64,000 nucleotides of DNA from Candidatus Chromulinivoraceae bacterium (lineage in GTDB: Bacteria; Patescibacteriota; Saccharimonadia; Saccharimonadales; Saccharimonadaceae), in assembly GCA_035478595.1 (NCBI GenBank), contig DATIJL010000012.1:1-64000 (forward strand), read 5' to 3'. A program made the translations under genes and the position numbers. Under the pieces are notes generated by a model. The model did no database searches. It saw only the letters and a list, made by a program, of their open reading frames with translations, and was not told the origin of the DNA. Shown here piece after piece: positions 1 to 64,000 of this stretch (its first letter is position 1; each line of letters begins with the position of its first letter).

Positions 1-161
1 ACTCCTTTGAGTGTACGCTGCGGAGCAACCATGCTACTGAAGAGTAGTAGTCCAATGACGTCGTTGACGTGAAGAATAATTGGGCTGACGCCCGCTCGGG
101 GCAAGAAGGCATCTACCACCTCAATTAAATTCTTGATATGATGAGAACGTAAAATACGCAT
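1..161 (-). CDS. IS982 family transposase, N-terminal part (runs off window)
   Basis: Only the N-terminal part of the DDE transposase is in the window. The start ATG (complement of 159-161) is preceded by GGAGAAG at good spacing, so translation begins at MRILRSHHI, as in the complete copy. Relative to that copy the residues between GVSP and IIL are five fewer, from a 15-base in-frame deletion. The frame stays open to the window edge. Whether the enzyme is active cannot be judged, because the catalytic D, D and E residues lie outside. Confidence 0.7.
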   Translation of the reverse strand, partial: MRILRSHHIKNLIEVVDAFLPRAGVSPIILHVNDVIGLLLFSSMVAPQRTLKG

Positions 162-239
162 GTTGCTTCTCCTTTTTTGTTTTGTCACTTCAAGGATAGC
201 AGATGCGTATTTGCATTTGGAGGGTTTTGAGACTCAGGT
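1..239 (-). mobile_element. IS982-type element, partial copy (right end only)
   Basis: This stretch matches the right end of the complete element at 23800-24708 almost base for base and ends in the same terminal inverted repeat (222-239). The rest lies beyond the window start. Compared with the complete copy it lacks 15 bases near positions 90-105, an in-frame loss of five codons in the transposase, and has scattered substitutions. The two copies are therefore diverged relatives, not a fresh duplication. The element ends inside a HAM1-family gene. Confidence 0.85.
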
Positions 240-717
240 ACTAAAACATCAAAAAATAGATGTTGACGAGATTCAATCACCTCGCCTTGAAGAGGTCGCG
301 GCACATAAGGCTAAGCAGGCGTATGCAGCTGTCCAGAAGCCAGTGCTAGTTGAAGATGTTGCACTGTCGTTTGCGGGTCTTGATGGCCTGCCAGGGCCGT
401 TCATTAAGTTTTTTATCACCATCGACGATGGGTTGGAGAAGATGTGTCGTATTGCCGACGTCTTCGAGACGCGACAAGCAACGGGCGAGTGTGTGTACGC
501 CTACTACGACGGTGAGCGACTTGAATTATTCCACGGGCGACTTGATGGCAAAATAGCCGATGCACCAAAAGGTGATAATGGTTTTGGCTGGGATGCGATT
601 TTTTGTCCCGAGGGCTACAGCGGTCGAACGCGTGCTGAACTAACAGATAAAGAATACGACGCAGTGTATCTGCAGATCAAACCAATTGATAAAGTTCGTG
701 CGTTTCTAAATTCATAA
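240..717 (+). pseudogene. HAM1/RdgB-type non-canonical NTP pyrophosphatase, 5' end replaced by IS982
   Basis: The reading frame from 240 to the stop at 717 matches the body of the HAM1/RdgB (ITPase) family, which hydrolyses dITP, XTP and related NTPs to keep them out of DNA and RNA. Visible signatures are DVDEIQS, VLVEDVALSFAGLDGLPGPF, a C-terminal GFGWDAIFCPEGY and the following aspartate/glutamate-rich stretch. The family's N-terminal strand and nucleotide-binding TGNxxK motif are missing, because the IS982 right end (222-239) joins at residue 27 of an open frame that starts inside the element at 160. That chimeric frame (185 codons) is open and could be translated, but without the lysine loop it is probably inactive. 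The lost 5' piece may lie left of the insertion. Confidence 0.8.
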
Positions 718-741
718 AATTTGTTGTATCTTACCATAACA

Positions 742-767
742 AAATACCCCGCCGAAGCGGGGTATTT
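742..767. terminator. Bidirectional intrinsic terminator
   Basis: An 11-bp perfect stem (AAATACCCCGC with its complement) closes on a CGAA loop. A-tracts and T-tracts flank it on both sides, so it can end both the HAM1 remnant on + and the RRM gene on -. Confidence 0.85.
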
Positions 768-783
768 CTAGAAGTGTAGCTAA

Positions 784-1134
784 CTACCAGCTGCGTTGGC
801 GGAATGAACCACCTTCGCTACGGTTGTTACTGCTGCTACGACCACCGGCACCACCGCCGTTGAAATCACGGCGAGGACGGTCTTCTTTAGGACGAGCTAG
901 ACCAACGCTAATAGCGCGTCCGTCAAGCTCTTTGCCGTCGAGTTGGTCGACTGCTTTTTGGTTGTTAGCTTCGTCAACGTATTCAACGAAACCAAAACCC
1001 TTTGAACGGCCACTGTCACGGTCAGTGATGACACGTGCGCTGGCTACTTCGCCGATTTGCTCAAAATGAGCTTTTAGGCTGTCATCAGTAGTGCTATAAG
1101 CAAGGCTACCGATGAAAAGATTCTGTTGTGCCAT
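784..1134 (-). CDS. RRM-type RNA-binding protein with glycine/arginine-rich tail
   Basis: A single RNA recognition motif occupies about residues 4-80, with RNP2 (LFIGSL) and RNP1 (KGFGFVEY) both intact, so single-stranded RNA binding is expected. The tail (about 85-116) is rich in Gly, Arg, Ser and Asn, like the disordered tails of small bacterial and cyanobacterial Rbp proteins often linked to cold response. Length (116 aa) is typical. An AAGAAGAAAGAG purine run lies about 14 bases before the ATG, rather far for a Shine-Dalgarno. The gene ends at the shared hairpin at 742-767 and stands alone. The target RNAs are unknown; cold induction is only suggested by the family. Confidence 0.9.
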   Translation of the reverse strand: MAQQNLFIGSLAYSTTDDSLKAHFEQIGEVASARVITDRDSGRSKGFGFVEYVDEANNQKAVDQLDGKELDGRAISVGLARPKEDRPRRDFNGGGAGGRSSSNNRSEGGSFRQRSW

Positions 1135-1331
1135 GTAAATTGGTACTCTTTCTTCTTACTTTTTCGTCGTCAGATCGACCTTGGGGCGAACGTTTGCAAG
1201 AAAGAGTATCCATTGTGATAACACTTCTACGCTTCGCGTATGCTTCTGAACATAGTTTATTTAATCATATTATGTAAACCAAAGCTAGCATAAGCTTGTA
1301 TTTGGTGAGCGATCGAGGCATAATATAAATC

Positions 1332-1458
1332 AAGCTGGTACGCTTCAAGGGGTACCTTGGCGTATAAAAACAAACACGATCCAAAAACGTAACGTGCCCC
1401 AGGGTGGGCGCGTAGCAGCCTAGAAGACTCACCTCTGGAAATTCCGGGTGAGTTTTTG
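1332..1458 (+). ncRNA. Candidate small structured RNA with intrinsic terminator
   Basis: A TAATAT hexamer at 1321-1326, with TTGTAT 18 bases upstream (1297-1302), could start a transcript near 1332. It would contain a CAAGG/CCTTG tetraloop hairpin (1346-1359), an 8-bp hairpin with a 6-base loop (1392-1413), and a terminator-like stem (1427-1433 with 1447-1453) followed by five T. No known RNA family was recognised. The length of about 125 nt and the absence of an ORF make an sRNA plausible, but this is inference from structure only. Confidence 0.3.
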
Positions 1459-1465
1459 CTATAAT
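1457..1465 (+). promoter_or_regulatory. Extended -10 promoter of tRNA-Ala
   Basis: TGC followed by a perfect TATAAT (1460-1465) lies 11 bases upstream of the mature tRNA 5' end. No good -35 is visible, as expected for an extended -10 promoter. Confidence 0.6.
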
Positions 1466-1476
1466 AACAAGACTAC

Positions 1477-1553
1477 GGGGCATTGGCGCAGTTGGCTAGC
1501 GCGTTTCTATGGCATAGAAAAGGTCATCGGTTCAAATCCGATATGCTCCACCA
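1477..1553 (+). tRNA. tRNA-Ala (anticodon GGC)
   Basis: The 77-nt cloverleaf folds completely: acceptor GGGGCAT with ATGCTCC, D stem GCGC/GCGC, anticodon stem TTTCT/AGAAA, T stem ATCGG/CCGAT with TTCAAAT loop. The anticodon is GGC at 1511-1513, reading GCC and GCU. The G3-U70 wobble pair, the main alanine identity element, is present. The 3' CCA is encoded. A terminator follows directly. Confidence 0.95.
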
Positions 1554-1568
1554 AGACGCTATATTTTA

Positions 1569-1596
1569 AACAAGGCTGAGAAGCCTTGTTTTTGTT
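1569..1596 (+). terminator. Intrinsic terminator after tRNA-Ala
   Basis: A 9-bp stem (1569-1577 with 1582-1590) around a GAGA loop is followed by a T-rich tract. Confidence 0.8.
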
Positions 1597-1636
1597 ATCC
1601 TATGTAATCATGTCAACGTGTAATATAGTGGTAGAT

Positions 1637-2278
1637 ATGACTTTGATCGTTGATCTGATTCGCCATGCCGAATCAAGAATGAACGTAGACATGGCAGATG
1701 CACGGATCCCTTTTATAGGTGGAAGGCAGAATGAAATCGACTTGAGTGAACTGGGTGAAACCCAAGCATTAAAACTCGGTCGTTATGCTATGTCACATGA
1801 CCTAAGACCGATGGATGTCTACAGTTCACCAGCCGTACGCACGAGGCGTACTCACGAGCTCTCGGCCTTTGCGATGGGACTAGTTATTGAACCGAAGGTA
1901 GACGATAGACTGCAGGAACTAGATCAAGGCGAGTGGACTAATCAGCCTCGCGCCCTTTACGACGATCCTGATATTAGACGAGAAATGGTTAGTCTAGGTA
2001 GTGACTTCGCTCCCCCAGGGGGTGAATCGATGAATGTCGTTTACGAACGTGCCGCCGCCTTTATGGAGTCACTCGTAACTCCTGAGCTTATCGAAGGGCC
2101 AAGATATATTTGGGTGCACTCCCATGGGGTTGTTATCAAGACTTTCGTTGGCAAACTTTTAGGTAAGACTCACGAAGAAACATACAAAACCCCGATTGAC
2201 AATGCGTCACGTACACGTATTGTGTATGACAACGGTCAGTGGAGGGTCGAATTCGTGAACCGTCCCACGAGCGAGTAA
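1637..2278 (+). CDS. Histidine phosphatase family protein (phosphoglycerate mutase-like)
   Basis: The N-terminal LIRHAES carries the RHxE-type phosphohistidine motif of the branch-1 histidine phosphatase superfamily. Further family signatures are the LSELGETQA stretch, the YSSPAVRTRRT segment and a C-terminal WVHSHGVVIK holding the second catalytic His. Substrate cannot be read from sequence; members act on small phosphorylated metabolites or phosphoproteins. The start chosen is ATG 1637, giving 213 aa with the catalytic motif near residue 8; an upstream in-frame ATG at 1610 is possible, and one at 1586 overlaps the tRNA terminator. It stands alone in its own small unit. Confidence 0.85.
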   Translation: MTLIVDLIRHAESRMNVDMADARIPFIGGRQNEIDLSELGETQALKLGRYAMSHDLRPMDVYSSPAVRTRRTHELSAFAMGLVIEPKVDDRLQELDQGEWTNQPRALYDDPDIRREMVSLGSDFAPPGGESMNVVYERAAAFMESLVTPELIEGPRYIWVHSHGVVIKTFVGKLLGKTHEETYKTPIDNASRTRIVYDNGQWRVEFVNRPTSE

Positions 2279-2321
2279 TTGTAGCTTGAAGTTTGGTTGC
2301 GACTGTGTTTGATTTTTTAGT

Positions 2322-2336
2322 TGATATAATGTCTAC
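2322..2336 (+). promoter_or_regulatory. Extended -10 promoter for a leaderless gene
   Basis: TGA plus a perfect TATAAT (2325-2330) is followed by only six bases (GTCTAC) before the ATG at 2337. Transcription would begin at or next to the start codon, so the mRNA should be leaderless. Confidence 0.65.
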
Positions 2337-2879
2337 ATGAAACCTCGCTTTATATTTATACATGGTAATCAGTCAACGCACTGGTCTTTTGCGTGGGCGC
2401 CATGGCTTAAAAGCGAATTAGAACAACTTGGGTTCGAGACATTCTTCGAGACTATGCCGGATTCTATCATCGCTCGTTCCGAGTATTGGCTACCTTTCTT
2501 AAAGAATCACGTGAAGGTCGGAAAGAACGACGTCATTATTGGGTGGTCTTCAGGAGCGGTTGCGGCTATGCGATACGCTGAAGAAAACAGGCTTCTTGGA
2601 TCTATTCTTGTTTCACCTTGTTATACCGATTTAGGGGATGAGCTTGAAAAGGAGAGTGGATACTATGACCAGCCATGGCAGTGGGAAAAGATTAGATTTA
2701 ATCAAAAACACATAGCCCTACTATGGGGTGACAACGATCCATATATTCCTCAGTCTGAATTCGAACACATCGCTAGTCAATTGCGTCCGACGGAAATGAG
2801 AATTCGTAATGCTGGACATTTTATCGAGAGACAGAATTTCCCTGAATTATTGCAGTATGTGAAAGATACCTACCTCTAA
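2337..2879 (+). CDS. Small alpha/beta hydrolase (RBBP9/YdeN-like)
   Basis: The protein (180 aa) has the compact alpha/beta hydrolase fold typical of RBBP9/YdeN serine hydrolases: an N-terminal FIFIHGNQS strand-loop, nucleophile elbow GWSSGA, acid in WGDNDPYIP and catalytic His in NAGHF. All three triad residues are therefore present. No signal peptide is visible, so it is probably cytoplasmic. The substrate is unknown; the family cleaves small esters or amides. The start is fixed by the -10 hexamer six bases upstream, with no Shine-Dalgarno. Confidence 0.85.
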   Translation: MKPRFIFIHGNQSTHWSFAWAPWLKSELEQLGFETFFETMPDSIIARSEYWLPFLKNHVKVGKNDVIIGWSSGAVAAMRYAEENRLLGSILVSPCYTDLGDELEKESGYYDQPWQWEKIRFNQKHIALLWGDNDPYIPQSEFEHIASQLRPTEMRIRNAGHFIERQNFPELLQYVKDTYL

Positions 2880-2956
2880 CCCTAGTTGGGGTAGGTATCC
2901 ACAGCGTTTCTACACCAAAAGAAGCGGTTGAATGTCTTTTGATATAAGATAGGACT

Positions 2957-3229
2957 ATGAAGCAAAAAGCGGAATCTATTCTAAAAAATAGGGATGGACG
3001 TATTGTCTTGTGGCAGATGCCTAATTTGCTTTTATGGATTTGGATTGTTCTAAAACTCCTTACACTAGGCGCTAGTAGCGGACGCTTACACCTTGCGCTT
3101 GAGCAGCTCAGTAACGCAGTCTTATTTACCTGGGCGTATCTAGAGATAGCAGAGGGCGTTACTGTCCTCCGTAAGATTCTAGGTTCAGTTGTGATGACGT
3201 TGCTTGTATTCGGTTTTTTCTGGCAATGA
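2957..3229 (+). CDS. Small two-helix membrane protein, function unknown
   Basis: This 90-aa protein has two hydrophobic segments (about residues 22-40 and 70-89) and a short polar N-terminus. I do not recognise a family. A TAAGAT hexamer six bases before the ATG suggests a leaderless transcript. It ends in TGA just before the convergent copper ATPase gene, with only 11 bases between them and no clear terminator. The hydrophobic pattern and own promoter support a real gene, but nothing indicates function. Confidence 0.6.
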   Translation: MKQKAESILKNRDGRIVLWQMPNLLLWIWIVLKLLTLGASSGRLHLALEQLSNAVLFTWAYLEIAEGVTVLRKILGSVVMTLLVFGFFWQ

Positions 3230-3240
3230 TTTTGGCATTT

Positions 3241-5268
3241 CTATAGCTGCAATTTGCGTAGTAGTTGTGCATTTAGCGCTACGACAATCGTTGAAAGTGA
3301 CATAAGTATGGCACCGAAGGCTGGTGAGAGTACGAAACCGAATCCGGCTGCTACACCTGCAGCGAGAGGTATAGAGATGGTATTGTAACCGGCGGCCCAG
3401 GCGAGGTTTTGGAGCATTTTTCGATAAGCCGCGCGGGACAAGGTTATAACTTTGACGATTCCGAGCGGATCACTCGAAATTAACACAATACCAGCAGATT
3501 CAATTGCGACATCAGTACCTGCTCCTATGGCAATACCGACATCTGCTTGGGTAAGAGCGGGCGCGTCATTAACACCGTCACCAACCATGCCAACACGTTT
3601 ACCTTTGGCTTGTAGCTCTTTCACCCTGGTTGCTTTGTCTTCTGGACGTACCTCGGCAAAAACGAGGTCAATTCCAAGTTTGCGAGCTACATAGGCGGCA
3701 ACATCATGAGAATCACCGGTTATCATGGCTGTTTCAATCCCCATAGAATGAAGCTTAGTAACCGCTTCTCTAGATTCCGGACGGATTTCATCGGCTAGCG
3801 TAATACATCCAAGAACTATCTTTTCTTTTAAGAGGAAGACCTCGGTCTTACCCTCTTTTGCTGCCTTGTTCGTCTTGGTGCCGAGTGCTTTTGGTAGTTC
3901 TATCTTCTGTTCGGTTAGGTACCTGCGACTGGCTGCGGTGTAGACTTCACCTCGTAAGCTTCCCCGTACGCCAAGACCAGGAAGTGCCGTGAACTTAGTA
4001 GGAGATTCTAGCTTCAGCCGCTTATCTTCTGCTCTTTGGACGATGCCTTTCCCGATAACATGTTCACTATGTTGCTCAAGACTAGCGGTAAGCTGGAGGA
4101 TATCTGCGTCTGTATAACCTTCAGTCGGCCAGACGTTTGTAACGCCTTGCTGTCCCTTAGTTAACGTACCTGTTTTATCAAATAATATGACATCTATATC
4201 TCGGGCTGATTCAAGCGCAATCCGTTCACGAATAAGTAGGCCATTCTTCGCGGCAAGCGTTGTGGAGATGGCGGTGACGAGCGGGATGGCAAGCCCTAGC
4301 GCATGCGGACAGGCGATAATAAGCACAGTGACGATACGCTCAAGAATAAAGGACGGTGTCTCACCTATAATCATCCAGACAACCCCTGTAATGAACGCAG
4401 CACCGATTGCAGTGAGAGTAAGGTAGAATGCGGCCTTATCGGCTAAAACTTGGGTTTTAGATTTGCTACTCTGCGCTTCTGCAACCAGTTTCATAATTCC
4501 AGCGAGCGCCGTGTCTTGACCAACTTTTGTAACAGTAATCAGTAGTGAGCCATTTCCGTTCACTGTGCCACCTGTTACATTTGCTTGGGCTGTTTTGTTG
4601 ACCGGTTTGGATTCACCAGTCAACATCGATTCGTTAACATCCGATTCGCCGTCGATCACATTTCCATCTATTGGAATTTGTCCGCCTGGTCGTACCAGAA
4701 TAATATCGCCTACTTTTAATTCACTAACGGATACTCTTTTTATGTCATCGTTATCACCTACAAGCTCCGCTTCGTCGGGTAGCAACTTTGCAAGCTCGTT
4801 GAGGGCACCTTCAGCTTTCATAACAGAAGCCATTTCTAGCCAGTGGCCAAGAAGCATAATAGTTACTAGCGTTGCGAGTTCCCACCAAAAGTCCATACCG
4901 TCAACGATTTTGAACGTTACGGCTAGACTATAGCCGAAGGCTACGATGATCGCCATCGAGATCAGTGTCATCATGCCAGGGAGCTTATTGGCGAGTTCGG
5001 CTTTAGCGCTCTTGAGGAATACCATGCCACCATAAAAAAAGATAACCGTGCCAAAAATAGGTGGAATGTACTCGACACCAGTGAAGGTTAAGTGGATATT
5101 AAACCAAGCCTGTACTGCGTGCGAAAATATAACCGTAGGTATAGTGAAGGCAAGACTAAGCCAGAACTTTTGTTTGAACATGTCAGGACTGTGACCAGCG
5201 TGTTTATCGTGACTGGTAGCTTTCATTGGTGAGTGATGATGATTGTGATGCTGTATATGTTCTGGCAT
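3241..5268 (-). CDS. copB: Copper/silver-exporting P1B-type ATPase, CopB-like (CPH class)
   Basis: The protein (675 aa) is a heavy-metal P1B ATPase that pumps metal out of the cytoplasm. It has a His-rich N-terminus (HHNHHH at about 7-12, more His to residue 28), transmembrane helices, a TGES-type actuator loop (LTGESKPVNK), an intramembrane CPH motif near residue 320 (ACPHALGL), the phosphorylation site DKTGTLTKG near 363, and the GDGVNDAPAL hinge. CPH instead of CPC, together with the His-rich tail, marks the CopB (P1B-3) subgroup, usually linked to Cu(II) or Ag(I). No Cys-type heavy-metal domain is present. It lies 17 bases downstream of the CsoR-like repressor in one operon, so copper induction through that repressor is expected. 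Confidence 0.92.
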   Translation of the reverse strand: MPEHIQHHNHHHSPMKATSHDKHAGHSPDMFKQKFWLSLAFTIPTVIFSHAVQAWFNIHLTFTGVEYIPPIFGTVIFFYGGMVFLKSAKAELANKLPGMMTLISMAIIVAFGYSLAVTFKIVDGMDFWWELATLVTIMLLGHWLEMASVMKAEGALNELAKLLPDEAELVGDNDDIKRVSVSELKVGDIILVRPGGQIPIDGNVIDGESDVNESMLTGESKPVNKTAQANVTGGTVNGNGSLLITVTKVGQDTALAGIMKLVAEAQSSKSKTQVLADKAAFYLTLTAIGAAFITGVVWMIIGETPSFILERIVTVLIIACPHALGLAIPLVTAISTTLAAKNGLLIRERIALESARDIDVILFDKTGTLTKGQQGVTNVWPTEGYTDADILQLTASLEQHSEHVIGKGIVQRAEDKRLKLESPTKFTALPGLGVRGSLRGEVYTAASRRYLTEQKIELPKALGTKTNKAAKEGKTEVFLLKEKIVLGCITLADEIRPESREAVTKLHSMGIETAMITGDSHDVAAYVARKLGIDLVFAEVRPEDKATRVKELQAKGKRVGMVGDGVNDAPALTQADVGIAIGAGTDVAIESAGIVLISSDPLGIVKVITLSRAAYRKMLQNLAWAAGYNTISIPLAAGVAAGFGFVLSPAFGAILMSLSTIVVALNAQLLRKLQL

Positions 5269-5285
5269 TTGTGTTCCTATTCTTT

Positions 5286-5570
5286 CTACTTACTTTTAAT
5301 ATTATTGAGTTCGTAAAGACTTAGCAACTCTTGAATAGCTTTATCGTGATGCTTTTCATCGCCAGAACCAAGTATCTGAGAAATATGTGTTTTCAGGTGG
5401 TTTTCAAGGATAAGCTTATTCAAAGAGGCGAGGGATCTTTGGATGGCTAGACTTTGCGTAAGTATATCTATGCAATAAGCTTCGTTCTCTATCATTTTTT
5501 CGAGCCCTTTAAACTGGCCTTCAATGATTTTTGAACGGCGATTTGTTCGTTCTTTAATGTCTTGTATCAT
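5286..5570 (-). CDS. csoR: CsoR/RcnR-family metal-sensing repressor with C-H-H ligand set
   Basis: The protein (94 aa) is an all-helical CsoR/RcnR-family repressor (DUF156). Cys33, His58 and residue 62 fall at the exact spacing of the CsoR Cys-His-Cys ligands, but residue 62 is His, not Cys. RcnR-type sensors use Cys-His-His plus an N-terminal His, which is absent here. Pairing with a CopB ATPase argues for a copper sensor with a variant site. The ATG follows a TATACT hexamer by eight bases, so the operon mRNA is probably leaderless, and a palindromic operator overlaps that hexamer. A second upstream ATG is out of frame. Confidence 0.88.
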   Translation of the reverse strand: MIQDIKERTNRRSKIIEGQFKGLEKMIENEAYCIDILTQSLAIQRSLASLNKLILENHLKTHISQILGSGDEKHHDKAIQELLSLYELNNIKSK

Positions 5571-5578
5571 ACCTTCAT

Positions 5579-5598
5579 AGTATACCCCGAGGGGGTAT
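5579..5598 (-). promoter_or_regulatory. CsoR-type operator overlapping the csoR-copB promoter
   Basis: ATACCCC (5582-5588) and GGGGTAT (5592-5598) form an inverted repeat around GAG, the G/C-centred palindrome known for CsoR repressors. It overlaps the minus-strand -10 TATACT (complement of 5579-5584), so bound repressor should block the promoter. Metal binding would release it. Confidence 0.75.
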
Positions 5599-5866
5599 TG
5601 ATAAAGTATTTACCGATCTAAAATCACTTGAAGTGTAAACCCTTTAAGCGCTACGTTACCACTTGGCGGGTCTACTGTTTGATTCCACTATTGATAGCAT
5701 GCTAGCGTGGGGTGGGGAGTGTATTCGGATGTTGGCGAATAGATCCATCACTAAAGCGGTAATATTTATCATGACGATTGAGGTCAGTTTTAAGTAGCGC
5801 ATGATGACGCGGTAACAAAAAACACGCTTGTAGCGTGTCTGTTTCTTATATATTCGGTTCGTCTGG
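5599..5866. other. Intergenic region with a weak divergent transcript candidate
   Basis: No recognised gene. Reading rightwards from the CsoR operator there is TTGATA (5598-5603), a TAAAAT hexamer 15 bases later (5619-5624), a possible 32-codon ORF (5699-5797, no Shine-Dalgarno, hydrophobic middle) and a terminator-like hairpin at 5822-5838 flanked by A and T runs. A short CsoR-controlled transcript is possible but weakly supported. Confidence 0.3.
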
Positions 5867-5900
5867 CTGTCCCCCGCCCTAGGTTCAGGGCGGGGGACAG
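5867..5900 (-). terminator. GC-rich hairpin ending the orphan membrane gene
   Basis: A 14-bp perfect stem (5867-5880 with 5887-5900) with a 6-base loop lies five bases past the stop codon of the minus-strand gene. It is much more GC-rich than its surroundings, like the gene itself. No T-tract follows. Confidence 0.7.
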
Positions 5901-5905
5901 CAGTG

Positions 5906-6430
5906 TCACGAGATGGAGAGGTTACCTGCCCATCCGACCACGATGGTGGCTACGTTGATGAACCCGGTTAGGAACGAATAGCGCCAGAATTCTAGCGCGT
6001 ACCCGACCCAAGGCACCAGTGTCGCCAACGCTGTCATGACGAGACCGAAGAGGAAGCCATCCCAGAACAGCTTCTCGGAATTCATGTAGCGAAATCCGAA
6101 AATGACGGCCAGGATGACTGCGACGACGACACCGCCGATGTTCCACAGTCCGCTCAGGCCAGCGCCGAGCTGGTTGGACAGGTCGATGAGACGCTTCGAG
6201 AACGACCCGATGAGGTGGGTGTCCTGAAGCGTCGAGACGGCCGTCGCGGTCATCATCAGGACGATGACCTGGGGGATCCGGTTGCCGAGCTTGTTGACGC
6301 CCGGGATCCTGTCCGCCCACTGATCGGCCGCGATCACGGCGAGCATCGACAGCATGAGCTGAGTAATCCAGGTCGGCGTTGCCACGGGCTTGAGCACGTG
6401 TGGCACTGCCGCGAGGATAATCGTGTGCAC
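5906..6430 (-). CDS. Multi-pass membrane protein of GC-rich, foreign-looking composition
   Basis: I do not recognise a family. The protein (about 174 aa) has roughly four hydrophobic segments, around residues 20-35, 50-70, 90-115 and 120-165. The start chosen is GTG at 6428-6430, because TGGAGGTG lies at proper spacing before it; an upstream ATG in the same frame (6466) has no ribosome site. Its base composition and codon use are clearly more GC-rich than the copper and MFS genes beside it. Upstream DNA is AT-rich and could hold a promoter (TTCACA, 17 bases, TAATAT on the minus strand). It resembles the other GC-rich cassettes of this window and is a likely acquired gene. Confidence 0.7.
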   Translation of the reverse strand: MHTIILAAVPHVLKPVATPTWITQLMLSMLAVIAADQWADRIPGVNKLGNRIPQVIVLMMTATAVSTLQDTHLIGSFSKRLIDLSNQLGAGLSGLWNIGGVVVAVILAVIFGFRYMNSEKLFWDGFLFGLVMTALATLVPWVGYALEFWRYSFLTGFINVATIVVGWAGNLSIS

Positions 6431-6522
6431 GCTACACCTCCATTTTCGTCTGCCAAATCTTGACAATCTATATTAACATTTTTTGATAAAAATGTGAATA
6501 CATTATGTGTATATTGTCAAAT

Positions 6523-7950
6523 TTAGTGTACAGAAACAGGTTCAACCACTGTGTTTTGCGTAGTTTTTGGTTGCTCACGGATGACGAAACTTGCAATCAA
6601 GAAAGCAGCGAGGGCAAAGAAGCTTGCAACGAGAAATGCGCGCTTATCACCATTAAGTAGGGCGGTGACAGGTCCGAGGTTAGCTGGCCCTTGAGCTACA
6701 GAGGTTGCCACACCAGAGAGAACGGCGAGTCCGAGGGCGCCACCCATTTGCTGGGAGGTATTGACCATACCAGACGCCAGACCAGCTTCATTAGCTGGTA
6801 CGCCAGAAGTAGCGGCAATGTTTACTGAGACGAAACTCATGCCCATGCCGGCGGCCATTAGAATAATAGCTGGCAAAATACTAACTACATAGTTGCTAGC
6901 GAGCGTTAGCTGGCTCAGCCATACCAAACCGCCAGCAAGAAGGAACGTACCAATCATTAAAAAGCGCTTGTAACCGTACTTAGGAATAAGTCGAGGCACA
7001 GTGTTTGAGATGATTGCTAGCATTGCAGGGAACGGCAGGAAAGCGATGCCAGCCTGAACAGGTTCATACTTCATGACAACCTGGATGTAGAGCGACAGAA
7101 GAAAGAACATGCCGAGCATACTTGCCATAATTGGAGTCATGATGGCGTTGGCGCCAGCGACGTTTCGAATTTTAAAGATAGACAGTGGCATAAGCGGATG
7201 TGAAGCACGTGACTCGTTCCACAAAAAGGAGACGAGAAGTAAGATACTTGTAGCAAGGAATCCGATAGTGCCCGTACTTAGCCAGCCCCAGTGAGGAGCT
7301 TCGGTCAGGCCATAGACGAGAGTCATAAGACCTGAAGTAACCAGCAGGGCGCCTGGGAGGTCAAGATGACGATGTGAAGCCGTTGAACTATGTGGAGGCA
7401 CAAACTTTAATATTCCGATTGCGGCAAAGATACCAACCGGTACGTTGACGAAGAAGTTCCAGCGCCAGTTAAGGTATTCGGTGAGCAAGCCACCTACTAC
7501 TAAGCCTGCAGCGGCACCGCCGGCAGCAACGGCTGTCCATACACCAAGAGCGGTATTGCGGGCTTTACCTTCGCGGAAGGTTGTCAGCACGATAGAGAGA
7601 GCGCTCGGTGACATGAATGCAGCAGACATTCCCTGTAGTGCACGGAGTACAATCAGAAGAGTTGCTGAATTCGATAAACCGATTAGCAGGGAAATCAAGG
7701 TAAACCCAGTTATCCCAAAAAGAAGTGTGCGACGACGACCAAATAAGTCGGCTGCACGTCCACCTAATAGTAATGTACCGCCAAAGGTAAGGGCGTAGGC
7801 GGTTATAACCCATTGGAGTGTGCTCGCATCAAAGCCGAGTGTTTTTTGGATTGCCGGAAGGGCAACATTGGCCACCGAGGTATCGAGGACAACCATAAAC
7901 TGGGCAAGAGCGAGGAGTGTGAGAATGATCCATCGTGATCGTTCTTTCAT
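6523..7950 (-). CDS. MFS drug efflux transporter, DHA2 (EmrB/QacA) family
   Basis: The protein (475 aa) has about 14 hydrophobic helices and the DHA2 signatures: LDTSVANVALPAIQ in helix 1 (motif D1), GGRAADLFGRRR after helix 2 (motif A) and the motif C-like stretch in helix 5. Such proton antiporters export drugs, dyes or other amphiphiles. AAGGA lies just before the ATG. It is divergent from a MarR-family gene, and the 24-bp inverted repeat between them (7965-8023) almost certainly controls both. Substrate is unknown. Confidence 0.92.
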   Translation of the reverse strand: MKERSRWIILTLLALAQFMVVLDTSVANVALPAIQKTLGFDASTLQWVITAYALTFGGTLLLGGRAADLFGRRRTLLFGITGFTLISLLIGLSNSATLLIVLRALQGMSAAFMSPSALSIVLTTFREGKARNTALGVWTAVAAGGAAAGLVVGGLLTEYLNWRWNFFVNVPVGIFAAIGILKFVPPHSSTASHRHLDLPGALLVTSGLMTLVYGLTEAPHWGWLSTGTIGFLATSILLLVSFLWNESRASHPLMPLSIFKIRNVAGANAIMTPIMASMLGMFFLLSLYIQVVMKYEPVQAGIAFLPFPAMLAIISNTVPRLIPKYGYKRFLMIGTFLLAGGLVWLSQLTLASNYVVSILPAIILMAAGMGMSFVSVNIAATSGVPANEAGLASGMVNTSQQMGGALGLAVLSGVATSVAQGPANLGPVTALLNGDKRAFLVASFFALAAFLIASFVIREQPKTTQNTVVEPVSVH

Positions 7951-7964
7951 ATAGTTCCTTTCTT

Positions 7965-8023
7965 AAATTACTTGACTACATCAACTATCGTATATTAATA
8001 TAGTTGATGTAGTCAAGTAATTT
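7965..8023. promoter_or_regulatory. MarR operator: 24-bp perfect inverted repeat between divergent genes
   Basis: Arms 7965-7988 and 8000-8023 are perfect inverted repeats around an 11-base centre. Each arm contains a shorter dyad, TTGACTACATCAA or its complement, of the size a MarR dimer binds. On + the left arm gives -35 TTGACT (7972-7977) and, 18 bases on, TAATAT (7996-8001); by symmetry the right arm gives the -35 for the MFS gene. Bound dimers would cover both -35 elements, giving joint repression and autoregulation. Confidence 0.8.
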
Positions 8024-8057
8024 GCAAAAAAATGTTGAATGGGATAAAATACGATTT

Positions 8058-8486
8058 ATGAATGACGCACGTAATAGTGATAATCTCTATTGGCTCCTTC
8101 TTCGTGTTGCCTTTCAAGCTAAACAGGGGTTAATAAGATTGGCTGATACGTATGGGCTGACTGTTGCACAATTACACTCGCTGGCTATTCTTGACCCTGG
8201 TGCGGGTGTTCCTATGAACAGGCTTTCCTCTACACTACTTTGTGATGCCTCTAATGTTACGGGTATTGTTGATCGTTTGCTGTCAGCTGGATATATCGTT
8301 CGTGAAGAAAATCCAGAAGATCGCCGAGTTAAGATGATCGCCCTCACAAAAGAGGGTGAAAAGCTTCGAAATCGCTTTTTCCATGAGTTGAACGACTATC
8401 AGTTACCTTCTTTTAGTGAACTGACACCCACTCAGCGTGATAACCTCAAAGAGACACTGCTTGTGATCTTGCGGCCGATAAGCTAG
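8058..8486 (+). CDS. MarR-family transcriptional regulator
   Basis: The protein (142 aa) has the MarR winged-helix layout: helical dimer ends, recognition region around MNRLSSTLLCDASNVTGIVDRLLSAGYI and a wing with EENPEDRRVKMIALT. Start ATG 8058 is preferred because TAAAAT lies seven bases upstream (leaderless pattern) and homology begins there; a TTG at 8022 in the same frame is an alternative and would put the start inside the operator. It is divergent from the DHA2 pump and probably represses it until a ligand binds. Confidence 0.88.
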   Translation: MNDARNSDNLYWLLLRVAFQAKQGLIRLADTYGLTVAQLHSLAILDPGAGVPMNRLSSTLLCDASNVTGIVDRLLSAGYIVREENPEDRRVKMIALTKEGEKLRNRFFHELNDYQLPSFSELTPTQRDNLKETLLVILRPIS

Positions 8487-8557
8487 AGCGCTTTTCAAAT
8501 AGTTCAATCTGTGTTATACTAGTAACAAGGAATTGTCCCCAAAGGGGCATTATTTTT

Positions 8558-10378
8558 ATGATAGATCAGAAATTTATACGCAACATTGCTATTATTGCGC
8601 ACGTCGACCACGGAAAGACGACGCTTGTTGATGGCCTCTTAAAGCAAAGTAACACGTTCCGTGACAACCAGGCTGAAATGAGCCAGGACCTTATCATGGA
8701 TAGCGGTGACCAGGAGCATGAGCGTGGTATCACTATTACGGCTAAACAGACATCTATCTATCATAACGATTACAAAATCAACATTATTGACACCCCTGGG
8801 CACGCCGACTTTAGTGGTGAGGTAGAACGCACGCTTAACATGGCCGACGGCGTTCTACTTATTGTAGACGCTCAGGAAGGCCCAATGCCACAGACTAAGT
8901 TCGTGCTTTCAAAGGCACTCGAGCTTGGCCTTAAGCCAGTTGTTATTATTAACAAAATCGACAAGCCTTCACGCCGTATCGCTGAAGTAGAAGACGAGAT
9001 CTCTAATCTCTTCTTGGAACTTGCTGTCGATGACAGTCAGCTGCATTATCCTGTTTACTTTGCTATTGGTCGCGAAGGAAAAGCCTGGACGACTATTCCT
9101 GAGAACCCATCAGAGCACGCTGATCTTAATCCTATCTTTGAAGCTATCATTAAAGATATTCCAGCACCTACCGTTGAGCTTGAAAAGCCTCTTCAACTAC
9201 TTGTAACCTCACTGCAATACGACTCTTTCCTTGGTAAGTATGCCATTGGCCGTATTACGCGTGGAAGTGTAAAAAAGAACATGCCAGTCGTGCTTATTAA
9301 GCGCGATGGCACGCAGATTAATAGCAAAATCGACCGCATATTCGGCTATCGTGGTCTTAACCGTGAAGAAATTACTGAAGCTGGTGCAGGTGATATTGTG
9401 GCGCTTACCGGTATTGCTGAAGCGCATATTGGTGAAACGATTGCCGATAAGGAACAGCCTGAGGCGCTACCCGTTATCGATATCGAGGCCCCAACACTAA
9501 GCATGTATCTTGGTCCAAACACCAGTCCTATGAAGGGCAAAGAGGGTGAGTTTAACACAAGTCGCCAAATCGGTGATCGTCTTAAGAAAGAGCTTGAAAC
9601 GAACGTAAGTCTTCGTGTAGCAGACGACGGTATCGGCTTTACGGTCAGCGGTCGCGGTGAGCTTCACCTCTCTGTACTTATCGAAACACTTCGCCGTGAA
9701 GGTTTTGAGTTTGAAGTTGGTCGTCCTCAAGTAGTGACAATCGAAGAAGACGGTGTTGTAAAAGAACCAGTTGAAGAACTACTGATTGAGGTTGCTCCTG
9801 AGTTCCTCGGTACTGTAAGCCAAGAACTTGGTACTCGTCGTGCTGCTATGGTTCGTCAAGAACAAACCAGCAGTGGAACCACTCGTACTGAATTCATTTT
9901 GCCTACTCGTGCGCTGATTGGCCTTCGTAACCTCCTTTTGACTGCGACTAAGGGCACGGTTATCATGAACACCTTGCCGCATGGCTATGAACCACTTGGT
10001 CCTAAACTGCAGAAAACCCGTAACGGTGCACTTGTTGCAACTGACCCAGGAGTGACAACACCATACGCACTGCAAACTGCCGAATCTCGTGGTGATTTGT
10101 TCGTTGGGCCAGGAACAACAGTCTATGCAGGTATGGTTATCGGTGTTTACAACCGTCACGATGACCTTGATATCAACGTCTGTAAGGCTAAACACCTCAC
10201 AAATATGCGTAGTAGTAGCAGTGATGGTACGGTTCAGCTAACACCGTACACCGAACTGAGCCTTGAGCAATGTATCGACTTCATTGAGGATGACGAATTG
10301 CTTGAAGTGACACCAAAATCACTTCGACTCCGTAAGCGTTTCCTTGATCCAAATCAACGCAAGCGTGCAGCTAAGTAG
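8558..10378 (+). CDS. typA: Translational GTPase TypA/BipA
   Basis: Full-length TypA (606 aa), a ribosome-associated GTPase used for ribosome assembly and stress adaptation. G motifs are complete: AHVDHGKT at 14-21, the switch I region [14 protein letters not shown] and NKID. EF-Tu domain II, EF-G-like domains III and V, and the TypA-specific C-terminal region (about 480-606) follow. No good Shine-Dalgarno is next to the ATG; a short CCCC-AAA-GGGG hairpin (8537-8547) and T-rich run precede it, so leader control cannot be excluded. A TTATACT-type promoter element is upstream near 8515. A terminator follows at 10392. Confidence 0.96.
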
Positions 10379-10391
10379 TAACTGATCATAT

Positions 10392-10426
10392 AAAAAGCCC
10401 TGTCTATTGTGTAGATGGGGCTTTTT
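10392..10426 (+). terminator. Intrinsic terminator after typA
   Basis: AAAAAGCCC pairs with GGGCTTTTT over an imperfect inner stem, followed by T-rich DNA. Confidence 0.8.
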
Positions 10427-10517
10427 GTGTTGATTTTATTACGTAGGCTATCTCCCTACAGTCCATTGAACCTTCCAAGCGTTACCACTATACTTGATAC
10501 ATCCCAATAGGAACTAT

Positions 10518-12095
10518 ATGAAAATACCAGGCGAAAATAAAATCAAGTCAACGATTGTCGCTGCTACAGGCGGTTTAATTCCGACGGCCAAAAGTCCAGA
10601 TGAGGCGCTTGGTGAGTTGTTTGCAGATGTGCAAAACCGCCGAGTATACGGTGACGGTAAAACGTTTGTTGATCTAATACCTCGTCGGCGTATGAAGCAT
10701 ATCCAGCAGGAATATCTCCTTTCGAAGGACGATCCTCAATTTGATCTTCGTGATTTTGTTTCTCGTCATTTTTATGAGTTTGGTAGTTACAACGGAACGT
10801 ACCACACTGATATGACCATGACGCCAAGGCAACACATTACCGAGCTTTGGCATGTGCTTGAGCGCAAAAATCGTCGTGATCGCGGTTCGCTCATTGCACT
10901 TCCTAACGCCTATGTCGTGCCGGGTGGTCGGTTTAGCGAGCAGTTCTACTGGGATAGCTACTTTATAATGTTGGGTCTTGCAGCCGATGATCGTTGGGAC
11001 ATGATTGAGGGTATGATCAAGAATTATGCCTACATGATCCGTAAATTTGGTTTCATCCCAACCGCTAACCGTACCTACTTTTTAAGCCGCAGTCAGCCAC
11101 CGTTTTTTGCTTTAATGGTCAAATTACTCGCTCGTCACAAGGGTCGCACGCGAACGCTCGTTGAGTATCTGCCGTACATGTTGCTTGAATACCGTTTTTG
11201 GATGAAAGGCAAACGTACGCTCGCTAAGTATGAACATAAATCGTTCGCTCGTATTGCGGAGATGCCCAATGGCGTTCTGCTTAACAGATATTATGACAAC
11301 AAGGCGACACCTCGTCCCGAATCCCTTCGCGAAGATGTGGAGACGGCGGGCGAAGCAACTGACCGCGAGCCAGACCGCCTCTATCTGCATTTGCGCGCTG
11401 GTGCAGAATCGGGTTGGGACTTTAGCTCACGCTGGTTTGTCGATCCTAATGATATTCGCACTATTCACACCGCTGATATTGCTCCGGTTGATCTTAATAG
11501 CCTTCTTTGTATCTTGGAACAAACAATCGCTGAGACATACCGTCTGCTGCGTCAGCCGCTACTTGCCCGTAAATTTCAGGCTGCGGCTGATCAGCGAGAA
11601 CATGGTATTCAAGAATACTGCTGGAGCGAGACGGATGGTTTCTTTGGGGATTATAACTTTCACAAAAAAGAACAAACGCACAGGCTTACGTTAGCAGGTG
11701 TCTTTCCACTTTACGCAAAGATCGCCACTACTAAGCAGGCAGCAGCTGTTGCTAAGCGACTCGAAGAAGACTTTTTAAAGGATGGCGGGCTTGTGACGAC
11801 ATTAATAGAGACGGGTCAGCAGTGGGATGCGCCAAATGGTTGGGCACCTCTGCATTGGATCGTTATCGAAGGTTTGCGCAATTACGGTCACCACCAGCTA
11901 GCGGATGAGATTAAACATCGTTGGATAGCTACAAACGTGCGCGTCTTTGAAACTAAAGGCAAGATGATCGAAAAATATGACGTCATTGACCCAAGTGGTG
12001 TGGGCGGTGGTGGTGAATACCCGTTGCAAGACGGTTTTGGTTGGACAAATGGCGTATTAGCGGCACTTTTAAACGAAGACGATAAAAATAACTAG
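10518..12095 (+). CDS. treF: Alpha,alpha-trehalase (GH37)
   Basis: GH37 trehalase, which splits trehalose into two glucoses by inversion. Both family signatures are exact: PGGRFSEQFYWDSY and QWDAPNGWAP. The catalytic acid sits in ESGWDFSSRW and the base in GGGGEYPLQDGFGWTNG. There is no signal peptide, so it acts in the cytoplasm and trehalose must be imported. Length from ATG 10518 is 525 aa, close to TreF of E. coli. AGGA six bases before that ATG and TATACT at 10489-10494 support the start; an in-frame TTG at 10494 is less likely. It is convergent with a GT4 gene, sharing a CTAG in their stop codons, and begins a four-gene alpha-glucoside block. Confidence 0.95.
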   Translation: MKIPGENKIKSTIVAATGGLIPTAKSPDEALGELFADVQNRRVYGDGKTFVDLIPRRRMKHIQQEYLLSKDDPQFDLRDFVSRHFYEFGSYNGTYHTDMTMTPRQHITELWHVLERKNRRDRGSLIALPNAYVVPGGRFSEQFYWDSYFIMLGLAADDRWDMIEGMIKNYAYMIRKFGFIPTANRTYFLSRSQPPFFALMVKLLARHKGRTRTLVEYLPYMLLEYRFWMKGKRTLAKYEHKSFARIAEMPNGVLLNRYYDNKATPRPESLREDVETAGEATDREPDRLYLHLRAGAESGWDFSSRWFVDPNDIRTIHTADIAPVDLNSLLCILEQTIAETYRLLRQPLLARKFQAAADQREHGIQEYCWSETDGFFGDYNFHKKEQTHRLTLAGVFPLYAKIATTKQAAAVAKRLEEDFLKDGGLVTTLIETGQQWDAPNGWAPLHWIVIEGLRNYGHHQLADEIKHRWIATNVRVFETKGKMIEKYDVIDPSGVGGGGEYPLQDGFGWTNGVLAALLNEDDKNN

Positions 12096-13246
12096 CGCAG
12101 CTGATCGACAATTTTCTCAGAAATAAGACGAACACCCTTGATAAAGGCTTTTGTTTTAGGCGGCGTACTGTACACAATGCTACTAAGGACAGACTCGTAT
12201 TGATTGACCATGTGCGAAAGCGTAAAGTGATGCTCAACGTGCTGACGGCAATCACGTCGTTTAATCTTGCTAATGTTTTCGATGGTTTCGGTCATGTCGG
12301 CGGTGTTTTCCACTATAAAACCGGTTTTACCATCAACAATCACCTCAGGGACGGAACCTCGCCTAAAGGCAATAACTGGTGTACCACAAGCCATGGCCTC
12401 TGCCATGGTGAGTCCGAATGGTTCTTCCCATCGAATTGGCATCAAAAGCGCGGCAGCCTTCTGGTAGTAGCGCTTTAGCTGTTCTTGATCGATAAGACCT
12501 AAGTAAAGGATGCGGTCGCTAAGGTGAGGCTTAATATACTCATCAAAATACCACTGGTAGTTTGGGAGTACCTGGCCAATCAGGAATAATCGACGACCTG
12601 TTTTAAGAGCAACTTGGACAGCCTCTCTCACACCTTTTTCCGGCACAATACGGCCAGCGTATATCAAATAGTCCTCGGCGTCTTCGCTATAGGTGAAGAG
12701 ATCTGTGTCGATGCCGTTGTAAACTGTATCAACATAAGGTAGGTCGGGCGCGTCACGTCGCTGGCTATTGGAAATAGAAACGAAGTGCTGGTTTGGAGAA
12801 AGGTTCATCTCTATGACTTGGCGACGCTTTTCGTCCAGGTAGTCGTGGAGTACATATAAAACGGGAACCTTAGGATAGAGTCTGGCAAAGCCCATTGCAG
12901 ATTCTGGGTGGTGAAATACAAGTACATCAAACTCACCCGCTTTCGCACGTTCAAACATATCGCGTACCATGTACTGGTCGTAAAGACTTGGTAGATAGTC
13001 CTGAAAGAGGTCGTTAGTTGTAACCATCTCATGTAGTTGTTGAGCGGTCGTTACAAGGGGACGAACGTTATTTGTGATGACTTCAACACCCTCAAGGTGA
13101 GTGCCCTCAGGGCCAAAGAAGGTGACGTCATGACCTTTTGCCGCTAGACCCTCGGCAATTGGTATTGCAACGTTGGTTGGAGAATAGGCTATGTCATTCG
13201 ACACAGGAGAGGTCATAAAGCCCCTCACCATCATGGCAATCTTCAT
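12092..13246 (-). CDS. GT4-family glycosyltransferase
   Basis: The protein (384 aa) has the two-Rossmann GT-B layout of GT4 enzymes, with the C-terminal donor-binding motif EPFGLTMAEAMACGTPV and the conserved YAGRIVPEKG loop. These are retaining enzymes using nucleotide sugars. Acceptor is unknown; setting beside trehalase and GH13 enzymes suggests alpha-glucan or glycoside synthesis, but capsule or glycolipid synthesis is equally possible. No signal peptide. Its stop overlaps the trehalase stop (CTAG at 12092-12095), and no terminator separates the convergent pair. Confidence 0.88.
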   Translation of the reverse strand: MKIAMMVRGFMTSPVSNDIAYSPTNVAIPIAEGLAAKGHDVTFFGPEGTHLEGVEVITNNVRPLVTTAQQLHEMVTTNDLFQDYLPSLYDQYMVRDMFERAKAGEFDVLVFHHPESAMGFARLYPKVPVLYVLHDYLDEKRRQVIEMNLSPNQHFVSISNSQRRDAPDLPYVDTVYNGIDTDLFTYSEDAEDYLIYAGRIVPEKGVREAVQVALKTGRRLFLIGQVLPNYQWYFDEYIKPHLSDRILYLGLIDQEQLKRYYQKAAALLMPIRWEEPFGLTMAEAMACGTPVIAFRRGSVPEVIVDGKTGFIVENTADMTETIENISKIKRRDCRQHVEHHFTLSHMVNQYESVLSSIVYSTPPKTKAFIKGVRLISEKIVDQLR

Positions 13247-13367
13247 AGGTTAAATACTTCCATTGCTGTTTATACCAAGTATACACCTTGTGTGGATATG
13301 TTGTATAGTCTACATTTTGCTGGCGTACTGTTGATACTCTGATAAGAATGAGGTATATACTACGATT

Positions 13368-15254
13368 ATGAGCGAATATCTCAGAAAAAGTATGCCGCAG
13401 GACGATGTTGAGGTCGATCAATTTCTGAGACAGGAGACGTACCGTACGCGTAACTGGAACGAGAACGTGCTTCATGTTTATCCCCGTACGTTTAATGAAG
13501 AGCGACCTGAGGGTGAAACACATCGTGGAATCGGCTCGATACTTGGAATTATTAGTAAGCTTGATTGGATGCAGGAGTCAGGAATTACAGCAATCTGGCT
13601 CGGTCCCATCTACGCATCGCCCGGACTTGATGGCAATTACGATATTTCGGATTACTATCAGGTTAATCCGGAGCTCGGTACGCTAGACGACGTAAAGTTG
13701 CTGCTCGATGAAGCACATCGACGTGACATACGTGTGATCTTTGATCTTGTTCCAAACCATACATCGGATCAAAGTGAATGGTTTAAGGCTTCTTACGACG
13801 TAGATCACCCTGATCATGATAAATACGAGGGCTATTACATTTGGCGTGATCCTATTGAGGGCGAGCTACCCGAGGGCATTGTCGGCGCTGATCGCCTTGA
13901 AGAGTTGCCTGAAGGTCTCACAGTTCCCAACAATTGGTCGAGCATTTTCTCGTTGCCACAGATTGATAGGATACGTGAAGAATACGATGGTGAAATTCCG
14001 GATGGCATTACTATTCCGGCAGTAACAGCCTGGGTTTGGAATAAAGAACGCCAGCAATTTTACCTTGCTGAATTTATGAAGGAGCAGCCGACCCTTAATT
14101 GGGACAATCCTGTCGTACGAGAAGAGATTAAAGATGTGGTTCGTTTTTGGCTTGATCTTGGAGTTGATAGTTTTCGAGTAGATGTGATGAACCATATCGG
14201 TAAAGATACAGAGTTTCGAGATGAGGATCCGGCGCCAACAGGGCAGAGCTTAGGTGAGTATAATCCCGGCGTCACTAATCCTCATGATCAGTGGGAGCAG
14301 AAGCGACTAGTAAGTCATTGGCCAGAATTAGGCAACTATGCGGCGGATCTACTTTCGGTTCTTGATGAAGATGCCTACCAAGGCAGAAATATTCGCCTAG
14401 TGTTTGAAGATTGGATGTCAGCACTGGGTGATGACACTCGCCTTGACAATCTCAGTCCATCCCAGGCGAATGTCTTTAATTTTGAAATGCTGCTTAATAC
14501 TAATCGTGAGTACTGGGTTGCCAGGAATATTGGTAAAGTAGTACGTAACTACTATGAGCGCATGAGCGTGCTTGAGGGCGCTATGCCTAACCAAGTAACG
14601 GGTAACCATGATGTTGATACTCTGCGTACGAGACTTGGCGCAGCTGCTACGGCGCGGGCGGCACATCTTATGCTGGCTGCACTGCCAGGGGCGCTCTATA
14701 CATGGCAGGGTGATATGTTGGGACGACCAAATATGATTGTTCCCAAGGACTTGCAAAAAGATGGTGATATTGGAAAGCGGGATGGTGAGCGCATTCCTAT
14801 TCCATGGGATGGTTCGCCGCAAGGTGGATTCTCCAAGGCAGAATCAGGAAAAATGTGGCTACGGGCGGCAGACCCCAGTGTTAACCGAGATGATAATCTT
14901 GAGCTACAAGCTAAAGACCCAAATTCACCATATCGTATGGTAAAAGAGGTCTTCAAACGACGTATCGAAGATGATGCACTTCATGAGGGTGGTATAAGAA
15001 TGCTTCATACTGATAATCCTAACGTCCTGGTCTTCGCCCGCAACGATCCTACTAACAAAAGACGACAGGTTATTTCTCTCACTAATCTTACGCAGGATAC
15101 AGTAACAGTATCGGTGCTTGATGTGGGTCAAACGAGAGGTAGAATCACCATGACATCATCTAAAGGTAAGCAGCGGGGTGATGAAGAAGTTGATTTTGAA
15201 CGACCGATTACCCTTTTGCCGGACGAATCGTATCTGATTGATAGTAGCGTATAG
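13368..15254 (+). CDS. GH13 alpha-amylase-family glycoside hydrolase
   Basis: A 628-aa GH13 (beta/alpha)8 enzyme. The four conserved regions are visible: DLVPNHTSDQ, the nucleophile in GVDSFRVDVMN, the general acid in LVFEDWMS and the transition-state Asp in NQVTGNHDVDT. This set, with the long N-terminal extension and C-terminal beta domain, fits alpha-glucosidase, oligo-1,6-glucosidase or trehalose-forming types; specificity cannot be fixed. No signal peptide, so cytoplasmic. An insertion of about 70 residues rich in Pro and Glu follows region I. ATG 13368 follows TATACT by exactly six bases (leaderless pattern). It is followed by a second GH13 gene. Confidence 0.92.
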   Translation: MSEYLRKSMPQDDVEVDQFLRQETYRTRNWNENVLHVYPRTFNEERPEGETHRGIGSILGIISKLDWMQESGITAIWLGPIYASPGLDGNYDISDYYQVNPELGTLDDVKLLLDEAHRRDIRVIFDLVPNHTSDQSEWFKASYDVDHPDHDKYEGYYIWRDPIEGELPEGIVGADRLEELPEGLTVPNNWSSIFSLPQIDRIREEYDGEIPDGITIPAVTAWVWNKERQQFYLAEFMKEQPTLNWDNPVVREEIKDVVRFWLDLGVDSFRVDVMNHIGKDTEFRDEDPAPTGQSLGEYNPGVTNPHDQWEQKRLVSHWPELGNYAADLLSVLDEDAYQGRNIRLVFEDWMSALGDDTRLDNLSPSQANVFNFEMLLNTNREYWVARNIGKVVRNYYERMSVLEGAMPNQVTGNHDVDTLRTRLGAAATARAAHLMLAALPGALYTWQGDMLGRPNMIVPKDLQKDGDIGKRDGERIPIPWDGSPQGGFSKAESGKMWLRAADPSVNRDDNLELQAKDPNSPYRMVKEVFKRRIEDDALHEGGIRMLHTDNPNVLVFARNDPTNKRRQVISLTNLTQDTVTVSVLDVGQTRGRITMTSSKGKQRGDEEVDFERPITLLPDESYLIDSSV

Positions 15255-15373
15255 ATTACCTGTATGTTTTACGGGCTAAAAGTTTCAATATAACTTTATA
15301 GTGGTAGTTGTATTCATTTTTTGATTAGAATAGAATGATCATGCCAGTATTGTTCGTTTCGAGAGGAAATGCA

Positions 15374-15583
15374 ATGAATCTGATCGACGATGTCAAACGC
15401 CACGTCATGCGCAATTATGGAGAGCACACCGCCATCGGCGTGCAGCGCATCTTGGGCGATAAATACCCGCTGGAGATCATCCGTGAGGCGTTCCGGCAAC
15501 TCAAGGATGATCCATCAAGTGGTACCGTGTCTTCTTCGTCTGACAGTCGCATCTGGTCCCCTGGCAGTGGATCACGACGGTAG
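15374..15583 (+). CDS. Small GC-rich orphan protein
   Basis: A 69-aa frame with a proper Shine-Dalgarno (GAGAGGA, seven bases from ATG 15374) and a perfect 13-bp hairpin right after it. The first 45 residues look helical and charged (for example GVQRILGDKYPLEIIREAF); the tail is Ser/Gly-rich. No family recognised. The DNA is markedly more GC-rich than the GH13 genes on either side and it has its own leader, like the other GC-rich cassettes in this window. It may be an acquired gene or a fragment of a longer one. Confidence 0.5.
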   Translation: MNLIDDVKRHVMRNYGEHTAIGVQRILGDKYPLEIIREAFRQLKDDPSSGTVSSSSDSRIWSPGSGSRR

Positions 15584-15600
15584 GGTCACACTCCACGTAC

Positions 15601-15633
15601 CTCCTGAAGTCGTACTATGCGACTTCAGGAGGT
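15601..15633. terminator. Perfect 13-bp GC-rich hairpin after small ORF
   Basis: Arms 15601-15613 and 15621-15633 pair perfectly around a 7-base loop. No T-tract follows; the symmetry would let it act in both directions. DNA from 15634 to the next promoter at 15864 is AT-rich with no feature seen. Confidence 0.55.
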
Positions 15634-15874
15634 AATAGAAAATTGCCATTACGATATTGAAATTGAAGTATAGGTATCAAACTTTGCAAATCTAATCTTT
15701 TGCCGCGAGTTGCCTGATTGAATCCGTCCCCAGACAATATGAAGGTATCAGGTGTTTTCTTTAACTATAAGAAAAGCATTTGTGTTGATTGAGTGAACTG
15801 TTGCGTTGCAGTTATATGTGTTACTAACAAATAATACGAATACCCTTAAAGCATAAACTTGCTACAATAAGCAC

Positions 15875-17473
15875 ATGACACGCTGGCACGATGTTAATGG
15901 CATCTATCAGATATATCCCCGTAGCTTTAAAGACTCCAACGGAGATGGTATTGGTGATTTACCAGGCATCATTGAAAAACTTCGTTACATAAAGGATGGT
16001 CGGCACTCGCTTGGGATTGACGCAATCTGGATCTCACCTTTTTTTAAGTCTCCGATGGCAGACTTTGGGTATGATATCTCCGACTATTACACTGTAGATC
16101 CATTATTTGGTACGAACGATGATTTTAAGAGCTTGCTTAAAGAAGCGCATCGTCGTGAAATTAAGGTGATGATTGACTATGTACCAAACCACACATCCGA
16201 TCAACACGAGTGGTTTAAAGAGTCGCGAAGTTCGCGTGATAATCTGCGTCGTGATTGGTACGTATGGCACGATCCCAAGCCGGATGGCTCTCCGCCTAAT
16301 AACTGGCTGAGTGTTTTTGGCGGGTCTGCATGGAAATATGACGAAGTAACCGGCCAATACTATCTACATAGCTTTTTGTCGGCACAACCCGATCTTAACT
16401 GGGATAACCCAGTAGTTCGAAAAGCAATGACCGATGTGCTTGATTATTGGTTATCTATGGGGGTCGACGGTATCCGCGCCGATGCAGTGCGCTGGCTCTC
16501 TAAAGATACGGTGCTTTTCGAGGATAATCCACCCAACCCTAACTACAAGGAGGGCGACGACCCATATCATAAGCAACTGCAACTACGTAGCCGTTACGGT
16601 GACTTGCTCGACTCGTATCTATACGAAATCGCTGCTACTGTGGCTAAATATCCTGACCGCATTATCTTGTTTGAAGATTATCCGGACGAGCGAATTAACG
16701 AAGATGCTCAGTATGTTAATTTTTATTCTATCTATCCAAAAGTGGCGGCGCCTTTTAACTTCGATGGAATGCGGACATCCTATTCGGCCTCTGCGTTTCG
16801 TGGGTTTATAGATAATTTTCAAGATCTTTTAGGCAGAGAGCTGCGACCATTCTATTGCTTTAGCAACCATGACCAATCCCGCTTAGTGAGCCGTGTTGGT
16901 CATCAACAGGCTAAATTGATCGGTATGATGCAATTGACGCTTCCAGGTATTCCAGTAGTTTATTATGGCGATGAGCTTGGCATGCACGATGTGATTATGC
17001 CGCAAGAGATTGTTCGTGATCCTTTTGGCCTCGCGCAGCCGCGACTTGGCCGAGACCCAGAGCGTACGCCAATGCAGTGGACGGCCGGTGAAAATGCTGG
17101 TTTTAGTGTAGATAGGCCATGGCTACCAGTTGCTGATGATAGTGCGCAGAATAACGTAGATACAGAGTTGGAGGATCCATCATCGTTTCTTTCTATGTAT
17201 CATTCGCTACTCGAGCTGCGTCATGAGCACGATCTTCACACGGGAGTTTATCATCGGTGGGAGGGTTCGAATGACCAAGTCTTTGGCTATACACGTAAAA
17301 GCGGTGACCATGTATTCCTGATGCTCTTTAATATGTCCGATACGCCAGTAAACTGTCAAGAGGTTCAAGGCGCAGTTATCTATTCGACGCATCCGTCTAT
17401 ACAATGGGATACTGAAAGCTGCGCAACCCTTGAACCTCATCAAGGACTTATTACGCGCTACCACCAAGATTAA
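15875..17473 (+). CDS. GH13 alpha-glucosidase / oligo-1,6-glucosidase
   Basis: A 532-aa GH13 enzyme of alpha-glucosidase type. It starts with the typical YQIYPRSFKDSNGDGIGDL calcium/strand segment and carries DYVPNHTSDQ, nucleophile region GVDGIRADAVRWL, acid ILFEDYPDE and FSNHDQSR. Members cleave alpha-1,4 or alpha-1,6 bonds in small oligosaccharides from the non-reducing end. No signal peptide. ATG 15875 lies six bases after TACAAT, with no Shine-Dalgarno. With the trehalase and the upstream GH13 gene it would feed glucose into glycolysis. Its TAA overlaps the stop of convergent rarA (TTAA). Confidence 0.94.
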   Translation: MTRWHDVNGIYQIYPRSFKDSNGDGIGDLPGIIEKLRYIKDGRHSLGIDAIWISPFFKSPMADFGYDISDYYTVDPLFGTNDDFKSLLKEAHRREIKVMIDYVPNHTSDQHEWFKESRSSRDNLRRDWYVWHDPKPDGSPPNNWLSVFGGSAWKYDEVTGQYYLHSFLSAQPDLNWDNPVVRKAMTDVLDYWLSMGVDGIRADAVRWLSKDTVLFEDNPPNPNYKEGDDPYHKQLQLRSRYGDLLDSYLYEIAATVAKYPDRIILFEDYPDERINEDAQYVNFYSIYPKVAAPFNFDGMRTSYSASAFRGFIDNFQDLLGRELRPFYCFSNHDQSRLVSRVGHQQAKLIGMMQLTLPGIPVVYYGDELGMHDVIMPQEIVRDPFGLAQPRLGRDPERTPMQWTAGENAGFSVDRPWLPVADDSAQNNVDTELEDPSSFLSMYHSLLELRHEHDLHTGVYHRWEGSNDQVFGYTRKSGDHVFLMLFNMSDTPVNCQEVQGAVIYSTHPSIQWDTESCATLEPHQGLITRYHQD

Positions 17474-18642
17474 AATATTTTTTTGTCTTGCAGTTCATCG
17501 GGTAAGAAGCCTTTTTGATGTTTAAAATCAGCTTCCCATTTATAATCTTTGTTGTATCCCAAATCCTTCATGAGCTTTGTCGGTGCATTTCGCAGATGGA
17601 GCGGTACGGGCGCGTCCGGATACTGGCGGGCGAGAGCTTGAGCTCGACCCATTGCCTCTGTCGTTTGGCGCGATTTAGTCGCTTTAGCAAGGGCAGTGGC
17701 GGTGTGAAATAGCACATAGTTACTTTCTGGCATACCAATTCGCTCCACCGCCTGGAACGCGTTAAGTGCTAGGCCCAGCGCACCGTTTCCAGCGAGACCG
17801 ATATCCTCGGATGCAAAAATAATCATTCGTCTAGCAATAAACTTCGGGTCTTCGCCAGCATCAATCATGCGAGCTAGATAATAGAGCGTTGCGTCGACAT
17901 TGCCACCGCGCATGCTTTTAATAAAAGCTGAAATGACATTGTAATGCATCTCACCCTTTTTATCGTAGCCAGGTACTCGCCTTTGAGCAGCGGTTTTTAC
18001 GATTTCAGGTGTGACTTTTTCATCTAGAGAAAGAGCTAGTTCTAGGTTACCAAGTGCAACGCGGGCATCTCCCCCAGATAGCTCGGCTAGGTAGTCGAGT
18101 GCCTTTGGCGTGACTCGTTTAGTCGATTTTAAGTCCTTAAGCGCACGCTTTAGAATATTGATAATCTCCTCTTTTGCAAGCGGCTGCAATACGAGGACAC
18201 GACTTCGTGAAAGTAGCGGCGAGATAACCTCAAAACTCGGGTTTTCGGTAGTCGCGCCTATAAGAGTAATAAGACCAGACTCCACGTGTGGTAAAAACGC
18301 ATCTTGCTGAGCTTTGTTAAAGCGATGAATCTCATCCACGAATAGTAATGTTCGCAGTTGGAGGTTCCAGTTTTGACGAGCGTGCTCAACAACTTTCTCA
18401 ACATCTTTTTTACCGCTTGTTACGGCTGAAAGCTCAATAAACTCCGCGTTGGTCTCGCGCGCAATAATACGAGCAAGGGTTGTCTTGCCGCTGCCGGGTG
18501 GTCCCCATAAAATAAGGCTCACAGGCTCTTTTTTACGAACAATCTGCCGCAAAATTTCACCATCACCAAGCAGGTGGGTTTGTCCAACCACCTCATCCAG
18601 CGTTTGAGGACGCATTTTTTCTGCTAACGGCACTCTCTCCAT
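17470..18642 (-). CDS. rarA: Replication-associated recombination protein A (AAA ATPase)
   Basis: RarA/MgsA (390 aa) acts at stalled replication forks. Walker A is GPPGSGKTT, Walker [13 protein letters not shown], sensor 1 GATTENPSF, and the C-terminal tetramerisation/DUF domain follows (about 260-390). Length is slightly below the 420-450 of E. coli and Bacillus. ATG follows a TATAAT hexamer by seven bases (minus strand, complement of 18650-18655), another leaderless-type start. It is convergent with the GH13 gene and shares TTAA with its stop. Confidence 0.95.
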
Positions 18643-18701
18643 CTCTTTTATTATACGCGTATATTTTACAGGTATGCTAGTTGGAGGTATACTAGTCTTT
18701 A

Positions 18702-19757
18702 ATGGATCGAACTACCGTATTACTACTTTTCGGCGGTGAATCATCCGAACACGATGTTTCGATTTCTTCTGCACGCAATGTGTATGCTGCCATAGATGAT
18801 GCTAAATATACCGTTCTTCTTGGTTATATTGATCGTTTAGGTAAGTGGTGGCTTATAGATAAGCTTGGTAACGAGCTAGATACTCACGGCGCACCTCAGC
18901 TTACGCCAGTTATGGGCGCAGGTAGCTTTATTACTATTCCAAGCAGTCGTGTCGTTAAGCCAGATGTTATCCTGCCTATATTACACGGTAAAAACGGCGA
19001 AGATGGTAGTGTTCAAGGCTTATCACAGCTACTTCATATCCCTATTGTTGGTTGTGACATGACTTCTAGCGCGCTTTGTATGGATAAGGTTGCGACTAAA
19101 GAAGTGCTTTCTAAAAACGGTATGTCGGTTGCTCCGTACGAGGTTCATCGTGATGGTGCGGCTATACCGGACTTTAACCAGCTTAGTATGCGTCTTGGCT
19201 CGCCGATGTTCGTTAAGCCATCTAGAGCAGGTAGCTCTGTTGGGGTAAGCAAGGTATATAGCGAAGAAGAGCTGGTTCGCGCACTCGAAACGGCACATCA
19301 GCACGACAAGACAGTGCTGATAGAGCGCGGAATTACTGGTCGAGAGCTAGAAGTAGCTGTACTCGGTAATCCTCCTAATCACAAAGCTAGCGGTGTAGGT
19401 GAAGTCAAACCGGGTGACGATTTTTACAGCTATGACGCTAAATACGCAGCTACTAGCACCTCGCAGGTTATCATTCCCGCTGAGCTCGAAGAGCGCGATG
19501 AAGCAAAAATAACGCAGTTAGCAGCAAAAGCCTTTGAGGTGTTAGGGTGCAGTGGGCTTTCACGGGTGGATTTCTTCTTAGCTGATGACGGCACAGTGTA
19601 TGTAAATGAGATTAATACATTGCCTGGCTTTACAAACATCAGTATGTATCCAAAACTATGGCGCCAAAAGGGAATATCATATTCTGAGCTCATCGACCAA
19701 CTGATTAGTCTTGCATTTGATGGCTCGCGGGCAGACACTGAAGATACGGAGGAATAA
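18702..19757 (+). CDS. ddl: D-alanine--D-alanine ligase
   Basis: Ddl (351 aa) makes the D-Ala-D-Ala dipeptide for peptidoglycan. The N-terminal LFGGESSEHDVSI, the ATP-grasp region, and the C-terminal NEINTLPGFTNISMYP signature are all present. TATACT lies eight bases upstream of ATG 18702. The start is followed at its 3' end by an SPFH gene that begins immediately after the TAA, so the two are co-transcribed. Length is normal. Confidence 0.95.
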   Translation: MDRTTVLLLFGGESSEHDVSISSARNVYAAIDDAKYTVLLGYIDRLGKWWLIDKLGNELDTHGAPQLTPVMGAGSFITIPSSRVVKPDVILPILHGKNGEDGSVQGLSQLLHIPIVGCDMTSSALCMDKVATKEVLSKNGMSVAPYEVHRDGAAIPDFNQLSMRLGSPMFVKPSRAGSSVGVSKVYSEEELVRALETAHQHDKTVLIERGITGRELEVAVLGNPPNHKASGVGEVKPGDDFYSYDAKYAATSTSQVIIPAELEERDEAKITQLAAKAFEVLGCSGLSRVDFFLADDGTVYVNEINTLPGFTNISMYPKLWRQKGISYSELIDQLISLAFDGSRADTEDTEE

Positions 19758-20507
19758 ATGGACGGACTAGCAGTAACAATAGTAATCATTGTTTTGATCT
19801 ATATCTTTAGTGGCATAAAAGTTGTCAACCAGTACGAACGAGGTGTTGTTTTGACGCTAGGAAAGTTCACAGGTATGCGAACTCCTGGTCTTTGCGTTAT
19901 CGTGCCTGTCTTTCAGCGAATGATTAAGGTTGACGTTCGTACTAATACCATCGATATTCCTAAACAAGAGGTTATCACACAAGATAACGTCACCGTTAAT
20001 GTTGATGCGGTAGTGTATTTTAAGGTAAAGGATGCCGAAAAGGCTGTGCTTGAAGTGAGGAATTACATATATGCAAGTAGTCAGTTCGCTCAGGCTGCAT
20101 TACGTGATGTAACGGGAAATGTAGAACTCGACTCACTCCTGGGAAAGCGGAACGAAGTCAGCACCCAAATTAAAGAGATTGTCGATGTCCAAACTGAGAA
20201 GTGGGGAATTGATGTAGAGAGCGTGAAAATCCAAAATATTGAATTGCCACAGGATATGAAGCGTGCGATGGCAAAGCAGGCTGAGGCCGAGCGTGAGCGT
20301 CGAGCGGTTATTATTACGGCCGAAGGCGAAAAGGCAGCAGCACAGGCTGTGGCGGATGCTGCAGGTATCCTCTCGAAGGCGGCAGGCGGTATTAATATTC
20401 GTACACTTCAAACTCTCGAGAAGATTGCTGTGGAGCCAAGTCAAAAAACAGTTGTTGTTCTACCTTCGGAACTGACGAATGCTGTTTCGAAGCTTATGGG
20501 CAAGTAG
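19758..20507 (+). CDS. SPFH/band 7 (stomatin/slipin-like) membrane protein
   Basis: An N-terminal transmembrane helix (about 4-22) is followed by an SPFH domain (KVVNQYERGVVLTLGKF, IDIPKQEVITQDNVTVNVDAV) and an Ala/Glu-rich coiled coil (about 180-230). This is the slipin architecture; such proteins form membrane microdomain oligomers and often regulate membrane proteases. ATG directly follows the ddl stop codon and GGAGG sits just before it, giving coupled translation. No NfeD partner gene is adjacent. Length 249 aa is typical. Confidence 0.92.
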   Translation: MDGLAVTIVIIVLIYIFSGIKVVNQYERGVVLTLGKFTGMRTPGLCVIVPVFQRMIKVDVRTNTIDIPKQEVITQDNVTVNVDAVVYFKVKDAEKAVLEVRNYIYASSQFAQAALRDVTGNVELDSLLGKRNEVSTQIKEIVDVQTEKWGIDVESVKIQNIELPQDMKRAMAKQAEAERERRAVIITAEGEKAAAQAVADAAGILSKAAGGINIRTLQTLEKIAVEPSQKTVVVLPSELTNAVSKLMGK

Positions 20508-20568
20508 CCTTGTGAAAAACGTCCATCTCTAGTAAAATGGTGAAGTTGCAGTTTAATACTGCCTGTGT

Positions 20569-20644
20569 GGCTCTTTAGCTCAGTTGGTAGAGCAGAGGCC
20601 TGAAGAGCCTTGTGTCCCCAGTTCAAGTCTGGGAGGAGCCACCA
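20569..20644 (+). tRNA. tRNA-Phe (anticodon GAA)
   Basis: Complete 76-nt cloverleaf: acceptor GGCTCTT with AGGAGCC, D stem GCTC/GAGC, anticodon stem GAGGC/GCCTT, T stem CCCAG/CTGGG. Anticodon GAA at 20602-20604 reads UUC and UUU. The 3' CCA is encoded. A strong terminator follows. Confidence 0.95.
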
Positions 20645-20660
20645 AAATTATCAGTAGATA

Positions 20661-20700
20661 CAAATAGTTCCAGATTTTATTTTCTGGAACTATTTGTTTT
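20661..20700 (+). terminator. Intrinsic terminator after tRNA-Phe
   Basis: A 14-bp perfect stem (20661-20674 with 20683-20696), 8-base loop, followed by TTTT. Confidence 0.85.
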
Positions 20701-20844
20701 ATGTCGCCTCTGTTATTTCAATTCCGGTCTGGGAGGGTGACTCGGTGTGGATGACCCTAGTTAATCTAAATGTAGACGGCTATTACAATATTCTTCATAC
20801 GACAAAAATGGATATTTTTCTGAAAATTATGCTAAAATTGTCGT

Positions 20845-21831
20845 ATGAGATTAAACAAAAGCAGTTCGTACGTGCTTATATATCTTCTACAGGGCTATGA
20901 GACAGCTCCTGCGATAAGTGAACAGCTTAAGAGCGTCGATATTCGATCTATCCAGCGTTCACTGATAAGACTAGTGGACTTGGGGATAATCACGAGAAAT
21001 GGAACAAACAATAATCCGACGTATAGCGTTAACTACCCGCAACTTATCGTCTCGGACATAGACGAGAAGCTTCTGGAAGATGAGAATCGTCCATCAACAA
21101 CGCTTAATCATCAATTTATCGCTTGGCTCGACGGTCTTTCCAGCGAGGTCTTGGAAGAACTATTCGGTAATCATGCTGTGAAATATGAGCCCGGTACTCA
21201 AATGACCCCTAAGGAACTGGAGTATTTAACGGTTGAGCTGTCCTGGAAGTCCTCTTCTCTAGAAGGCAATACGTACACACTTCTCGATACACAACTTCTT
21301 TTAACTGAAGGCATTAAGGCGAAAAATAGAACTGAATTTGAAACGCAAATGATACTTAATCATAAAGATGCTATATCGTTTATAGTTGAAAATCCAGAGT
21401 TATTCACGTCATCTGTAGTTTTTCCTACTATTGAGGAGCTACATCGTATTATTGGACGAAATCTAGGTATTGAAAGCGGTGTCCGAAAAAAGATAGTTCG
21501 TATTAGTGCGAGCAACTACGAACCACTCTCTGGTCCACAGCAGCTAAGAGAAGCTGTTGATACGGTCTTGTCAGTTATAAGCCGTGTTGCAGATCCTTTC
21601 GCTCGAGCCTTACTTGCGTTAACGCTTATTCCGTATCTCCAAGTATTCGAGGATGGTAATAAACGAACAGGTCGCATGCTTGCAAATGCATTACTCATCA
21701 CTACTATAGGTAAGGGTTTTAGTTTACGTAAGACTGAAGCTCGTGAGCTAGCGCTTGCATACCTATCATTTTACGAATTCAACAGTGTTAAGCCTTTGTC
21801 TAAAATACTAGACAAAGAACTCTCAAGGTAG
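20845..21831 (+). CDS. Fic-domain protein with N-terminal winged helix; catalytic His replaced by Gln
   Basis: The 328-aa protein has an N-terminal winged-helix region (about 1-65), an inhibitory-helix motif S136xxxE140G and a Fic core. In most Fic AMP-transferases the core motif is HPFxxGNGRxxR; here it reads QVFEDGNKRTGR (266-277), with Gln at the catalytic His place. The rest of the phosphate-binding loop is intact. Similar Gln-type sequences occur in HTH-Fic fusions as I recall, so this may be a subfamily with altered or lost AMPylation, perhaps a regulator. TAAAAT six bases before ATG 20845 gives a leaderless start. No antitoxin-like gene is adjacent. It lies just downstream of tRNA-Phe. 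Confidence 0.88.
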   Translation: MRLNKSSSYVLIYLLQGYETAPAISEQLKSVDIRSIQRSLIRLVDLGIITRNGTNNNPTYSVNYPQLIVSDIDEKLLEDENRPSTTLNHQFIAWLDGLSSEVLEELFGNHAVKYEPGTQMTPKELEYLTVELSWKSSSLEGNTYTLLDTQLLLTEGIKAKNRTEFETQMILNHKDAISFIVENPELFTSSVVFPTIEELHRIIGRNLGIESGVRKKIVRISASNYEPLSGPQQLREAVDTVLSVISRVADPFARALLALTLIPYLQVFEDGNKRTGRMLANALLITTIGKGFSLRKTEARELALAYLSFYEFNSVKPLSKILDKELSR

Positions 21832-21845
21832 TATCGCCCAGATAT

Positions 21846-21910
21846 TGTCGGGGTCCACCAAGATTATCCAAAAAGACAAAAATCCGAAAATTATATTTCT
21901 TCGGATTTTT
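21846..21910 (+). other. tRNA-3'-end-like sequence plus terminator
   Basis: After the fic gene, GGGGTCCACCA (21850-21860) looks like the 3' end of a tRNA gene. The 14 bases CCACCAAGATTATC (21855-21868) match the end of tRNA-Phe and its flank (20639-20652) with one change. A perfect 11-bp terminator stem (21878-21888 with 21900-21910) follows. No 5' half of a tRNA is present. It could be the far attachment site of a small insertion or a decayed tRNA gene. Confidence 0.4.
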
Positions 21911-21957
21911 TGTTTGCAGAGTTGCTCTACTTCTTATTTTGGCCTGGGAGAGCACGA

Positions 21958-22443
21958 CTATTGGAGTGGTTCGCCCTTCTCGTCAAAATTTGTCTTATAC
22001 CCCATCTTGTGAGCTGCAAGAACCATCAGGCGACGATTGCCCTCAGATGTTCGTCCAGCTGCTGCCAGGGCGCATAGCAGCTCTCCGTCTTCGTCCATGA
22101 CGACGATACCGCCATCCCATGGCAAGAACATCGGAGCGGTAGTTTGACGAAATAACATATCGGCTTCTGACCATGATCCGTCTTTCAGCTTGTTGGCATG
22201 TTTTATCGAATCTGCGCCGTATGCTAACACGGTGAAGGCAATATGGAGAGCAGTTGTAGCGCTCAACGCTTTGACGCCATCCATACGTCTAGAAACGGTA
22301 GGGACGGCCATGACGTCGGGCTGGGAAGTTATGCAGCAGATAGCCGCCGGCTTTATACCACCTTCGTCTGTAGTGGTTGTTTTGGCTATATCGACAGCGG
22401 TTTGTACGAGATCCGCTGCATCTTGATCAGTAAAATTCTTCAT
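21958..22443 (-). CDS. GlcG/HbpS-like protein (heme-degrading/heme-binding family, tentative)
   Basis: The 161-aa protein has the alpha/beta layout and Gly-rich stretch of the GlcG/HbpS family (old DUF336): an N-terminal helix with AADLVQTAVDIAK, a central KALSATTALHIAF and a C-terminal GGIVVMDEDGELLCALAAAG. HbpS binds heme in actinobacteria; other members have no known activity, so no function is assigned. TATACT lies seven bases before the ATG (complement of 22451-22456), a leaderless-type start. It stands alone. Confidence 0.5.
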   Translation of the reverse strand: MKNFTDQDAADLVQTAVDIAKTTTTDEGGIKPAAICCITSQPDVMAVPTVSRRMDGVKALSATTALHIAFTVLAYGADSIKHANKLKDGSWSEADMLFRQTTAPMFLPWDGGIVVMDEDGELLCALAAAGRTSEGNRRLMVLAAHKMGYKTNFDEKGEPLQ

Positions 22444-22565
22444 TATTACTAGTATACTAGATTCATAATCTACAACACCAAAAGTATATTGGCACTATCT
22501 CTAACTTTGATGACGGCCTGCTATGATAAGAGTATATAATCAGGTAAATGTGAGGCGAAAAATTA

Positions 22566-23240
22566 ATGGCAGATGTGATAATCGGCGAAGGTGCTCTTGC
22601 GGGTAGAGGGGTTTACGCCGCTCGTGATTTCAAAAAAGGTGAAGTAGTTATACAGTTCAGACTCAAGGAGCTTACTCAGGAAGATTTCGACACGTTGCCT
22701 GATGGTGAGTGGGAGTGGACGCATACGTTTGGCGGTAAGATATATCTCTTCTCCACACCTGAACGTTATGTTAATCACGATGACAATCCTAGTACTTTGC
22801 CTACGTCTGAAGGTGATATTGCACTACGTGACATTAAGAAAGGCGAAGCGATCACAATTAACGACAAGCTAGAATTGCAGCGTGAGCTAGATACCTTCCT
22901 AAAGGCATACGAAGAGGCTGCAAATAGTCGTGACTTCAATAAGGTCGCGCCCTTCATCGCTGACGATGCGTCATTCTGGTTTACGAACGGTCAATACCAA
23001 GGCAAGCAGGAGGTACGAAAAGCTTTTGAGGAAACCTGGGGGAATATTAAAGACGAAACATATACGATTTCAGACGTTCGCTGGGTTGGCAAAAATTACT
23101 GGGTCTCAGCGTGTAGCTATAATTTTAAATCGGATGGGATTGTCAATGGAGAGCGCCAGGTATATGAAGGTAGAGGTACGAATGTGGTCGCCCGTATCAA
23201 GGGACGATGGCGGGTAACACATGAACACCTGAGTAAATAA
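22566..23240 (+). CDS. SET-domain/SnoaL-like fusion protein
   Basis: Residues 1-100 resemble a small SET domain: GEGALAGRGVYAARDFKKGEV at the start, PERYVNHDDNPS and a final DIKKGEAITIND. SET enzymes transfer methyl groups from SAM to protein lysines. Residues 105-224 match a SnoaL/DUF4440-type cone fold (FLKAYEEAANSRDFNKV, then KGRWRVTHEHLSK). The usual last SET tyrosine (ITINY) is Asp here, so catalysis is uncertain. A GAGGCG sequence about ten bases upstream and a TATAAT near 22533 give a leadered mRNA. This domain pair is unusual to me and its role is unknown. Confidence 0.75.
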   Translation: MADVIIGEGALAGRGVYAARDFKKGEVVIQFRLKELTQEDFDTLPDGEWEWTHTFGGKIYLFSTPERYVNHDDNPSTLPTSEGDIALRDIKKGEAITINDKLELQRELDTFLKAYEEAANSRDFNKVAPFIADDASFWFTNGQYQGKQEVRKAFEETWGNIKDETYTISDVRWVGKNYWVSACSYNFKSDGIVNGERQVYEGRGTNVVARIKGRWRVTHEHLSK

Positions 23241-23278
23241 GCTCTCATTGGTAGGCTGTTATTCTTCTAATCTCATGA

Positions 23279-23311
23279 ATCAAGAACGAGGCATTCTGCC
23301 TCGTTCTTGAT
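23279..23311. terminator. Bidirectional hairpin between convergent genes
   Basis: Arms 23279-23293 and 23297-23311 form a 15-bp perfect stem with a 3-base loop, placed between convergent SET-SnoaL and VOC genes. No long T-tract. Confidence 0.65.
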
Positions 23312-23326
23312 GAAATAGGGAACCTA

Positions 23327-23716
23327 TTATGCTACTTGAAGTACCTCTAAGATATTACCCTGCGGATCCTTGAACCAAGCTGCATCTGGACCTTTATGCG
23401 CTGCAAGACCGCGAGCGATACCTTTCTCGTCTTGCGGAAAGCCCATATCCTCATAACGTTCGAACATGACACCTCGTTTAGTAAGAGCATCTACTGCTTC
23501 GTCAATATCATCAACGAAAAAGTTTAGCATGGTGTATGCTGCTGGTTGGTTTTTGTCGCTTTGATATACGGCGATCTTTGCGCCACCGGGTAGGTTAATT
23601 TCTAAGCCTGCTGGCGAATCTTTCACTTCGAGACCAAGTATCTCAGTATAGAAACTCCTTACGGCATTGAGATCTTTTGCCGAGAACGCGCTGAGTGCTG
23701 TTTTTGGATTGAACAT
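23327..23716 (-). CDS. VOC (glyoxalase/bleomycin-resistance fold) protein
   Basis: The 129-aa protein shows the paired beta-alpha-beta-beta-beta modules of the vicinal oxygen chelate family: AVRSFYTEILGLEV in the first half and FFVDDIDEAVDALTKRGV plus WFKDPQGNILEVLQ in the second. Function ranges from glyoxalase to dioxygenase and drug binding; metal ligands are only partly recognisable. Start ATG 23716 is chosen because GAGGAG lies just upstream; the open frame goes back to 23770 without such a site. It is monocistronic. Confidence 0.85.
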   Translation of the reverse strand: MFNPKTALSAFSAKDLNAVRSFYTEILGLEVKDSPAGLEINLPGGAKIAVYQSDKNQPAAYTMLNFFVDDIDEAVDALTKRGVMFERYEDMGFPQDEKGIARGLAAHKGPDAAWFKDPQGNILEVLQVA

Positions 23717-23799
23717 TTTTGACTCCTCATTACTTTCATTTTGCAAGTATAAGTATAGCATATAGTTCATTCACTGACACGCGTTGTCAATTATGTAGG

Positions 23800-24708
23800 A
23801 CCTGAGTCTCAAAACCCCCACATAAGCTGGTACGCGAGCAATGTTCGGATGTAGTGAACGGCGTAGCCGTTCACCGAGCGGGGAAACGAACTCTGTAAGA
23901 AGAGATGTTCTTTAAGATAGTCAAAGACGCATTCAATCCGTGGTCGAGCCCGCAGCAGCGTTAGCTGCCAGCGGGCCAGTACTTTCTTTTTCTGCGTGGG
24001 ATGCGGTGGCGAAACAATGTAGGCATGGTGTTCTCGCCACATCTTTCGTCTCATAACGCTGGCAGTGTAGCCACCGTCGCCTACGGCGACGGTGGTAGCG
24101 TCATTCACGAGTCGAGGTATCTGTTGGCTATCCGCTTCATTGGCGGGTGTAAAGAAAACGGCCGCCAGTTGGCCACGTGTGTTGCACGCCGCATGCAACT
24201 TAAAGCCGTAGTGCCAGCCCTGCCAATTCTTGCCGAAGGCGGCGATTCCTCTCGCCACCTTGTGGCGGTCGGCTCGAACTAAGCGGCAGACTTCCAGCAT
24301 GGTACTGTCCATGAAGCGGAGCACACTGTCTTTCACGAGCAGTTGGTCAAGCATGGCCAACATGCTCGGAAGTGCCTGGTGGCACTTCCGTACCCATGAC
24401 TTGTACGAAGGAAACTGAAAGCGACGGTAGTAGAAGGTTTGTGCCCAGACGTACACTCCTTTGAGTGTACGCTGCGGAGCAACCATGCTACTGAAGAGTA
24501 GTAGTCCAATGACGTCGTTGACGTGAAGAATAATTGGTCTGCCGCCGTGCGGGCTCACGCCCGTACGGGGCAAGAAGGTATCTACCACCTCAATTAAATT
24601 CTTGATATGATGAGAACGTAAAATACGCATGTTGCTTCTCCTTTTTTGTTTTGTCACTTCAAGGATAGCAGATGCGTATTTGCATTTGGAGGGTTTTGAG
24701 ACTCAGGT
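23800..24708 (-). mobile_element. Complete IS982-family insertion sequence
   Basis: A 909-bp element bounded by perfect 18-bp terminal inverted repeats, ACCTGAGTCTCAAAACCC at 23800-23817 and its complement at 24691-24708. One transposase gene fills it; its TGA stop lies inside the left repeat. No target duplication is visible (TATGTAGG on the left, CTCTTAAA on the right), so flanks may have recombined or decayed. A diverged relative in the same orientation occurs at 1-239. Confidence 0.92.
23809..24630 (-). CDS. IS982 family transposase
   Basis: The 273-aa DDE transposase has IS982-type blocks: FMDSTMLEVCRLVRADRHK (first Asp), WHYGFKLHAACNTRG, TPANEADSQ, AVGDGGYTASVM (second Asp) and RPRIECVFDYLKEHL (Glu). 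All three catalytic residues are present and the frame is intact, so it may be active. The start is ATG 24630 preceded by GGAGAAG; the frame continues upstream to 24657 without a ribosome site. Stop TGA lies within the left terminal repeat. Confidence 0.93.
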   Translation of the reverse strand: MRILRSHHIKNLIEVVDTFLPRTGVSPHGGRPIILHVNDVIGLLLFSSMVAPQRTLKGVYVWAQTFYYRRFQFPSYKSWVRKCHQALPSMLAMLDQLLVKDSVLRFMDSTMLEVCRLVRADRHKVARGIAAFGKNWQGWHYGFKLHAACNTRGQLAAVFFTPANEADSQQIPRLVNDATTVAVGDGGYTASVMRRKMWREHHAYIVSPPHPTQKKKVLARWQLTLLRARPRIECVFDYLKEHLFLQSSFPRSVNGYAVHYIRTLLAYQLMWGF

Positions 24709-24787
24709 CTCTTAAAAAACTTGTTGACAATACGGCGTGATAAATATATTGTTGTCAGGTCAAAAGTGACAGAGCAGGGCTGATGCC

Positions 24788-25249
24788 ATGCTCCAGACGA
24801 AGGATGTGTTGCAGATGGCTGCTTCGACTAGCTTCACCGATCGCACGCTGCGGTTGCCCGTGTGGGCGATCGCCACCATGCTCGTCGCTGGGCTGCTGTC
24901 CGTCGCGTTCGCGGGATCGTTCTTCACCGTCGTGGCGCTCGCGCTGCTGGTGGTGAACATCGTCGGCGCGTTCAAGTACTTCGGCGCCGAGGTCAAGCGC
25001 ATCAGCGCGGCTCACGCCGGACACCCGATCGACAAGGCGTCGCTTCGTAAGGACGCCATGGGTTCGCTCGCGACCCCGATGTGGCTGGTGATCACACTGG
25101 CTGTCGGGTCCCTGTGGACCGGCTTCGCCCTGGCGGAGCTCGTGGGCGTCCTAATCGGACTGGTGTTCATGCTGGTCATCGTGGCCGGCCTGGGCGTCGC
25201 GCTCTACCTCGGTTACAAGGTCGCCAAGAAGCGAGGCTACATCAGCTAG
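24788..25249 (+). CDS. GC-rich small membrane protein, function unknown
   Basis: I recognise no family. The 153-aa protein has about four hydrophobic segments in two pairs (about 23-58 and 97-143) and a basic C-terminal tail with KVAKKRGYIS. Its DNA is far richer in GC than neighbours: a hand count of 24901-24960 gives 39 G/C of 60 against 24 of 60 at 25681-25740 in rpsB. The start is uncertain; ATG 24815 (MAAST) with AAGGA upstream is an alternative. TTGACA at 24724-24729 and TATATT at 24745-24750 lie upstream. It sits between the IS982 copy and rpsB and is a likely acquired cassette. Confidence 0.65.
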   Translation: MLQTKDVLQMAASTSFTDRTLRLPVWAIATMLVAGLLSVAFAGSFFTVVALALLVVNIVGAFKYFGAEVKRISAAHAGHPIDKASLRKDAMGSLATPMWLVITLAVGSLWTGFALAELVGVLIGLVFMLVIVAGLGVALYLGYKVAKKRGYIS

Positions 25250-25317
25250 TCGTTCACTGCGACCTCGGTGCGGAGGGCGGGCGCGCAGCTCGCCCTCAGC
25301 ACCCCCGGTGCTACAGC

Positions 25318-25377
25318 GGATTTCTGTAGCAGAAATCCTGAAGTGATAACGTGTTTGTCGCTTGAGGATTTTTTTAA
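25318..25377 (+). terminator. Two hairpins before the rpsB promoter
   Basis: First, a 9-bp stem (25318-25326 with 25330-25338). Overlapping it, AATCCT (25334-25339) pairs with AGGATT (25365-25370) with inner AAGTG/CGCTT pairing and a T-run following. The second is a good intrinsic terminator isolating rpsB from the GC-rich gene. Confidence 0.7.
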
Positions 25378-25381
25378 TCCG

Positions 25382-25410
25382 TTGACCTCTGATAAAAAGT
25401 GCGTTATAAT
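25382..25410 (+). promoter_or_regulatory. rpsB-tsf promoter
   Basis: TTGACC (25382-25387), 17-base spacer, TATAAT (25405-25410). It gives an approximately 75-base leader with AAGGAG before the rpsB ATG, in contrast to leaderless genes nearby. Confidence 0.8.
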
Positions 25411-25493
25411 GGTCAGGTAAACAATTTTTAATGACACAATCCGTGCCATACTCCTGAACCTCAGGGGCGCGGATGAGGAACAAGGAGTTTCAA

Positions 25494-26201
25494 ATGGCAG
25501 TAACTGTCGATATTAAAGCTCTACTCGAAGCTGGTGTTCACTTTGGACACAAAACGAGCCGCTGGCACCCAAAAATGGCCCAGTACATTCATTCTAAGCG
25601 TCAGGACAGTCACATCATTGACCTGACTAAAACGGTAGAAGGCCTTGATAAGGCGCTTCCATTCCTTACTAAGGTCGCTGGTAGCGGCAAGCAAATTTTG
25701 TTTGTTGGCACAAAAAAGCAGGCTAAGGATATTGTAAAGGCAACCGCTGAACAAGTAGGTCAGCCATTCGTTACTGAACGTTGGATCGGTGGTATGCTTA
25801 CCAACGTTGACACCGTATCAGCACAAATTAAAAAGCTAAAAGATCTCGAACGTCGCATGGCTTCTGGTGATCTTGAAAAGCGCTACAATAAGCTCGAAGT
25901 TCAGCGTTTCCAAGAGGAAATTGACGAACTTAACATTAAGTACGGTGGCATTAAAGACCTTAACGGCAAGCCAGGTGCGATGATCGTTATTGACGTTCTT
26001 ACTGATGCGAATGCCATTAAAGAGGCAAAGACACTCGGTATTCCAGTTGTTGGTGTCGTAGATACTAACGCTGATCCAACTCCAGTCGACTACGTTATTC
26101 CTGGTAACGACGACGCGATCAAGGGCCTTCAACTGCTTCTTAGTTACTTTGGCGAAGCGGTCGCAGAAGGTGCGGGAACTGTTAAAAAAGAGGAGAAATA
26201 A
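25494..26201 (+). CDS. rpsB: 30S ribosomal protein S2
   Basis: S2 (235 aa) binds the 30S head-body region. Sequence is textbook: LEAGVHFGHKTSRWHPKM, RQDSHIIDLTKTVEGL, ERWIGGMLTN, then VVDTNADPTPVDYVIPGNDDA. ATG 25494 follows AAGGAG by eight bases. It is first in the rpsB-tsf operon; its stop overlaps the tsf start by one base. Some bacteria autoregulate rpsB at the leader; a small CCTGAACCTCAGG hairpin lies in this leader, but I see no known motif. Confidence 0.98.
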   Translation: MAVTVDIKALLEAGVHFGHKTSRWHPKMAQYIHSKRQDSHIIDLTKTVEGLDKALPFLTKVAGSGKQILFVGTKKQAKDIVKATAEQVGQPFVTERWIGGMLTNVDTVSAQIKKLKDLERRMASGDLEKRYNKLEVQRFQEEIDELNIKYGGIKDLNGKPGAMIVIDVLTDANAIKEAKTLGIPVVGVVDTNADPTPVDYVIPGNDDAIKGLQLLLSYFGEAVAEGAGTVKKEEK

Positions 26202-26800
26202 TGATGGCTGTTTCAATCGAAGACATCAAAAAGCTTAAAGAACTAACAGGCGTTGGTTTGACCGATGCTAAAAAAGCGCTCGTAGAAGCTGATGGCGATT
26301 TTGATAAAGCTCTCGAAGCAATGCGCAAAAAAGGTCTTACTAAAGCAGAGAAAAAAGGTGACCGTGAAGCCCGCGAAGGCATCATCGACAGCTACGTTCA
26401 TGGTGGACGTATCGGCGTTGTAGTAGAGGTTAACTGTGAGACTGACTTCGTTGCTCGTCTTGATGACTTTAAAAAGGTCGCTCACGAAATCGCTATGCAG
26501 GTTGCGGCTATGAGTCCTAAGTATGTCACTGAGGCTGATATTCCAGCTGAAGAAGTAGACCGCTTTAAGACTGAGGCTATGGAACGCGTAAAGAACGAAG
26601 GCAAGCCAGCCGAGATCGCCGAAAAGATCGTTGAAGGCCAGGTTAAAAAGCACTTTGCTGAGCAAGTACTTATGAGTCAACAATTTATTCTTGACGATAA
26701 AAAGAGCGTCGAAGAATATGTTAAAGAAAACATCGCAAAACTTGGTGAAAACATTGTTATTCGCCAGTTCAAGCGTATCGAACTCGGCGTAAACGAGTAG
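26201..26800 (+). CDS. tsf: Elongation factor Ts
   Basis: EF-Ts (199 aa) is the nucleotide exchange factor of EF-Tu. The N-terminal UBA-like domain with LRELTGVG-type KELTGVGLTDAKKAL and the core CETDFVARLDDF are clear. It is short compared with E. coli (283 aa), having a single core domain as in many other bacteria. Start may be ATG 26201 or ATG 26204; both follow AGGAG. It overlaps rpsB by one base. A terminator at 26820 closes the operon. pyrH, which often follows, is not here. Confidence 0.97.
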   Translation: MMAVSIEDIKKLKELTGVGLTDAKKALVEADGDFDKALEAMRKKGLTKAEKKGDREAREGIIDSYVHGGRIGVVVEVNCETDFVARLDDFKKVAHEIAMQVAAMSPKYVTEADIPAEEVDRFKTEAMERVKNEGKPAEIAEKIVEGQVKKHFAEQVLMSQQFILDDKKSVEEYVKENIAKLGENIVIRQFKRIELGVNE

Positions 26801-26819
26801 ATATATCTTTGACTCTTTT

Positions 26820-26847
26820 AAAAACCCGGCAGTATAGCCGGGTTTTT
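26820..26847 (+). terminator. Intrinsic terminator of rpsB-tsf
   Basis: AAAAACCCGGC pairs perfectly with GCCGGGTTTTT around a 6-base loop. Confidence 0.9.
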
Positions 26848-26868
26848 AAGTTGACAGGAGGGAAGTAA

Positions 26869-26897
26869 TTGCATTATTTGCATTTTTATGTTACAAT
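26869..26897 (+). promoter_or_regulatory. Promoter of the GC-rich lipase cassette
   Basis: TTGCAT (26869-26874), 17-base spacer, TACAAT (26892-26897), in AT-rich DNA just before the GC-rich genes. Confidence 0.6.
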
Positions 26898-26954
26898 AAT
26901 ATTAACCTTAGGGTAGAGCACTAGCGGAGATTCGTTCTAGGTTAGGGGAAAGCA

Positions 26955-27356
26955 ATGCGACGCGGTCGCGTTATAGTCGTAGCGGTTCTTGCAGTCGCTA
27001 TATTGGTGACGGCCGGTTGGTTTTTCTACAGCCGTAGCCAGTCACCAGTCAACCCGGCACTACCGTCTCGTCTCACAGAGTCACAGGTCTCGTTCCTTGA
27101 GTCCGGGCTTAACAGTCAGGATAAGAGCGAACAGGCCAAGATTCTCACTCCGCCGCTTCGCAGTGGCGAGTGGAACCCGGGAGGGGTTCGCGCAAACGGG
27201 ACGACGGTCAAGATCGATCCGTCCTCGTTTGTGGCGGACGGTCTTGGCGGTGCACACGTGAATGCCAAAGTGAGCGGATTGGTTTCGGCCGAATTCGTCC
27301 TCACGCTGGCCTATATCGACGGTCAGTGGTTCCTCGTCACCTCAACCAAGAAGTAG
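26955..27356 (+). CDS. Membrane-anchored extracytoplasmic protein, GC-rich
   Basis: The 133-aa protein has a basic N-terminus, a single hydrophobic helix (about 6-25) and an extracellular domain of about 105 residues ending in beta-rich SAEFVLTLAYIDGQWFLVTS. No family recognised. The AGGGGAAAG before ATG is a good ribosome site. The DNA is GC-rich like the following gene, which begins within five bases of the TAG stop, so the two form an operon. A role as lipase partner or surface tether is only inferred from the pairing. Confidence 0.7.
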   Translation: MRRGRVIVVAVLAVAILVTAGWFFYSRSQSPVNPALPSRLTESQVSFLESGLNSQDKSEQAKILTPPLRSGEWNPGGVRANGTTVKIDPSSFVADGLGGAHVNAKVSGLVSAEFVLTLAYIDGQWFLVTSTKK

Positions 27357-27360
27357 GGCG

Positions 27361-28800
27361 GTGAAGATCATGAAGCGCTACACGGCGGGCCTTTGGGCCT
27401 TGCTTGTCAGCGTGGGTTTGGTACTGGGCACGATCGTCGGCGTTCAGCCGGCGGTGGCCAGTGAGTCGATCGCCTGCGATAGTGGCTTTGGCACCAAGGT
27501 GCCGGTGCTGCTGGTGCATGGGTTCGATTCGAATTCGAGCATGTGGTCTGAGGGTAAGCCATCAATGATTGATGCCGCTAGTAATATTGACGGTGTTGAG
27601 GTGGTAAAGCCGTTCGACTACAAAGACAACCACTTCGACTGGGTCACCAATGACAACATCGGACCCAAGCTAGCCCGAACGATCGACTGCCTGGCGCAAA
27701 CCTCCCGTAAGGAGGGTGGCCCAGGCAAAGTGATCGTCGTGGCACACTCGATGGGTGGCTTGGCGGCACGGTTTGCTGCCAATCAGACCATCGACGGCCG
27801 CAAGGTGGCCGATGAGCTTGGTCTGGTGGTCACACTTGGTACGCCCAACACGGGCAGTCCCTGGGCAACCGCCTTTGGCGACCTACCGCGGGCATACTGC
27901 CGGCTGCTTGTCGACAATTCGCTAGCTCCCGAGCAGCGAATGGAGCAGGTCAGCCTGTGCTGGGCGAGTAGCGCCCTCAGCGCTATGCGCGAGGGATCTA
28001 ACGAGCTGGCGCAGCTCCCACACTTTCCGGATTCCGTTCCGGTCAGGGCGATCGCCGGGCAGGTGACCCTGTATGCGCAGTACCTGTTCAGTGATGTCAA
28101 GCAGCCCCTCTCGGACGATCTGATCGTGCCGGTGAATTCGGCCTTGGCCGAGTACACCAACAAGGGTGTCGGTGACGGTCGGTTCGTGTTTTCGTGTGAC
28201 CTTCGTCGCTATGACACTTACGGATCGTCGGGACCCATTCCGAACGTCAAAGGTGGCCAGTGTTCTCATAACGAGATGTACAAGACTGGCTACATCCAGC
28301 AGTCAGTGACAAATGGGATCGGCGACTACCTGGCAAGTCGGTCACCGAACCTTGCTCCGATGCCAGATTATGGCCATTTCGGCTCCGGTCGGACGACCAT
28401 ACTCGATCGACTCGTTATCCCCACACCAAAGGGCTGGCAACTGTCCTTTACGAAGCCGGGGACGTTCGTGAACTTCTCGGATGACACGAACTGCGACGAG
28501 CAAACGAGTGCATGTCCCCACATTCACTTCATCAGCATATCACCAGGTAATACGGGTGATGATCTGATAAAGTTGTGGACAAATGGGCATGGTGACTGTG
28601 TGTCTGGGTCTCCCCGCAATGTCGAGGGGCCAGTGAACGTCACCGTAGGAGGTGAGCTTGCTCAACTGTACCGGCAATACTGCGGTAATGCTCCACGCTA
28701 CGCATGGACTATTCCGAGCAAGCAGCTTCATATAGACATCGATGAAGGAGGTGATGCGAGAATACTAGCAGGTGCGCTTGAAAAGGCCACCTGGAAGTAG
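27361..28800 (+). CDS. Secreted lipase/esterase-like alpha/beta hydrolase (GC-rich)
   Basis: A signal peptide spans about residues 1-34 (hydrophobic core ALLVSVGLVLG, cut near AVASES). The mature protein begins with VPVLLVHGFDSNSSMW (oxyanion strand), nucleophile elbow AHSMGG with Ser130, TLGTPNTGSPWA typical of lipases and PGAP1-like enzymes, acid near DDLIVPV and a possible His in SHNEMY. The last 150 residues form an extra Cys-containing domain I do not recognise. Length 479 aa. GTG 27361 and ATG 27370 both follow GGGCGG. The composition suggests transfer from a high-GC donor. It should act outside the cell on lipid or ester substrates, possibly host envelope; that target is inference. Confidence 0.82.
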   Translation: MKIMKRYTAGLWALLVSVGLVLGTIVGVQPAVASESIACDSGFGTKVPVLLVHGFDSNSSMWSEGKPSMIDAASNIDGVEVVKPFDYKDNHFDWVTNDNIGPKLARTIDCLAQTSRKEGGPGKVIVVAHSMGGLAARFAANQTIDGRKVADELGLVVTLGTPNTGSPWATAFGDLPRAYCRLLVDNSLAPEQRMEQVSLCWASSALSAMREGSNELAQLPHFPDSVPVRAIAGQVTLYAQYLFSDVKQPLSDDLIVPVNSALAEYTNKGVGDGRFVFSCDLRRYDTYGSSGPIPNVKGGQCSHNEMYKTGYIQQSVTNGIGDYLASRSPNLAPMPDYGHFGSGRTTILDRLVIPTPKGWQLSFTKPGTFVNFSDDTNCDEQTSACPHIHFISISPGNTGDDLIKLWTNGHGDCVSGSPRNVEGPVNVTVGGELAQLYRQYCGNAPRYAWTIPSKQLHIDIDEGGDARILAGALEKATWK

Positions 28801-28829
28801 CCATCAAAACTCAATAGTGCTCCCGAAGG

Positions 28830-28876
28830 CTCCGGCCGTTTCTACACAATCCAGTGTGGTGAACGGTCGGAGTTTT
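28830..28876 (+). terminator. Terminator of the lipase cassette
   Basis: CTCCGGCCGTT (28830-28840) pairs with AACGGTCGGAG (28862-28872) with one G-T pair, followed by TTTT. Confidence 0.75.
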
Positions 28877-28885
28877 CATACTTGC

Positions 28886-29344
28886 CTAGAGGGATTGCTT
28901 TGCTACCTGGTATTTAAAGTTTGGTATCTCGAGAATGTGCTGCTTTTTTGTAGACTTTAGGCTGGTGTTGCTATTATAAACATCATTTTTATTTATGTAA
29001 TAGTTTGTGTAGATTGTTTCGCCGCTTGGTGTTTTAATACCAAAATATATTTGGCCGTCTATGTTGCTAGGCTGCTTCACAACAGTCGCTTTTTGAAAAT
29101 ATTTGATAACGCTAGTGATGTCCAGATCCGTTCCATAATAATAAATAGCATTAGGATTAGAATCACATATAAGCCAACATCCGTAGCCAGTCTGCCCGAT
29201 ATATTCAAGCTGATCCCCAAGAGGATAGGTCTTTTGGGAAGCAGATTTGTTCACTAAAAAGATGGTTGTTAAGGCGCCCGCTATGATAATTACAATAACA
29301 AGTAGCAAGTATGCGATTTTTTTGTTTTTTATAAGTTTTTTCAT
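28886..29344 (-). CDS. Membrane-anchored hypothetical protein
   Basis: The 152-aa protein has a Lys-rich N-terminus and one helix (about 9-31); the rest is polar and Tyr/Asn-rich. Composition is AT-rich, so it is native-like, unlike the lipase beside it. No family recognised. The start is ATG 29344, nine bases after TATAGT on the minus strand; the open frame extends to 29365. It is divergent from frr. Confidence 0.6.
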   Translation of the reverse strand: MKKLIKNKKIAYLLLVIVIIIAGALTTIFLVNKSASQKTYPLGDQLEYIGQTGYGCWLICDSNPNAIYYYGTDLDITSVIKYFQKATVVKQPSNIDGQIYFGIKTPSGETIYTNYYINKNDVYNSNTSLKSTKKQHILEIPNFKYQVAKQSL

Positions 29345-29401
29345 GATAGTTTCACTATAGCACACCAGTGCAGGCCACTAAATATGGTAAAATAATCTTA
29401 T

Positions 29402-29956
29402 ATGTTTGATTCGAATTCCTACCAAGACAAGATAAATAGTGCACTTTCTCATTTTGAGGAGGAGCTTAAGAAAATTCGTACCGGTCGTGCTCACGCCAGT
29501 ATGCTAGAGAGTGTTAAGGTGGAAGTCTATGGGACGCTCATGCCTCTGAATCAGGCTTCTAACATTACGGCAGCCGAGGCGCAAATGCTGACCGTTACGC
29601 CGTTTGATCCTAGTAATATTAATGCTATTTCTGCAGCGATTCGTAATGACCAATCACTCGGTTTGAATCCTTCTGATGACGGCCGCGTGATTCATGTGCC
29701 TGTTCCAGCACTTACCGAGGAACGCCGTAGGCAATTAGTAAAACAATCATCTGAAAAGGGTGAAGAAGTCCGTATCGTACTTCGTAACATTCGCCAGGAT
29801 GGTCTTAAAGAAGCAAAGCGTAGAAAAGACGCCAAAGAACTCAGCGAAGATGACGTCAAACGCATCGAAAAGGATTTTGATAAGTCTATGGCTGATGCGC
29901 AGGGTAAAGTGGAGGCGACGCTCAAGGCTAAGGAAAAGGATATCCTCACAATCTAA
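29402..29956 (+). CDS. frr: Ribosome recycling factor
   Basis: RRF (184 aa) splits post-termination ribosomes together with EF-G. The family pattern is clear: FEEELKKIRTGRAHASMLESVKVEVYG, MLTVTPFDPSNINAISAAI, and RNIRQDGLKEAKRR with the closing coiled coil. TAAAAT is eight bases before the ATG, so leaderless initiation is likely. It overlaps uppS by one base in an operon running on to rseP. Confidence 0.98.
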   Translation: MFDSNSYQDKINSALSHFEEELKKIRTGRAHASMLESVKVEVYGTLMPLNQASNITAAEAQMLTVTPFDPSNINAISAAIRNDQSLGLNPSDDGRVIHVPVPALTEERRRQLVKQSSEKGEEVRIVLRNIRQDGLKEAKRRKDAKELSEDDVKRIEKDFDKSMADAQGKVEATLKAKEKDILTI

Positions 29957-30651
29957 TGGCTGAGGAAGCAATTGTTCCACAGCATATAGGATTTATCGTC
30001 GACGGCAATCGTCGATGGGCCAAAAAGCATGGTATCCCTACCTACGAAGGACATCTCGCTGGTTATAATACAAGCATCGATGTTATGAAGGCTACCTTTG
30101 AGGCGGGTGTTAAGGTTGTGTCGATGTATGCGTTTAGCACCGAGAACTGGAAACGTTCTGAGTCGGAAGTTTCAAAAATCATGTCGCTCGTACTACGTCT
30201 CCTCACCTCTGATATTCATATTTTGCAAGAGAACGGAATCCGATTAAAAATGATCGGTTCTCGTGAAGGTCTCAGCAAGGGGATTGCAAAGGCGATAGAT
30301 GAAGCTGAGGCTAAAACGGCAAGTAATACACGTGGAACGCTGGCAGTCTGTTTTAACTACGGTGGTCAGCTGGAAATAGTCGATGCCTGCAAAAAAATCG
30401 TAGAAGCTGGCGTATCTGCAGACAAAATCACTCCAGAACTTATTATAGAAAATCTATACGCGCCAGGACTACCGCCCGTTGATCTTGTAGTTCGTACGAG
30501 CGGAGAGCAACGCCTCTCTAATTTTATGTTGTGGCGAGCAGCGTATAGCGAATTTATATTTTTAGAAAAGTTCTGGCCGGACATGACAAAAGACGATGTG
30601 ACCGCTATACTAGAAGAATATTCACGCCGCGGTAGACGATTTGGAGGGTAA
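29956..30651 (+). CDS. uppS: Undecaprenyl diphosphate synthase
   Basis: UppS (231 aa) condenses isopentenyl units to the C55 carrier lipid for cell-wall precursors. Key motifs are GFIVDGNRRWAKKHGIP with the catalytic Asp, AFSTENWKRS and DLVVRTSGEQRLSNFMLWRAAYSEFIF. It overlaps the frr stop by one base and is followed directly by rseP, without the usual cdsA and dxr. Confidence 0.97.
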   Translation: MAEEAIVPQHIGFIVDGNRRWAKKHGIPTYEGHLAGYNTSIDVMKATFEAGVKVVSMYAFSTENWKRSESEVSKIMSLVLRLLTSDIHILQENGIRLKMIGSREGLSKGIAKAIDEAEAKTASNTRGTLAVCFNYGGQLEIVDACKKIVEAGVSADKITPELIIENLYAPGLPPVDLVVRTSGEQRLSNFMLWRAAYSEFIFLEKFWPDMTKDDVTAILEEYSRRGRRFGG

Positions 30652-31800
30652 ATGCAGTTAATTTTCGGTATCATTCTAGGCTTATTAATTTTGGTCATTC
30701 TTGTTGTCGTACATGAACTTGGGCACGCTGTTATTGCTAGGCGCAATGGGGTAATCGTAGAGGAATTTGGTATAGGTTTTCCTCCGCGTGGCTGGGCAAA
30801 AAAGCTTAAAAACGGTGTCTTATTCAGTCTTAACTGGTTGCCGCTTGGTGGTTTTGTAAAACTGCAGGGCGAGCATGATAATGCGAGCAAAAAAGGGGAT
30901 TATGGTGCCTCTGGTTACTGGGCTAAAACTCGAATCCTACTTGCTGGCGTTGTTATTAACTGGCTTGTTGCGGCACTCCTCCTAACTGGTCTTGCTTGGA
31001 CGGGTCTTCCGAAAATCTTACCAAACCAGTTTTCAATGCCAGGTGATACTATTCTTAGCGAAAAACCGGTCGAGATTGTGGAAATTGCTAAAAATTCCCC
31101 TGCAGAAACAGCAGGTTTGAAAGTTGGTGACCAGATACTTCGCTTCTCTGGTGAACCGGTGCCAACATCGGCTGCTCTTGCGGCTCAGTCAAGGTCTAAA
31201 AAGGGTCAGAACGTTGAAATTATATATTCGCGTGACGGTGTGGAGCGTACGACGCGCGTTCAGCTTCGTGCCGACGACCAGAACGGACGAGGATATCTTG
31301 GTGTAGGCTCGGGTCAACAAGAGTTGATTCACGCCAGCTGGTCAGCTCCTGTTGTCGGTGTTGTGACAACAGGCCAGTTTACGATCGTAACCTTGCAGGG
31401 TCTCGGTAACCTATTAGGCAACCTTGTTTCTGGTGTTGTATTACAATTTAGTCCTGATGCAACGATCCGTACACAGGCACATCAAGATCTTGGTGCTGCA
31501 AGCAGCAGTGTCGCCGGTCCGGTGGGTATTTTGGGAACAATCTTCCCGGCAGCAGAGCAAGCTGGTCCTACTCAGTTGATTTTCTTGACTGCAATCATAT
31601 CACTCACTCTTTCTGTTATGAATGTCCTACCAATCCCTGCGCTTGACGGTGGTCGTTGGTTTGTAATGACAATTTACCGTTTACGTAAAAAAACGCTCAC
31701 AAAAGAGCGCGAGGAGCGGATTCAGGGTACCGGCTTCTTGATTTTAATGGCCCTTGTAATAGTGGTAACAATCGCCGATGTTAGTAAACTCTTCAAGTAA
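30652..31800 (+). CDS. rseP: Site-2 protease RseP (M50 zinc metalloprotease)
   Basis: RseP (382 aa) is an intramembrane protease that cuts membrane-bound anti-sigma factors or signal-peptide remnants. It has HELGH at 21-25 in helix 1, one PDZ domain (about 135-205) and the second-site motif NVLPIPALDGGRW. The start directly follows the uppS stop. It lies in the frr-uppS-rseP operon and its 3' end overlaps the next gene by 23 bases. No anti-sigma factor is visible in the window. Confidence 0.95.
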   Translation: MQLIFGIILGLLILVILVVVHELGHAVIARRNGVIVEEFGIGFPPRGWAKKLKNGVLFSLNWLPLGGFVKLQGEHDNASKKGDYGASGYWAKTRILLAGVVINWLVAALLLTGLAWTGLPKILPNQFSMPGDTILSEKPVEIVEIAKNSPAETAGLKVGDQILRFSGEPVPTSAALAAQSRSKKGQNVEIIYSRDGVERTTRVQLRADDQNGRGYLGVGSGQQELIHASWSAPVVGVVTTGQFTIVTLQGLGNLLGNLVSGVVLQFSPDATIRTQAHQDLGAASSSVAGPVGILGTIFPAAEQAGPTQLIFLTAIISLTLSVMNVLPIPALDGGRWFVMTIYRLRKKTLTKEREERIQGTGFLILMALVIVVTIADVSKLFK

Positions 31801-32548
31801 CAAACAACAATTACTGCGGCTGGTTAAAAAACTAGCGCATAATAAAATTGTGCAGGCCGTCGCACTACCCGCGTGGGTACTTATCGGGTTTGGTGTTGCA
31901 CTTGTTATTGTGCAGCAGCTAGTCTATATTCTTATAGATTTTGGCGTGAGTTTTGCGAATGTCGATAGTTCAATTATAAATGCAGTGATTGCAGCCGTTA
32001 TTTATATTGTCAGTATTGCCATCGTAATTGGCGTTCCGTGGTATGTCAGACGCGACTTTATAACTAGAGAAGATCTAGGTATGGCGCGGCTTCCTAATTG
32101 GACAGATATCTTTTTATCTCCCGTTGGTTTTATCGTTTACCTGATCGGGTCGGGGCTACTTGTTTATATCGCTTCACAGATTATTCCAGGCTTCAACGCC
32201 GACCAAACCCAGTCGACTGGGTTTACCCATCTCATGTACTATTCACAGTACCTCGTCGCGTTCATCACGCTTATTATTGTGGCGCCACTAGCCGAGGAAA
32301 CACTTTTTAGAGGTTTTCTGTACGGTAAACTACGTAGGATCATGCCAGTATGGGTTGCTATGGTCGTCACCAGCGCACTTTTTGGCTTCGTACATGGCCA
32401 GTGGAATGTTGGCGTTGATGTTTTTGCACTTAGCTTAGTGCTTTGTGGTCTGCGTGAGGTAACGGGAAACATCTGGGCGGGTATGTTGCTTCACATGATA
32501 AAAAATGGCATAGCATTCTACATCCTCTTTGTGAATCCGATAATGTAA
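31778..32548 (+). CDS. CPBP (CAAX/Abi) family intramembrane protease
   Basis: The 256-aa membrane protein has six or more hydrophobic segments and the Abi/CPBP motifs: EETLFRGFLYG (EExxxR), FGFVHG (FxxxH) and a later HMIKNGIAF (HxxxN). The family includes the CAAX prenyl protease Rce1 and bacteriocin self-immunity proteins. Its start ATG 31778 lies inside rseP, so it is translationally linked; a later start is possible. Function here is unknown. Confidence 0.88.
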   Translation: MLVNSSSNKQQLLRLVKKLAHNKIVQAVALPAWVLIGFGVALVIVQQLVYILIDFGVSFANVDSSIINAVIAAVIYIVSIAIVIGVPWYVRRDFITREDLGMARLPNWTDIFLSPVGFIVYLIGSGLLVYIASQIIPGFNADQTQSTGFTHLMYYSQYLVAFITLIIVAPLAEETLFRGFLYGKLRRIMPVWVAMVVTSALFGFVHGQWNVGVDVFALSLVLCGLREVTGNIWAGMLLHMIKNGIAFYILFVNPIM

Positions 32549-32673
32549 GGTATAATATAGCCTAATGACGGAGATTTCCATTACATTTATCGCTCCCCGT
32601 ATGCCGGCTCGCCGGTAACTTTGACTTTACTCATATTTTCTATCAATTCGTAATGTAAGCAGGAGCAACAATT

Positions 32674-33915
32674 ATGCGCGTATCACATCTTTTTACTAAA
32701 ACCAGCAAAACAGCACCAGGGGATGAGGTTGCTAAAAACGCACAACTACTCATTCGCGCAGGCTATGTCTATAAAGTTATGGCTGGTGTTTATGCATATA
32801 CACCACTCGGTCTTCGGGTTCTCGAAAATATCAAACAGATTGTTCGTGAAGAGATGAATAAAGTTGGCGGACAAGAACTCATCATGACGAACCTACAGCG
32901 CAAAGAAACGTGGGAAACAACCACTCGCTGGAGCGATGACGTTGTAGATGTATGGTTTAAAACCAAGCTCAAGGACGATACGGAAGTTGGTCTTGCTTGG
33001 TCTCACGAAGAAGCTATTATGGAGATGATGCAGCACTTTGTAAACAGCTACAAAGATCTCCCAATTAGCGTCTACCAGTTCCAAACAAAGCTTCGTAATG
33101 AACTTCGAGCTAAGAGTGGTATCATGCGTGGTCGTGAGTTTGTTATGAAAGATATGTACTCGCTCCATACGAGTGCCGAAGATCTTGACGCTTATTATAG
33201 TAAAGTAACCGATGCTTACACGCGTATTTATGACCGTCTTGGTCTTGGCGAGGACACCTATGTTACGTTTGCTAGCGGTGGCGCCTTCACTAAGTTCAGT
33301 CACGAGTTTCAAACTATCTGTGATGCTGGAGAGGATATTCTCTACGTACACCGCGAGAAAAACATTGCTGTAAACGAAGAAGTTCTCGATGATGCCATTA
33401 AGGAGCTTGGTCTTTCAAAAGATGAGCTTGAGCGGGTAAAAAGCGCCGAGGTTGGCAATATCTTCAATTTCGGTACTGAAAAATCTGAACAGATGGGTAT
33501 CACGTTTACGGGCCAGGATGGCAAAGAACACCCTATTTATCTTGCATCGTATGGTATTGGCATTACTCGTGTTATGGGTGTTATCGTTGAAAAGTTCGCA
33601 GATGACAAGGGTATTATTTGGCCAGAGAGCGTTGCGCCAGCAAAAGTCTATCTTGTCCGTATTGGTGGAGCAGAGGCGACTCAACACGCAGACGAGCTCT
33701 ACAAAGAACTTACTGAAAAGGGAATTGAAGTACTCTACGATGATCGTGATGAGCGTCCGGGTGCGAAATTTGCCGACAGCGAACTTATGGGTATCCCACA
33801 TCGCGTAACGGTCAGCGATCGACTACTAGCGGAGCATAAGTACGAATATACACCTCGTATAAGTGGTGAAACGGAGGTGTTGACACGTGATGAGCTGCTT
33901 GTTAAACTAGGTTGA
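32674..33915 (+). CDS. proS: Prolyl-tRNA synthetase, short form
   Basis: ProRS (413 aa) charges tRNA-Pro. Class II motifs are seen in TPLGLRVLENI, RSGIMRGREF-like KSGIMRGREFVMKDMYSLH and the GIGITRVMG motif 3; an anticodon-binding domain (about 310-413) ends the protein. The roughly 180-residue editing insertion of long bacterial ProRS is missing, so mischarged Ala-tRNA-Pro would need another editor. GCAGGAG precedes the ATG. A leader of about 100 bases follows a TATAAT near 32552; I see no T-box in it. Confidence 0.96.
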   Translation: MRVSHLFTKTSKTAPGDEVAKNAQLLIRAGYVYKVMAGVYAYTPLGLRVLENIKQIVREEMNKVGGQELIMTNLQRKETWETTTRWSDDVVDVWFKTKLKDDTEVGLAWSHEEAIMEMMQHFVNSYKDLPISVYQFQTKLRNELRAKSGIMRGREFVMKDMYSLHTSAEDLDAYYSKVTDAYTRIYDRLGLGEDTYVTFASGGAFTKFSHEFQTICDAGEDILYVHREKNIAVNEEVLDDAIKELGLSKDELERVKSAEVGNIFNFGTEKSEQMGITFTGQDGKEHPIYLASYGIGITRVMGVIVEKFADDKGIIWPESVAPAKVYLVRIGGAEATQHADELYKELTEKGIEVLYDDRDERPGAKFADSELMGIPHRVTVSDRLLAEHKYEYTPRISGETEVLTRDELLVKLG

Positions 33916-34011
33916 ATTGTAAATCTATGAGTGGGGGTTTACACTATATATAGCGTATTATATTTGAATTGAAGCACTATTCGTAATCGAAAGGTGAAGG
34001 GAAAAAATTAG

Positions 34012-34467
34012 ATGAAAAAAACGTATCAGATCACAAGTGAGGGTAGGCAAGAACTAGAGGCTGAGCTTGAAGAGCTCAAGGGTCGTCGCGGTGCGATTGC
34101 AGACAAAATTGCTGAAGCTCGTGACTATGGTGACCTGAGCGAAAATGCAGAGTATGATGCTGCCCGCGAAGAGCAGGGTTTAGTAGAAAGCCGCATTGCC
34201 GAAATCGAAGACATTCTCCTTAACGCTGAACTTATTAAGAGCAGCAAAAGCTCGCACGTTAGTCTTGGAAGCAAGGTAGAGCTCAAAACTGGTAAGAAGA
34301 CTGTTGTTTACAACGTCGTTGGTCCTGTGGAGGCTGATCCCCTTGAAGGGAAGATCAGTAACGAATCACCAATCGGTGAAGCACTTATGGGTAAAAAAGT
34401 AGGTGACAGCGTCACTATCACCACTCCAAAAGGTGAGATCTCCTACGAGATTGTCTCAATTCACTAA
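34012..34467 (+). CDS. greA: Transcription elongation factor GreA
   Basis: GreA (151 aa) rescues backtracked RNA polymerase. The N-terminal coiled coil with ARDYGDLSENAEYDAAREEQ carries the conserved acidic tip, and the FKBP-like C-terminal half has SPIGEALMGKKVGD. GGTGAAGGG lies just upstream of the ATG. greA followed by lysS is a frequent arrangement. Length is slightly below 158 aa typical. Confidence 0.97.
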   Translation: MKKTYQITSEGRQELEAELEELKGRRGAIADKIAEARDYGDLSENAEYDAAREEQGLVESRIAEIEDILLNAELIKSSKSSHVSLGSKVELKTGKKTVVYNVVGPVEADPLEGKISNESPIGEALMGKKVGDSVTITTPKGEISYEIVSIH

Positions 34468-34638
34468 TAATCCATAGTAGTCTTTAGAAGTGATGGCGTC
34501 TACCGTACTGGTGGCCGTCATTTCTTCATTCGCCCTGTTTTGTAAACTTATGCGAATAGGTTCACTCTTAACTAAGAGTGTCAATTCATTCAAACAATAA
34601 AAGACTTTTTTCCGTTAATACGCTATACTGTAACAGAT

Positions 34639-36141
34639 ATGGCAACACTGCAGGACTACCGTGACGAGCGGTTAAGAAAATTAGAAGAACTCAAATCAAT
34701 CGGGGTTAATCCGTACCCAGCGGAAAGTCACCGTACTCATAACGCGGGCGAGATCTCGCCAAAATTTGCCGAGCTTGAAGGTAAGACGGTTACCGTGGCC
34801 GGTCGCGTTGTCGGTCTGCGTAAGTTTGGTAAGTTGGCGTTTATTGTGGTCAAAGATTTTAGCGGACAAGTGCAGTTATTCCTTCGTGATGGTGACATGG
34901 ATATGCTCGACGCTCCTAAAAGTGTCCTTGGTATCAAAGAACTGCCCCTCCTTGATACGGGTGATTTCGTTGAAGCTACAGGTGAAGTTATCAAAACTAA
35001 AACTGGTGAGATATCTGTCGGCGTTAAAACATTGCGCCTTCTTACGAAAAGCTTGCGTCCAATTCCGACTGAGTTGACTAATAAAGAAGAGCGTCTTCGC
35101 CGCCGTTACCTCGACATGGGCGTCAATCAAGATGTACGGGATCGTTTCGTCCGTCGCTCAAAGTTCTGGCAAGCAACACGTGATTATCTTAACAGCCATG
35201 ACTTCATAGAGGTAAATATCCCTGTGCTTGAACATACGACTGGTGGTGCTGATGCTAATCCGTTTGTCACCCACATGGACGCTCTTGGTCAAGATTTTTA
35301 TCTTCGGATAAGTCACGAGCTTCCACTTAAACGACTTGTTGGCGCTGGTTTTGAAAAGGTTTACGATCTTGGTCCACGTTTTCGCAACGAGAACTACAGC
35401 GACGAACATCTTCCCGAGCATGTGGCTATGGAATGGTACTGGGCTTATGCTAACTGGCGGGATGGTATGGCATTTATGGAAGGCATGTATAAATATGTGC
35501 TTCAAGAGACATTCGGTACACTCAAATTTAAACTTGGTAGGTTTGATGTTGATATGAGTGGTGAGTGGGAGGTCTGGGACTATGCCGAGGTTATTAAAAA
35601 GCATTACGATATTGATGTTTACGAAAGTTCGCTCGATGATGTCAAAAAGGCGCTTGCAGATAACAAGCTAGAAGTAGAGCAAACTGAAAACCGCGCTCGT
35701 GGTATTGATAAGCTCTGGAAGAATATTCGCAAAGACGTTGCTGGGCCTGTGTGGCTTATTAATACGCCTAAGTTCATTAGTCCACTCGCTAAGAGTAATC
35801 CTGACGATGATAATACCGTCCAACGTTTCCAGCCGGTTATCGTGGGTAGTGAGCTTGGTAATGGCTTTTCCGAGCTAAACGATCCGATCGATCAGCTTAA
35901 TCGATTTCTTGAACAGCAGGCAATGCGCGAAGCGGGGGATGACGAGGCGATGATGCTCGATATTGACTTCGTTGAGATGCTCGAATATGGCATGCCACCA
36001 GCTTGTGGCTGGGGTTATAGTGAACGCGTTTTCTGGATTTTTGAGGGTGTCACTGCGCGTGAAGGTGTACCATTCCCACAGCTTCGCGTCGAGTATGACT
36101 CTACGACACGTGAGCTCTATCCTGGTGTAAAATTTGATTAA
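34639..36141 (+). CDS. lysS: Lysyl-tRNA synthetase, class II
   Basis: LysRS (500 aa) has an N-terminal OB-fold (about 50-150, GRVVGLRKFGKLAFIVVKD) and a class II core with RRRYLDMG (motif 1), PRFRNE (motif 2) and the motif 3 area near the C-terminus. TATACT is nine bases before ATG 34639 and there is no Shine-Dalgarno, so the mRNA is nearly leaderless. An intrinsic terminator overlaps the stop. Confidence 0.97.
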   Translation: MATLQDYRDERLRKLEELKSIGVNPYPAESHRTHNAGEISPKFAELEGKTVTVAGRVVGLRKFGKLAFIVVKDFSGQVQLFLRDGDMDMLDAPKSVLGIKELPLLDTGDFVEATGEVIKTKTGEISVGVKTLRLLTKSLRPIPTELTNKEERLRRRYLDMGVNQDVRDRFVRRSKFWQATRDYLNSHDFIEVNIPVLEHTTGGADANPFVTHMDALGQDFYLRISHELPLKRLVGAGFEKVYDLGPRFRNENYSDEHLPEHVAMEWYWAYANWRDGMAFMEGMYKYVLQETFGTLKFKLGRFDVDMSGEWEVWDYAEVIKKHYDIDVYESSLDDVKKALADNKLEVEQTENRARGIDKLWKNIRKDVAGPVWLINTPKFISPLAKSNPDDDNTVQRFQPVIVGSELGNGFSELNDPIDQLNRFLEQQAMREAGDDEAMMLDIDFVEMLEYGMPPACGWGYSERVFWIFEGVTAREGVPFPQLRVEYDSTTRELYPGVKFD

Positions 36142-36168
36142 AAAATAGCTCCTCTGGGAGCTATTTTT
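36141..36168 (+). terminator. Intrinsic terminator after lysS
   Basis: A-tract, 12-bp stem AAAAATAGCTCC with its complement, and TTTTT. It may also serve the convergent gene at 36188. Confidence 0.85.
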
Positions 36169-36187
36169 ATGTATAGTTCAAATAGTA

Positions 36188-36505
36188 TTAGGCGGTCTTA
36201 TTGATCGCGTCAGTGTTCTCGGCAATCTCACCCATTAAGATAGCAATTTCATCTTCTACAATTTCTTTCAGCTCAGGTACGTTCTGTTGTAGCCATGTGC
36301 CAATCTGTTCGTCGGTGCTATTCGCCTCTTGTAGGTTAATTAACTGCTCGAGTCGAGTCTCGTCAAGTGTTGAGGCTACTTCCGCGCCGATGCGCTCTTG
36401 TAATATTTCGTTCAAGTGCTCAAGCAACGATTCTTCATCCTGGTCGCCAATAGCAACGCCAAATGTTTTAAGTGTGTCTTCTGTGATATATTGTTCTTCC
36501 ATCAT
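36188..36505 (-). CDS. Acidic helical hypothetical protein (DUF5663-like)
   Basis: The 105-aa protein is very acidic and probably all-helical. Its layout, EHLNEILQERIGAEVASTLDE followed by LEQLINLQEANSTDEQIGTWLQQNVPEL, resembles small DUF5663-type proteins common in Saccharibacteria, as I recall; no function is known. Met1 and Met2 are both possible starts. It sits just upstream-to-downstream of the larger charged protein on the same strand and both may be co-transcribed. Confidence 0.6.
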   Translation of the reverse strand: MMEEQYITEDTLKTFGVAIGDQDEESLLEHLNEILQERIGAEVASTLDETRLEQLINLQEANSTDEQIGTWLQQNVPELKEIVEDEIAILMGEIAENTDAINKTA

Positions 36506-36543
36506 AATCCTTTGATTTTTATCTATGTAATAGTCTTACTATA

Positions 36544-37509
36544 CTACTCTCTGCCAAAGTCCATCCAGGCGGTTGCGGCTGCCGAGGCACTCGCCCGCGC
36601 GCGGCCTAATAAGGCGAGTGCGCCTTTACCTAGCTTTCCGAGCTTAAGTTTCTGAACGATATTCTTTGCACGTTCACTCACATTTTTAACTCGTTCGCGG
36701 CGTCTTTCACGTCGTTCTGCTGCAGCTGCAGCTCGTTCCGTGGCTTTTTCGCGAGCAGCAAGGGCACGCTCTTCGTCGCTACCAGTCTCTTTTTCGGACT
36801 CGGTGGTTGCTTTAGTCTCGGACTCTGTAACCTCGGGGACACTTTTCTCGTCAGGCTCTGGAGCGGGGGATTCAGACACGGTATCTTTATCAGGAGCTGG
36901 CTCCTTAGTCTCAGCGGCGGTATCGTCTGCTTCGGTGTCTATTAGTTCGGGTTCCCCCATGATTGCCTCATTCTGTTCGTCAGAAAGAAATCCAGCAGTT
37001 CGAGCGTCGCGGCGTTCTTTGGCTGCGACGTACTTACGCGCAATCCAGGCAGAAAAGTTCATATTTAACTTACCCTTACCCTGTTTGTGCCATTCACCCC
37101 GAGGCGGAATAATACCTTGAGACTCCAAAAAACTAAGGCTGGCGTTTCCGATCTTATTAAAGAGCTTTTTAGCTTTTTCACGACGCTCTTGACTGCGTTC
37201 GTTGCTTTCTCGTTCCTTGACTACGTCTATGTTCTCTGTATAAGAGTCGTACGCTTGATCCTGTGCTTGAGCCTTGCGGCTCTGGTCTTCATTTAAGGCT
37301 TCTTTATGAGCCTTATTAATTGCCCGGTCTTCAAGGAATGAACCTACTTTTTCTGCAGTGATCTCAAGGCGAATAGCCCATTTTGAAGTAACACGCGTAT
37401 CGATTGGTTCTTCGATTGAATTGATTTCGTCTATCGTTTCCGGATCCACATCAGGTGTGGCGGGAAGCGATTCGGGTGCTGGTAGTGTGCTAGGTAAGTG
37501 CTCAGACAT
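36544..37509 (-). CDS. Highly charged low-complexity protein
   Basis: No family recognised in this 321-aa protein. A Pro/Glu-rich N-terminus is followed by a helical charged region (about 45-170). The section from about 185 to 240 is Glu/Thr/Ser/Pro-rich and looks disordered, and the C-terminal part is Arg/Ala/Lys-rich (EKATERAAAAAERRERRR), ending in an amphipathic GALALLGRARASASAAATA. No signal peptide or clear membrane helix. The acid-then-base pattern suggests a nucleic-acid or partner-binding scaffold; that is speculation. Confidence 0.65.
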   Translation of the reverse strand: MSEHLPSTLPAPESLPATPDVDPETIDEINSIEEPIDTRVTSKWAIRLEITAEKVGSFLEDRAINKAHKEALNEDQSRKAQAQDQAYDSYTENIDVVKERESNERSQERREKAKKLFNKIGNASLSFLESQGIIPPRGEWHKQGKGKLNMNFSAWIARKYVAAKERRDARTAGFLSDEQNEAIMGEPELIDTEADDTAAETKEPAPDKDTVSESPAPEPDEKSVPEVTESETKATTESEKETGSDEERALAAREKATERAAAAAERRERRRERVKNVSERAKNIVQKLKLGKLGKGALALLGRARASASAAATAWMDFGRE

Positions 37510-37601
37510 ATTTTTCTGTTTTTGTTATGTTGTATATACATATAAGCATAAACATGTTTAAAAGTCAATGACCATCAAACATTTAACAGAAAAAACAATA
37601 G

Positions 37602-37638
37602 TTGTACAAAATAGGAATTATACTATACTAAGTATAGT
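37602..37638 (+). promoter_or_regulatory. Promoter with 17-bp palindrome
   Basis: TTGTAC (37602-37607), 16 bases, TATACT (37624-37629). The -10 lies inside the perfect palindrome ACTATACT-A-AGTATAGT (37622-37638), which may be an operator for the FMN reductase gene. Confidence 0.5.
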
Positions 37639-37661
37639 ATTTTGTAATAAGGGAGTAAAAA

Positions 37662-38207
37662 ATGACCAAAATTGCCGTATTTGTAGGTAGTCTGCAAAAG
37701 GAGTCGTACAATAAAAAAATAGCTAAAACGCTTGAAAAGCTTTTGCCTGAAGGCGTAGAGTTTAACTATGTTGATCTTCAGCTACCTCTTTTTAACCAGG
37801 ATCTTGAGTCTAACTATCCGGTTGAAGCTCAGGCTGTCAAAGATATCGTAGTAGCGGCGGATGGTGTATTGTTTGTGACACCTGAATATAACAGAAGCAT
37901 ACCGGGTGTGCTAAAAAATGCCATCGACTGGGCTAGTCGGCCATATGGTACAAGTGCTTTTGCAGGTAAGCCAGTCGGAATGATTGGTGCTTCTATCAGT
38001 CCTGTTGGAACAGCCATCGCTCAGTCTGACCTTCGGCATATTGTGGCATTCCTAGGCATGAAACTGATGGGCCAGCCAGAGGTGTATGTAGCAAATACAA
38101 TGGGATTGTCATTTGACGAAGACGGCTTACTAACTGACGAGCATTGGCGCGAAAATCTCAAAAAATATGGTGAAGCTTTGACTGCATGGATAGAGTCTGA
38201 GAAGTAA
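37662..38207 (+). CDS. NAD(P)H-dependent FMN reductase (flavodoxin-like)
   Basis: The 181-aa protein is of the NADPH-dependent FMN/chromate/quinone reductase family. It shows FVGSLQKESYNKKI (phosphate-binding loop), VTPEYNRSIPGVLKNAIDWASRP (the family signature PEYNxSxPGxLKNAIDWxSR) and FAGKPVGMIGAS. It probably reduces quinones or other electrophiles. GGGAG lies before the ATG, giving a leadered mRNA. A palindromic promoter upstream suggests regulation. Monocistronic. Confidence 0.93.
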   Translation: MTKIAVFVGSLQKESYNKKIAKTLEKLLPEGVEFNYVDLQLPLFNQDLESNYPVEAQAVKDIVVAADGVLFVTPEYNRSIPGVLKNAIDWASRPYGTSAFAGKPVGMIGASISPVGTAIAQSDLRHIVAFLGMKLMGQPEVYVANTMGLSFDEDGLLTDEHWRENLKKYGEALTAWIESEK

Positions 38208-38250
38208 CAATCTTGACTTTTAAGCATATGTATGATATAAAAATATCACA

Positions 38251-38916
38251 ATGCGTTTACGACGAGACAAACACGAAAAAACATCCACAGCTGTGAACGA
38301 AATACCTGTTTTACAGGGGAGAACACCTAACGTTCTTCGAGGACATGAGGATAATCCAGAGCAGCCGGTACGGATTTTGTCTCAGTACGGTGTGGTTGAT
38401 ATGGAATCGGGCCAGTCTAGGCTTCAGATGGAACTGATTTGGGCGCAAACTGCAGTTGACCTTAAGAGAATTAAGGTAGAGGATATAAACGAAATCCTTT
38501 TGACGATGGGTGAACGTGTCGTGAAGCCGCTTCTTTCTGGGGTCGCACAGCAGTTTGGTCGCTATATTATTGAACATCCGCGTGCGCATGAAGAAGACCC
38601 AATTGAAGGCGAGGTCTTTGTATTAGGTCGTCGGTTAACCGACTACTCTTTTATAGAGCAGGGTGATGAAATTACAGTGACATCCCATCGATTTGTTGAC
38701 TCGGTTCGTGAGAAAGTGGATATTCCTGCTGGTTCACGTATGACGGCAGCGGTTACGATGAGCGCACCCGAGGCTGTACCGTGGACGCAAGAAGTGCTTG
38801 AGGCTAAGAATGTGAATTCAGTAGTAAACACCACTGGTGACCCGACGGACGAAGAGAAATTTACGCGTCGTGTTCGCGATGCAATCGGTTTATATAGAAC
38901 TATGAACGATTTATAA
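38251..38916 (+). CDS. Hypothetical protein, function unknown
   Basis: No family recognised for this 221-aa soluble protein. It starts with a basic stretch (MRLRRDKHEK), then a mixed alpha/beta region (MESGQSRLQMELIWAQTAVD) and a beta-rich middle (GEVFVLGRRLTDYSFIEQGD). An AT-rich element (TATAAA at 38236-38241) lies nine bases before the ATG. A strong terminator begins at its stop codon. The open frame, own promoter and terminator support a real gene. Confidence 0.65.
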   Translation: MRLRRDKHEKTSTAVNEIPVLQGRTPNVLRGHEDNPEQPVRILSQYGVVDMESGQSRLQMELIWAQTAVDLKRIKVEDINEILLTMGERVVKPLLSGVAQQFGRYIIEHPRAHEEDPIEGEVFVLGRRLTDYSFIEQGDEITVTSHRFVDSVREKVDIPAGSRMTAAVTMSAPEAVPWTQEVLEAKNVNSVVNTTGDPTDEEKFTRRVRDAIGLYRTMNDL

Positions 38917-38946
38917 ATAAGACCGGCTATCAAGGCCGGTCTTATT
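38916..38946 (+). terminator. Intrinsic terminator
   Basis: A 12-bp stem (38916-38927 with 38935-38946), 7-base loop and TT-rich tail. Confidence 0.85.
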
Positions 38947-38987
38947 TTGGGCTTGTATTTTTGTAGTACCTTGTATAACATAGAACT

Positions 38988-39329
38988 ATGACACAGAAAA
39001 GTTCAAGCGAAGAATATGCCGAACAATTGGCAGTGCAACTGCGCAAGGGTTTTTTGGCGTACTGCGTTTTAAAGGTGTGTAGCGACATTCCTGTCTACAC
39101 AAGTGATGTAATTCGTCGCTTGCGCGACGCCGAGCTCGTGGTTGTAGAGGGTACGATCTATCCGTTACTTAGTCGTCTACAAAAAGATGGACTTTTGACA
39201 CACGAATGGCAGGAATCGGAGCAGGGACCACCTCGCAAATACTACAAAGTAACCGATTTTGGGCGTGAGGTTATGAGTGAAGTGACACATAAGATTACAA
39301 CGTTAAATACAACGCTGAAGAAGCTATAA
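38988..39329 (+). CDS. PadR-family transcriptional regulator
   Basis: The 113-aa protein has the PadR winged helix: LRKGFLAYCVLKVC, then VEGTIYPLLSRLQKDGLL and the wing QGPPRKYYKVTDFG. These repressors often control efflux or envelope-stress genes. It is first in an apparent operon with a PspC protein and an ABC exporter. TATAAC/TAACAT lies about six to eight bases before the ATG, a leaderless-type start. Confidence 0.92.
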   Translation: MTQKSSSEEYAEQLAVQLRKGFLAYCVLKVCSDIPVYTSDVIRRLRDAELVVVEGTIYPLLSRLQKDGLLTHEWQESEQGPPRKYYKVTDFGREVMSEVTHKITTLNTTLKKL

Positions 39330-39338
39330 GGAAAAGCT

Positions 39339-40337
39339 ATGAAAGAAGTTACGAGAATTCATATCGCCAAAACCTCCTACGACGTAGAGATTGGTGCAAA
39401 AAAGGACCTTGAAGTATATCTGAAAGCGTTGGAGGCATATAGCCACGATGCTGATTTGGTAGAAGACGTTGAAATTAGGATGACTGAAATTTTGGCCGAG
39501 CGTGGCGTTAAAAAAGATCATGTGATTTCAAGTGCTGATGTAAAGGCGTTGAAGACACAACTGGGAGAACCTCAAGAATTTAAAGCCGATGGTGAGGACA
39601 TAGAGGATTCTGTAGAAAACGAGATTCCTATGAATAGCGCTGGTCGCAAGCTGTACCGTGATACCGATCATGCGGTTCTTGGTGGTGTACTAAGTGGAAT
39701 CGCGGCGTTCTTTGGAGTTAGCCCGGCTCTTATTCGTGTTGTGTTCATCTTACTTCTACTTGCATCGTTCGGTACGGCGCTTTTAGCGTATATACTTTTA
39801 TGGGCGGTTGTTCCACCTGCTCGCACAGCTGCGGATAGGTTGCAAATGGCTGGAAAGCCAGTCACGATTGCTTCAATTCGTGAGGTAAACGAAACGATCG
39901 AGCCAAGGGCAACTAGGATGGATGAAGGTACAAAGCGAGTGCTTCAAAATATCGTCGGTGTTGTGTGCGTTGTTGGCGCTGCTGGAACAGCATTCTTTAC
40001 GGCAATGGTAGGCTTCGCAGTGTTCTTCAATCGCTACAGAGCATTTACACAGAATATCGCTGAATCGCATATGCTGACGATAGCATTGGTCTTTGCTATC
40101 ATAGCCGGATTACTTCTTGCTTCATTATTCGGTGTATTGGCCTATGCCGCTTTTGCGCGAAAAATGACCAAGCGTGTCATTACGAGCGTTTGTATTATTA
40201 TCTGTGTAGGACTGCTAAGCTTTTTCGCGGCTGTTGGCCTGACACAATACGTTGTTGTAAAATCACGAGTTGAACAAGATGGTACGATGCCAACGATGCA
40301 ATTTATTGAGCCACGTAATATAAAGGTAACCAGGTAG
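39339..40337 (+). CDS. PspC-domain membrane protein
   Basis: The 332-aa protein begins with a cytoplasmic charged region (about 1-100), then a PspC domain (RKLYRDTDHAVLGGVLSGIAAFFG and two helices) and further helices at about 205-310. PspC proteins sense membrane stress, and fusions of this sort often follow PadR regulators in front of ABC exporters. Start follows AAGGAAAAG within ten bases of the padR stop. Exact role is inferred from context. Confidence 0.88.
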   Translation: MKEVTRIHIAKTSYDVEIGAKKDLEVYLKALEAYSHDADLVEDVEIRMTEILAERGVKKDHVISSADVKALKTQLGEPQEFKADGEDIEDSVENEIPMNSAGRKLYRDTDHAVLGGVLSGIAAFFGVSPALIRVVFILLLLASFGTALLAYILLWAVVPPARTAADRLQMAGKPVTIASIREVNETIEPRATRMDEGTKRVLQNIVGVVCVVGAAGTAFFTAMVGFAVFFNRYRAFTQNIAESHMLTIALVFAIIAGLLLASLFGVLAYAAFARKMTKRVITSVCIIICVGLLSFFAAVGLTQYVVVKSRVEQDGTMPTMQFIEPRNIKVTR

Positions 40338-40339
40338 GG

Positions 40340-41035
40340 ATGATGATAGAAATAAAGCATGTCACAAAAACGTACGGTAAAAAACAGAACATTTTTACAG
40401 CGCTAGATGATATTAACTTTGATATTCCGGAAGGTGCCAGTGTTGCTATTATAGGTAAGTCAGGTTCGGGAAAATCGACGCTTATGCATGTAATGAGTGG
40501 TCTTGACCGTGCGAATAAGGGCGAGGTTGTGATTGATGGTCGCAGCATTATGAAGCTTAGTCAAAAACAGATTGACATGTTTCGTTCTCGTCGCATGAGT
40601 TTCATCTTTCAGAGCTTTTTCGTTCAAGCCAACGAATCTTGTTACGACAACGTGAGCTTACCTTTAGAAATTGCTAACGTTTCGCAGCGAACGCGCGACA
40701 AGAAAATTGAAGCAGCGCTTGAAGCGGTGGAACTGCTTGATAAAAAAGAATCTCGCGCTCGCGATCTCTCGGGTGGCCAAAAGCAACGTCTTGCCATTGC
40801 GCGTGCTATTGTTAATAATCCAAAAATTTTATTCGCAGATGAACCAACTGGCAACCTTGATAGCGCAACCGGGGAAGTCGTTGAAAAGCTGCTTTTTGGT
40901 TATAACAAGAATAATGGTGCGACATTGATTATTGTGACGCATGATCCAGAGCTTGCGGCAAAGTGTGATATGCGTGTTCATATTAAGGATGGCAAAATTG
41001 AAAAGATTGAAACAGCAAAAAGGAGTGCTAAATAA
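40340..41035 (+). CDS. ABC transporter ATP-binding protein (LolD/MacB type)
   Basis: The 231-aa ATPase has Walker [10 protein letters not shown], the signature LSGGQ, Walker [11 protein letters not shown] and the H-loop THDPEL. The sequence belongs with the LolD/MacB/FtsE group that drives FtsX-type permeases. It begins two bases after the pspC stop and overlaps the permease start by one base, so the pair makes one transporter. Confidence 0.95.
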
Positions 41036-42300
41036 TGAAAACACGAGATATTGTTCGTCGTGCTGGTCAAAGCTTGCGTCATGCGAAAGGACGCACCTTG
41101 CTAACGAGTCTTGCTATTAGCGTCGGTGCGTTTACTGTAACAGTTGCGCTGGCGGCGGGTGCTGGAACGCAGGATTACACGAATAATCTTGTAAAGAGTA
41201 ATGGTGACGAAAGTAGTATATTCGTCTTCGCAAAAACAAACACACAAGATCTTTCGCCAAAAGTATACGACCCTAGCGTAGCAACGACAGACAAAAATGT
41301 TTTGACGGATGCTGATGTGCAAAAAATTGAGAAAACGGCTGACATCCAAGATGTAACGCCGATGTATAGTATCAATCCGACGTATATGCAACGCGACAAC
41401 TCGGCGGCTAAATATCAGACCAGCATTACTATTAAAAGCGATCGTATGGTTGTGCCACTTGCAGCTGGCACGATGCTGAATAATCAGGTATCGACAGGTC
41501 AGGTTGTCGTACCGGAAGAATATCTTAGTGCGCTTGGATTTAAAGATGCACAGGAGGCGATCGGCAAGACCATTTCTATCCACTTTGATAAAACACCACG
41601 CGTCCGCGGCGATACAGGTGAGGATAAAAACTTGATGGTAACAGCCGTAAGTAAAAAATCGAGTTTACAACTGCGATATCAGCCACAGCTAACGATATCG
41701 GCCGGTGACGGTAAGGGTATCTACACTTATCAGCGTGACGGTTCCGGTCAAGCAAACGAGTACAGTGGCGTTACGGCCCGTGCTAGCGATGTATCTAAAG
41801 TAGATGCAGTTAAGAAGGCGATAGAAGACGAAGGTTACACGGTTCAAACCCTAAAAGACATCCAGCAAACACTATTCCAGTTCATTGATGTCGTTAAATG
41901 GGGTGTTGCCGGCTTTGGATTCCTTGCTATTCTTGCCTCGGTATTTGGTATTATCAACACACAGTACATTAGTGTACTTGAGCGCACGCAGCAGATCGGC
42001 CTCATGAAGGCACTTGGTGCACGTAAAAAAGATGTTGGTCGCTTGTTCCGCTACGAAGCTGCTTGGGTTGGTTTCCTCGGTGGAATTATCGGGACCGGTC
42101 TTGCAGTTGCAACGAGTCTTCTCAATCCTTGGATAGCTAATAAGTTAGGACTTGATGCGGGTACGGCCTTACTGCAGTTTAACCCTATGACAAGTATTAT
42201 TTTGATACTTGCGCTGATGCTTGTTGCGGTTGCGGCTGGATACTTTCCATCGCGAAAAGCTGCTAAACTCGATCCGATCGAGGCATTGCGAACAGAATAA
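41035..42300 (+). CDS. ABC transporter permease (FtsX/MacB family)
   Basis: The 421-aa protein has one N-terminal helix (about 20-42), a large extracytoplasmic MacB-PCD domain (about 50-280) and three C-terminal helices (about 290-415) with YISVLERTQQIGLMKALGA typical of FtsX-like permeases. Such mechanotransmission proteins export peptides or lipids, or extract them from the membrane. The gene ends at a strong bidirectional terminator. Confidence 0.92.
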   Translation: MKTRDIVRRAGQSLRHAKGRTLLTSLAISVGAFTVTVALAAGAGTQDYTNNLVKSNGDESSIFVFAKTNTQDLSPKVYDPSVATTDKNVLTDADVQKIEKTADIQDVTPMYSINPTYMQRDNSAAKYQTSITIKSDRMVVPLAAGTMLNNQVSTGQVVVPEEYLSALGFKDAQEAIGKTISIHFDKTPRVRGDTGEDKNLMVTAVSKKSSLQLRYQPQLTISAGDGKGIYTYQRDGSGQANEYSGVTARASDVSKVDAVKKAIEDEGYTVQTLKDIQQTLFQFIDVVKWGVAGFGFLAILASVFGIINTQYISVLERTQQIGLMKALGARKKDVGRLFRYEAAWVGFLGGIIGTGLAVATSLLNPWIANKLGLDAGTALLQFNPMTSIILILALMLVAVAAGYFPSRKAAKLDPIEALRTE

Positions 42301-42303
42301 ATG

Positions 42304-42339
42304 AACTAAAAGACCGGGGTTATCCCCGGTCTTTTAGTT
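42304..42339. terminator. Bidirectional intrinsic terminator, 16-bp stem
   Basis: Arms 42304-42319 and 42324-42339 pair perfectly around TTAT. The stop of the minus-strand gene (42320-42322) lies in the loop. Confidence 0.9.
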
Positions 42340-42796
42340 GTAGATGCTGGCGGATGGCGCGTATGTCTTGGCGGTCTTTACGGCTAGGCATTCCAGTGCG
42401 ATACACTTTGTGATCTAGGACGAGATCTAGAGGCATGACGGGATATCCATGTACATGTTCGAACGAAGCGATCGTCCGTAAGAACTCTCTATCGAGTTCA
42501 AGGTTTGGCTGGTGATGTTTACCATCATGCGGGTGTGTTACATCAACGGCGAGCGTATCTCGAGGGGTATACATTGGCACTGTCTCTAGAAAAGGATGTA
42601 GAGCACCAACCTTGTCCTGAAGGGGCGAGCCATTGGGGAGTTTGCGTGAGGTTTGTAGATTTCGGTAAGTGGCAAAGTAAGGTACGACCAAATCGAGGTC
42701 ACCTGCGCGACGAATGCCGGCAAGGGCGAGAGCGCTACCGCCCATGACAAGTGTTGTCTCTGGATTAAGTTTTGTTTTTTCGAGCGCATCAACCAC
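42320..42796 (-). CDS. Nucleotidyltransferase-fold protein (tentative)
   Basis: The N-terminal VMGGSALALAGIRRAGDLDLVVP has the GS...DLDLV pattern of the pol-beta nucleotidyltransferase fold, and the C-terminal DHKVYRTGMPSRKDRQDIRAI is typical of small kin such as AbiEii-like proteins. No partner antitoxin gene is beside it, and the substrate is unknown. The start is uncertain: GTG 42796 is the only usual start in the frame (previous stop is a short way upstream), with no clear Shine-Dalgarno. It may be a trimmed member. Confidence 0.6.
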   Translation of the reverse strand: MVDALEKTKLNPETTLVMGGSALALAGIRRAGDLDLVVPYFATYRNLQTSRKLPNGSPLQDKVGALHPFLETVPMYTPRDTLAVDVTHPHDGKHHQPNLELDREFLRTIASFEHVHGYPVMPLDLVLDHKVYRTGMPSRKDRQDIRAIRQHLQLKDRG

Positions 42797-42910
42797 TTCG
42801 CGAGCAAAAGTGTCTGGTTCGCTGTTGTTAGTAGTGCGTCGGACCTAATTATAACATTAAAGCATAAGTATTTCAAGTTTATCTCTGTAGGCAATTATGT
42901 CCTATAAGGT

Positions 42911-42922
42911 TATAATAGTGGC
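42911..42922 (+). promoter_or_regulatory. serS promoter, leaderless type
   Basis: Perfect TATAAT (42911-42916) plus six bases (AGTGGC) before ATG 42923. Confidence 0.65.
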
Positions 42923-44221
42923 ATGTTAGATATACGTTACATCCGAGAAAATGCCCAAGCCGTGCAAGAAAACGCACGTCGCAAGGGTTACGACGTCAAC
43001 GTCGAAGAGGTGCTGCGTTGGGATAAAACCAAACGCCAGCTCCAGCAGCAAGCAGACGAACTACGTAATCGGCGTAACGATATCTCCTCACGTATGAAAG
43101 GCGGAAAACCAACCGACGACCTGATTGCTGAAGGAAAGGAAATAAAAGAGCAATTAGCAGAGGTTGAAACGAGCCTTAAGGAAGCTGATGAAAACTTTAT
43201 GGCACTGCTTAAAAAAGTGCCAAATATGGCCCTCGCTGATGTGCCAGTGGGTGCGACTGAAGACGAAAATGTGGTTGCCAAAAAAGTAGGTGAGCCCACC
43301 AAGTTTGATTTTGAACCTAAGAATCACGCCGTACTTGCTGATGCTCGCGGCTGGATGGATAAAGAGAGAGCTGCGAAAGTAGCAGGATCTCGTTTTACCT
43401 ATCTTAAGGGTGACATGGTAAAGCTGCAATTTGCGATTATTCAGTTCGTAATGGACAAGCTGAGCGACCAGACATTTCTGGATGAAATCATTCGCGAAAA
43501 CAACCTAAACGTATCGAACAAGCCGTTTTTGCCAGTTTTGCCACCATTCATGCTTCGTACAGACTTGTATGATGCGATGGATCGTCTTGAACCGCGCGAT
43601 GATCGCTATAAAATTGAGGGTGATGACTTATGGCTGCAGGGAAGTGCTGAGCATGTTCTGGGGAGCATGCATGCCGATGAGATATTAGACGAAAAAGATC
43701 TTCCCCTACGCTACATTGGCTACGCAACTAGTTTCCGCCGTGAGGCTGGAACGTATGGCAAAGATATGGAAGGTACGTTCCGGATGCATCAGTTTGACAA
43801 GTTGGAAATGGAAAGCCTAGGCGTGGCTGAAAAAGGTCTTGATGAACACTTGTTTATGGTTGCTATCCAAGAAAAACTTATGCAACTTTTGGAAATACCG
43901 TATCAGGTGCTACTAAAATGTACTGCAGACATTGGTAAGCCGAATGCGCGTGGAGTTGATATTGAAGCATGGCTACCTGGCCAGAATAAATATCGCGAAA
44001 CACATACGGCCGACTATATGACAGACTATCAGGCTCGGCGTCTTAAAACTCGTGTCCGTCGTGATAGTGGCGAAGTAGAGTTGATTCATACCAACGATGC
44101 GACCGCCTTGCCATTAAGTCGTGGACCAATTGCAATTTTAGAAAACCATCAGCAGGCCGACGGAACAGTTCGGATCCCAGTAGCGCTACGTCAATACATT
44201 GGCGGTAGAGAGATTCTTTAG
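42923..44221 (+). CDS. serS: Seryl-tRNA synthetase
   Basis: SerRS (432 aa) has the N-terminal long coiled-coil arm (about 25-105), then a class II core with YIGYATSFRREAGTYGKD (motif 2), EVELIHTNDATALPLSRG and IPVALRQYIGG at the end. It charges tRNA-Ser and often tRNA-Sec. The perfect -10 six bases before ATG predicts a leaderless transcript. Its stop overlaps the GTG of the next gene. Confidence 0.97.
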   Translation: MLDIRYIRENAQAVQENARRKGYDVNVEEVLRWDKTKRQLQQQADELRNRRNDISSRMKGGKPTDDLIAEGKEIKEQLAEVETSLKEADENFMALLKKVPNMALADVPVGATEDENVVAKKVGEPTKFDFEPKNHAVLADARGWMDKERAAKVAGSRFTYLKGDMVKLQFAIIQFVMDKLSDQTFLDEIIRENNLNVSNKPFLPVLPPFMLRTDLYDAMDRLEPRDDRYKIEGDDLWLQGSAEHVLGSMHADEILDEKDLPLRYIGYATSFRREAGTYGKDMEGTFRMHQFDKLEMESLGVAEKGLDEHLFMVAIQEKLMQLLEIPYQVLLKCTADIGKPNARGVDIEAWLPGQNKYRETHTADYMTDYQARRLKTRVRRDSGEVELIHTNDATALPLSRGPIAILENHQQADGTVRIPVALRQYIGGREIL

Positions 44222-44829
44222 TGATCTACCTTATTGGTGGGCCAGCACGATGCGGTAAATCAACGCTTGCAGCGCGGGTCCGTAAAGAGATTGATGGACA
44301 GGTGATTGCAGGTGATGCGTTTGTTCACTCTCTTCAGGCAAATCTTGAGCCAGAGTGGGTTCCTGACATCTTTGATCATGTCGCAGCGAACGTTTCGACA
44401 GCTACGAGTTCCGAGGCGAAAATTGATCGGCTACGACGACGCGACGAGGCTATGTGGCAGTTCTATCAATCTTATATACAAACAGCGATTGGTGACGCAC
44501 CCGCTGACGATATATTGATTGAGGGGAATATCTGGCCGGACTTTCTCGAACTTTTTGAGCTTAAACATGAGGCCGCTTTTCTGGTGGATACTTCACCGTT
44601 GCAATACGAAAGACTTATGAACATTCGTGATAGTGACAGCGATAACAATTGGATGCAGGATTTTAGTGATGAAAAGATGCACGAGTGGGCTAAATTTAAT
44701 GCAAAACGCAGTGAGCGCTATGTCGCATTGTGCCGACAGTATGGCTACGCTGTCTTTGACATTGCCGAATTAGGAATCCAAGAGGCCGAACACGCGGCGT
44801 TTAGCTATCTGCTTAAAAAGGCAGTATAA
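44221..44829 (+). CDS. P-loop kinase-like NTPase
   Basis: The 202-aa protein has an N-terminal Walker A, GGPARCGKST, and an ILIEGNIWPDF segment that may hold the second acidic site. The layout fits small-molecule kinases such as 2-phosphoglycerate kinase-like or nucleoside kinases. It starts with GTG that overlaps the serS TAG by one base, so translation is coupled. The substrate is unknown; its link to serS may be incidental. Confidence 0.75.
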   Translation: MIYLIGGPARCGKSTLAARVRKEIDGQVIAGDAFVHSLQANLEPEWVPDIFDHVAANVSTATSSEAKIDRLRRRDEAMWQFYQSYIQTAIGDAPADDILIEGNIWPDFLELFELKHEAAFLVDTSPLQYERLMNIRDSDSDNNWMQDFSDEKMHEWAKFNAKRSERYVALCRQYGYAVFDIAELGIQEAEHAAFSYLLKKAV

Positions 44830-44862
44830 TAGATATATAGACCTAACCAAAAGGAGGGTAGC

Positions 44863-45234
44863 ATGATTGAAGCGATTGATATCACAGGCGTCAAATACGA
44901 GTTGGACGCTGCCACCAAAAAGTACGTCACCAGAAAAATTGGCCGGCTTGATCGCTACCTCCCCAAGCACGCACGTAAAAGCGTACGAGCTGAAGTTAAG
45001 ATCAAGCAAGTTAACCGTGACTACGGCAATAAATACGAAGCCGAGGTCATCTTGACCGTACCGGACAAAGTCTTGACTGCAAAAGATTCAACGGTCAACG
45101 CACTAGCGGCACTCGATATCGTTGAGGCAAAGCTAGTTAATCAGTTGCGTAAATATAAACAAAACACAGTGCTGCATGTTGGTCGTCGCGGTGTTTTAAG
45201 TCGCTTCAAGCGCAGCTATGCCCGTGAATTGTAA
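44863..45234 (+). CDS. hpf: Ribosome hibernation-promoting factor (HPF/RaiA)
   Basis: The 123-aa protein matches the N-terminal HPF/YfiA domain that blocks the 30S decoding site in stationary phase: DITGVKYELDAATKKYVTRKIGRLDRYLPKHARKS and YEAEVILTVPDKVL. It lacks the roughly 60-residue dimerisation domain of long HPF, but has a 25-residue basic tail after about 97. AAGGAGGG, the strongest Shine-Dalgarno of this region, precedes the ATG. Confidence 0.93.
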   Translation: MIEAIDITGVKYELDAATKKYVTRKIGRLDRYLPKHARKSVRAEVKIKQVNRDYGNKYEAEVILTVPDKVLTAKDSTVNALAALDIVEAKLVNQLRKYKQNTVLHVGRRGVLSRFKRSYAREL

Positions 45235-45354
45235 ATCGTACTTGTAACAGTACGCTCCTTAGGGCGGATGTGACTATTTTTCGGGCATTTTTTTATGCTA
45301 CATGGTTGTCTATCTTATATCCTCGGGCGAGCGGTTGGAAAAGTGTGACATACA

Positions 45355-45383
45355 TTGTCCCACTAGGTCAAACAGCGTATACT
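45355..45383 (+). promoter_or_regulatory. secA promoter
   Basis: TTGTCC (45355-45360), 17 bases, TATACT (45378-45383). It gives a leader of about 45 bases with a good GGAGG for ATG 45434. Confidence 0.7.
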
Positions 45384-45433
45384 GTATATAGTATTTTACA
45401 GAAGTTTCAGTTCACCGGAGGGATGAGGATTTT

Positions 45434-48055
45434 ATGGTCAGCCGACAATCAGCGTTAACGAAGATTTTTGGTGATCCGCAGCGACGGATTGTTAAGAGTT
45501 TAGAGAAAAAAGTCGGTGCAATTAATGCACTTGCCGACAAGTATAAGGCAATGAAGACGCCTGAGTTACAAAAACAGACGGCCGTTCTAAAAAAGCGTCT
45601 TGAAGATAAAAAGGTGACACTTGATGATATTTTGCCCGATGCATTTGCGCTTGTTCGCGAGGCGAGCGATCGTGTTCTTAGTATGCGTCACTTTGATGTG
45701 CAGCTGATCGGTGGCATGGCCCTTCATGACGGTAATGTGGCTGAGATGAAAACTGGTGAAGGTAAGACACTTGTCGCAACACTTCCAGTTTATCTAAACG
45801 CACTTGAAGGCAAGGGTGTGCATGTGGTGACTGTAAACGATTATCTCGCGCAGCGTGACTCAAGCTGGATGGGTAAACTGTACGACTTTTTGGGGCTTTC
45901 TACCGGTGTTATTATTAACGACGCTTCGTTTATCTACGACCCTGACTACAATAATGAAGCACATGACGATCCTCGTATGCGTAAACTCCGTCCGGTTAGT
46001 CGTAAAGAAGTATATGCCGCAGATATTACTTACGGTACAAATAACGAATTTGGCTTCGACTACCTTCGTGACAACATGGTGAATGAAGTAGATCTTCTTC
46101 GTCAACGCGAATTGAACTTTGCGATCGTGGACGAGGTTGACTCGATTCTCATCGACGAAGCCCGTACGCCGCTTATTATTAGCGCACCGGCTGCTGAAAA
46201 TCCTGATAGCTATTACCAATTTGCAAAAATTTCTGCGAAACTAACGTCTGAAGACTATACACTAGATGAAAAGCGTCGCAGCGTGTCTTTGACGGACGAA
46301 GGCGTTGAAAAAGTGCAAAAGATGCTAGGTATAAAAAACTTGTACACGCCAGATTATGTACGTTCTGTCTATCATATGGACCAAGCACTTCGAGCACAAA
46401 CCTTGTTCAAGCGTGATAAAGATTATGTGGTTACAAATGATGGCGAAGTCATCATTGTGGACGAACACACGGGTCGTTTAATGCAGGGTCGTCGTTACAA
46501 CGAAGGTTTGCACCAGGCCATTGAGGCGAAAGAAGGTGTGAATGTACTACAAGAGAGTATGACACTTGCAACGGTCTCATTCCAGAATTATTTCCGTTTA
46601 TATAAGAAGCTTTCTGGTATGACTGGTACGGCCTTTACTGAGGCAGAAGAATTCCAACAGATTTACAGCCTCGATGTTATTCAGATTCCTTCTAACATGC
46701 CAGTTGTTCGTGATGACAAAGAAGACCTGATCTTTAAGACGGAAAAGGGAAAGCTGAAGGCTGTTGCGGATGCAATTAAGGAATATCACAAAGAGAAGCG
46801 TCCGGTTTTGGTGGGATCGGCTTCAATCTCAAAAAACGAGTTGATTGCTAGCTGGCTTGATAAGGAAAAAATTCCTTACGAGATCTTGAACGCTAAAAAC
46901 AACGAACGTGAGGCTGCGATTATCGCTAAAGCGGGCGAAAAAGGCGCGGTAACACTAGCAACGAATATTGCCGGTCGTGGTACCGATATTGTGCTTGGAA
47001 AAGGCGTAAAAGAACTCGGTGGCCTGGTGGTTATCGGTTCTGAGCGACATGAGTCTCGGCGTATTGACAATCAGCTTCGTGGTCGAGCTGGACGTCAGGG
47101 AGATCCAGGTGAAACACAATTTTACGTTTCAACCGAAGACGACCTAATGCGTATTTTCCAAGGTGAGCGTATCGCGAGCCTGATGGATCGTCTTGGCGTA
47201 GAAGAAGATCAGCCAATTCAGAATAAGGCTGTGTCTAAGACGCTCGAGTCTGCGCAAAAGCGTGTCGAAGGCTACAACTTTGATACACGTAAAAACGTTG
47301 TGCAGTATGACAATGTTATTAATCGCCACCGCCGTGTTGTTTATGTGATGCGCCGCAAGATTCTTGAGGGTGATGACATTAAATCAGAAATCGAACGCTT
47401 GATTGCCGATAAAGTACTTGAGCTGACGTACGTACCCGCCAAGAACAATCTTAAGTTTGTTGATGAGTTTGAAGAAGTATTTCCGCTTGATAAGAAGAGA
47501 ATTACTGAGATTGGTGATGAGAAGAAGGACAAGATCCGTCTTCAGCAGGCTAAGGACCTAGTCGAAAAGCTTTATAAGGACAAAGAAGATGAGCTAACCG
47601 CAACAGTCCTTCGCAAAGTGGAGCGAGAAGTCTATCTGCAGATCCTGGATACGCTTTGGATGCAGCACCTTGAGAACATGCAACATCTCCGTGAAGGTAT
47701 TCACTGGCGTTCTGTCGGTCAACGTGATCCGCTAGTAGAATACCGTGCTGAATCACAGAAGCTCTTCGAGAGCCTACAGGCAACACTGCGCGACGAAGTG
47801 TTGCGTGCAATTATGCACGTTCGTCCGAGTGATATCACTGTGCAGCAAGAAGAGGAACATGACACTGAATTAACCCGCCTTGCAGAGTCTGCTGTTGAGC
47901 GCGGCGTAAACGAAGTGACTGGTGGTGAGGAAAGTCGCGACAGTGATTTTAAAGTTAAAAAAGCCAAGACTATCGCTGAAGTAAGCAAACACAAGAACGA
48001 TGTTCGCAAAAAGAAAAAAAGCGAACGCCAAAATCGCAAAAAGAATCGCAAGTAA
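45434..48055 (+). CDS. secA: Preprotein translocase ATPase SecA
   Basis: SecA (873 aa) drives secretion of signal-peptide proteins through SecYEG. Visible motifs are EMKTGEGKT (Walker A), VDEVDSILIDEARTPLIIS (Walker B and the NBD1 region), the preprotein-binding domain, TNIAGRGTDIVLG and RGRAGRQGDPG (helicase motif VI). The C-terminal helical scaffold follows. The usual Cys-rich zinc tail (SEC-C) is absent; the protein ends in a Lys/Arg-rich stretch, a form used by other lineages without SecB. The ATG follows GGAGGGATGAGG. Confidence 0.97.
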   Translation: MVSRQSALTKIFGDPQRRIVKSLEKKVGAINALADKYKAMKTPELQKQTAVLKKRLEDKKVTLDDILPDAFALVREASDRVLSMRHFDVQLIGGMALHDGNVAEMKTGEGKTLVATLPVYLNALEGKGVHVVTVNDYLAQRDSSWMGKLYDFLGLSTGVIINDASFIYDPDYNNEAHDDPRMRKLRPVSRKEVYAADITYGTNNEFGFDYLRDNMVNEVDLLRQRELNFAIVDEVDSILIDEARTPLIISAPAAENPDSYYQFAKISAKLTSEDYTLDEKRRSVSLTDEGVEKVQKMLGIKNLYTPDYVRSVYHMDQALRAQTLFKRDKDYVVTNDGEVIIVDEHTGRLMQGRRYNEGLHQAIEAKEGVNVLQESMTLATVSFQNYFRLYKKLSGMTGTAFTEAEEFQQIYSLDVIQIPSNMPVVRDDKEDLIFKTEKGKLKAVADAIKEYHKEKRPVLVGSASISKNELIASWLDKEKIPYEILNAKNNEREAAIIAKAGEKGAVTLATNIAGRGTDIVLGKGVKELGGLVVIGSERHESRRIDNQLRGRAGRQGDPGETQFYVSTEDDLMRIFQGERIASLMDRLGVEEDQPIQNKAVSKTLESAQKRVEGYNFDTRKNVVQYDNVINRHRRVVYVMRRKILEGDDIKSEIERLIADKVLELTYVPAKNNLKFVDEFEEVFPLDKKRITEIGDEKKDKIRLQQAKDLVEKLYKDKEDELTATVLRKVEREVYLQILDTLWMQHLENMQHLREGIHWRSVGQRDPLVEYRAESQKLFESLQATLRDEVLRAIMHVRPSDITVQQEEEHDTELTRLAESAVERGVNEVTGGEESRDSDFKVKKAKTIAEVSKHKNDVRKKKKSERQNRKKNRK

Positions 48056-48067
48056 AAATAGCAAAAA

Positions 48068-48130
48068 ATGAAAGCGCCCGGCGCTTCGGATTCTCCCTTA
48101 GGGTATATCCGAAGCCCGGGCTTCTTTCAT
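48068..48130 (+). terminator. Long hairpin after secA
   Basis: Nested stems: ATGAAAG/CTTTCAT, GCCCGG/CCGGGC and GCTTCGGAT/ATCCGAAGC around a 15-base loop. It is long and strong but lacks a T-tract. Confidence 0.7.
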
Positions 48131-48206
48131 CATGCGGTGGTTGCGTGGTGAAACTGCGCTGGTAGACGTCTCACCGATAATGCTTCTATTTCCGTAAAAG
48201 GAAGAA

Positions 48207-48231
48207 GCCCCCGTCGAGTTTCGACGGGGGC
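48207..48231 (-). terminator. GC-rich hairpin ending the sugar transferase cassette
   Basis: An 11-bp perfect stem (48207-48217 with 48221-48231) with a 3-base loop, just past the stop of the minus-strand gene. Confidence 0.7.
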
Positions 48232-48257
48232 GACCACCTAAGACCTGCGCGTAGGGG

Positions 48258-48857
48258 CTACGACGGGTCGTGTCCGTGGACTATGTCCACGAGCGAAACC
48301 CTTATAGCTTTGAACTCGAGCCGCCACGACCACTCCTGTGCGTACGACAGATCGTACTCGAGCCGGAGCAATCCAGTGTCTTGTACTTCTTGCTGTACAC
48401 ACAGACGGTTGGTTACAGTGCCGATGCCCAAGCCCAAGAGGCCAGGCAGAGCGCCATACCGCTGCGTGAAGCGTGAGTCGATTTCAATGTAGCGACCATG
48501 TTGTTCCGGAGTTACCGGGCGAGGACCAACGAGGCTCATATCCCGCTTGAGGATATTGAGTACCTGACCGATCTCGTCGATCCCCCAGCGACGGAGGAAC
48601 TCCCCGAAGCGGGTAGGTTGGCCCTTGCGTGACCGAACACGTAGTTTGTAGAACTTGAACGATCCGTTCCTTCCCATACGCGGCTCGCTAACCAGTGGCA
48701 GACCACCCCCATTGAGGAGGCAGTAGACGCCATTGACGGTGACGAGCAGGACGAGAGGCACAAAGAACAGTGCCCCAACGAGTAGGTCGACAGCAAGCTT
48801 GACGCGGCGAGCGCCATACGGCAGGGTCTTGGTGGAGAGGTACGACGCGGGCACCAT
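48258..48857 (-). CDS. Undecaprenyl-phosphate sugar phosphotransferase (bacterial sugar transferase), GC-rich
   Basis: This 199-aa protein matches the short polyisoprenyl-phosphate hexose-1-phosphate transferase family that primes surface glycan synthesis. It has one reentrant membrane segment (about 20-48), SEPRMGRNGSFKFYKLRVRS and RRWGIDEIGQVLNILKRDMSLVGPRPVTPEQ; the usual KFRTM reads KLRVR. It acts at the inner membrane face. GGAGG precedes the ATG. The DNA is GC-rich between AT-rich neighbours, and its hairpin and leader make it a stand-alone cassette, so acquisition is likely. No other glycan genes are close. Confidence 0.88.
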   Translation of the reverse strand: MVPASYLSTKTLPYGARRVKLAVDLLVGALFFVPLVLLVTVNGVYCLLNGGGLPLVSEPRMGRNGSFKFYKLRVRSRKGQPTRFGEFLRRWGIDEIGQVLNILKRDMSLVGPRPVTPEQHGRYIEIDSRFTQRYGALPGLLGLGIGTVTNRLCVQQEVQDTGLLRLEYDLSYAQEWSWRLEFKAIRVSLVDIVHGHDPS

Positions 48858-49181
48858 GATGGCGCCTCCGTTCTATGCGAGAGGGATGGAGCGTATAACT
48901 ATACTTATATCATAACATAAGCGTTCAGTCAAGCAGTCCGTACCGCATCGCTAGCACTCTTCGTTTAAAATAGGTGACTAACAAAAGTTTGGTAATACTC
49001 CTCTGGTTCGTCAATACACGTTAAGCCATGGACTTTACTGAGTGAAGGTGCTAGTGTGTGGCATTCTCGTCACACTGACTAAAAATCTTATAAAAACACA
49101 GAAGAGAAGGTGGTAATCATCCGTAAAAAGTGTCAAAATAGAGGACAGTATTTTAGCGAGAACCTAGATTAGGAGAGGATT
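48858..49181. other. Intergenic region before the M16 protease gene
   Basis: AT-rich. No ORF or RNA gene is convincing. It contains a small hairpin near 49050-49080 (AGTGTG with CACACT) and a good AGGAGAGG for the TTG start at 49182. The minus-strand promoter of the sugar transferase gene lies at its left end near 48895-48915. Confidence 0.5.
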
Positions 49182-50468
49182 TTGAAACATACAGTTGAAG
49201 AAGTGAAGCTTCCTAGCGGTGCGCGCGGTCTGCTGATTGATATTCCAGGCGCCACCGTCATGAGCTTTCAGTTTCAGTTTCGTGCAGGAAACCGTTATGT
49301 TCGGAGCAGGGACATTTATGAAACAGCCCACGTGATGGAACATATGGCATTTGGAGCTAACGCGTTATTTAAGAGCGAGCACGATTATGAGGCTGAGTTT
49401 ACAAAAAATGGCGCATACCATAACGCCTATACGAGTGATCTCTCTATGGTTTACGTGGCGGATTGCGCTGACTTTGAGTGGGAACGTATTCTTGCATTGC
49501 AGCGTGTGGCCATTTGTGAGCCAAAGTTCAATCAAAGTGAACTTGAGGCTGAAAAAGGCAACGTGAAGAGTGAGCTTACGGGTTATCTGAATAATCACAA
49601 CCGAGTATTGTGGCCAAAAATTCAGCAACTGCTCGGCGAGGACGTCTATACATTTTGGCAGCGTCTACAGACAATTCAAAATGTGAGTCTTACCGATATT
49701 CGCGAACATCATAAGCGCACGCATACTGCAAAAAATATGTGTTTTGTGATTGCCGGTAAGTTGCAGGGTCGCAAGAGTGAGATCAAACGCCAGCTGGCGG
49801 AGTGGGAGCTACCAGAGGGTGAGCGATTTGAGGTCCCGCGTGATATTTTGACAAGTGCAAATCCTACGCTCATACGTCGTAAAGAAGCATCTAACCTAAC
49901 ATTTGGTTGGTCGATTACGCTGCCACGTGAGCTTACGGATGACGAAGCTGAGGCAATGAATATTCTTGACCATATTTTAACCGGTACTATGCATTCACGT
50001 ATCTATGGTGCGGCTCGTAAAAAAGGTCTTGCCTACGGCGTATTCTCCGATACATCAGTTGGGTTTCATGACAGTAGTTGGGACTTTGGCGGTCAGGTAA
50101 ACCTTGATACGGCAAATGGACTGTTTGATATTATCGTACGCGAAATGAAATATGTCATGGACGGGAAAGTTACCGAGGACGAACTAGCGGCAGCTAAGTC
50201 GTATGCGCTTGGTCGCTACCAAATGGGAGCTCAAACGGTAGCGCAGATCAGTAACTTCTACACAGGTCGTTACTTTGCCGATGGTGTAGTAAAGGAGTAT
50301 GAAAAGGTTCCAGATTCTATTCGCAAGACAAATCGTGAACAAATGATTGAAACGGCTCGCGAGTTTATTGCCAGCGACGCATGGGTACTTGCCGGTGTAA
50401 GCAGCGGTGAAAAGAGTGAGATCGTCGAGTTGAATGATAAGCTCGCTCGTTTGTTTGAAAAGCGTTAG
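49182..50468 (+). CDS. M16-family zinc peptidase
   Basis: The 428-aa protein has the inverted zinc motif HVMEH at 50-54 (HxxEH) and the distal Glu in the SELEAEKGNVKSEL region, as in PqqL/insulinase-type M16 proteases; the second half is the inactive-like partner domain of the same chain. No signal peptide. Initiation is at TTG, supported by AGGAGAGG five bases upstream. Members degrade small peptides. It is followed ten bases later by murD. Confidence 0.9.
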   Translation: MKHTVEEVKLPSGARGLLIDIPGATVMSFQFQFRAGNRYVRSRDIYETAHVMEHMAFGANALFKSEHDYEAEFTKNGAYHNAYTSDLSMVYVADCADFEWERILALQRVAICEPKFNQSELEAEKGNVKSELTGYLNNHNRVLWPKIQQLLGEDVYTFWQRLQTIQNVSLTDIREHHKRTHTAKNMCFVIAGKLQGRKSEIKRQLAEWELPEGERFEVPRDILTSANPTLIRRKEASNLTFGWSITLPRELTDDEAEAMNILDHILTGTMHSRIYGAARKKGLAYGVFSDTSVGFHDSSWDFGGQVNLDTANGLFDIIVREMKYVMDGKVTEDELAAAKSYALGRYQMGAQTVAQISNFYTGRYFADGVVKEYEKVPDSIRKTNREQMIETAREFIASDAWVLAGVSSGEKSEIVELNDKLARLFEKR

Positions 50469-50477
50469 AATGAAGCT

Positions 50478-51758
50478 ATGAAGATCGCTATCGCAGGCTA
50501 TGGAGTTGAAGGTAAATCAAATTACGATTATTTTATGCGTCATGGACATGATGTAACGATTATTGATGAACGCGAAGATATACTGGATTTACCGGTAGAG
50601 GCGAAAACGATCCTAGGTTTAGGGGTGTTTGAGAAGCTAGATGGCTTCGACATGGTTGTCCGAACGGCGGGCCTTGCGCCACGTAAAATTAAAACAGATG
50701 GCAAGGTATGGTCGGCAACTAATGAATTTTTTGCTGAGTGTCCGGCGCCAATCATTGGCGTAACGGGCAGTAAGGGCAAGGGAACGACCTGCAGTCTGAT
50801 CGCAAGTATTTTGCGTACGAGTGGTAAAGCAGTTCATCTAGTTGGTAATATCGGTATGCCTGCGCTTGATGAACTCGAAAAAATTGCTGAAACAGATATT
50901 GTTGTGTACGAAATGAGTAGCTTTCAACTGTGGGATATTGAAAAATCACCGCATGTAGCTGTGGTGCTCATGATTGAGCCGGATCATTTGGATGTCCATG
51001 CTAGTTTCGAGGAATACGTTGCAGCTAAAGCGAATATCGTACTGCATCAGAATGAAGACGATATTACGGTATACAATGTTAATAATCCTCACTCAGCCAT
51101 AATTGCGAAACAGTCAAAAGGGATGAAACAACCTTACCAGTTTGAAACCGCTGCTCACGTAGCACATGGTGCATTTTGGTATGGCAAAACACAACTTTGT
51201 TCAACGGATGAACTAGTAATTCCAGGCGTGCATAATCAAGATAATGCCTGCGCGGCAATCAACGCAGTTTGGTCGTATGTGCAAGATGGTGAAGTTATTG
51301 CACGAGGTCTCTCTGAATTTACCGGGTTACCCCATCGACTTAAGCTAGTTGACGAGAAAAGAAACGTTCGCTATTACGATGATAGTATCGCTACTACACC
51401 AGGCAGCGCTATCGCTGCTATGGTCGCATTTGACGCACCAAAAGTGCTGATTTTAGGCGGTTCAAGCAAAGGGGCTGATTTCACATCGGTGGCTGAAGTT
51501 GCCGAGAAGGCGGATATCAGAGTTACTCTGTTGATTGGTTCTGAAGCACCAAAAATTGAGGCAGTGTTGAAGCCTCGAGGAATTCCATATCTTAATTTAG
51601 GTGAAACTATTACGATGGATGAAATCGTTAAAATTGCAGCAGTCCAGGCGCACGCGGGCGATGTGGTGGTATTAAGCCCGGGGTGCGCAAGTTTTGGTAT
51701 GTTTAAAAACTACAAAGACCGCGGAGACCAGTTTATTGCAGCGGTTAAAAATTTATAA
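50478..51758 (+). CDS. murD: UDP-N-acetylmuramoyl-L-alanine:D-glutamate ligase
   Basis: MurD (426 aa) adds D-Glu to the peptidoglycan precursor. The N-terminal Rossmann-like domain (about 1-90), ATP motif GVTGSKGKGTTC (P-loop), VYEMSSFQLWDIE and the C-terminal domain are present. TAGAAT, formed partly by the stop codon of the upstream gene, lies six bases before ATG, so it could also be transcribed from its own promoter. Length is near the usual 440-450. Confidence 0.96.
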   Translation: MKIAIAGYGVEGKSNYDYFMRHGHDVTIIDEREDILDLPVEAKTILGLGVFEKLDGFDMVVRTAGLAPRKIKTDGKVWSATNEFFAECPAPIIGVTGSKGKGTTCSLIASILRTSGKAVHLVGNIGMPALDELEKIAETDIVVYEMSSFQLWDIEKSPHVAVVLMIEPDHLDVHASFEEYVAAKANIVLHQNEDDITVYNVNNPHSAIIAKQSKGMKQPYQFETAAHVAHGAFWYGKTQLCSTDELVIPGVHNQDNACAAINAVWSYVQDGEVIARGLSEFTGLPHRLKLVDEKRNVRYYDDSIATTPGSAIAAMVAFDAPKVLILGGSSKGADFTSVAEVAEKADIRVTLLIGSEAPKIEAVLKPRGIPYLNLGETITMDEIVKIAAVQAHAGDVVVLSPGCASFGMFKNYKDRGDQFIAAVKNL

Positions 51759-51792
51759 TCTGCTACAATAAAAGTACAAGAGGAGAGGAATT

Positions 51793-52872
51793 ATGCAGCC
51801 ATTGTTAAAACGGCTCGATGCCTTGCGTCAGTCGATATTGGCTGCCTATACGCAACTGGCAATTGAAGACAAAGCTGCCTTGGCGAGTACGATCGAGGAT
51901 GAATTAGCGGCGCCCGAAATTTGGAACAATCCCGTATATGCTCAGGATAAGAGCAAGCAACTTGCTAGTTTGAACGCTATGGTAACACCATGGAAGACAC
52001 TTCGTGCTCAAGCTGAGGATATGCATGAGCTGATGGAGCTTGGTGACGATAGTCTACTTGGAGAATTCGAGGGTCAGGTCAGTGCGCTTGAAGCTGAGTT
52101 TGCCGAGCGTAAAAAAGAACTACTTTTTAATGGTGAATACGATGACCATAACGCTATCATTCGTATTAGTGCTGGAGCCGGTGGGACTGATGCTCAGGAT
52201 TGGTCTGAAATGCTTGAGCGAATGTATTTGCGTTGGGCAGAAAAGTCCGGGTTTGTAACATCAATTGTGGAACGTTCCGTTGGCGATGAAGCGGGCATTA
52301 AAGCGAGTGTGATTGAAATTACAGGTCCTTACGCGTACGGAAGACTGCGTTCTGAAAACGGCGTACATCGACTTGTTCGTCTCAGTCCGTATAATAGCGA
52401 CAACCTCCGACAAACTAGCTTCGCGCTAGTCGAGATCCTACCTCAGATTGAAGCGCCTGAGGAGGTTAGTATCAGTGACAAAGACCTAAAAATAGATGTT
52501 TATAGGGCAGGCGGCCATGGTGGTCAGAGCGTTAATACGACAGATAGCGCTGTGCGCGTGACGCACCTTCCAACTGGCATTGTGGTTGCTATTCAAAATG
52601 AACGATCGCAGCTTCAAAATAAAGAAACGGCTATGCGTATTTTACGCTCAAAATTAGCACAGCTGCAACTAGAGCAGCATGCTGAAAATGTCAGTGATTT
52701 ACATGCCGGTGAATCAGCAAACTGGGGAAGCCAAATTCGTAATTACGTGTTGCACCCCTACACTATGGTGAAGGATACTCGTACTAAATATGAAGATCGT
52801 GATGCTTCAAGCGTACTCGACGGCAAGCTAGACGGCTTTATGACTGCCTATCTTGAGCATGGTATGAATTAG
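51793..52872 (+). CDS. prfB: Peptide chain release factor 2
   Basis: RF2 (359 aa) releases peptides at UGA and UAA. The GGQ motif is in AGGHGGQSVNTTDSAV. The codon-recognition tripeptide reads SPY (RLSPYNSDN) instead of the usual SPF. There is no programmed frameshift near codon 25; the frame is continuous from ATG 51793, which has a clear GGAGAGG. UGA stops are used in this window, so RF2 is needed. It is followed by ftsE, as in many bacteria. Confidence 0.95.
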   Translation: MQPLLKRLDALRQSILAAYTQLAIEDKAALASTIEDELAAPEIWNNPVYAQDKSKQLASLNAMVTPWKTLRAQAEDMHELMELGDDSLLGEFEGQVSALEAEFAERKKELLFNGEYDDHNAIIRISAGAGGTDAQDWSEMLERMYLRWAEKSGFVTSIVERSVGDEAGIKASVIEITGPYAYGRLRSENGVHRLVRLSPYNSDNLRQTSFALVEILPQIEAPEEVSISDKDLKIDVYRAGGHGGQSVNTTDSAVRVTHLPTGIVVAIQNERSQLQNKETAMRILRSKLAQLQLEQHAENVSDLHAGESANWGSQIRNYVLHPYTMVKDTRTKYEDRDASSVLDGKLDGFMTAYLEHGMN

Positions 52873-52929
52873 TTAAAACACTAGCCGATCTGTAGCCATA
52901 AAAGTGATTATGGTATACTATAGACAGCG

Positions 52930-53613
52930 ATGATTCTTTTAGATAGGGTAACTAAAACATACGGAAAAGATGCCAAACCTGCGCTCAACCGTATAAGCTT
53001 ACATGTCGAACCAAATGAGTTCGTCATTTTAGTCGGTACCAGCGGTGCAGGCAAAACAACACTCCTAAGATTACTTACTCGCGAAGAAAAGCCAACTAGC
53101 GGCAAGATTGTCGTAGGTGGTATTGATTACGATACGTTAAAAGATAAGCATATCCCGCTATTGCGCCGTAAAATTGGCGTAGTATTCCAAGATTTTAAGT
53201 TGCTGCCGCAGCGTACTGTGTTTGAAAACGTAGCCTTCGCCCTTGAAATTGCTGGCATGACTAACCGTGAAATTAAGAATACCGTACCAAAGGTGATTGA
53301 GCTTGTTGGCCTTGCCGGTAAAGAAAACCAATTTCCACACCAGCTGTCCGGTGGTGAACGTCAGCGTGTCGCGATTGCTCGTGCCGTTGTTCGTCAGCCA
53401 AAAATCCTTATCGCCGATGAGCCAACGGGTAATCTTGACCCACGCCACAGTTGGGATATTGTTCGGTTGCTTGAAAAAATCAACAAGTACGGTACAACGG
53501 TACTTTTGACAACTCATAACGTTGACATCGTTAACAAGCTGAAGCGTCGTGTTGTCACGTTGGAACACGGCAAAATTACCAGTGATCAAGCGCAGGGGAG
53601 TTACAGACAATGA
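52930..53613 (+). CDS. ftsE: Cell division ATP-binding protein FtsE
   Basis: FtsE (227 aa) is the ATPase of FtsEX, which couples the divisome to peptidoglycan hydrolysis. Walker A GTSGAGKTT, signature LSGGERQR and Walker [13 protein letters not shown] are exact. TGG-TATACT lies ten bases before ATG 52930, so the leader would be about four bases. It overlaps ftsX by four bases (ATGA). Confidence 0.97.
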   Translation: MILLDRVTKTYGKDAKPALNRISLHVEPNEFVILVGTSGAGKTTLLRLLTREEKPTSGKIVVGGIDYDTLKDKHIPLLRRKIGVVFQDFKLLPQRTVFENVAFALEIAGMTNREIKNTVPKVIELVGLAGKENQFPHQLSGGERQRVAIARAVVRQPKILIADEPTGNLDPRHSWDIVRLLEKINKYGTTVLLTTHNVDIVNKLKRRVVTLEHGKITSDQAQGSYRQ

Positions 53614-54593
53614 GTAAGCGTAAACTGGACGCCAAGGCTTTTTCTCAGCAAAAACATCACCGTCGCCAGTGGCTGACGTTTGTGCGTATGTGTAAATATG
53701 GTGTAAGCAACTTCAGCCGTAATGCATGGCTTACAATCGCTGCTACGGCGGTTATGACTATCACGCTTTTAGTGGTATTTGTAACGCTATCTGCTCGTAG
53801 TGTCCTGCTTGATACGGTCAGCGAAATCCGCGATAAAGTGGATATGTCAATCTATGTCAAAACTGATACGACGAGCGATGATATTCAAAATATAGAAACT
53901 GGTCTTAAAAATCTTAAAAATTCGGTTCGTGATGTTCGTTATGTCAGCCCTGAAGAAGCGCGTCAAGAATTTGCTCAAGCAAATAGTGGCGATGCTGGAA
54001 CGCTTAACGCATTAAACGAGGCAACCAACGAGTTTCCAGGAACGTTCCGCATTAGCCCGGTCGATATTAATAAGACCGACGAGTTGCGCAACTTTGTAAA
54101 CACTGATCCAACACTTAAAAGGGATATTGATCCAAATCGTGCACCATCTTTTGCAGGTGACCGTAAGACCGCCATTGATAATATCGGTCGCTGGGTAAAC
54201 TTTGCCGAACAAGCAGGTCTTGTTGCTAGTATTATCTTCATTGCAATCTCGTCACTGATTATTTTCAACACTATTCGCATGGCTATCTTTAACCGCCGTG
54301 ACGAGATTCAGATGATGAAGCTTATTGGTGCTGATCGTAGTTTTATTCGCGGACCGTTTATTGTGGAGGCGGTTGTATATGGCTTTATTGCAGCCATTAT
54401 CGCCACAGGTCTTGGTGTTGGGCTTTTGTACGCTTCTAAAAACACGTTAATGAGTTATGGTATTGGTATCGACAACACGATACATCTTGCGACAGTTTAT
54501 ATTGTTGTTGTCTTGCTTGGTATGATTATCCTCGGTGCTATTATTGGTATTATTTCCGCGCTTCTTGCCACTCGACGCTACCTCAAGATCTAG
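53610..54593 (+). CDS. ftsX: Cell division protein FtsX
   Basis: FtsX (327 aa) is the membrane subunit of FtsEX: one N-terminal helix (about 40-62), an extracytoplasmic loop (about 70-200), and three C-terminal helices with FNTIRMAIFNRRDEIQMMKLIGADRSFIRGPF. The ATGA overlap with ftsE means coupled translation. The gene after it encodes a coiled-coil CHAP hydrolase, the usual FtsEX partner. Confidence 0.96.
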   Translation: MSKRKLDAKAFSQQKHHRRQWLTFVRMCKYGVSNFSRNAWLTIAATAVMTITLLVVFVTLSARSVLLDTVSEIRDKVDMSIYVKTDTTSDDIQNIETGLKNLKNSVRDVRYVSPEEARQEFAQANSGDAGTLNALNEATNEFPGTFRISPVDINKTDELRNFVNTDPTLKRDIDPNRAPSFAGDRKTAIDNIGRWVNFAEQAGLVASIIFIAISSLIIFNTIRMAIFNRRDEIQMMKLIGADRSFIRGPFIVEAVVYGFIAAIIATGLGVGLLYASKNTLMSYGIGIDNTIHLATVYIVVVLLGMIILGAIIGIISALLATRRYLKI

Positions 54594-54605
54594 TTGTATA
54601 TACGG

Positions 54606-54634
54606 TTGACATTTCATCGTGCTTGTGGTAATAT
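54606..54634 (+). promoter_or_regulatory. Promoter of the CHAP hydrolase gene
   Basis: TTGACA (54606-54611), 17 bases, TGG, TAATAT (54629-54634), then seven bases to ATG 54642. Consensus -35, optimal spacing and extended -10 make this the best-supported leaderless promoter in the window. Confidence 0.8.
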
Positions 54635-54641
54635 CAGGCTA

Positions 54642-55838
54642 ATGAAACAGCGGTCCACCACACCAGTTTCAAAAGGGTTAGTTACACGTTCAATGCTTGT
54701 AGCTTCTGCCATTTTGATGGTTATAGCCGCACCACTCTCGATTATGCCTCGTGTATATGCTGATAAGTTTGACGATCAGATTACTGCATTACAAAGCGAG
54801 ATAGACCAATATACTGCTCAGGCTGGTCAACTCCGAACGCAAATAGGAACACTACAGCAAGAGATTGCTGGTATCGAAAAGCAGAAGGCTATTATCCAGG
54901 CGCAAATTGACTTGAGTCAGGCAAAGTACAACAAGTTGCAAGAGCAGATTATTCAAACTCAACAGCAAATTTCCGATAACCAGAAGGCCCTCGGTACGAC
55001 TATTGCTGACCTTTATATCGATGGATCTATATCGCCACTCGAAATGCTAGCTAGTAGTAAGAACATTGGAGATTATGTTGACAAGCAAACGTACCGTTCT
55101 TCGGTTCAAACGCAGCTTACCGAGGCTATTACTCGAATTAGGGCTTTAAAGGCTGACCTTGAAAATCAAAAAGCAGATGTACAGCGAACGCTTGCTGACC
55201 AGACTAATTCACGCAAGGCTCTTGCTGACCAAGAGAGTGCGCAAAACGCCTTACTTGCTCAAACACAAGGCCAAGAAAACGCATACCAGAGTCTCGCATC
55301 CGATCGTGAAGCAAAAAAACTTCAGGTACAACAGCAACAACAGGCTGCAATTGAGGCTGCTATTGCTGCCGCTAGCGGTGGTCGTGGAACGGGGGTTGTA
55401 TTACCCGGTACGACAGACTACCCATGGAACTCATCTAACTGCTATGTCGATGCCAATGCGTGGTCTTACGGCGGTGTCGATGGGAACGGTACTGATGGTC
55501 TAGGCTATGGCTGTCGTCAGTGTGTAAGCTATGTCGCATGGCGCGTTTACAAAGAAACGGGTTACGCACCAGTTAGTTGGGGCAACGCCTATGACTGGCC
55601 GTCGAGTGGCCATGCAGCAGGGTATACAGTGAGTCCCGTGCCACGTGCACATGCTGCCGGTGTTATTATGTCGGGCGGTGAACCTGGCCACATCGTTTGG
55701 GTTGAAAGTGTCGACCAAAATGCAGGTACGATGATCGTTAGCCAATACAATTACTACAACGCTGGTGGTTCTGGCTGGGGTAACTATAGTAAGATGCAAG
55801 TTCCAATTGGAACTTATCAGCAATACATCTATTTCTAA
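54642..55838 (+). CDS. FtsEX-partner peptidoglycan hydrolase: coiled coil plus CHAP domain
   Basis: From ATG 54642 the 398-aa protein has a signal peptide (about 1-45, ending PRVYA), a long coiled coil (about 48-205, Gln/Lys-rich), a short linker and a C-terminal CHAP domain. Its catalytic Cys is in GCRQCVSYVAW and the His in PGHIVWVES. This is the PcsB-like layout of hydrolases activated by FtsEX through the coiled coil. It acts in the wall at the septum. It directly follows ftsX, with its own strong promoter. Confidence 0.93.
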   Translation: MKQRSTTPVSKGLVTRSMLVASAILMVIAAPLSIMPRVYADKFDDQITALQSEIDQYTAQAGQLRTQIGTLQQEIAGIEKQKAIIQAQIDLSQAKYNKLQEQIIQTQQQISDNQKALGTTIADLYIDGSISPLEMLASSKNIGDYVDKQTYRSSVQTQLTEAITRIRALKADLENQKADVQRTLADQTNSRKALADQESAQNALLAQTQGQENAYQSLASDREAKKLQVQQQQQAAIEAAIAAASGGRGTGVVLPGTTDYPWNSSNCYVDANAWSYGGVDGNGTDGLGYGCRQCVSYVAWRVYKETGYAPVSWGNAYDWPSSGHAAGYTVSPVPRAHAAGVIMSGGEPGHIVWVESVDQNAGTMIVSQYNYYNAGGSGWGNYSKMQVPIGTYQQYIYF

Positions 55839-55858
55839 GAGAAAGAAAAGCATAGGAA

Positions 55859-55894
55859 GTATAGCGCGCTCCACCTGGAGTGCGCTATACTTGT
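55859..55894 (+). terminator. Intrinsic hairpin after the CHAP gene
   Basis: A 16-bp stem with one G-T pair (55859-55874 with 55879-55894) around ACCT. Confidence 0.75.
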
Positions 55895-55929
55895 AGAAGC
55901 TTACTGATAAGAGAGGGAATGATTCTATA

Positions 55930-57147
55930 GTGGCAGATAACCAACATACTATGGCGAATGCGCACAAGCGATCGGCCGGTATTACTAAAAACATATATTT
56001 TTTGACGATTGCGATTACGGCAATACTTGGGTTTGTGGCGGGCACGCGAAGTGCGGACGTCGTTGGTGCAATTGCGCCTGTTTTTGGCTTTAAGGTCGTA
56101 ACAGGAACACTTGATCTTAGTTCTGTGCAGCGAACTTACCAACAACTTGCAGCAAACTATGACGGTAAACTCGATACAAAAGCGCTTGTTGATGGTGCAA
56201 GCAAGGGTCTTGTCGCAGCTGCAGGTGACAAATTCACGGTATTTATGGATGCTAAAGAAGCAAGTGCGTTTGATAATGATCTTTCGGGCAATATTGGCGG
56301 TGGTATCGGTGCAGAGATTGGTCTGAGAAGCGATAAACCAACGATTATCCGGATTTTGCCAGGTAATCCAGCCGAAAAGGCAGGACTTGTAGCTGGAGAC
56401 GTTATTTTGGCAGTTAACGATCAGTCAACGAGTGGCTGGTCAGCCGATCAGACTGCAACGGCGGTGCGTGGTGACGTAGGCACTACCGTAAAGATGACAA
56501 TTATGCGCGGTACAGCCCAAAAAGACTTTACAGTAACACGTGCAACAGTAGATAACCCAAGTGTTGACAGTAAAATTACAAACGGTGTTGGAATTTTGAC
56601 GATCAGTCGGTTTGACGACCAGACGGGACTCTTGGCGCAAAAAGCAGCTGAGAACTTTAAGCAGCAAAATGTAAAAGGTATAATTCTGGATCTTCGCGAT
56701 AATGGTGGTGGTTATATTACCGCAGCACAAGACGTAGCCGGGCTTTGGGTAAAGGATAAGTTGGTGGTTTCAGAGCGTACGAACGGTCAAACAACTGATC
56801 AACTGACTTCTGGTGATAATCCTGTTTTAGCCGGCATCCCAACGATAGTACTAGTAAACGGAAGTACGGCGAGCGCGAGCGAGATTGTATCAGGTGCATT
56901 AAAGGACTATAAAGTCGCAACGCTTATAGGTGAAAAGACGTATGGTAAGGGAACGGTACAAAAAGTACTTGATCTCGGCGCTGGAACTAAACTAAAAGTA
57001 ACAGTGGCACGCTGGTACACGCCTAATGGCCAGAATATCGATAAGCAGGGAATTACTCCTGATCAGACAGTTAAACTCACGGCTGATGATATGAATGCTG
57101 GCAATGATCCACAGATGACGGCGGCAATGAGCCATCTTGGAGAATAG
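55930..57147 (+). CDS. C-terminal processing peptidase (S41, CtpA/Prc-like)
   Basis: The 405-aa protein has an N-terminal helix (about 22-42), a PDZ domain (about 135-215, NIGGGIGAEIGL, IRILPGNPAEKAGLVAGD) and the S41 core with nucleophile in VNGSTASASEIV and the general-base Lys in EKTYGKGTVQ. Such tail-specific proteases work outside the membrane, often on wall hydrolases or anti-sigma factors. Start is GTG 55930, with ATG 55951 as alternative. It lies between the CHAP gene and a response regulator. Confidence 0.95.
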   Translation: MADNQHTMANAHKRSAGITKNIYFLTIAITAILGFVAGTRSADVVGAIAPVFGFKVVTGTLDLSSVQRTYQQLAANYDGKLDTKALVDGASKGLVAAAGDKFTVFMDAKEASAFDNDLSGNIGGGIGAEIGLRSDKPTIIRILPGNPAEKAGLVAGDVILAVNDQSTSGWSADQTATAVRGDVGTTVKMTIMRGTAQKDFTVTRATVDNPSVDSKITNGVGILTISRFDDQTGLLAQKAAENFKQQNVKGIILDLRDNGGGYITAAQDVAGLWVKDKLVVSERTNGQTTDQLTSGDNPVLAGIPTIVLVNGSTASASEIVSGALKDYKVATLIGEKTYGKGTVQKVLDLGAGTKLKVTVARWYTPNGQNIDKQGITPDQTVKLTADDMNAGNDPQMTAAMSHLGE

Positions 57148-57193
57148 CCATGCTTGTGCTTTTTACTAACATTGAGTAATATTAGAGGTAGTT

Positions 57194-57592
57194 ATGGACA
57201 CAAAGAAGAAAATATTACTTGTTGAAGATGATACAGCACTTGCTGCGGTCTATAAATCTCGTTTAGAGCTAGAAGGCTTTGAAATCCGTGAAGTGAATAA
57301 CGGTGAGGAAGCGCTCTCTGCGGCGATTGAATTTAAGCCTGACCTTGTATTGCTTGATGCGATGATGCCAAAAATTAGTGGGTTTGATGTGTTGGACATC
57401 TTGCGTAATACCCCTGAAACAACCAATACACGAGTAATTATGCTTACGGCCCTGAGCCAGCCTAAAGATAAAGAGCGTGCTGAGGCGCTAGGCGTTGACG
57501 ATTATCTAGTTAAATCGCAGGTGGTTATTGGTGATGTTGTTGAACGAGTTCGTTTTCACCTTGGTATGACAGCTGATCAACCTCAGAAATAG
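57194..57592 (+). CDS. Stand-alone receiver-domain response regulator
   Basis: The 132-aa protein is only a REC domain: acidic pocket VEDD (11-13), phosphoacceptor Asp55 in LLDAMMPK, Thr in MLTALSQ and Lys in DYLVKSQ. There is no DNA-binding output domain, so it would act by protein-protein contact, as CheY-type regulators do. No histidine kinase is beside it; the soluble kinase at 62735 is a possible partner. A terminator follows. Confidence 0.93.
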   Translation: MDTKKKILLVEDDTALAAVYKSRLELEGFEIREVNNGEEALSAAIEFKPDLVLLDAMMPKISGFDVLDILRNTPETTNTRVIMLTALSQPKDKERAEALGVDDYLVKSQVVIGDVVERVRFHLGMTADQPQK

Positions 57593-57609
57593 ATAAATTT
57601 GCAGTTAAA

Positions 57610-57640
57610 ATAAATACCCCCGAGAGACGGGGGTATTTAT
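57610..57640. terminator. Bidirectional intrinsic terminator
   Basis: A 13-bp stem (57610-57622 with 57628-57640), A/T-rich flanks on both sides; shared with convergent rpmA. Confidence 0.85.
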
Positions 57641-57657
57641 TTTATAGAGCCGATCAG

Positions 57658-57930
57658 CTATTGAACGCTGACACGGGTACGAGGAACGGTTTTGCCAGTA
57701 AAGTGGCCTTTTTTAACCTTATCAAAAGTAACAACACCATCAACAGCAGCGTGGATTGTGAAGTTTTTGCTAATGTATGTGCCGGGACCAGCGATTTTAG
57801 TGCTGCCAGTTTGGCGAACGAGAACTTCTCCATTACTGACCTTTTGACCACCAAAGCGCTTCACACCAAGGCGTTGGCCGGCGTTGTTGTGGATGTTCTT
57901 GCTAGAACCACCTGCTTTAACGTGTGACAT
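57658..57930 (-). CDS. rpmA: 50S ribosomal protein L27
   Basis: L27 (90 aa) lies near the peptidyl transferase centre. It starts MSHVKAGGSSKN, with the conserved GG pair but a reduced basic N-terminal tip, continues LGVKRFGGQKVSNGEVLVRQTGSTKIAGPGTYISKNFTIHAAVDG. No Firmicutes-type cleavable extension. The usual neighbours rplU and obg are not adjacent; the gene stands alone with a good AAGGAG before ATG. Confidence 0.97.
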   Translation of the reverse strand: MSHVKAGGSSKNIHNNAGQRLGVKRFGGQKVSNGEVLVRQTGSTKIAGPGTYISKNFTIHAAVDGVVTFDKVKKGHFTGKTVPRTRVSVQ

Positions 57931-57990
57931 GAGTACTCCTTAACGTTTCTAAATCAATCCGTTCTATTGTACTTGTAAACCACTGTTTCG

Positions 57991-59187
57991 TCAAGACTTT
58001 ATGAGCACGAGCAGTTCGCGTGCGACAATCTGATCTTCGCGGTAGTAGAGCAAGTCCTCTGGTTTGACGTTGTTGAACTTATACTGACTAAAACCTAGGT
58101 GTTCAAGCTGACGTGTGAGCGGTAAGTGAGTGAATTCTCCCTGATAATTGCGCCAAGCTGGGATCGCTACGCAGAGTGGGGTGCCGGGTGCGATTTGAGG
58201 GCCAATATTTTTTAGAAATGCTGAAATAATATAGTTACAGTTGTCTTTTACTTGCATTAGCTTAGCTGGAGATGGAGGAGCGCTAAATGGCTGTCCTAAG
58301 TAGCTCTCGCATACAACGGAATCGATTGGTTGCTGCCATTTGGCCTCCATAGCATCACCTTGGTGGAGGTCGACACTAACTGTTGTATTGTGTGACTCCG
58401 CAAGCCATTTAAGGTTTGCTTCGCTAAATTCAATCATTTTATCGGCAAGGTCAGTGCCATAAACATGATAGCCCATGAGTGCGGCCTCTTGCAGGACGAC
58501 GCCTGTACCGCAGAAAGGGTCGAGAAGACGAGGCTCCTCTCCGGAGCGGTCGTTAGAGGTTTCGGGTAGAGAGGTGGGTGATGCGAGATTTATCATGATC
58601 TGAGCAAGCTTTGGAGGAAGCATGCCCACGAAAGCGTCGCGTTTTGGCCGTTTTTGGTCACGCAAGGCATAGGCGGTAATATTTTGCGTACCGATACTCT
58701 CGGCAATGATGACTCGGCCGTTACGTGCTCGAAGAATGAGCAGTTCTATTTTATTTGGCGCGGAGCCAAGCTTATTGTGGTGTGAGGTGGCGCTACTAAG
58801 AGCTGCTTCGGTGTTAGGAATAAGACGAAGGCTGACGCCAGAGTTTTTTAACTTTTGCTTGAGAATAATGCCGGTTTTTTGGATATCACGCGACGATTCT
58901 TCAAATCCGTAAGCACTAATGCCGAGTGTGATTTTGCCGGTTTTAGCTGCCCACTCCTTACTATAAGTTTGGACGATTTTCATGCTGGCACGGCGCCAGT
59001 CGGCATGCGAAAGCTCTATAAGAATGCGACCAGCTTTCTGTGTGCCGCCCAGTGTTTCTAATGAAAAGTGAGTCGAACTGACTGTCGCGGATTGGTCTGA
59101 AAACCAATGAACGCTGTCTGGTCCATATAAATGTTCGAGTTCTCCAACGCCGAGTGCCGGCTGCCGTCCTAAAATCGCAATATACAT
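57991..59187 (-). CDS. Trm11-like RNA methyltransferase
   Basis: The 398-aa protein has an N-terminal region (about 1-190) resembling THUMP-type RNA binding, then a Rossmann methyltransferase with LLDPFCGTGVVLQEAALMGYHVYGTD for SAM. This matches the Trm11/TrmG10 group that makes N2-methylguanosine in tRNA. The catalytic-motif region, usually D/N-PPY, reads VCESYLGQPFS, so the activity could differ. A TATACT hexamer (complement of 59195-59200) lies seven bases before the ATG and shares DNA with the divergent promoter. Confidence 0.8.
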   Translation of the reverse strand: MYIAILGRQPALGVGELEHLYGPDSVHWFSDQSATVSSTHFSLETLGGTQKAGRILIELSHADWRRASMKIVQTYSKEWAAKTGKITLGISAYGFEESSRDIQKTGIILKQKLKNSGVSLRLIPNTEAALSSATSHHNKLGSAPNKIELLILRARNGRVIIAESIGTQNITAYALRDQKRPKRDAFVGMLPPKLAQIMINLASPTSLPETSNDRSGEEPRLLDPFCGTGVVLQEAALMGYHVYGTDLADKMIEFSEANLKWLAESHNTTVSVDLHQGDAMEAKWQQPIDSVVCESYLGQPFSAPPSPAKLMQVKDNCNYIISAFLKNIGPQIAPGTPLCVAIPAWRNYQGEFTHLPLTRQLEHLGFSQYKFNNVKPEDLLYYREDQIVARELLVLIKS

Positions 59188-59194
59188 ATCATTT

Positions 59195-59204
59195 AGTATA
59201 TACT
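59195..59204. promoter_or_regulatory. Shared palindromic -10 for two divergent leaderless genes
   Basis: AGTATATACT contains TATACT on both strands: 59199-59204 for the + gene (six bases to ATG 59211) and the complement of 59195-59200 for the - gene (seven bases to ATG 59187). Confidence 0.65.
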
Positions 59205-59210
59205 AGAGTC

Positions 59211-60233
59211 ATGTCATTTCGAGCTTGGTTAAGTGTAATAACACTGGTTTTAATTGCGGTTATCATATTTTTCTCCCGACACGAGTTGTTGCGGGCTTGG
59301 GAGCTGCTAGGTAGGGTAAATATTTGGATCCTTCTTTTGCTAATCCCTGGCCAAATATTGGTTTACTATACGGGCGGTGAGATGATGTTTTCGTATCTGA
59401 GGGCGAAAGACTCTATCAAAAAAATATCCGGTCCGGCACTTGCTGGCATGGCATTGGAAATGAACTTTGTGAATCATCTACTACCTAGCGGCGGTGTGAG
59501 CGGCGTATCGTATATGTCATGGCGGTTAGGTAAATATGGGGTTTCGTCAGGTAGGGCAACGATGGCGCAGGTTGTGCGCTATGCGATGGGGTTTGTGGCA
59601 TTTATTATTTTGCTTTTGATCGCGGTGTTTATTGTGACGCTGGACGGTAGTATTAACCGCTGGATTATTTTAATGAGTTCGTTACTTGTGACGCTCATGA
59701 TGGGTGTTTTGTTGGCGGCAGTATATCTTTTAAGTAGCCCTAAGCGTATTGTGAGTTTTTCTAGCTGGACTGTACGAACAATTAACCGGATAGTACGTCG
59801 GGCGACATTCGGCAAGAAAGATCGGGTTCTCAATAAAAAGCAGACTGAAGTGTTTTTTATGGAGATGCATGAAGACTACTTGGCGCTGAAACATGATAAG
59901 GCGATTCTCATAAAACCGTTAGCATGGGGACTGGTATTTACTGCGTTAGACGTCTCGTTATTTTTAATTACATTTTGGGCTTTAGGCGCCCCAGTTAACC
60001 CAGCGCCTATTTTGATCGCCTATGGCGTCGCAACAATTGCTGGCTTCTTTGTAGTTACTCCGGGTGGTGCTGGTGCTTACGAGGCTATCATGGTAGCGTT
60101 TTTGGCGGTTGCTGGTCTCGACAAAGGAACTGCTATTGCGGGTATCGTTTTAACAAGGGTGATTTTGTTATTAGGGACGATCGTGCTGGGCTATCTATTC
60201 TACCAGCGAGCGCTGCTTAAATATGGAAAATGA
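59211..60233 (+). CDS. Lysylphosphatidylglycerol synthase-like flippase domain protein (UPF0104/YbhN)
   Basis: The 340-aa protein has about eight helices and the family signature TPGGAGAYEAIMVAF near the end, as well as NHLLPSGGVSGV in the middle. This is the membrane domain found in MprF and in stand-alone YbhN proteins, linked to lipid or lipid-sugar translocation. No synthase domain is present. ATG 59211 follows TATACT by six bases. Its 3' end overlaps xseA by 11 bases. Confidence 0.88.
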   Translation: MSFRAWLSVITLVLIAVIIFFSRHELLRAWELLGRVNIWILLLLIPGQILVYYTGGEMMFSYLRAKDSIKKISGPALAGMALEMNFVNHLLPSGGVSGVSYMSWRLGKYGVSSGRATMAQVVRYAMGFVAFIILLLIAVFIVTLDGSINRWIILMSSLLVTLMMGVLLAAVYLLSSPKRIVSFSSWTVRTINRIVRRATFGKKDRVLNKKQTEVFFMEMHEDYLALKHDKAILIKPLAWGLVFTALDVSLFLITFWALGAPVNPAPILIAYGVATIAGFFVVTPGGAGAYEAIMVAFLAVAGLDKGTAIAGIVLTRVILLLGTIVLGYLFYQRALLKYGK

Positions 60234-61320
60234 GATTCTCTTAAGCGTCAGTGATTTTATTGCGATTGCAAACCAGACGCTTGAATACGCTTTCCCGACA
60301 GTTGCGGTTGAGGGAGAAGTTGCGAGCTTCAAGGTCAATCAAGGCAAGTATGTCTTTTTTGATCTGAAGGACAAGAGTGGCAGTATTAGCTGCTTTATGA
60401 CTGTATGGCAACTCCGCTTGCCGATTGAAGATGGTATGAAAGTGATCGTCTCGGCGACTCCCAAGCTAACACAGTGGGGAAAGTTTAGTCTAACGGTTCG
60501 CACGGTTAGACCGAGCGGAGAAGGTCACCTAAAAAAGAGTTTTGAGTTGCTAAAAGCTAAGCTGGAAAAAGAGGGATTGTTTGCACAAGAACGCAAGCGA
60601 CAGCTACCTACGATTCCACGGCATATCGCGGTTATCAGTAGTACAGATGCGGCTGGGTATGCTGATTTTATGAAAATCGTGAATGATCGCTGGGGTGGCT
60701 TGAAGATTGACGTTGCTCATGTGCAAGTTCAGGGTCAGGCTGCACCGGATCAGATAATTCGGGCTCTTAAGTATTTTAATGAACAAGAAAACCTACCTGA
60801 AGTTATTGTGATTATTAGAGGAGGCGGAAGCGCAGATGATTTGAGCGCGTTTAACGATGAACTGTTAGTACGCGAGATTGCTTCTAGCCGTGCGCCGACA
60901 CTTGTGGGTGTGGGACACGAGGTTGATGTAAGTCTCGCAGATATGGTGGCTGATGTGCGTGCCGCGACGCCGAGTAATGCTGCACAGATTCTTGTACCAG
61001 ATAGGGACGAGATTGTGAGGAGCGTCCGCGCGCGCATATTTACGTTGTTACCTCGAACGGAACAGGCGATAGACCGGTGGGGCAAAGAAGTGAGAGGCAA
61101 AATAGAAGCTGCACTTGAATCGATCGACCGACGTCATGAACGTTACGAGGAGCGGCTGACTCAGGTGCGACGAGTACTGGTAGAGCTTGATCCACGCAAA
61201 GTCCTTGCTCGCGGTTACGCACTAGTCAGAGGGGATATTGTCGTAGGTGGCATGATAGAAATTGAAAAAAGCGATAAACTGATTACAGCGGAGGTACGAA
61301 ATGTCAGCACAAAAGCCTAG
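60223..61320 (+). CDS. xseA: Exodeoxyribonuclease VII large subunit
   Basis: XseA (365 aa) degrades single-stranded DNA with XseB. An OB-fold (about 10-95) is followed by the catalytic region HIAVISSTDAAGYADFMKI, IIRGGGSADDLSAFNDELLVREIASSRAPTLVGVGHEVD and ATPSNAAQ. The C-terminal coiled coil that binds XseB is short compared with E. coli (456 aa). The start lies within the flippase gene and its end overlaps xseB by 20 bases, showing an operon. Confidence 0.95.
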   Translation: MENEILLSVSDFIAIANQTLEYAFPTVAVEGEVASFKVNQGKYVFFDLKDKSGSISCFMTVWQLRLPIEDGMKVIVSATPKLTQWGKFSLTVRTVRPSGEGHLKKSFELLKAKLEKEGLFAQERKRQLPTIPRHIAVISSTDAAGYADFMKIVNDRWGGLKIDVAHVQVQGQAAPDQIIRALKYFNEQENLPEVIVIIRGGGSADDLSAFNDELLVREIASSRAPTLVGVGHEVDVSLADMVADVRAATPSNAAQILVPDRDEIVRSVRARIFTLLPRTEQAIDRWGKEVRGKIEAALESIDRRHERYEERLTQVRRVLVELDPRKVLARGYALVRGDIVVGGMIEIEKSDKLITAEVRNVSTKA

Positions 61321-61504
61321 TATTGCAGAAAAGACAGCTAAACTTGATGAACTTGTATCGTGGTTCGACAGTGATGAATTTGAATTAGAGCAAGCGCTTG
61401 ATAGGTTTAAAGAAGCTGAGAAATTGGCAACTGAAATTGAACATGACCTTCAGGCCCTAAAAAATGAAGTTACAATCGTCAAAAAGAGATTCGACGAGGT
61501 ATAG
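61301..61504 (+). CDS. xseB: Exodeoxyribonuclease VII small subunit
   Basis: XseB (67 aa) is a two-helix coiled-coil partner of XseA, with KLDELVSWFDSDEFELEQALDRFKEAEKL typical of the family. It overlaps xseA by 20 bases and is followed at once by a methyltransferase gene. Confidence 0.92.
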   Translation: MSAQKPSIAEKTAKLDELVSWFDSDEFELEQALDRFKEAEKLATEIEHDLQALKNEVTIVKKRFDEV

Positions 61505-62026
61505 ATGATGTGGGGCTTTTGGCTATTTGCAGCGATTGTATTACTATTTGGTTTTGTTGTGTTTCGAGGTGCGCCATATGTGCCGAGTCACCGTAAAGAA
61601 GTCGAACGAGCATTCGAAGATCTGTATAAAGTTAGTTCGGATGATCTAGTTGTGGATGTAGGGTCGGGCGATGGTATTATTCTACGGCTAGCTGTGGCAC
61701 GAGGTGCCCGTGCGGTAGGATACGAATTAAACCCTGCGCTCGTGGCTATTGCTCGGTTTTTATCTCGGAAGAACAAAAATGTAGAAGTACATTTGAGCGA
61801 TTTTTGGTTGGTAAAGTTACCACTGCAAACAACTCTTGTCTATGCATTTACAGTTGAACGTGATGTCAGAAAATTGGCTCGAAAGCTACAAGAGGAAGCC
61901 GACAGGTTAGGAACGTCGCTGCATGTTATAACATACGGTAGCTCGTTCCATAGCGTTCAGCCTTTAAAGGAACTCGGCGCACACCACCTCTTTGTCTTTC
62001 ATCCTTTACAACGGAATAAGCCATAA
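61505..62026 (+). CDS. Membrane-anchored class I SAM methyltransferase
   Basis: The 173-aa protein has one N-terminal helix (about 3-20) and a Rossmann methyltransferase core with VVDVGSGDGIILRLAVARGARAVGYELNP. The N-terminal anchor and compact form resemble small FkbM- or lysine-methyltransferase-like proteins; substrate unknown. Start follows the xseB stop directly (ATG 61505 or 61508). Confidence 0.8.
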   Translation: MMWGFWLFAAIVLLFGFVVFRGAPYVPSHRKEVERAFEDLYKVSSDDLVVDVGSGDGIILRLAVARGARAVGYELNPALVAIARFLSRKNKNVEVHLSDFWLVKLPLQTTLVYAFTVERDVRKLARKLQEEADRLGTSLHVITYGSSFHSVQPLKELGAHHLFVFHPLQRNKP

Positions 62027-62039
62027 GTATAATAGCGCC

Positions 62040-62705
62040 ATGAGTATGTATCAACATAAACACGAAGCGGGTGGGATAAGTGGCTCGATGATCGCTATTA
62101 TCGGACTGGCAGTGCTCGTGCTAGCAGCTGGTTCAGCGGCTATCTGGGCGTATGTTAATTACGATCAGCAAAAAACTGACGTTGATAATAAGATCGCCTT
62201 GGCTGTTGCACAAGCAAAAAACGATAAGGCTAACGAGGATGAGGCAAAATTTGCTGAACGTGAGAAAGAACCTAATCGCCAGTTTGTTGGGCCGGACAAC
62301 CTTGGCCGCCTTGTGTTTAATTATCCTAAAACCTGGAGCGCATTCGTTGCAAGCGATGGTTCTGGTTCTTCGGGTACGACATACAACGCCTATCTTAATC
62401 CAATAACAGTACCGCCACTTGGGGAAAAACAACAATTTGCTCTGCGCGTTACGATCGAGCAAAAGGACTATGCTCAAGTAGTTCAGTCTTACCAGGAAAA
62501 GGTAAAGAACGGTAATCTTCATTCAAGTGCAACAACTTCGAACGGTCACAATGGTACGCGTCTTGACGGCCAGTTTACACCAGACATTCGTGGTGCAGTG
62601 GTTATCTATCAAATTCGTGATAAAACCGTAACATTTAGAACGGACGCAGACACCTTTAAGCCTGATTTTGAAAACCTGATCAAGACGATTGATTTTAACC
62701 AATAG
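62040..62705 (+). CDS. Membrane-anchored extracytoplasmic hypothetical protein
   Basis: From ATG 62040 the 221-aa protein has a helix at about 16-36, a short charged linker (about 45-75, AQAKNDKANEDEAKFAEREKE) and a globular outside domain (about 80-221, beta-rich). I recognise no specific family; it has the look of PsbP-like or lipid-binding exported proteins. TATAAT lies exactly six bases before the ATG, so the mRNA is predicted to be leaderless. Confidence 0.7.
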   Translation: MSMYQHKHEAGGISGSMIAIIGLAVLVLAAGSAAIWAYVNYDQQKTDVDNKIALAVAQAKNDKANEDEAKFAEREKEPNRQFVGPDNLGRLVFNYPKTWSAFVASDGSGSSGTTYNAYLNPITVPPLGEKQQFALRVTIEQKDYAQVVQSYQEKVKNGNLHSSATTSNGHNGTRLDGQFTPDIRGAVVIYQIRDKTVTFRTDADTFKPDFENLIKTIDFNQ

Positions 62706-62734
62706 AGGTACTGGCGTGCTACACTAGAGGTAGT

Positions 62735-63478
62735 ATGACAGGGGACGAGGGGTTCTTAAAAGTAAAAGACGGATCGCCAGATAGTAATGGTGATCTGTAT
62801 TTTTTGCTCACCGCCGCGCATGAACTTAAGGCGCCGCTTGCTCTTATCCGTCAACTTTCACTTTCGCTAGAGACGGGGACGATCAGTAGATCCGAGCGGG
62901 AACGGATGTTTCGACAAATTACGTTAACAAGCGAGCGCGCTCTTCGGTTAACGACTGACTTGTCGCGTTCGTCGCGACTCGAAGATAGCTTGTTCGAGTT
63001 AGAACCACTTAATCCGCGTCAGTTGTGTGAAGAAGTCGCGCATGAACTGACGCCGCTTTATAAGGCGAAGAACCGACAGATTCGCGTCGCATCGCGGTAT
63101 CGGCCTATATTGGTTGTAGCAAATCGTGATTTACTACGGAGGATTATGCTAAATTTCGGCGATAACGCGCTTCATTATGCAGAAGGTACGGAGCCGGTTG
63201 AATTAAAAATTAGTTCGCATGAAAGCGGTGGTAAAATCCGCATGGGGGTGCGTGATTATGGTCCCGCTGTTCCGCCAGACATATGGCAGCGTCTGCAGTC
63301 CAATCTGGGGACAAACACGCAAACGCTCCATGCACGTCCACAAGCAAGCGGTCTCGGGTTGTACGTAGCGGGTCAATTTGCTGCTGTAATGCACGGACGA
63401 ATTGGCGCTACTAGACACCGCGATGGTGCTACATTCTATGTGGACTTAGTTGCGTCATCGCAGTTGAGGCTCTTATGA
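62735..63478 (+). CDS. Soluble histidine kinase (HisKA-HATPase only)
   Basis: The 247-aa kinase has a HisKA dimerisation domain with His29 in AAHELKAPL and an HATPase domain with N box LNFGDNALHYAE, G1 GVRDYGPAVP and G2 SGLGLYVAGQF. There is no transmembrane helix and no sensor domain. TGC-TACACT lies nine bases before the ATG. It overlaps the next gene, a receiver protein, by four bases, so the two are a likely phosphorelay pair. Confidence 0.9.
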   Translation: MTGDEGFLKVKDGSPDSNGDLYFLLTAAHELKAPLALIRQLSLSLETGTISRSERERMFRQITLTSERALRLTTDLSRSSRLEDSLFELEPLNPRQLCEEVAHELTPLYKAKNRQIRVASRYRPILVVANRDLLRRIMLNFGDNALHYAEGTEPVELKISSHESGGKIRMGVRDYGPAVPPDIWQRLQSNLGTNTQTLHARPQASGLGLYVAGQFAAVMHGRIGATRHRDGATFYVDLVASSQLRLL

Positions 63479-63849
63479 CGAAAACACCATACATTTTAAT
63501 TGTAGAAGATGATGAATGGATGGCCGAGCACTATCAACGAACACTGGCTGAGGCGGGATTTAGGTCTGAAACAGTATCGAATGCGCTAGCAGCGATAGAC
63601 TCGCTGGATATGACGCTGCCAGATGCTTTGGTTCTTGATTTACTACTTGTAGGACCTAATGCGTTTACTTTGCTACATGAGCTAAAATCACACGATGATC
63701 TTTCTTCAATTCCAGTTATCTTATGTACGACGAGCGCTAGTGAAATTGCTGAAGAGGATGTGAAAGCATATGGTATTTGTGATGTTTTAGATAAGGCGGG
63801 AATGGCGCCACAAGACCTTGTTGTTGCGATAAAGAAGGTGTTGCTATGA
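63475..63849 (+). CDS. Stand-alone receiver-domain protein
   Basis: The 124-aa REC domain has acidic VEDDE (10-14), phosphoacceptor Asp55 in VLDLLLVG, Thr in LCTTSAS and Lys in VLDKAGM. No output domain. It overlaps the kinase gene and recO with ATGA overlaps of four bases, so all three are co-translated. Confidence 0.9.
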   Translation: MTKTPYILIVEDDEWMAEHYQRTLAEAGFRSETVSNALAAIDSLDMTLPDALVLDLLLVGPNAFTLLHELKSHDDLSSIPVILCTTSASEIAEEDVKAYGICDVLDKAGMAPQDLVVAIKKVLL

Positions 63850-64000
63850 CGACGATTCGTACGCAGGCGATCGTGCTGCGTCGTACGAACTATGGTGAGG
63901 CTGATCGAATCTTGCATCTTCTTACTCCTGAGGGAAAACGGAACGTTATGGCGCGTGGAGTGCGCCGTGAGAAAAGCAAGTTGGCCGGTGGTATAGAGTT
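63846..64000 (+). CDS. recO: DNA repair protein RecO, N-terminal part (runs off window)
   Basis: The first 51 residues (TTIRTQAIVLRRTNYGEADRILHLLTPEGKRNVMARGVRR) are the OB-fold start of RecO, which loads RecA with RecF and RecR. The ATG overlaps the preceding stop (ATGA). The frame is open at the window end. Confidence 0.9.
   Translation, partial: MTTIRTQAIVLRRTNYGEADRILHLLTPEGKRNVMARGVRREKSKLAGGIE

What the first reader, a model, noticed from the sequence alone, without database searches (positions are those of the whole stretch)
26801..29400. Secreted lipase cassette placed where pyrH is often found
In many bacteria the order is rpsB-tsf-pyrH-frr. Here tsf ends in a terminator and is followed by a GC-rich anchored protein, a signal-peptide lipase with GxSxG-type AHSMGG, a terminator, a small hypothetical and then frr. 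An extracellular lipase in an epibiont would be a candidate for attacking host lipid or envelope.
Basis: partly seen in the sequence, partly recalled or inferred. Interest (0 to 1): 0.55.

Follow-up and report, generated by a model that had tools for sequence, protein, structure and literature searches.

The report
Secreted lipase cassette in variable slot
A tiny parasite-like bacterium carries, in a spot of its genome where relatives hold very different genes, a predicted secreted fat-splitting enzyme with two small membrane-anchored partner proteins; the enzyme and one partner have relatives in Actinobacteria, and the other partner comes in hypervariable copies.

Summary
In detail: tsf, a terminator, a small anchored protein (p133), a predicted exported alpha/beta-hydrolase lipase (479 aa, S130/D253/H303), a terminator, a small anchored protein on the minus strand (p159), then frr. 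The pyrH part is a red herring: pyrH is present elsewhere in this genome, and none of 98 tsf-frr intervals I fetched (97 from relatives) holds it. The interval is a hypervariable slot (26-4253 bp; 30 of 98 under 230 bp).

The cassette is sporadic. G156 has all three genes in the same slot; in G029, G004 and G108 the slot holds the lipase's C-terminal domain as an anchored protein without the lipase. The lipase groups with four Actinomycetota lipases (95/96) without nesting among them. A p133-like gene overlaps the lipase by 4 bp in Streptomyces and, more tentatively, Pseudonocardia. Strong p159 matches occur in 6 of 245 genomes, all lipase carriers (four were profile seeds), with tandem copies in two and a hypervariable middle.

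Best reading: an exported lipase, of a family shared with Actinomycetota, acting on neighbour-cell lipids; p133 an anchored chaperone or tether; p159 an inhibitor/immunity protein or other polymorphic partner. Activity, target and both partner roles are inferred, not shown.

The parts
26201..26800 (+). tsf (EF-Ts), left border of the slot
26818..26849 (+). intrinsic terminator of tsf
   Evidence: z -5.1, 0 of 200 shuffles as stable
26955..27356 (+). p133: small protein with N-terminal membrane anchor; directly upstream of the lipase (4 bp gap)
   Evidence: homologs upstream of lipases in G156 and Streptomyces, tentatively Pseudonocardia and G250; no Pfam family above cut-off
27361..28800 (+). 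predicted secreted lipase: signal peptide (by eye), alpha/beta hydrolase domain (aa about 40-335) and C-terminal domain (aa about 340-479)
   Evidence: S130, D253, H303 invariant in 7 of 7 aligned rows, window included
28381..28800 (+). C-terminal domain of the lipase; found without the lipase, as an anchored protein, in the tsf-frr slot of G029, G004 and G108
28825..28877 (+). intrinsic terminator after the lipase
   Evidence: z -5.6, 0 of 200 shuffles as stable
28886..29365 (-). p159: small protein with N-terminal membrane anchor, convergent to the lipase; strong matches only in lipase-bearing genomes of the sample
29402..29956 (+). frr (ribosome recycling factor), right border of the slot
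   Evidence: RRF, 2.2e-54

Best explanation
The insert is a secreted-lipase cassette in a hypervariable gene slot between tsf and frr. The lipase is exported by its signal peptide and hydrolyses ester bonds of lipids outside the cell, most likely membrane lipids of the host or of neighbouring cells, giving a lipid-poor epibiont fatty acids or lysolipids (inferred). p133, directly upstream and part of a gene pair also seen in Actinomycetota, is most likely an anchored accessory that helps the lipase fold or holds it at the surface, in the manner of a lipase foldase (inferred). p159, a second anchored protein whose copies are tandem and hypervariable in two genomes and whose strong matches occur only where the lipase occurs, most likely binds the lipase or its partner and protects the producer, that is, works like an inhibitor or immunity protein (inferred, weaker). 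Shown: order, reading frames, conserved Ser/Asp/His, co-occurrence, the shared p133-lipase pair, slot variability. Not shown: export, enzyme activity, substrate, target and both partner roles.
For: Lipase: three Pfam alpha/beta hydrolase families above cut-off; a profile of 7 rows best matches solved Burkholderia-type lipases, 8xy5 at 1.2e-11, then 1qge, 1ys1, 1hqd, 1cvl (N-terminal part of the profile only); S130, D253, H303 invariant in 7 of 7 rows; 7 Cys invariant in three full-length rows, fitting an exported protein. Same three genes in the same slot of G156. p133-lipase pair: G156 p133 against the Streptomyces protein, 0 of 2000 shuffles as good, z 9.0; window p133, 3 of 2000, z 4.5; in a control of 67 slot proteins the two best scores against the Streptomyces protein are G156's and the window's p133, 76 and 48, next 40; Pseudonocardia upstream ORF against Streptomyces 2 of 2000 and against the window 1 of 2000. 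p159: strong hits in 6 of 245 genomes, all among the 7 lipase genomes; tandem copies in G198 (2) and G148 (3) with conserved and divergent parts. Lipid shortage and proposed phospholipase attack in this phylum: PMC11665869, PMC8080830, PMC12455944, passages read.
Against: No activity or localisation data; 'lipase' could be another esterase. The nucleophile motif varies: GYSMGG in G198, GYSEG in G148, GFSLG in G210, so some copies may differ in function. The p133 profile has strong hits only in its two seed genomes, G000 and G156; G250 is weak (2.0e-4), and none was reported for G053, G198, G148 or G210, so p133 is not obligatory. G156-Pseudonocardia p133 similarity is weak (54 of 2000), and unrelated control proteins score 44 and 43 against the Pseudonocardia ORF, above G156's 41 and just below the window's 48. 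Two of four actinobacterial loci (L109, L111) have no p133-like gene upstream. p159 co-occurrence is partly built in: four of the six genomes supplied the profile's seeds, chosen next to lipases; only G210 and G053 are independent (p 1e-4), and there p159 is not adjacent to the lipase; lipase-bearing G250 has no p159 match. Hypervariability of the p159 middle is not proof of positive selection (dS high or saturated). AlphaFold models of lipase and p159 are poor (mean pLDDT 44).
Confidence: 0.55

Rival explanations
1. Plain scavenging enzyme: the lipase digests free or debris lipids for nutrition, and p133 and p159 are only surface tethers or chaperones; there is no attack on living cells and no immunity.
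For: Relatives of the lipase are in Streptomyces, Pseudonocardia and other Actinomycetota (that these are free-living is recalled); the C-terminal domain also exists as an anchored protein without the lipase, fitting a cell-surface role.
Against: Tandem, hypervariable p159 copies are not expected of a simple tether or chaperone.
Confidence: 0.3
2. The cassette is passing cargo: genes carried into a recombination-prone slot with no lasting function in this cell.
For: Slot content is scattered on a tsf+frr tree: the five C-domain slots need 4 changes, shuffles average 4.9, 34 of 500 as low; 30 of 98 slots are under 230 bp; cassette GC3 differs from the genome.
Against: Open frames and an invariant triad; the gene pair preserved in the distant G156 at 41 percent (lipase) and 37 percent (p133) identity, where GC3 is 0.38 and 0.40, below that of its frr, 0.48.
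Confidence: 0.1
3. pyrH was replaced by the lipase at this locus.
For: rpsB-tsf-pyrH-frr order is common in other bacteria (recalled).
Against: pyrH is present at G000:C3; 0 of 98 fetched slots hold pyrH; in the 7 relatives where pyrH and frr were both printed on one contig they lie 43-159 kb apart.
Confidence: 0.01

Closest known systems
Actinomycetota alpha/beta hydrolase with an overlapping upstream anchored protein (Streptomyces albidoflavus plasmid OG794_RS00740-RS00745; Pseudonocardia oroxyli L110 4381-4809 and 4806-8213)
   Same: Same lipase family (about 34 percent identity over 220-230 residues); a p133-like anchored protein directly upstream, clear in Streptomyces, tentative in Pseudonocardia
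   Different: C-terminal parts differ: LppP/LprE domain in Streptomyces, vWA plus GDSL in Pseudonocardia, a domain without a Pfam match in the window. p159 was not looked for there
Burkholderia/Pseudomonas-type triacylglycerol lipases with lipase-specific foldase (PF03280)
   Same: Best solved-structure match of the lipase profile; predicted exported lipase with a membrane-anchored protein encoded next to it
   Different: Neither p133 nor p159 matches Lipase_chap or any Pfam family above cut-off; p133 is encoded upstream; foldases are larger and usually downstream (recalled)
Antibacterial phospholipase effectors with periplasmic immunity proteins (Tle/Tli of type VI secretion; listing and starts of abstracts seen)
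   Same: Lipase near small anchored proteins, in tandem copies in two genomes
   Different: A signal peptide instead of injection; p159 has no Pfam or credible PDB match and was not compared with Tli directly; immunity not shown
Predicted secreted phospholipase of Vampirococcus lugosii (Vamp_34_196; passage read)
   Same: Predicted exported lipid hydrolase in a reduced epibiont, proposed to act on host membrane
   Different: Sequence relation not tested; no partner genes in the passages read

Membership tests
alpha/beta hydrolase lipase/esterase (Pfam Abhydrolase_6, PGAP1, DUF676) | profile score above curated cut-off | tested here: met
   32.7/26.3, 25.9/24.3, 24.3/20.3 bits
alpha/beta hydrolase lipase/esterase (Pfam Abhydrolase_6, PGAP1, DUF676) | Ser-Asp-His triad with a GxSxG-type elbow | tested here: met
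   S130, D253, H303 invariant in 7 of 7 rows; the elbow is AHSMGG in window, G053 and G250, GHSMGG in G156, GYSMGG in G198, GYSEG in G148, GFSLG in G210. D253 and H303 are named as catalytic by conservation only
alpha/beta hydrolase lipase/esterase (Pfam Abhydrolase_6, PGAP1, DUF676) | hydrolysis of lipid esters | not testable with these tools
   needs an assay
foldase-dependent lipase system (lipase plus PF03280 foldase) | adjacent protein of the Lipase_chap family | tested here: not met
   no such match for p133 or the p159 family. A whole-genome search found 0 of 7, but its controls rang nowhere, so it shows nothing
foldase-dependent lipase system (lipase plus PF03280 foldase) | lipase related to the Burkholderia-type lipases | tested here: met
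   8xy5 1.2e-11, over profile positions 13-198 of 507 only
lipase effector-immunity pair | small anchored partner gene linked to the lipase | tested here: inconclusive
   p159 adjacent or in the same slot in G000, G156, G198, G148; present but not adjacent in G210 and G053; no match in G250
lipase effector-immunity pair | partner blocks the enzyme or protects from it | not testable with these tools
   needs an assay
lipase effector-immunity pair | dedicated delivery system | not tested
   only a signal peptide was read from the sequence
rpsB-tsf-pyrH-frr arrangement | pyrH between tsf and frr | tested here: not met
   0 of 98 slots (positive control rang)

The most novel reading that the evidence does not exclude
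Saccharibacteria carry a lipase weapon with its own polymorphic immunity: an exported lipase, of a family shared with the phylum of their hosts, is kept in a hypervariable tsf-frr slot (and elsewhere) together with p159, whose copies with a hypervariable middle neutralise matching lipases of self or of rival epibionts.
Probability: 0.25. Interest if true: 0.75.

Novelty: new variant of a known kind. Interest (0 to 1): 0.5.

Why it matters
[quoted passage not shown] This cassette names a concrete candidate enzyme, two candidate partners with testable roles, and a natural comparison between relatives (slot with lipase, slot with only the C-terminal domain, empty slot). It also shows a recurrent cargo slot between two translation genes.

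Tried and rejected
pyrH replacement: rejected.

Recent transfer from a host-like actinobacterium into this species: not supported. The 7 Saccharibacteria and the 4 Actinomycetota rows fall on two sides of a 97/98 branch; identity to Actinomycetota is 30-34.5 percent, and the few higher values outside are over short stretches (35 percent over 123 residues, L114; 39 percent over 89 residues, Agrobacterium). Direction of the old exchange cannot be told. The tree carries warnings: long branches (L124, L122, G250), odd composition (L124, G250, L112, L111), root for drawing only. Of 18 loci I used 13: L108 was left out as the same sequence as G156, and L117, L119, L120, L125 were left out; the Streptomyces row was added, the Agrobacterium hit was not. 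One search reached relatives through two peptide patterns only.

Assembly chimera: rejected as the main explanation. The insert lies inside a 129 kb contig, and another genome (G156, 67 percent complete) has the same three genes in the same slot.

Structure prediction with two sequences each gave mean pLDDT 44; the PDB fold search on the lipase model returned mostly alpha/beta hydrolases, top 1tah at 1.8e-5, but TM-scores of about 0.2-0.4, used only as a consistency check. p159 has no family (two chance-level matches) and no PDB relative (mainly antibody light chains, E 0.55 and up); the C-terminal domain has none either (one member matches Mucin, probably through its threonine-rich linker). 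p133 against the C-terminal domain: no relation. Window p133 against Streptomyces by BLASTP alone: nothing significant; the relation shows through G156, the two-row profile and shuffles.

Phage collection: no lipase match. Plasmids: 2 records for the lipase, none for p133 of G156 or the C-terminal domain. Class-wide sample: 3 of 342 genomes at E 1e-10, all from the window's family. First peptide scan of genome contigs: nothing.

Literature: 'Saccharibacteria, tsf, frr' found 0 papers. 'Saccharibacteria, lipase' found 90, 20 listed; 'Patescibacteria, phospholipase, host' 54, 15 listed, two of which I opened by passages; 'Saccharibacteria, horizontal gene transfer, Actinobacteria, secreted' 21, 15 listed, one opened by passages; 'Patescibacteria, immunity protein' 5; 'Saccharibacteria, fatty acid, lysophospholipid' 6. 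No listed title names this gene or slot. These cover one open-access library only, and unlisted papers were not seen.
Full report
Observation. The window belongs to a 1.14 Mb genome in 19 contigs (99.5% complete). It lies in the same family as G156, whose contig C11 has the length and match position of JAQGGY010000027.1, 'Candidatus Saccharibacteria bacterium isolate RYN_419'. Between tsf and frr lie p133, the lipase and, on the minus strand, p159, with strong terminators after tsf and after the lipase. p133 and lipase are 4 bp apart and look like one transcript. The lipase starts with a typical signal peptide ending in AVA-SE (read by eye). GC3 is raised in p133 and lipase (z 2.0 and 2.2 over 63 window ORFs) but not in p159.

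pyrH. Two amino-acid-kinase genes were found in the genome; the one at C3:6307-6996 passes the TIGR02075 cut-off. Of 61 genomes searched (the window's and 60 relatives), 41 had a match, 31 over the cut-off, and 20 had none. In the 7 relatives where pyrH and frr were both printed on one contig (G009, G013, G015, G023, G029, G032, G035) they lie 43-159 kb apart. I fetched 98 tsf-frr intervals, the window's own and 97 from relatives, chosen from the 245 genomes because both hits were printed and lay close together on one strand of one contig. This leaves out genomes with unprinted hits, genes on different contigs or far apart (e.g. G010, G172), or on opposite strands (G277). None of the 98 holds pyrH; the positive control rang.

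The slot. The 98 intervals run from 26 to 4253 bp: 30 under 230 bp, 24 of 230-999 bp, 44 of 1000 bp or more. Contents differ widely: a RecF/SMC-like cluster of 20 proteins (three checked by Pfam), 9 pilin-like proteins in 8 slots (one checked), an ABC/FtsX pair in two slots (one checked), and many singletons. Slot GC is mostly close to or below that of tsf and frr; G029 (+0.14) and the window (+0.07) stand out. Lipase or C-domain genes fill 4 of the 98 (window, G156, G029, G004); G108, found later, is a fifth slot outside the 98.

The cassette elsewhere. In 245 family genomes, the window's included, the lipase profile matched 18 at E 0.001 or better: strong lipase-domain hits in 7 (G000, G156, G053, G198, G250, G148, G210), C-domain-only hits in 3 (G029, G004, and weakly G108), and weak short hydrolase matches in 8. 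G156 has p159, p133 and lipase (41% identity) in the same slot, with p159 upstream and divergent instead of downstream and convergent. G053's lipase sits at a contig start with no frr beside it. The C-terminal domain matched 9 of 245 genomes; without the lipase it is in the tsf-frr slot of G029, G004 and G108, with GC3 of 0.83, 0.71 and 0.87. On a tsf+frr tree of 99 rows the five slots are scattered (4 changes, at least 3 forced; shuffles 4.9 on average, 34 of 500 as low), with G000 and G029 sisters and G156 distant, next to G103 and G144, which gave no lipase match. Old presence with many losses and repeated transfer into the same slot both fit.

p159. The profile matched 7 of 245 genomes; strong hits are in 6, G000, G156, G198, G148, G210, G053, all lipase carriers, and G021 is a marginal hit with a stop inside. 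Lipase-bearing G250 has none. Counting all six, p = 2.5e-11; but four of them supplied the seeds, chosen for lying near lipases. The two non-seed genomes alone give p = 1e-4; there p159 lies about 20 kb away on the same contig with a second copy on another contig (G210), or on another contig (G053). Two tandem copies (G198) and three (G148) lie divergent to the lipase. In G148 the copies share 63-66 of 76 residues before and 32-34 of 40 after a middle with only 8-12 of 36-39; in G198 72 of 80, then 21 of 72. dN is 0.75-0.88 in the G148 middle and 0.91 in the G198 remainder, but dS is 1.56 to saturated, so selection cannot be inferred.

Origin. The lipase tree sets the 7 Saccharibacteria and 4 Actinomycetota rows apart from 9 Pseudomonadota and one archaeal row (95/96); the two groups fall on two sides of a 97/98 branch, with the tool's warnings about long branches, among them G250. 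In Streptomyces albidoflavus a 144 aa anchored protein overlaps the start of the lipase by 4 bp and resembles p133: G156 z 9.0, window z 4.5. In Pseudonocardia an ORF of the same position and size resembles the Streptomyces protein (z 4.7) and the window's (z 4.8), less so G156's (z 2.5, 54 of 2000), and unrelated control proteins come close (44 and 43 against the window's 48), so this one is tentative. L109 and L111 lack such a gene. In the family sample the p133 profile hits strongly only its two seed genomes; G250 is weak. So an exported lipase with an anchored upstream partner appears to be an old unit shared by the two phyla, with different C-terminal parts.

Mechanism. The enzyme side is well supported by family and conserved residues, the export by eye only; substrate and target are inferred from the lipid needs of such cells (PMC11665869, PMC8080830, PMC12455944; passages read). 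p133 as foldase-like helper rests on position, anchoring and the fact that the best solved relatives include a lipase also solved with its foldase (2es4 is listed with 1cvl, and named so); it is not a Lipase_chap member. p159 as inhibitor or immunity protein rests on co-occurrence, anchoring, tandem copies and the hypervariable middle. It is the most novel and the least certain part.

Noticed in passing
window 26801-29401 and loci L008-L104, L107: The tsf-frr interval is a hypervariable gene slot across the family: 26-4253 bp, with RecF-like ATPases, pilin-like proteins, ABC/FtsX pairs or nothing.
   Followed up: partly
window 24788-25249 (+), 5906-6466 (-), 48258-48857 (-): Other GC3 outliers (0.88, 0.80, 0.68): a small membrane protein (DUF1385 below cut-off), a Tmemb_14-like protein below cut-off, and a bacterial sugar transferase above cut-off.
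   Followed up: partly
window 23809-24657 (-): IS982-type transposase above its NCBIfam cut-off, upstream of the rpsB-like ORF at 25473; a similar one is at L106 18221-19042 (similarity seen by eye).
   Followed up: no
L129 (G198), L131 (G148) and L132 (G210): Lipase relatives with altered nucleophile motif, GYSMGG, GYSEG and GFSLG.
   Followed up: no
L156 (G013 C2:308434-308901): A C-terminal-domain protein in a 202 aa frame outside the tsf-frr slot.
   Followed up: no
L130 (G250): A 711 aa relative with the lipase domain fused to DUF5050, preceded by a weakly p133-like gene.
   Followed up: partly
window 784-1134 (-): RRM-type RNA-binding protein (PF00076, 7.5e-23).
   Followed up: no
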